Shown here: piece after piece, positions 1-16,964 of the stretch
Numbering within the stretch: position 1 is the stretch's first letter
Layout: the number at the start of each line of letters is the position of its first letter
Assembly: GCA_016193065.1 (NCBI GenBank)
Contig: JACPSX010000200.1
Location: forward strand, 1 to 16,964
Length of the DNA: 16,964 bases
DNA from: Candidatus Tectimicrobiota bacterium
Lineage (GTDB): Bacteria > JACPSX01
Reading direction: 5' to 3'
The notes under the pieces: model-generated
The model's input: only the letters and a program-made list of their open reading frames with translations
Database searches by the model: none
Told to the model about the DNA's origin: nothing
Program-made: the position numbers and the translations under genes

Positions 1-266
1 AGGTTGTCGAGCAAGTTCAGAAACTGGGTGGCTTGTTCCCCGCCCTGTTGATAGACCTCGTGATAAAGCTTATGCCTCTCATGAGCAAATCGCTCTCCTG
101 CCTTGCTCCTTTGATAGGCTCCGTGGCTTTCCAGATAAGGGCAACTGCTGGGGCAGGAGATCTTCACCAAACGGTACTGGCCACAGCATTGAGGGCAAAT
201 GAGACCCCCCAGAGCCGGGCAGCTCCGTTTCCCTTTTTGTTTCTGACAATGGACACACCGGGTCAT
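1..266 (-). CDS. Cysteine-rich putative zinc-binding protein (3' end outside window)
   Basis: The 88 visible residues start at an ATG at 266-264 (minus) and run off the left edge without a stop, so the C-terminus is missing. The N-terminal ~45 residues are rich in cysteine pairs: a CVHC knuckle at residues 4-7, further Cys at 16, 24, 27 and 28, and a CPSSCPYLE stretch around 38-46. This spacing looks like a structural zinc-binding or treble-clef-like module. The rest is charged and His/Tyr-rich with no membrane segment. I recall similar short CxxC...CPxxCxYL proteins annotated as hypothetical in deltaproteobacteria and related lineages; no function is known to me. The start is chosen because the first CxxC follows it directly; an AAGGA lies about 14 nt upstream, which is somewhat far. 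The gene is divergent from the hsp20 remnant. That it is a real gene is fairly likely; its role is unknown. Confidence 0.65.
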   Translation of the reverse strand, partial: MTRCVHCQKQKGKRSCPALGGLICPQCCGQYRLVKISCPSSCPYLESHGAYQRSKAGERFAHERHKLYHEVYQQGGEQATQFLNLLDN

Positions 267-459
267 GTTTTTTCTTTTATCCTTCGACGGAAAGGCTGGA
301 TCTTTTGGGCAACAGGCCTCTAGGCTAACGGAAGGTTCCTTCGGTGTCAAGGGAGTTTGCCGAATCTGTTATTACAAGTCCTTTAAATCCATAATCTTAC
401 AAAAATGCTCCCGGGCTTCCACTCTGCCCACAGAAAGGGGGATATTTTTTTTCATCACA

Positions 460-480
460 CTTGATAATAGTACAATCAAG
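460..480. promoter_or_regulatory. HAIR-like operator (putative HspR site)
   Basis: The site is an inverted repeat CTTGATA-N7-AATCAAG. It has the same 7-7-7 architecture as the HAIR element bound by the heat-shock repressor HspR (CTTGAGT-N7-ACTCAAG) and matches five and six positions in the two arms. It overlaps the -35 box of the promoter at 461-489, as expected for repression. The sequence just downstream encodes an Hsp20 C-terminus, so the context agrees. HspR itself is not in this window, so the binding protein is inferred. Confidence 0.6.
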
Positions 481-489
481 TTATATATA
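461..489 (+). promoter_or_regulatory. Sigma70-type promoter of the hsp20 remnant
   Basis: A -35 box TTGATA (461-466), a 17-nt spacer and a -10 box TATATA (484-489) sit in an AT-rich island. The -35 box lies inside the left arm of the HAIR-like repeat. The predicted start near 496 leaves a short leader carrying a near-perfect Shine-Dalgarno sequence. Confidence 0.6.
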
Positions 490-527
490 GATAATCGAGT
501 CATGGCTAGAAGGAGGTGAACAACGAG

Positions 528-632
528 GTGGATCCTGAGAAGGTCGGGGCCGAGTACAAAGATGGGGTTCTCAGGATTACCCTTCCCAAGGTAGAGGCGG
601 CAATCCCGCGGAGAATCCAGATCACCGGTTGA
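528..632 (+). pseudogene. hsp20: Truncated Hsp20 small heat-shock protein, C-terminal fragment only
   Basis: The frame GTG 528 to TGA 630-632 encodes 34 residues that read like the very end of a bacterial Hsp20: VDPEKV, then [14 protein letters not shown] (the beta8 region of the alpha-crystallin domain), then a linker and RRIQIT, which holds the I-x-I motif (I30-Q31-I32). Homology appears to begin two codons earlier (Asn-Glu, from 522). A full Hsp20 has about 140-150 residues, so roughly 100 N-terminal residues are absent. The fragment is nevertheless placed exactly like a gene: AAGGAGGTGA (510-519) lies 8 nt before the GTG, a promoter with a HAIR-like operator is upstream, and a perfect terminator follows. 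The simplest reading is an internal deletion that joined the 5' leader to the last codons; an assembly error is also possible. An in-frame TAG just upstream shows no longer product is made. The Hsp20 call is firm; whether the fragment is translated is unknown. Confidence 0.75.
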
Positions 633-644
633 TCCTGGACCTAC

Positions 645-682
645 AAGCAAAAGCCCCGGGCAAGCCCGGGGCTTTTGCTTTT
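645..682 (+). terminator. Rho-independent terminator after the hsp20 remnant
   Basis: A perfect 17-bp stem, AAGCAAAAGCCCCGGGC paired with its exact complement at 664-680, closes a very tight loop. The arm ends in TTTTGCTTTT. It begins 13 nt after the hsp20 stop codon. The A-rich ascending arm could let it work in both directions. Confidence 0.85.
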
Positions 683-720
683 GCCGTCCCAATCTGACCA
701 GTTTTCTCGCTTCGCCTCCC

Positions 721-749
721 TTGTCAGTCCAGAAAAAATAAAGTATTTT
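721..749 (+). promoter_or_regulatory. Putative promoter of the MBL-fold hydrolase gene
   Basis: TTGTCA (721-726), 17 nt, then TATTTT (744-749), located between the hsp20 terminator and the hydrolase start. The spacing is ideal and both boxes are reasonable. This is inferred from sequence only. Confidence 0.4.
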
Positions 750-786
750 GATGTACTTCTACAGCCCTGGACGGGAAGGAGGAATC

Positions 787-1419
787 TTGATCATCGAATG
801 TCTCACCGTTGGACCGTTTGCCGAAAACACTTATCTTCTTGGTGATGAAGACAGTCGGGATGCCTATGTCATTGATCCGGGGGGTGATACGGACCGGATC
901 CTCCGGCTGGTCTCAAATCACGGACTCACTTTGCGCGGAATCATCAATACCCACGGGCACATCGACCACATCGCCGGAGTTCAGGAGCTGAAGGATCGGA
1001 CGGGCATCCCCTTCGCGATCCATGAACAGGAGCTCTTCACGCTGGAGAATGCCCCCCAGGCCGCCGCCCTGTTTGGCATGTTCAACCTCCGCAAACCCGA
1101 AGTGGACCGCTTTCTCCAGGATGGAGAACTCCTCTCTCTCGGCAACAAGACCATCCAGGTGGTGGCGACTCCGGGACATTCTCTAGGAGGGGTCAGCTTC
1201 CATATCGAGAACTCCATCTTTGTGGGAGACGCTCTCTTTGCCGGCTCCATAGGCCGCACCGACTTCCCCGGAGGGGATTACCAGACCCTGATTTCTTCCA
1301 TTAAGAACCGGATCCTGACTTTGCCCGATGACGCCATCGTGTATTCCGGTCACGGCCCCGAAACAACGGTGGGATGGGAGCGCCGCACAAACCCGTTTCT
1401 GACCGGCGGGGTCTCGTAG
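787..1419 (+). CDS. Metallo-beta-lactamase-fold hydrolase, glyoxalase II (GloB)-type
   Basis: A soluble 210-residue protein with the full MBL metal-binding set: THGHIDH at residues 55-61, His131 in ATPGHS, Asp148 in VGDALF and His189 in YSGHGP. The N-terminus (MIIECLTVGPFAENTYLL) is the usual start of short GloB-like thioesterases, which hydrolyse glutathione-type or related thioesters such as S-lactoylglutathione. It lacks the long C-terminal domain of classical glyoxalase II, so its substrate may not be lactoylglutathione. I chose the TTG at 787 because AAGGAGG (776-782) sits 4 nt upstream and the conserved N-terminus begins there. A frame-open upstream TTG at 748 would add 13 residues without family resemblance. 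It lies 6 nt before the next gene, so the two are probably cotranscribed. The family call is firm; the substrate is open. Confidence 0.88.
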   Translation: MIIECLTVGPFAENTYLLGDEDSRDAYVIDPGGDTDRILRLVSNHGLTLRGIINTHGHIDHIAGVQELKDRTGIPFAIHEQELFTLENAPQAAALFGMFNLRKPEVDRFLQDGELLSLGNKTIQVVATPGHSLGGVSFHIENSIFVGDALFAGSIGRTDFPGGDYQTLISSIKNRILTLPDDAIVYSGHGPETTVGWERRTNPFLTGGVS

Positions 1420-1425
1420 CGCCCC

Positions 1426-2376
1426 ATGGATAACCTCAGCCACACGCTCGTAGGGGCCGCCATTGCGAACAGCGGGCCCCGCCAAAAATTCGGTAAAGCC
1501 GCCACCTGGACTCTTCTAGTCACCGCAAATTTGCCCGACATTGACGCGGTCCTACGGTTCTGGGGGCGGGATTTCTACATTCTTTACCACAGGAGCTTTA
1601 CCCATTCGGTGGTGGGGCTCTTCACGATTCCTCTCCTGGTCGCCGGGGTAATTCGCATTCTCTGGCCGGGAAAACGCTTCTGGACCTTTTACTGGATCTC
1701 GTTCCTGGGAATCCTCTCCCATCAGATTTTCGACCTAATCACTTCCTGGGAAACCCTCATCTTCCACCCTCTGAACCAGCACCGGTTTTCTCTGGGCTGG
1801 GTGTTTATCCTGGACTTTTTCTTCTGGGGAATTCTGGGTTTGCCGCTTCTCATCAGAATATTCTGGAAAATTGATCTCAGGAAATGGAGCCGCGTCTCCC
1901 TGGCGGTCCTCGCCCTCTACATTGGCTTCGCCGGGGGCAACTGGTGGAAGGCCCGGGACCTGGGGAGAGATCTGGCCGCGGGGCTCGGATCCGGGGCAGC
2001 TCTCATTGGGGTATATCCTCAACCCCTTTCCCCGCTCAATTGGGGAGCCATTGTGAAAGCCGATGGCCAGCTCCATCAGGTCTTCTTTCACACGTACGAC
2101 TCTCTTGCCACCTTGCACCAGCGCCCCAATCGCACCTTCGTTCAGAACCTTGACAACCCAGACGTGAAGGCCGCGCTAGCCACTCCTCCGGGCAGGGCCT
2201 ACCTGAAATGGGCTCAAGCTCCGGCTGCTCTCGTGGAGCAAAACGGCGAAGGGCCGGTCGTGATCCTTTACGATGTACGCTTCTTGCGCCCGGAGGGCGG
2301 TCCCCAACGCTGGTTCCACCTGACTATTGAGATGGACGAGAATCGGCGCTACCTGAGGCATTCCTGGGGAAGCTAA
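1426..2376 (+). CDS. YdjM-type (DUF457) membrane-bound metal-dependent hydrolase
   Basis: A 316-residue inner-membrane protein. The first ~180 residues hold several hydrophobic segments and the conserved polar motifs of the YdjM/DUF457 family: MDNLSHTLVG at the N-terminus, PDID at 37-40, HRSFTHS at 55-61 and SHQIFD at 98-103. These His/Asp residues are thought to bind metal. The C-terminal ~130 residues (about 185-316) form a soluble region rich in Trp and Tyr, longer than in E. coli YdjM (196 residues). The family is annotated as putative membrane hydrolases, and no physiological substrate is established. The ATG begins 6 nt after the MBL hydrolase stop with no strong Shine-Dalgarno, which suggests translational coupling. 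A second, shorter family member lies at 12907-13560. Family assignment is confident; function is not. Confidence 0.85.
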   Translation: MDNLSHTLVGAAIANSGPRQKFGKAATWTLLVTANLPDIDAVLRFWGRDFYILYHRSFTHSVVGLFTIPLLVAGVIRILWPGKRFWTFYWISFLGILSHQIFDLITSWETLIFHPLNQHRFSLGWVFILDFFFWGILGLPLLIRIFWKIDLRKWSRVSLAVLALYIGFAGGNWWKARDLGRDLAAGLGSGAALIGVYPQPLSPLNWGAIVKADGQLHQVFFHTYDSLATLHQRPNRTFVQNLDNPDVKAALATPPGRAYLKWAQAPAALVEQNGEGPVVILYDVRFLRPEGGPQRWFHLTIEMDENRRYLRHSWGS

Positions 2377-2714
2377 AGCCCCTCTTTCGATCCTCACCAA
2401 TTTGGGTCAGGTCCGAACAAGAGAATTCTTCAGGGCGGCATTGCGAACACGCAAAAAGAGACCCCAGATGGGCAACGCAAGGCCTGTCCCGCTCCCTCTC
2501 TCCCTTTTGGCCAAGCCCTACCTACCCACCTGGGGGCTGGGGTGGCAGCAGATTGATCAGTGCTTCTCTGCTAAGTTAGAGGCTCCTTATTCGGCTGGAG
2601 CTTTATTGCTTTTTACTCTCCAGTAGGAGATCGGATAAGAAAACCTAATTGTGAGAATAGAGCTGATACGGAGGAAATCAAAGGAAGTGGGTCACCTTTT
2701 TTCTGTGACCGGGA
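2377..2714. other. Non-coding gap between the YdjM-type gene and the CRP-family gene
   Basis: About 340 nt without a convincing gene. The one plus-strand frame of any size here (2402-2626) has no ribosome binding site and no family resemblance. The gap holds a weak terminator-like hairpin (2582-2614), an inverted repeat GGTCAC-N9-GTGACC (2690-2710), and at its right edge a CRP-type palindrome. I recognise no RNA gene. Confidence 0.5.
2582..2614 (+). terminator. Weak terminator-like hairpin
   Basis: A 5-bp stem GCTCC/GGAGC (2582-2586 with 2597-2601) closes a 10-nt loop and is followed by the T-rich tract TTTATTGCTTTTT. It could end the plus-strand transcript of the MBL/YdjM pair, but it is about 200 nt past the stop and the stem is short. 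Confidence 0.3.
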
Positions 2715-2719
2715 TCACA
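2704..2719. promoter_or_regulatory. Perfect CRP-type palindrome TGTGA-N6-TCACA
   Basis: TGTGACCGGGATCACA matches both half-sites of the classical CRP consensus exactly. It overlaps the last two codons (ATG and the TGA stop) of the CRP/FNR-family gene on the minus strand. That regulator keeps the Arg-Glu-x-x-x-Arg pattern CRP uses to read TGTGA. The site lies at the 3' end rather than in a promoter, so its role is unclear. Confidence 0.5.
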
Positions 2720-3410
2720 TCGAGAGGGAACCGGCCGCTTCACGCTTAAGCCTGTCGGGATGAACGATTGTAATCCGCCGGCGCTCGATGCGGACCAGAC
2801 CCGCCTTCTGGAAATCAGCCAGAACCCGGGTCAGGGTTTCCCGGGAAATTCCAACCAGATCGGCCAGCTCCTTGCGGGTCAGGGAAAGGGGGATCTCGGC
2901 CCCCGCACTGAGCGGAATCTTTCTCTCTTCAACTAGATCCAGGAGAATCGAGGCGACTTTCTCATAGGCATCGGCAAAGACCAGGCGCCGGATCTTTTCA
3001 TTGGCCTTGCGCAGCCGGCGGCTCACCGTGGTCAGCATCTTCATCACCACTTTCGGGTGTTTCGGAATAAATTTCAAGAACTGTTCCCGGAGAAGAACCA
3101 ACGCCTGACAAGGCTCCAGCGCCGTTACAGTGGCCGAGCGATAATCACCGTCAAGCAAAGACATCTCCCCGAAGAAATCCCCCTCCTCCAGAATCCGCAA
3201 GATGAGCTCTTTGCCGTGCCGCTCCTCGACGCTTACCTTGACGGTCCCCTTCCTGATCACAAATAGAGCACTCCCCAGGTCCTGGGCATGGAAGATAACC
3301 TCATTTTTCCGGAAGGAGCGCTCCTGAACGACGGTCTCCAGTTCCCGGATCTCGTCGTCCGAGAGATCGCTAAAAAGGCTAACCTGGCGCAAAAAAGACT
3401 GCTTGTTCAT
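2715..3410 (-). CDS. CRP/FNR-family transcription regulator, CRP-like
   Basis: A 231-residue regulator. Residues ~5-120 form a cyclic-nucleotide-binding beta-roll with GEMSLLDGDYRSATV (81-95), which keeps the Glu82, Arg91 and Ser92 of the CRP phosphate-binding cassette. Residues ~125-150 are the dimerisation helix. Residues ~175-215 are a winged helix-turn-helix with ISRETLTR (188-195). The recognition helix retains Arg, Glu and Arg at the positions E. coli CRP uses for TGTGA (SRETVGR). There are no N-terminal cysteines, so it is not an oxygen-sensing FNR. It may therefore answer to a cyclic nucleotide and bind CRP-like sites. I chose ATG 3410 because GGAGG lies 8 nt upstream; a GTG at 3425 with AAGGA would add five residues. 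It is divergent from the QueG-like pair and shares a palindromic promoter region with it. Confidence 0.88.
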   Translation of the reverse strand: MNKQSFLRQVSLFSDLSDDEIRELETVVQERSFRKNEVIFHAQDLGSALFVIRKGTVKVSVEERHGKELILRILEEGDFFGEMSLLDGDYRSATVTALEPCQALVLLREQFLKFIPKHPKVVMKMLTTVSRRLRKANEKIRRLVFADAYEKVASILLDLVEERKIPLSAGAEIPLSLTRKELADLVGISRETLTRVLADFQKAGLVRIERRRITIVHPDRLKREAAGSLSM

Positions 3411-3438
3411 CAGCCCTGCCTCCACTGACTTTCCTTGC

Positions 3439-3467
3439 CTTCTACACTAGGCTAAACTCCCTGTCAA
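3439..3467 (-). promoter_or_regulatory. Putative promoter of the CRP-like gene
   Basis: On the minus strand TTGACA (3467-3462) is followed after 17 nt by TAGAAG (3444-3439). The -35 is perfect and the -10 is mediocre, which fits an activatable or autoregulated promoter. The -35 box lies inside one arm of the palindrome at 3462-3490. Confidence 0.45.
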
Positions 3468-3490
3468 TGTGTGGAATCGGCTCATTGACA
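3462..3490. promoter_or_regulatory. Palindrome in the divergent promoter region
   Basis: TGTCAATG (3462-3469) and its exact complement CATTGACA (3483-3490) are separated by 13 nt, between the divergent CRP-like and QueG-like genes. Each arm contains a TTGACA -35 box reading outward, so the symmetry may be two back-to-back promoters, an operator, or both. Confidence 0.5.
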
Positions 3491-3514
3491 CCAAAGCATC
3501 CAGGGTGGTATAAA
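3485..3514 (+). promoter_or_regulatory. Promoter of the QueG-like gene pair
   Basis: A consensus TTGACA (3485-3490), an 18-nt spacer and TATAAA (3509-3514) inside an AT-rich run. This is a strong sigma70-type promoter by sequence. It leaves a leader of about 80 nt before the TTG start at 3603. Confidence 0.6.
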
Positions 3515-3602
3515 ATTATAAGCGAAATAATCTATTCCGCCGTATGGCAGCCTTCCAAAATGTGGTTTCGCCGAGTCCAAGTCTTTCGGGGGGGAGACTC
3601 TC

Positions 3603-4580
3603 TTGGGGCTTACAGCCGAGCAAGTGAAACAGAAAGGGAAGGAACTCGGTGCGGACCTGGTCGGGATCTGCAGCGCCCAAACCTTGAATGAAAACCCTCC
3701 GGACCCCAAATTCCCCCAGATCCCTGCCAACATTTCCTCCGAGATTAAAAGTGTGGTTGCCATTATCAAACGGATTCCCGTCGGGGCCTTTCGGGCCAGG
3801 AACATGGCCTGCGTTCACCACATCGACCAACTGGTCCTGCGCGAGCACGACAAGATCGCCTACCGGATCGCCCGTTACCTGGAGCAGGAAGGATACTATG
3901 CCTTTCAAACCGCTGCCCAGGAGACCTCATGGGAGATGAAGCGGGGCAGCTACGGATATCTCTCCACCCGCCACGTTGCCATCGAGGCCGGTTTGGGAAC
4001 TCTGGGGCTTGAACTCAACCTGATGACTCACGAATTTGGTCCCCGCTGCTACACGACGTGCATTCTGACCACAGCAGAGCTCGCTCCGGATCCCAAAATG
4101 ACCGAGCAAGTCTGCATCGGCGAGACCTGTAGCCGCTGCCTGCACTCCTGCCCGGCCAGTGCCGTCCTGCACTGGGGAATCGACAAGCGGGCCTGCGCTA
4201 CGGTAGCTCAAGAATACGGAGTGGCGGCCCTCTTCAAGGTGTTTGAGCGCGTCATTGCCGCCGAAACCGGGGAGGATCGCATGAAGGCGGTGCGCAACCT
4301 CAAGTGGTTCGGCATCTGGCAAGGGCTTCTCCGGGTGGTCGGGGCTTTTGGAGATTGCCCCCGTTGCCTGGCCGTCTGCCCCGTGGGAGAGGACTATCAT
4401 TACCTGAGTGAGTGCCAACGGGAGATCCCCGAGAAGACCCCGGAGAAATTATCCGCGGGCAAAGCCATGGCCAAAGCCCGAAAGGCTGGAGAGGAGATCG
4501 TGGGACTTTCCGGGCACCGTATTCGCTGGATCGGGGAAGAGGGCTACAAACCTCCCAAGTTGCGAAAGGCAGGCCGATGA
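3603..4580 (+). CDS. QueG-like double 4Fe-4S cluster protein (paralog 1)
   Basis: A cytoplasmic 325-residue protein. It begins with a TTG whose GGGGGAG ribosome site is 6 nt upstream, and the first residues align with those of the next gene (LGADLVGI at 15-22 here). Two cysteine groups mark an 8Fe ferredoxin-like C-terminal half: CIGETCSRCLHSCP with Cys171, 176, 179 and 183, and CPRCLAVCP with Cys252, 255 and 259; Cys198 is an extra candidate ligand. The GLGTLGLELNLMTHEFGPR stretch (130-148) resembles the linker before the clusters in epoxyqueuosine reductase QueG and reductive dehalogenases, where this fold binds cobalamin. It has no Tat signal, so it is not a respiratory dehalogenase. It is shorter than typical QueG (~380 residues) and lacks the QueG C-terminal repeat, so a queuosine role is doubtful. 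Its stop overlaps the ATG of paralog 2 (ATGA). Substrate unknown. Confidence 0.85.
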   Translation: MGLTAEQVKQKGKELGADLVGICSAQTLNENPPDPKFPQIPANISSEIKSVVAIIKRIPVGAFRARNMACVHHIDQLVLREHDKIAYRIARYLEQEGYYAFQTAAQETSWEMKRGSYGYLSTRHVAIEAGLGTLGLELNLMTHEFGPRCYTTCILTTAELAPDPKMTEQVCIGETCSRCLHSCPASAVLHWGIDKRACATVAQEYGVAALFKVFERVIAAETGEDRMKAVRNLKWFGIWQGLLRVVGAFGDCPRCLAVCPVGEDYHYLSECQREIPEKTPEKLSAGKAMAKARKAGEEIVGLSGHRIRWIGEEGYKPPKLRKAGR

Positions 4581-5542
4581 CCGCCGAGCTTACCTCCAGG
4601 GACGTCAAAGAAAAAGCCCGGGAACTCGGCGCGGATCTCGTTGGCATTGTTGCTGGCGTCTCTCTAAACGCAAACCCACCGGATCCCAAAATTCCCCAGA
4701 CTCCGGAGCGGATCACTCCCGACTCAAAAAGCGTGATTGTCTTAGCCAAGGCCTTTTTGCGGGGCACCTCTCGCCTGAAGGGGAAAAACGACCGTCACAA
4801 GCAATACTCGGCCGAGCTTCAGTTCAGTGAGCTGGAAGAAATATCCCTGCGGCTTGTCTACTTTCTCGAAGATCACGGCTATCCTTCCATCACGGTCCCC
4901 CCCATGCATAACGAAGCCCTCATGTACCGGGCCGACGGCCGCAGCCATGGTCCCCTCTCCCTCCCCCACGCCGCTGTGGAAGCGGGCCTGGGAACCCTGG
5001 GGCTCAACCTCATGCTGCTTACCCCCGAATACGGCCCCCGGGTCCTGCTCGGTGCGGTCCTGACCTCAGCGGACCTGGAGCCGGACTCCAGGATGGAGAC
5101 TGCACTCTGTTTGGGGGAGGAGTGCGGTCGCTGCCTGCTCACCTGTCCGGGCGACGCCGTCCTGCACTGGGGTCTTGATGCCGCCAAATGCGCCCCCCAT
5201 GCTTCCCCCTACGGGTTCGAGTTTCTCCTCAACCACATGGAGAACATCGTGAAAACCCCCGAAAAGGAAAAGCAGCTTGCGCTCTTGCGCAGCGCCGAAA
5301 CGTTCAATGCCTGGCAGAGTATTCTGCGCGGCGTTGGCGTTTACACCGGTTGTACGCGGTGCGTGGACGTTTGCCCTGTGGGGAAGGATTACGAGGCCCA
5401 CATCAAGTCCGCTCAGGAGGAAATCCCCGAGGAAACTCCGCAAAAGCGGGCCCGTCTGGCCGAAATGCTCAAGCGTCGCAGAAAGGGGGACCCGATCGTC
5501 GGTTTGGAGGCCTCACGGCGCTGGATTGGAAACCGCCCGTAG
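4577..5542 (+). CDS. QueG-like double 4Fe-4S cluster protein (paralog 2)
   Basis: A 321-residue paralog of the preceding protein, with the same layout: LGADLVGI at 18-25, GLGTLGLNLMLLTPEYGPR at 137-155, first cluster motif CLGEECGRCLLTCP (Cys178, 183, 186, 190), an extra Cys205, and second motif CTRCVDVCPVG (Cys259, 262, 266). Both clusters should assemble. The ATG at 4577 overlaps the upstream stop by ATGA, so translation is coupled and the two products are probably made in equal amounts, perhaps as a heterodimer. The open frame extends upstream to 4412, but that part overlaps paralog 1 and has no counterpart in it. The residues between ~55 and 130 differ most between the two paralogs, so substrate or partner contacts may have diverged there. 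Catalytic function is not known. Confidence 0.85.
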   Translation: MTAELTSRDVKEKARELGADLVGIVAGVSLNANPPDPKIPQTPERITPDSKSVIVLAKAFLRGTSRLKGKNDRHKQYSAELQFSELEEISLRLVYFLEDHGYPSITVPPMHNEALMYRADGRSHGPLSLPHAAVEAGLGTLGLNLMLLTPEYGPRVLLGAVLTSADLEPDSRMETALCLGEECGRCLLTCPGDAVLHWGLDAAKCAPHASPYGFEFLLNHMENIVKTPEKEKQLALLRSAETFNAWQSILRGVGVYTGCTRCVDVCPVGKDYEAHIKSAQEEIPEETPQKRARLAEMLKRRRKGDPIVGLEASRRWIGNRP

Positions 5543-5563
5543 ACCCCCCGTTTTCCCTGCCTC

Positions 5564-5592
5564 TTGCAAACGACCCCCGGGGATGATAAAAG
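5564..5592 (+). promoter_or_regulatory. Putative tRNA-Leu promoter
   Basis: TTGCAA (5564-5569) with TAAAAG (5587-5592) at 17-nt spacing; GATAAA at 5585 is an alternative -10. A start near 5600 would give about 20 nt of 5' leader before the tRNA. Support is moderate. Confidence 0.35.
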
Positions 5593-5619
5593 CAAACCCA
5601 TAGAGACACGTCCCGGGGT

Positions 5620-5706
5620 GCCGGAGTGGTGGAACTGGTAGACGCGCGGGACTCAAAATCCCGTGAGGGCAACCTCGTGTGGGTTCAAATCCCACCTCCG
5701 GCACCA
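5620..5706 (+). tRNA. tRNA-Leu (anticodon CAA)
   Basis: A complete class II tRNA of 87 nt with an encoded CCA end. The acceptor stem GCCGGAG pairs with CTCCGGC (5696-5702). The anticodon stem CGGGA/TCCCG encloses the loop CTCAAAA with anticodon CAA at 5654-5656, which reads UUG. A long variable arm (GAGGGCAACCTC) is typical of tRNA-Leu, and the T arm contains GTGGGTTCAAATCCCAC. It lies between the QueG-like pair and the haem genes. No integrase or attachment-site duplication is visible next to it. Confidence 0.95.
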
Positions 5707-5784
5707 AAAAACCCAATGCGAAATGGCGTCCTCCCCGTCTATTGCGCCAGGGGGGAAGCGCAGCCGGGTCGGAGGGCAGTAAGC

Positions 5785-5810
5785 AGCGGAATCCTGGTTC
5801 CAATTCCGCT
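5785..5810 (+). promoter_or_regulatory. Hairpin directly upstream of the hemD-hemE start
   Basis: AGCGGAAT (5785-5792) pairs perfectly with ATTCCGCT (5803-5810) over a 10-nt loop and ends 9 nt before the ATG at 5820. No Shine-Dalgarno sequence lies between the hairpin and the ATG. It could influence translation initiation. It is not a terminator, because no T-run follows. Confidence 0.4.
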
Positions 5811-5819
5811 TGAAAACAC

Positions 5820-7742
5820 ATGGCAGATTCAGAACAACCCACGAACTTTGGCGGATTGCGCGTAGCGGCCTTCGAGAGCCGCTTTGCCCCGGAGATGGCG
5901 CGCCTCATCGAAAAGTCCGGCGGCCAGCCCCTGGTGGCCCCCTCGATGCGCGAGATCCCGCTTGAGGAAAACCCCGCAGCCCTGGCCTTTGCCGAAAAGC
6001 TTTTCGCGGGACAATGCGACGTCCTGATTCTCCTGACCGGCGTAGGGACCCGCACGCTCGTGGAGGCCATCGAGACCCGCTACCCACGGGAAAAAATCCT
6101 GGAGGGACTGCGCCGGGTGCTGCTGGTGGCCAGGGGTCCAAAGCCGGTGGCGGCCCTCCGTTCCTTTGGAATCACCCCGCAGGTGATCGTCCCCGAGCCC
6201 AACACATGGCGCCAGATCCTGCAGGCTCTGGATGGCGCAATTCCGCTGCCCGGCCAGCAAGTCGCCGTGCAGGAGTACGGCATCCCCAACCGCGAGTTCC
6301 TGGCTGGGCTCGCGGGGCGGGGGGCCAACGTGATGCGTGTCCCGGTCTACAAATGGGCCCTGCCGGAGGACCTCGGCCCTCTCAGAAATGCCATCCAGGA
6401 GATCAGCGCGGGAAACGTCCACGTGGTCCTCTTCACCAACGCCCAGCAGGTTCAGCATCTCCTGCAAGTGGCCGGGAAGGAGGGCGTGATCGAGGGGCTG
6501 CGGCGCGGGGTGGCGCGGACGGTGATCTGCTCCATTGGGCCGGTGGCAAGCGAAGCTCTAGAGAAACAGGGGTTCCTGGTCGACTTCGAGCCGGAGCATT
6601 CGAAAATGGGGATCTTTGTCAAGGAAGCGGCCCGGATGAGCCGGAATCTGGTGGCGAGCAAACGGCGGCCGGTCATTACGATCGAGACCCCGGCGGCTGC
6701 GGCGGACCGGTTGCGTGACAGCCTCTTTCTGCGAGCCTGCCGCCTGGAACCCACGGAGCGAACGCCGGTTTGGCTCATGCGTCAGGCAGGGCGCTATATG
6801 AAGGAATACCGCGACCTGCGCGAGCGGGTCGGCTTCCTGGACCTCTGCAAGAACTCCGAGCTCGCCGCAGAGATCACCGTGAGTGCCGTTCAGCGCCTCG
6901 GCGTCGACGCGGCGATTCTCTTCGCGGATCTGCTCCTGGTCGTCGAGCCCATGGGTTTCGAATTGGAATACAGTAAGGGAGAGGGGCCGATCATCCACAA
7001 CCCCGCTCGCACGGCCGCCGATGTGGACCGGGTCCGCGCGGCTGACCCGGCCGATCTGGGATACGTCTACGAGTCCGTCCGCAAAGTGCGTGCGGCCCTT
7101 CCCGCCCATCTCCCGCTCATTGGCTTCGTCGGGGCGCCGTTCACGCTGGCCTCCTACCTCGTTGAAGGGGAGGGGACGCGGAACGCCGTGCTGACCAAGT
7201 CGCTCATGTACCGCGATCCGGGGGCCTGGCGGGCCATGATGGAGAAGCTGGTAACATCCCTTGCCGGCTATGCCAACGGGCAGGTTGCCGCCGGCGCGCA
7301 GGCGATCCAGATCTTCGACTCCTGGGTCGGCTGCCTATCTCCCCGGGACTACCGCGACTACGTCCTCCCCTTCACCCAGAGTCTGATCCGGCAGATCTCG
7401 GCTGTCCCGGTGATCCATTTCGGGACGGGAACCGCGACGCTGCTCGAACTGATGAAGGAGGCCGGAGGACAGGTCATCGGCCTGGACTGGCGGGTGAACC
7501 TGGACGAAGCCTGGGCCCGGCTCGGGAAGGTAGCGATCATGGGGAATTTCGACCCGGTCACGCTCTTTGCGGATGCCAAAATCATCCGCTCCCAGGTCGA
7601 GCGGATCCTCGCCCAGGCCGGCGGCCGCCCGGGGCACATCTTCAACCTGGGTCACGGGATCCTGCCGGGGACTCCCGTTGAAAACGTGATCGCCCTGGTG
7701 GAAGCAGTGAAAGAACTAAGCTGCCGGAGCACGGAAGCGTAG
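5820..7742 (+). CDS. hemD-hemE: HemD-HemE fusion: uroporphyrinogen-III synthase / uroporphyrinogen decarboxylase
   Basis: A 640-residue two-domain cytoplasmic enzyme. Residues ~10-275 match HemD (GLRVAAFESRFAPEMARLI near the start, LLTGVGTRTLVEAI, then VVLFTNAQQVQHLL and SIGPVASEALEKQGF), which closes hydroxymethylbilane to uroporphyrinogen III. After a linker (~276-300), residues ~300-640 match HemE, which decarboxylates uroporphyrinogen III to coproporphyrinogen III: PVWLMRQAGRY (316-326, Arg321 and Arg325), the catalytic Asp370 in ILFADLLL, Tyr446 in APFTLASYLVEG, and His612 in NLGHGILPG. All key HemE residues are present. The fusion would hand the unstable product directly to the next active site. 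An in-frame TGA two codons before the ATG rules out an earlier start, yet no Shine-Dalgarno is visible. It is followed closely by hemH and hemY as an operon. Confidence 0.93.
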   Translation: MADSEQPTNFGGLRVAAFESRFAPEMARLIEKSGGQPLVAPSMREIPLEENPAALAFAEKLFAGQCDVLILLTGVGTRTLVEAIETRYPREKILEGLRRVLLVARGPKPVAALRSFGITPQVIVPEPNTWRQILQALDGAIPLPGQQVAVQEYGIPNREFLAGLAGRGANVMRVPVYKWALPEDLGPLRNAIQEISAGNVHVVLFTNAQQVQHLLQVAGKEGVIEGLRRGVARTVICSIGPVASEALEKQGFLVDFEPEHSKMGIFVKEAARMSRNLVASKRRPVITIETPAAAADRLRDSLFLRACRLEPTERTPVWLMRQAGRYMKEYRDLRERVGFLDLCKNSELAAEITVSAVQRLGVDAAILFADLLLVVEPMGFELEYSKGEGPIIHNPARTAADVDRVRAADPADLGYVYESVRKVRAALPAHLPLIGFVGAPFTLASYLVEGEGTRNAVLTKSLMYRDPGAWRAMMEKLVTSLAGYANGQVAAGAQAIQIFDSWVGCLSPRDYRDYVLPFTQSLIRQISAVPVIHFGTGTATLLELMKEAGGQVIGLDWRVNLDEAWARLGKVAIMGNFDPVTLFADAKIIRSQVERILAQAGGRPGHIFNLGHGILPGTPVENVIALVEAVKELSCRSTEA

Positions 7743-7759
7743 GCGCAAAGGCTGAAAAC

Positions 7760-8698
7760 ATGGCCGATCCCTATGATTCAGTCCTCTTGATCACGTTCGG
7801 CGGCCCGACAAAGCGGGAGGAGATCCGCCCCTTCCTCGATGTGGTCCTCGCGGGACGACCGATCCCGCCGGAGCGGTTTGAGCAAGTCGTTCTTCACTAC
7901 GAAGTGATCGGTGGCGCATCGCCGATCAACGAGATTACAGCGCGGCAGGCAGAGGCTCTGCGCGCAGAACTTATGGGCGCGGGGACCACTCTGCCGGTCT
8001 ATGTCGGGATGCGCAACTGGCACCCTTTCCTGGCCGATGTCCTGGCGAAGATGGCGGACAACGGGATCCGGCGCGCGGTCGGCTTTATCCTCGCGGCCCA
8101 CTGGAGTGAGGCGAGCTTCCAGCGGTATACGGAGTCAGTAAACGAAGGGCTGGCGCGGCTAGCAAACCGGGCCCCCGGCATCGACTACGTCGATCCCTGG
8201 TTCGACCATCCGCTCTTCATCCAGGTATTAGTCTCGCGTATCGAGGAGGTACTTCCCGTGCTTCCTCCGGATCGCCGCGACGGGGCTGCCTGGATCTTCA
8301 GCGCCCACAGCATCCCCTCTGCCATGGCAGGGGTAGATCGCTACCAGAGGGAGATCTCTCGCTCGGTCGAACTTGTTTGTGCCAGGCTGAGCCGGAAATC
8401 CTGGTCGATCGCCTACCAGAGTCGAAGCGGCAGCCCGCGGGATTCCTGGCTGGAGCCGGACATCGGGGACGCCATTCGAGTAGAAACTGCCAAGGGAACA
8501 AAGGACGTGCTGGTGATCCCCGTGGGATTTGTTGCCGATCACGTCGAGGTTCTGTATGACCTGGACATTCAGGCGAAAGAGATCGCTGAATCGTTGGGGC
8601 TCAACTACGTGCGGGCCAAGACCGTGGGGGAGCATCCGGCGTTTATCCGGATGATGGCTTCTGTTGTAGCGCAAAATCTAGCCAGGAACCCAGGATGA
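7760..8698 (+). CDS. hemH: Ferrochelatase
   Basis: A soluble 312-residue ferrochelatase that inserts ferrous iron into a porphyrin. FSAHSIP carries the catalytic His183 and PVGFVADHVEVLYDLD the catalytic Glu263, nearly the same numbering as the 310-residue B. subtilis enzyme. LITFGGP (10-16) opens the protein, and AYQSRSG plus SWLEPDI (219-235) are family hallmarks. There is no C-terminal membrane extension and only Cys207 near the end, so no 2Fe-2S cluster is expected. The substrate may be protoporphyrin IX or coproporphyrin III: the short soluble form and the AGRPIP-HY region resemble coproporphyrin ferrochelatases, but this cannot be decided from sequence alone. The gap to hemD-hemE is 17 nt with AAAGG as ribosome site, and hemY starts 7 nt downstream, so one transcript is likely. 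Confidence 0.93.
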   Translation: MADPYDSVLLITFGGPTKREEIRPFLDVVLAGRPIPPERFEQVVLHYEVIGGASPINEITARQAEALRAELMGAGTTLPVYVGMRNWHPFLADVLAKMADNGIRRAVGFILAAHWSEASFQRYTESVNEGLARLANRAPGIDYVDPWFDHPLFIQVLVSRIEEVLPVLPPDRRDGAAWIFSAHSIPSAMAGVDRYQREISRSVELVCARLSRKSWSIAYQSRSGSPRDSWLEPDIGDAIRVETAKGTKDVLVIPVGFVADHVEVLYDLDIQAKEIAESLGLNYVRAKTVGEHPAFIRMMASVVAQNLARNPG

Positions 8699-8705
8699 AC
8701 CAGGT

Positions 8706-10166
8706 GTGAATGTGTCCATCTCCTCTCGCATCGTCATTGTTGGTGGCGGCGTGGCGGGTCTTGCCGCCGCGAACCGGCTGGTTGAGGAGCGGGCCCGGGG
8801 CGAGCTCCCGTTGGAAATCATTCTGCTGGAAGCGGAGCCGCGCCTCGGGGGTGTCATCCGCACGGTCCGGCGCGACGGGTTTCTCATCGAAAGTGGACCC
8901 GACAGCTTCATCACGGAAAAGCCCTGGGCGATCGATTTATGCCGACGATTGGGACTGGAAGGCGAGCTGATCGGGACAAACGAGGCCTGCCGGCGGAGCT
9001 TCATCATCAGAGGTGGCCGTCTCATGCCGGTCCCCGAAGCCTTCTATCTACTCGCCCCTGCTCGCCTCGGTCCCTTCCTTTCCACGCCGATTTTTTCCTG
9101 GCCGGGAAAATTCCGCATGATGCTGGATCTGTTCTTGCCTCGGCGAAAGGTGGACGCCGACGAAAGCCTGGCGTCCTTTGTCCGGCGACGGCTGGGGAAA
9201 GAGGCGCTGGAGCGCATGGCACAGCCCATGGTGGCGGGAATCTACACAGCAGACCCCGAACGGCTCAGCCTGCGCGCCACGTTTCCGCGCTTTCATGAGA
9301 TGGAGCGGGTGCACGGGAGCATGATCCGGGCTCTGCGGGCCAGGGTCCGGAACCCATCCGCCCGGGGCCAGGAGGCAAGCGGTCCGCGCTACGGGCTGTT
9401 TGCCACCCTGCGGTCGGGGATGCAGACCATCCCCGACACACTGTCAGCCCGCCTCACCGATGTGACGATTCGCACCGGCGTCAGAGTTTCCGAACTCAGA
9501 CCGGGAGGAACGGGGAGCCGCTGGCTCGTGCGCACGACTGCGGGGGGAGAAATCCCCGCCGATGCCCTCTGCCTTGCCATCCCGGCAGACCGGGCGGGTG
9601 CATTGTTAAACGGTACAGATCCCATCCTGGCCCAGGCACTCGGGAGAATCCCCTACGCCTCCACCATCACCCTCCACGCCGCCTACCGACGGGAGGACGT
9701 ACCCCACCCCCTCACCGGGTTCGGATTTGTGGTGCCGGCGGTAGAAAACAGGGATATTTTAGCCTGCACCTTTGCCAGCGTGAAGTTCCCGGGAAGAGCC
9801 CCCGACGGTACGGTGCTGCTGCGGGCCTTCCTGGGCGGAGCAACCCGGCCGGACTTGGCGCAGCGGGATGATGCGGAACTGGAAGCGGCCGTCCACAGGG
9901 AGCTCTGCGTTCTCCTGGGGATCGAGGCAGAACCCCTCTTTGTGGAAATCCACCGCCATCCGCAGTCCATGGCCCAGTACCTAGTGGGTCACCCCGATCG
10001 GGTCCGGGAGATCACGGCCCGGGTCCTTGCCCATCCGGGTCTCGCCCTGGCCGGAAACGGATATGAGGGGATCGGGGTACCGGACTGTATCCACAGCGGA
10101 GAAAGAGCCGCAGAGGAACTGCTGCGAGACTTTCCGCAAGTTCTCCCTCTGCAGGAGCATTCCTGA
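8706..10166 (+). CDS. hemY: HemY-type protoporphyrinogen/coproporphyrinogen oxidase (FAD)
   Basis: A 486-residue flavoprotein of the oxygen-dependent porphyrinogen oxidase family. The N-terminus carries the FAD-binding Rossmann motif IVIVGGGVAGLAAA (9-22) and then LLEAEPRLGG. RSFIIRGGRLMPVPEAF and GPDSF are typical of HemY. The C-terminus holds the second FAD motif around LALAGNGYEGIGVPDCI. It oxidises protoporphyrinogen IX to protoporphyrin IX, or coproporphyrinogen III to coproporphyrin III in the coproporphyrin-dependent route. The GTG at 8706 lies 7 nt after the hemH stop, with AGGAT overlapping the hemH end as ribosome site. It is the third gene of the haem operon. The preceding oxidative decarboxylation step (HemF/HemN, or HemQ in the alternative route) is not encoded here, so the exact substrate stays open. 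Confidence 0.92.
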   Translation: MNVSISSRIVIVGGGVAGLAAANRLVEERARGELPLEIILLEAEPRLGGVIRTVRRDGFLIESGPDSFITEKPWAIDLCRRLGLEGELIGTNEACRRSFIIRGGRLMPVPEAFYLLAPARLGPFLSTPIFSWPGKFRMMLDLFLPRRKVDADESLASFVRRRLGKEALERMAQPMVAGIYTADPERLSLRATFPRFHEMERVHGSMIRALRARVRNPSARGQEASGPRYGLFATLRSGMQTIPDTLSARLTDVTIRTGVRVSELRPGGTGSRWLVRTTAGGEIPADALCLAIPADRAGALLNGTDPILAQALGRIPYASTITLHAAYRREDVPHPLTGFGFVVPAVENRDILACTFASVKFPGRAPDGTVLLRAFLGGATRPDLAQRDDAELEAAVHRELCVLLGIEAEPLFVEIHRHPQSMAQYLVGHPDRVREITARVLAHPGLALAGNGYEGIGVPDCIHSGERAAEELLRDFPQVLPLQEHS

Positions 10167-10173
10167 AAAGGGC

Positions 10174-10202
10174 TTGCGGCCTCGTCCTGTTTTTCCTATA
10201 CT
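10174..10202 (+). promoter_or_regulatory. Putative promoter of the adenine deaminase-like gene
   Basis: TTGCGG (10174-10179), 17 nt, then TATACT (10197-10202). The -10 is close to consensus. It begins just after the hemY stop and would give a leader of about 170 nt before the ATG at 10382. That leader contains GTGACC twice (10335-10340 and 10346-10351), one helical turn apart. I could not match it to a known purine riboswitch. Confidence 0.4.
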
Positions 10203-10381
10203 GGCGCGATAGTGTGCCGGGAAAACAATCATTTGCAGCGAATCCCCGCGCGCACCCCATACGAACTCTGTAAAACGCTCAGAGTGAAATCCGGGCAAGA
10301 GGAGTCAAGAGGCTTCACCGGGAAGGCATGCTCGGTGACCGATTCGTGACCTAAACCTTCAACTGCTTTCAGAGAAGACGG

Positions 10382-12127
10382 ATGGCAGCCGAAAACACGG
10401 ACAAACGAAAACTCACGGTACGGGTCGCCATGGGGCAGCATCCGGCCGACCTCGTGGTGCGCGGTGGAACCCTGATCAACGTCTACACAGGGGAACTTCA
10501 GGAAGATACCTCCGTGGCAATTATGGGGGACACAATTGCAGCGGTCGGACAGGGAATCCCGGTTTCCATTGGGCCGGAAACTCTCGTCCTCGAGGCGAAA
10601 GGGAAATTTCTTTCCCCAGGATTCCTGGATGTTCATACCCACATCCTCAACATCTTCCGGATCGCCGAGTATGTCCGCTGGGCTGCTCCCCGAGGGAATA
10701 CCTGCGTGATCACCGAGACCCTGGAGCTGGCCAACGCCGTGGGGCGCCGGGGGGTCGAAGCGTTTCTGGAAGAGATCCGCGACCAGCCCATTGAAATTTT
10801 CGCCCTGGCACCGGCCAAAGTCCCCACCTATCCGGAATTTGAGCGGGGGGCTCCCTTTGCTCTGGAAGACCACCGGCATCTTCTGGCCCACGAGCGGGTC
10901 CTGGGCGTCGGGGAAACGAACTGGCCCCTGGTCACAGGCCTGGACGAAACTTCTTTCCAGATCCTGGAGCTGGGCAGCCGGGCGGGAAAATTCTTGCAAG
11001 GACACGGGGCGGGCGCGCGCGGGGAAAAGCTGCAAGCCTACGCCGCCGCAGGAATCACCTCCTGCCATGAGCCGATCGCCCTGCCCGAGATCCTGGAGCG
11101 CCTCCGGCTGGGGATCTATACTATGGTCCGGCAAGGAGGAGTGCGCAGGGATTTGGAAGCCCTCAAGGGGATCGAAACGCTGCGTCGGCTGGTCCTCGTA
11201 AGCGACGGCATTTCCCCGGAAAGTCTGGTGGAGGGCACCGACATCACCGGCTGCGTCCAGAAAGCCATTGCCCTGGGGATTCCCCCGATCCAGGCCATCC
11301 AAACGGTCACACTGAACGCCGCCGAGAGTATGGGTCTCTCGAATCGAGGGGGCATTGCCCCCGGAAAGATTGCGGACCTGTTGATCCTGGAAGATCTAAA
11401 CTCTCTGCGCTGTCAGACGGTCATCTGTAGAGGAAAGATCATCGCCCGGGACGGGAAGCTCCTCGAGCCTGCTCCCATGAACCTCTATCCCTCCTGGATC
11501 TACCACAGCTTGAATCTCCCGGAGACCCACCCGGCCGATTTTCGCATCCCCTTTGCCGGCACCAGAGCCGCTGTACGAGTGGTCCATATCGCGGGAGACA
11601 TGCTCACCAAGGAGGATCGGGCGGAAATTTCCGGGAAAAATGGGGAGCTTCACGCCATTCCAGAGGAGGATCTTCTCAAAGTTGCCGTCATCAATCGTTA
11701 CGACCACCCGGGGGAAAAGTTTGTAGGGTTCGTCAAGGGGTACGGTCTCCGGCGAGGAGCCGCGGCCAACAGCTTCTCCTGGGTCACCAACAATGTGGTG
11801 GTGGTGGGGGCCAACGACCAGGACATGGCCTTGGCCGTAAACCGCCTGCGCGAGCTGCAAGGAGGAGTTGTGTTCTGCTCCGGCGGAAAGGTCGTAAAGG
11901 AAATCGCCTTCCCCCTGGCCGGAATTATCTCCGAGGAGCCCATGGACGCGCTGGCCAGGAAGATCCTCGACCTGGAAGACGCCCAGCGCAGGGAAGGGTC
12001 CACGCTGCGCTCCCCTTTCCTGACGCTGCAGACCCTGCCCTTTACAGGGGTCCCCTTCCTGCGCCCCACCGACCTGGGTTTGGTCGATGTTCGCGCCCGT
12101 AAATTTGTCGACCTCATTTACCAATGA
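10382..12127 (+). CDS. ade: Adenine deaminase-like amidohydrolase, divergent active-site motifs
   Basis: A 581-residue amidohydrolase-superfamily protein with the two-part build of adenine deaminase (Ade). Residues ~20-360 form the beta-sandwich plus TIM barrel: SPGFLDVHTH gives His85 and His87, GVGETN gives Glu178, GHGAGARG gives His208, SCHE gives His229 and VSDG gives Asp275. Residues ~400-581 match the Ade C-terminal domain, including NNVVVVGANDQDM and PFLRPTDLGLVDV. Metal ligands are therefore kept. The usual signatures HVHIESS, HAPG, SDHE and TDD read HTHILN, HGAG, SCHE and SDG, and the C-terminal AHDSHN reads FSWVTNN. Canonical Ade converts adenine to hypoxanthine and ammonia; these changes raise the chance of another substrate. 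The start ATG has only a weak GAGAAG ribosome site. Its stop overlaps the permease start by ATGA. Confidence 0.8.
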   Translation: MAAENTDKRKLTVRVAMGQHPADLVVRGGTLINVYTGELQEDTSVAIMGDTIAAVGQGIPVSIGPETLVLEAKGKFLSPGFLDVHTHILNIFRIAEYVRWAAPRGNTCVITETLELANAVGRRGVEAFLEEIRDQPIEIFALAPAKVPTYPEFERGAPFALEDHRHLLAHERVLGVGETNWPLVTGLDETSFQILELGSRAGKFLQGHGAGARGEKLQAYAAAGITSCHEPIALPEILERLRLGIYTMVRQGGVRRDLEALKGIETLRRLVLVSDGISPESLVEGTDITGCVQKAIALGIPPIQAIQTVTLNAAESMGLSNRGGIAPGKIADLLILEDLNSLRCQTVICRGKIIARDGKLLEPAPMNLYPSWIYHSLNLPETHPADFRIPFAGTRAAVRVVHIAGDMLTKEDRAEISGKNGELHAIPEEDLLKVAVINRYDHPGEKFVGFVKGYGLRRGAAANSFSWVTNNVVVVGANDQDMALAVNRLRELQGGVVFCSGGKVVKEIAFPLAGIISEEPMDALARKILDLEDAQRREGSTLRSPFLTLQTLPFTGVPFLRPTDLGLVDVRARKFVDLIYQ

Positions 12128-12885
12128 TCTCTTCCCTTTCCACCGAGTGGATCCTGGTTCTGGTCTTTCTCATGGGCGCCGTGGTCAGCGCCTTTGCCAC
12201 TCTGGTCGGCGGCGGGAGCCTGCTTACGATACCGATCCTGATCCTGCTGGGCCTCCCCTCCCAGGTAGCCATCGCCACAAACCGCTTCGGTAATCTCGGA
12301 CTTCTCCTGGCAGGTCTGTACAAATTTGGCGAGAAAAAGCTCGTGAATTACAAGCTGGGGTCGATTCTAGCGGTCTCCTCCGTCCTGGGTTCAGTCGCTG
12401 GAGCGAACCTGGTTCTGAAAGCCTCCGACCTGGCCTTGCGTCGCACGATTGCCGTGATGACTTTTCTCGTCCTCGGCATTTTCATGCTGATGCCGGGGAT
12501 CGGCTTGCGGCATCGGGATCTGCAACTGCACTGGGGGCACTGGTTTCTGGGCATCCTCATCAGCTTTGGCCTCGGCGTCTACGGCGGCTTTTTCGGTGCC
12601 GCCATGGGAACTTTTTTTACTTACTTATTGGTCTTGCTCTTCGGGGAGTCTTTTATAGAAAGCGCCGGGACCCGCAAGATCGCCTCCACCGCTCTGTCAC
12701 TGGCGGCGACCTTTATCTACATGTGGCATCAAAAGGTGCTCTACAACGTCGGGTTTTCTTTATTTGCAGGCATGGCCCTGGGCTCTTACTTCGGGGCCCA
12801 CTACTCGACCGCCCTGGGGAACCTCTGGATCCGGCGCTTGTTCATCGGCGTCGTCATCCTCCTGGCAGCCCGCTTGCTGGTGTAA
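12124..12885 (+). CDS. TauE/SafE-family membrane permease
   Basis: A 253-residue integral membrane protein with about eight predicted hydrophobic segments arranged as two repeats. The first repeat has ATLVGGGSLLTIPILILLGLP (about 25-45) followed by ATNRFGNLG. The second has GVYGGFFGAAMGTFFTYLL (about 150-168) followed by AGTRKIAS. These Gly-rich motifs define the TauE/SafE (old DUF81) family, whose studied members move sulfite, sulfonates and small organic anions such as sulfoacetate. The ATG at 12124 overlaps the stop of the amidohydrolase as ATGA, so the two are translationally coupled. This suggests the permease imports the substrate or exports a product of the amidohydrolase, but that is inference. 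The gene ends 21 nt before the convergent YdjM-type gene with no visible terminator. Family call is firm; cargo unknown. Confidence 0.88.
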   Translation: MISSLSTEWILVLVFLMGAVVSAFATLVGGGSLLTIPILILLGLPSQVAIATNRFGNLGLLLAGLYKFGEKKLVNYKLGSILAVSSVLGSVAGANLVLKASDLALRRTIAVMTFLVLGIFMLMPGIGLRHRDLQLHWGHWFLGILISFGLGVYGGFFGAAMGTFFTYLLVLLFGESFIESAGTRKIASTALSLAATFIYMWHQKVLYNVGFSLFAGMALGSYFGAHYSTALGNLWIRRLFIGVVILLAARLLV

Positions 12886-12906
12886 TCTCTCCTCCGCGCT
12901 CCAGCT

Positions 12907-13560
12907 CTATGGGTCGGAATCGGAGGATGTTTTCCTCCGGGAAGAAGAGATTTTTGTCGGTTCTTCTTCGATCACCTCTCCGGGGATCATCGAGAAGAAA
13001 CCCGCGGATCGGAGCCGGTCGAGAGCGTTCCGAAGGAGAGAGCAAAGTACGGCCACAGGGAAAAAGATAACGATCTCCCGCCAAGTTGCGGCCAACACCA
13101 AAGGGAAATCCCTTCCCACCAGTTCACTAAACCCATTCGCCCCCCCCACCCGCGGAAGCAGGGGCCAGGGGAAACTGAAGCGCTGCCCCAAGAAGGGGGA
13201 AAAAAGGGCTACCCCATCCTGAAGAGGAGCACCCGTCAGGTAATCCAGCAAGGGGTGACTGAGGAGCACCCCTGTATAAGCGGTAAACCACGGCCAGAAC
13301 GGCTCCGCCCCCCGGCGTCCCGTGTGCAGGGCCAAGAGGGCGCCCAGGACAGGGAGGAAAAAGAGAGAATGAGAAAACGTGCGGTGGAAAACCTGCGGAC
13401 TCCCCCCAAAAAGCCAGACGATCCCCAAGTCCAGGTCCGGAACCAGAGCAAGGGCCATAACCGCCAGCATTCTTTTCCCCCTCACGGGCTTACCGTTACT
13501 GGGAGCGGCAAGAAAATAGGCGGAGAGCCCTCCCAATGCATGGCCTACCAGCAAAGACAC
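12907..13560 (-). CDS. YdjM-type (DUF457) membrane-bound metal-dependent hydrolase, short form
   Basis: A 217-residue membrane protein with the same motif order as the longer family member at 1426-2376: LVGHALGGL at the N-terminus, PDLD at 41-44, HRTFSHS at 59-65 and SHPLLDYLTG at 101-110. About four or five hydrophobic segments alternate with these metal-binding candidates, and the last ~25 residues form a hydrophilic Ser/Arg-rich tail. The length is close to E. coli YdjM (196 residues). I chose the GTG at 13560 because the conserved GH motif follows at once and GGGGGATGG precedes it; a TTG at 13587 would add nine residues. It converges on the permease gene and diverges from the CBS-domain gene. 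A phospholipase-like or other hydrolase role is only assumed from the family. Confidence 0.82.
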   Translation of the reverse strand: MSLLVGHALGGLSAYFLAAPSNGKPVRGKRMLAVMALALVPDLDLGIVWLFGGSPQVFHRTFSHSLFFLPVLGALLALHTGRRGAEPFWPWFTAYTGVLLSHPLLDYLTGAPLQDGVALFSPFLGQRFSFPWPLLPRVGGANGFSELVGRDFPLVLAATWREIVIFFPVAVLCSLLRNALDRLRSAGFFSMIPGEVIEEEPTKISSSRRKTSSDSDP

Positions 13561-13683
13561 GTTCCATCCCCCCGGCCGGGAATCCAACCGGACCCCTCTC
13601 TCCCGTTCAAACGCCCAGGGACACCTTTGCTTTCCGATATCCTGTGGTAAGATAAATCGACACTCGGGAGAGGAGGAATCAAT

Positions 13684-14127
13684 GTGTCCCTGACCCTTGG
13701 AGATATCATGAGCAATCCGGTCATATTAATCACCCTGGACAATACCCTCGGAGAGGCCGCTGATCTCATGCGGCGATCTGCAGTCCGCCACTTCCCTGTG
13801 ATCGACCCCGAAACGCGAACTCTGAAGGGAATTCTCACTGATCGGGACCTAAGAAAGCACCTGAGCCCGAGGCTCGGGACAGAGGCTGAAACTGAGGAGG
13901 ACCGAAAGACGCTGAAAATCCCGGTCCACAAAGTGATGGTGCGCCGACTCTACACAGCGACACCGGAAACTTCCCTTCGAGAGGGAGCCAGACTCCTCAT
14001 GACCAAGAAGATCGGCTGTTTACCGGTTGTTGATGACCGCCGCAGACTTTTGGGGATCGTTACGGAATCGGACTTCGTCAAGCTCCTGGCCGAAAACGTG
14101 GCGGTCGTTCCTTACAAAGGCTTATAG
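13684..14127 (+). CDS. Tandem CBS-domain protein
   Basis: A 147-residue soluble protein made almost entirely of two CBS domains forming one Bateman module. The first spans about residues 7-60 (DIMSNPVILI, HFPVID, GILTDRDLRKHL) and the second about 82-137 (KVMVRRLYTATPETSL, GCLPVVDD, GIVTESDFVKLL). The TDRDL and TESDF motifs are where such modules bind the ribose of adenosine nucleotides (AMP, ATP or S-adenosylmethionine). With no attached catalytic domain, it probably acts as a nucleotide-sensing partner of another protein. The GTG at 13684 is chosen because AGGAGG (13671-13676) lies 7 nt upstream. An unrecognised small gene starts 30 nt after the stop and is probably cotranscribed, making that product a candidate partner. 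Confidence 0.9.
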   Translation: MSLTLGDIMSNPVILITLDNTLGEAADLMRRSAVRHFPVIDPETRTLKGILTDRDLRKHLSPRLGTEAETEEDRKTLKIPVHKVMVRRLYTATPETSLREGARLLMTKKIGCLPVVDDRRRLLGIVTESDFVKLLAENVAVVPYKGL

Positions 14128-14157
14128 GATCACAGGAATTTGAGAGGGGGAACTCCA

Positions 14158-14454
14158 TTGCAAAATTATGACGAGGTTGAACACCTGGTAAAACGTCTGC
14201 TAAAGAAGCTCTCCATCCCGGCCCAGGTCACTGCGGGCTGGTCATATGACGACGGGGCCTACCTCGTTTACCTGATGGCCAACACCCGGGAGGCCACGGT
14301 CAGTATTCCTCCAGACCTTGTCGAAGACGCCTTGACCGGGGGGAAGCGGCTCTCCGAGCTGGAAGGATTAGTTCAGCGAGGGGCGGCCCGGCTCCAGAAG
14401 GAGGCCCACTATTTGAAAACTGATGTCAAGCTCATGGACCGGTGGTCCTCCTAG
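14158..14454 (+). CDS. Small hypothetical protein downstream of the CBS-domain gene
   Basis: I do not recognise this 98-residue protein. It starts MQNYDEVEHLVKRLLKK, is mildly amphipathic with likely helices at the two ends (about 3-17 and 60-85) and short strands between (VTAGWSYDDGAYLVYLMA, about 25-42). It has no membrane segment, no cysteines and no known motif. The TTG at 14158 is preceded by a GGGGG ribosome site 7 nt upstream; an earlier TTG at 14140 would add six residues that overlap that site. It lies 30 nt downstream of the CBS-domain gene in the same direction, so a functional link to nucleotide sensing is possible but unproven. The unbroken frame, ribosome site and operon position make it likely to be real. 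Confidence 0.65.
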   Translation: MQNYDEVEHLVKRLLKKLSIPAQVTAGWSYDDGAYLVYLMANTREATVSIPPDLVEDALTGGKRLSELEGLVQRGAARLQKEAHYLKTDVKLMDRWSS

Positions 14455-14502
14455 CCCCGGCTCAGGAAGTGTCCCTGTGCAGGAATAAAGCTGGCTCTAA
14501 CT

Positions 14503-14552
14503 CCGAGGGAGCTGCCCCGCAGGCGAGAGGTTGCGAGGCAAGCATCCCTCGG
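14503..14552. repeat. Inverted repeat CCGAGGGA / TCCCTCGG
   Basis: CCGAGGGA (14503-14510) and its exact complement TCCCTCGG (14545-14552) enclose 34 nt. The enclosed sequence can itself fold (TGCC with GGCA). It lies in the gap between convergent genes, directly before the longer hairpin at 14585-14637. Confidence 0.5.
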
Positions 14553-14584
14553 CTCGGCCAGCGCATCTCACGTCGCAAGCTCTC

Positions 14585-14637
14585 CGGGAGCCGCACCCAT
14601 AGGATGGGTACCCGCATCCTGGGTGTGGGCACTCCCG
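14585..14637. repeat. Long composite hairpin
   Basis: Three nested stems stack: CGGGAG (14585-14590) with CTCCCG (14632-14637), CACCC (14594-14598) with GGGTG (14621-14625), and AGGATG (14601-14606) with CATCCT (14615-14620), closing on an 8-nt loop GGTACCCG. Seventeen base pairs lie within 53 nt, with a small internal loop and a two-base bulge. Such imperfect arms look like a structured RNA or an extragenic palindrome rather than an intrinsic terminator. Confidence 0.6.
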
Positions 14638-14704
14638 AGGCCCCCTCCATGTAACACATTACTAGCTTACCTCCAGTAGGTACTCCCGGATCTGATCGCG
14701 GTCC

Positions 14705-15997
14705 TCAGGGCACGTTTTCCTTCCCCTTGGCATCCTTCACGATGGTCTTTTCGGTGATCACAGCCCGATCGCAGTCCCTCACCGCTAGGTCCAAATACCT
14801 CTTCAGATGCTCCCGGGCCAGCTCTTTATCCTTGCGCTTGAAGTAGAGGAGGCCCAGTTCGCGGTGCGGAGCCGCATAATCCGGGTCGTACTGCAAGGCC
14901 AGAAGGTATTCCCGCATTGCTTCCCGGGTGCCCCCGGCGTCCTTAGCCGAACGCCGGTACAGCTCTCCCATATAGTAGTGAGCCTTTGGATCGTTCGGCT
15001 GAAGCTTAAGCACCTTTTCCAACTGGGTCCGGGCCAGATCATAGCGGCCCGCCTCAATGTCCAGGAGGGCATTCTCGCGCACGAGGGCCCGGGTGCGGCG
15101 CTGAAAGTCCTCCGTGTTTACAACCCGGCCGGGTTCCTCCGCCGTCTGCCGGTACCGGGTCGCCAGGAGCATATTGTAATTCTCGATCCGCTCCCGGTTT
15201 GTGGAGTGGTTGCCGAAGAAGAAGTTCTCGATCTTTGTCTGGTCTCCGTAGGTTTTCAAAAACAGTTGAAAGACCTTGGAGGCTTCCTTGGGATCATAGC
15301 CGGCCCGCACCATATTCTCCAGCCCACCGTCATCGGCCTGGTCTTCCAAGTCTCGGCCGTAGCCGTTCACGGCAGCCAGAAGTCCCAGTTGCAATCCCAA
15401 TCCCAGCATAACCTGCGCGGTCTGGTTCAGAACCTGCGCGGTCACCAGGTTTCCCTCTTTGGCCTGCTTGCCGGAGACCGCGGCCACGGCAATGCTGGCG
15501 GCAATCCCCACCACGGTCGCCGCAATCACCTTCCCCTTTGCGCTCCGGTAATAGCGCACCCCATCCCGGTGAACCACATGGCTCATCTCGTGCCCCAGAA
15601 CCGCTGCCAGTTGAGCCTCATTTTCCAGCCGGGAGATGAGGCCCGTGTGGACGTAAATATGACCGTTGGGATAGGCAAATGCGTTTAGGGCGGGATCCTT
15701 GATGACGTGGAACTGAAACTCGACCCCTGCTTCCTTCACCGGATGGGGCTCCAGCTTCTTGGCAATCCCGGCCAGGTACTCTTCCAGGAGTGGATCCTTA
15801 TAAAGCTTGCCGGTTCCGGCGAGCTTCCTCTGCTCCTTTTCACTTTGCTGCCAGATCTCCTTTTCGTCGCTGGCCAGCTCGAATTTCTTCCCGGTCGCAC
15901 CGATGGGTGGAATGTTCGGACTGGCACAGGAGAGAAGAAAAGCAGACAAAAGGAAAAAGACGGTCCAGCGCAGGACCCGCTTCATTCTCCCAAACAC
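14705..15997 (-). CDS. M48-family metalloprotease lipoprotein with TPR repeats
   Basis: A 430-residue exported protease. The N-terminus has basic residues, a hydrophobic stretch (about 10-22) and a lipobox LLSC with Cys24, so a signal peptide II and lipid anchor are predicted. The M48 zinc site is HEMSH (His136, Glu137, His140) with the third ligand Glu218 in RDLEDQADDGG. A hydrophobic region (about 157-210) sits between them. Residues about 300-405 form TPR repeats (YDLARTQLEKVLKLQPNDP, then HYYMGELYRRSA and further copies). The architecture resembles BepA (YfgC) and LoiP, periplasmic proteases that act on outer-membrane proteins and envelope quality. The GTG at 15997 is chosen because AAGGAGGG (16012-16005) lies 7 nt upstream; an ATG at 15985 lacks such a site. 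It follows exbD by 24 nt in the same operon. Confidence 0.9.
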   Translation of the reverse strand: MFGRMKRVLRWTVFFLLSAFLLSCASPNIPPIGATGKKFELASDEKEIWQQSEKEQRKLAGTGKLYKDPLLEEYLAGIAKKLEPHPVKEAGVEFQFHVIKDPALNAFAYPNGHIYVHTGLISRLENEAQLAAVLGHEMSHVVHRDGVRYYRSAKGKVIAATVVGIAASIAVAAVSGKQAKEGNLVTAQVLNQTAQVMLGLGLQLGLLAAVNGYGRDLEDQADDGGLENMVRAGYDPKEASKVFQLFLKTYGDQTKIENFFFGNHSTNRERIENYNMLLATRYRQTAEEPGRVVNTEDFQRRTRALVRENALLDIEAGRYDLARTQLEKVLKLQPNDPKAHYYMGELYRRSAKDAGGTREAMREYLLALQYDPDYAAPHRELGLLYFKRKDKELAREHLKRYLDLAVRDCDRAVITEKTIVKDAKGKENVP

Positions 15998-16021
15998 GAC
16001 GTAACCCTCCTTGCTTGCTGC

Positions 16022-16435
16022 TCAGGGCGTCGTTTCGGACACCATCAGAGACATCTGCCTGATCCCCGCCCCCCGGACCAAGTCCACCAGTCGAATGACC
16101 CGCTCGTAGGGAACCGCCCGATCCGCTCCAAGGACAATCCCCCCCTCGGGGTCGCGGCTGGCCAAATCCCTGAGCTTAGTGGTGAGATTTCTTTCATCGA
16201 CCCGCTCGCTGTCAAAATAAAGCTCCCCCTTGGGCGTCAGCACGACCCTGTGTACCTTGGCAGCTAAAGCTTCGCCGGAGCGGGAGCGGGGGAGATCGAC
16301 AGGAATGCCCGGATTTACAATGAGCGTCGCGGTGGCCATGAAAATAATCAGCAGGACCAAGACCACATCAACCAGGGGGGTGATGTTGATCGCGGTTATC
16401 CCCTCTTCATCGGCGGAGTTGAGGTTTCCGGCCAT
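16022..16435 (-). CDS. exbD: ExbD/TolR-type biopolymer transport protein
   Basis: A 137-residue inner-membrane protein with one N-terminal transmembrane helix (about 18-40) and a periplasmic domain of ~95 residues. GITAINITPLVDVVLVLLII contains Asp23, the proton-relay aspartate of the ExbD/TolR/MotB family. ExbD and ExbB use the proton-motive force to drive TonB (or TolA) across the periplasm. Its ATG lies 40 nt inside the end of the exbB gene, an unusually long overlap, but the conserved acidic N-terminus (DEEGITAIN) supports this start. Whether it works with TonB or TolA cannot be told, as neither partner is in the window. Downstream is the M48 lipoprotein gene after 24 nt. Confidence 0.92.
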   Translation of the reverse strand: MAGNLNSADEEGITAINITPLVDVVLVLLIIFMATATLIVNPGIPVDLPRSRSGEALAAKVHRVVLTPKGELYFDSERVDERNLTTKLRDLASRDPEGGIVLGADRAVPYERVIRLVDLVRGAGIRQMSLMVSETTP

Positions 16436-16964
16436 GGGTTTTGCTCCAGGTTACGCCGCAGGAGGGACAATATCCTCAGGTAGACGCTTTCGGTCTGACT
16501 CGAGACCTCTTTGACGCGGCGCTGAAAATAATTATAGGCAATGACGGCCGGTATGGCCACAAAAAGTCCGGCTGCCGTGGCCACCAGGGCTTCCGAAATC
16601 CCCCGCATGACTACGCTGGGCCCGCCCCCGGTGTTGAACGAGAGGTCGTAAAACGCTCTGATGATCCCCAATACCGTGCCGAAAAGGCCGATAAACGGCG
16701 CATTATTTCCCAGGGTTCCCAGAATGGACAGGCCCTTTTCCATGCGAATCCGCTCCTGGAGAAAAGCCCCCTGGAAACGGTCCTGAGCGATTTCCGGGCT
16801 GCTTGGCGGGTCCTCCAGCCCGGCCGCCACCACCCGCCCGCCGAATCCGCCGATCATCCGGGCCACGGCTCTCGCCTCCCCATAATTCCCCTTGCGCAGC
16901 GGGTCCGTAACCCCATCTCCCAGGAGTTCCAGGGACAGCCGGTTCCGCCGGAAGTAAACCGCCC
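16396..16964 (-). CDS. exbB: ExbB/TolQ-type proton channel protein (5' end outside window)
   Basis: The visible 188 residues are the C-terminal part of a MotA/TolQ/ExbB-family inner-membrane protein; the frame stays open to the right edge, starting at Ala-Val-Tyr-Phe. An N-terminal portion of unknown length, expected to include the first transmembrane helix, is missing. Two conserved transmembrane regions are present: LSILGTLGNNAPFIGLFGTV then GIIRAF, and EALVATAAGLFVAIPAVIAY. The Gly and Thr residues in these line the proton pathway around ExbD. The cytoplasmic segment between the first helix and these (RKGNYGEARAVARM and on) is as expected for ExbB. It ends TAA at 16396-16398 inside exbD (40-nt overlap), indicating coupled translation and a fixed complex. 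It could be named tolQ if a tolA/pal cluster lies upstream. Confidence 0.9.
   Translation of the reverse strand, partial: AVYFRRNRLSLELLGDGVTDPLRKGNYGEARAVARMIGGFGGRVVAAGLEDPPSSPEIAQDRFQGAFLQERIRMEKGLSILGTLGNNAPFIGLFGTVLGIIRAFYDLSFNTGGGPSVVMRGISEALVATAAGLFVAIPAVIAYNYFQRRVKEVSSQTESVYLRILSLLRRNLEQNPWPETSTPPMKRG

Follow-up and report, generated by a model that had tools for sequence, protein, structure and literature searches.

The window analysed here is a whole 16,964-nucleotide stretch, contig JACPSX010000200.1 of the Candidatus Tectimicrobiota bacterium draft assembly GCA_016193065.1. Close to its first position lies the remnant of an hsp20 gene, in which an operator-like repeat, a promoter-like sequence, a ribosome site and a terminator surround a short C-terminal coding frame. 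The features of this unit are:

460..480, + strand: HAIR-like inverted repeat, a putative HspR operator (CTTGATAATAGTACAATCAAG), 11 of 14 positions matching CTTGAGT-N7-ACTCAAG
461..466, + strand: -35-like hexamer TTGATA within the left arm of the operator, read from the sequence, with the layout of the intact hsp20 gene on contig C15
484..489, + strand: -10-like hexamer TATATA, read from the sequence, at 17-nt spacing from the -35
510..519, + strand: perfect Shine-Dalgarno sequence AAGGAGGTGA
517..528, + strand: approximate and putative deletion junction, placed by homologue alignment, with 5' leader on its left and Hsp20 codon homology (N-E-V-D-P) on its right
528..632, + strand: what is left of the hsp20 frame, GTG-528 and the 33 codons after it plus the stop, with the beta8 region and I-x-I motif (I-Q-I) and a match to PF00011
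645..680, + strand: terminator-like perfect 17-bp inverted repeat (645–661/664–680), then the T-rich tail TTTTGCTTTTG, from repeat and fold analysis

The remnant coding frame and its expression signals

The frame is open from 516 to 632, between a stop codon at 507–509 and the terminal TGA at 630–632. In a PF00011 profile search, window positions 522–626 matched the C-terminal third of the Hsp20 profile (positions 65–102 of 102) with 30.6 bits and an E-value of 3.8e-7, above the curated cut-off of 20.8 bits, so that the initial annotation of the 34 codons as an Hsp20 C-terminus holds. Profile positions 1–64 are absent, and with them the complete alpha-crystallin domain of ∼90–100 residues; of the gene as a whole, the first three quarters are lacking. 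The estimate that about 100 codons are missing also agrees with the alignment, where homologues carry ∼92–114 residues ahead of the matching stretch; only sequences in the correct frame were compared, leaving out loci L011–L014 and L016. The remnant thus shares with Hsp20/alpha-crystallin proteins (PF00011) the C-terminal beta8 region and the I-x-I motif, but differs from them in having no N-terminal region, no more than part of the domain and no native start codon. There is no ATG anywhere in the frame, and GTG-528, which sits 8 nt past the Shine-Dalgarno sequence, aligns with an internal Val codon of the homologues. The 34 codons contain no internal stop and retain the conserved motif, as both a recent deletion and selection would predict.

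The signals around the frame were largely as first described. The TTGATA-17-TATATA promoter is present as sequence (461–466 and 484–489), AAGGAGGTGA lies just upstream of the 34 codons at 510–519, where it forms the full complement of the usual anti-Shine-Dalgarno sequence, and the 17-bp inverted repeat running into TTTTGCTTTTG is indeed a perfect terminator-like structure. The further statement that every expression signal is intact was too strong, however: the native start codon is missing, TATATA shares just four of six bases with TATAAT, and a strict generic promoter scan of the window did not list this promoter. A five-codon frame, ATG GCT AGA AGG AGG TGA, at window positions 502–519 contains the Shine-Dalgarno sequence and ends inside it; it may be there by chance.

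Putative HspR operators at heat-shock promoters of the genome

The HAIR consensus, CTTGAGT-N7-ACTCAAG (PMC6102357), is that of Streptomyces, and the arms at 460–480 read CTTGATA-N7-AATCAAG. A genome-wide count of the bare pattern CTTGA-N11-TCAAG gave four occurrences against four in the reversed control, that is, no enrichment, and scoring was therefore done with the full consensus, at promoters of known heat-shock genes. The site of the remnant matches it at 11 of 14 positions, and the background of sites this good or better is 0.021 per kb (23 in 1.11 Mb of the same genome). Sites of the same quality lie 98 nt before the clpB start and 74 nt before the dnaK start (11/14 each), and one of 10/14 precedes the intact hsp20 gene on C15. 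The promoter of this intact gene is TTGGCA-17-TATAAT; it and the remnant have in common a -35 hexamer in the left arm of the operator and 17 nt to the -10.

The gene directly after the intact hsp20 on C15 encodes a protein that scores 114 bits against the HspR equivalog NF047375 (cut-off 105). Two findings make the operator of the remnant convincing: an HspR gene adjoins one of the intact hsp20 genes, and clpB, dnaK and the C15 hsp20 carry sites of 10–11/14. The proposal of an HspR-type operator on an hsp20 gene is thereby strengthened, and on this sequence evidence the remnant was very probably once an HspR target. As in the HspR/HAIR-controlled units of Streptomyces and Helicobacter, there is an inverted repeat with a 7-nt spacer, the -35 lies in the left arm, and HspR is encoded; the difference is that the operator here reaches 11/14 to the Streptomyces consensus, and it is best called a putative site.

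At the intact hsp20-hspR unit (L127, C15), the HAIR-like site is closely followed by a palindrome-like element, ATATAATGCACCTGGTGCATATTAT, which shares bases with the -10 region. It is possible that this is a second operator.

Relatives, neighbours and the proposed deletion

Apart from the remnant, the genome has just two Hsp20 matches, both of them full-length genes, and over the matching stretch the remnant is 39–40% identical to each of these intact paralogues. This level of identity to both indicates that it derives from a third hsp20 paralogue.

The short protein was also searched against 59 genomes, including its own, which is the sole member of its phylum in the set. Matches were obtained in 52 of the 59 (own included), and none of them was a stand-alone Hsp20 C-terminal frame; across these genomes, which include no close relatives, no matching open frame shorter than 115 aa was present outside the window. 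Searches with DNA and with the short protein found no syntenic locus in the 58 other genomes, all of other phyla. The closest relatives of the neighbouring MBL-fold protein were ∼50% identical in the contig scan. All other genomes returned as relatives have only the domain in common.

Further along the window, positions 5820–7742 encode HemD (uroporphyrinogen-III synthase) fused in frame to HemE (uroporphyrinogen decarboxylase). The fusion is followed by ferrochelatase and then by a flavin amine oxidoreductase, which is probably protoporphyrinogen oxidase.

Taking frame and signals together, we are confident that the locus is a third, HspR-controlled hsp20 paralogue which has lost its middle and its start codon through one internal deletion, and which is either non-functional or a product of the assembly. 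A single internal deletion of ∼300–330 nt, between the Shine-Dalgarno spacer and the N-E-V-D-P codons, would have removed the start codon together with ∼100 codons. The anatomy of the locus supports the earlier suggestion that an hsp20 gene lost its middle by one event. What falls away is the argument that the sparing of promoter, ribosome site and terminator calls for a special explanation, since all of these lie outside one internal deletion: with the deleted interval internal to the transcription unit, operator, promoter, Shine-Dalgarno sequence, last 35 codons and terminator were bound to be spared. HspR would be expected to repress a transcript of ∼190 nt (∼496 to 685). Any peptide made from GTG-528, being without most of the alpha-crystallin strands, would presumably be unable to fold as a chaperone, and in the form given by the assembly the locus most likely has no function.

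The junction is flanked by a repeat, AAGGAGGTG/AACGAGGTG, with eight of nine bases in common, and no longer repeat is found across it. Recombination between AAGGAGGTG and AACGAGGTG was considered as the cause of the deletion and was ruled out, as both copies are still present.

Assembly fault, true deletion or functional product

Within this explanation lies a narrower one, whose probability is contained in that of the whole: the full-length hsp20 exists, and the junction arose from contig or scaffold joining or from a minority deletion variant that entered the consensus. We put its chances a little short of even. The draft assembly consists of 294 contigs and is 86% complete; a 1.1-Mb sample of it contains 19 N gaps, 2–87 bases in length. 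Many of the pseudogenes apparent in bacteria are reported to be possibly of technical origin (PMC11017572). Four other conserved genes also carry out-of-frame deletions lacking N, which would be odd for a living cell in the case of clpB and ilvI.

The clpB gene lies directly upstream of dnaK (L124, C177, 5215–5245); ∼70 nt are lost at 5220–5240, within the first AAA domain, with a change of frame and no N. In a second ClpB/ClpC-like gene (L125, C159, 2500–2540), more than 150 nt are lost at ∼2520, again with a frame change and no N, and the missing region runs from about residue 445 to the second AAA domain. Smaller frame-breaking deletions without N were seen in an ilvI-like gene (L146, C17, ∼14 nt at ∼4859) and in a conserved gene on C216 (L252, ∼59 nt at ∼2817). 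The first three are the interruptions left in a screen with E. coli proteins as probes, which covered ∼1.1 Mb of the genome with 158 kb aligned; the C216 case came from another query set. The same E. coli-protein screen of control sequence, with 97 kb aligned, gave no interruptions. The excess of four over none is suggestive only, being not significant alone with so small a control.

Several candidates were removed from this screen. Three RbsA ‘interruptions’ are probably pieces of neighbouring ABC transporters, and one in a nuoH-like gene on C21 coincides with an N gap. A variant with control-loci proteins as queries was set aside, except for C216, as it inflated the control counts, probably through queries that span frameshifts or gene borders.

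Other properties of the junction speak against a fault of assembly. It contains no N, and with no repeat beyond eight of nine bases, a k-mer assembler should need reads that span it. Scaffold gaps also seem to be well sized, judging from the nuoH-like gene, where the sole N gap within an alignable gene holds 56 N for ∼51 missing bases. Overall, assembly fault and true deletion come out about equal, and that the junction is real in cells is rated slightly below an even chance. As in truncated and assembly-made bacterial pseudogenes, the remnant has lost most of its coding region and kept the flanking signals, and other genes in the same assembly are likewise interrupted. The remnant is ordinary, most likely a broken gene or an assembly fault rather than a new mini-protein.

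Selection for the short product had been one of three options offered for the locus. Here, a heat-induced, HspR-controlled microprotein of 34 residues would place its I-x-I motif in the beta4-beta8 groove of the two intact Hsp20s and so loosen their oligomers. An operator, a Shine-Dalgarno sequence 8 nt before GTG-528 and a terminator do surround the frame, the genome offers two intact Hsp20 partners, and binding of free C-terminal peptides to a crystallin core domain is on record, though weak, with a KD of about 70 μM (PMC3638394). Nothing specific to the locus speaks for a regulatory I-x-I peptide, however. The native start is gone, none of the matches from the other searched genomes is a C-terminal frame standing alone, and further genes of the assembly are similarly broken; this option finds no support, and we regard it as very unlikely. 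Less likely still is an HspR-controlled small RNA of ∼190 nt with the coding remnant incidental: the promoter-to-terminator unit and a fold z-score of -2.3 would suit it, but the latter probably comes largely from the terminator hairpin, beyond which the centroid fold shows little structure, and the region has no Rfam match.

The preferred reading remains a third hsp20 paralogue broken by one internal deletion, in the cell or in the assembly. The remnant matters little in itself, and serves as a reminder that promoter and terminator always survive when the deleted part is internal to their transcription unit. As several conserved genes carry clean out-of-frame deletions, gene losses called from this draft, that of clpB included, need read support.
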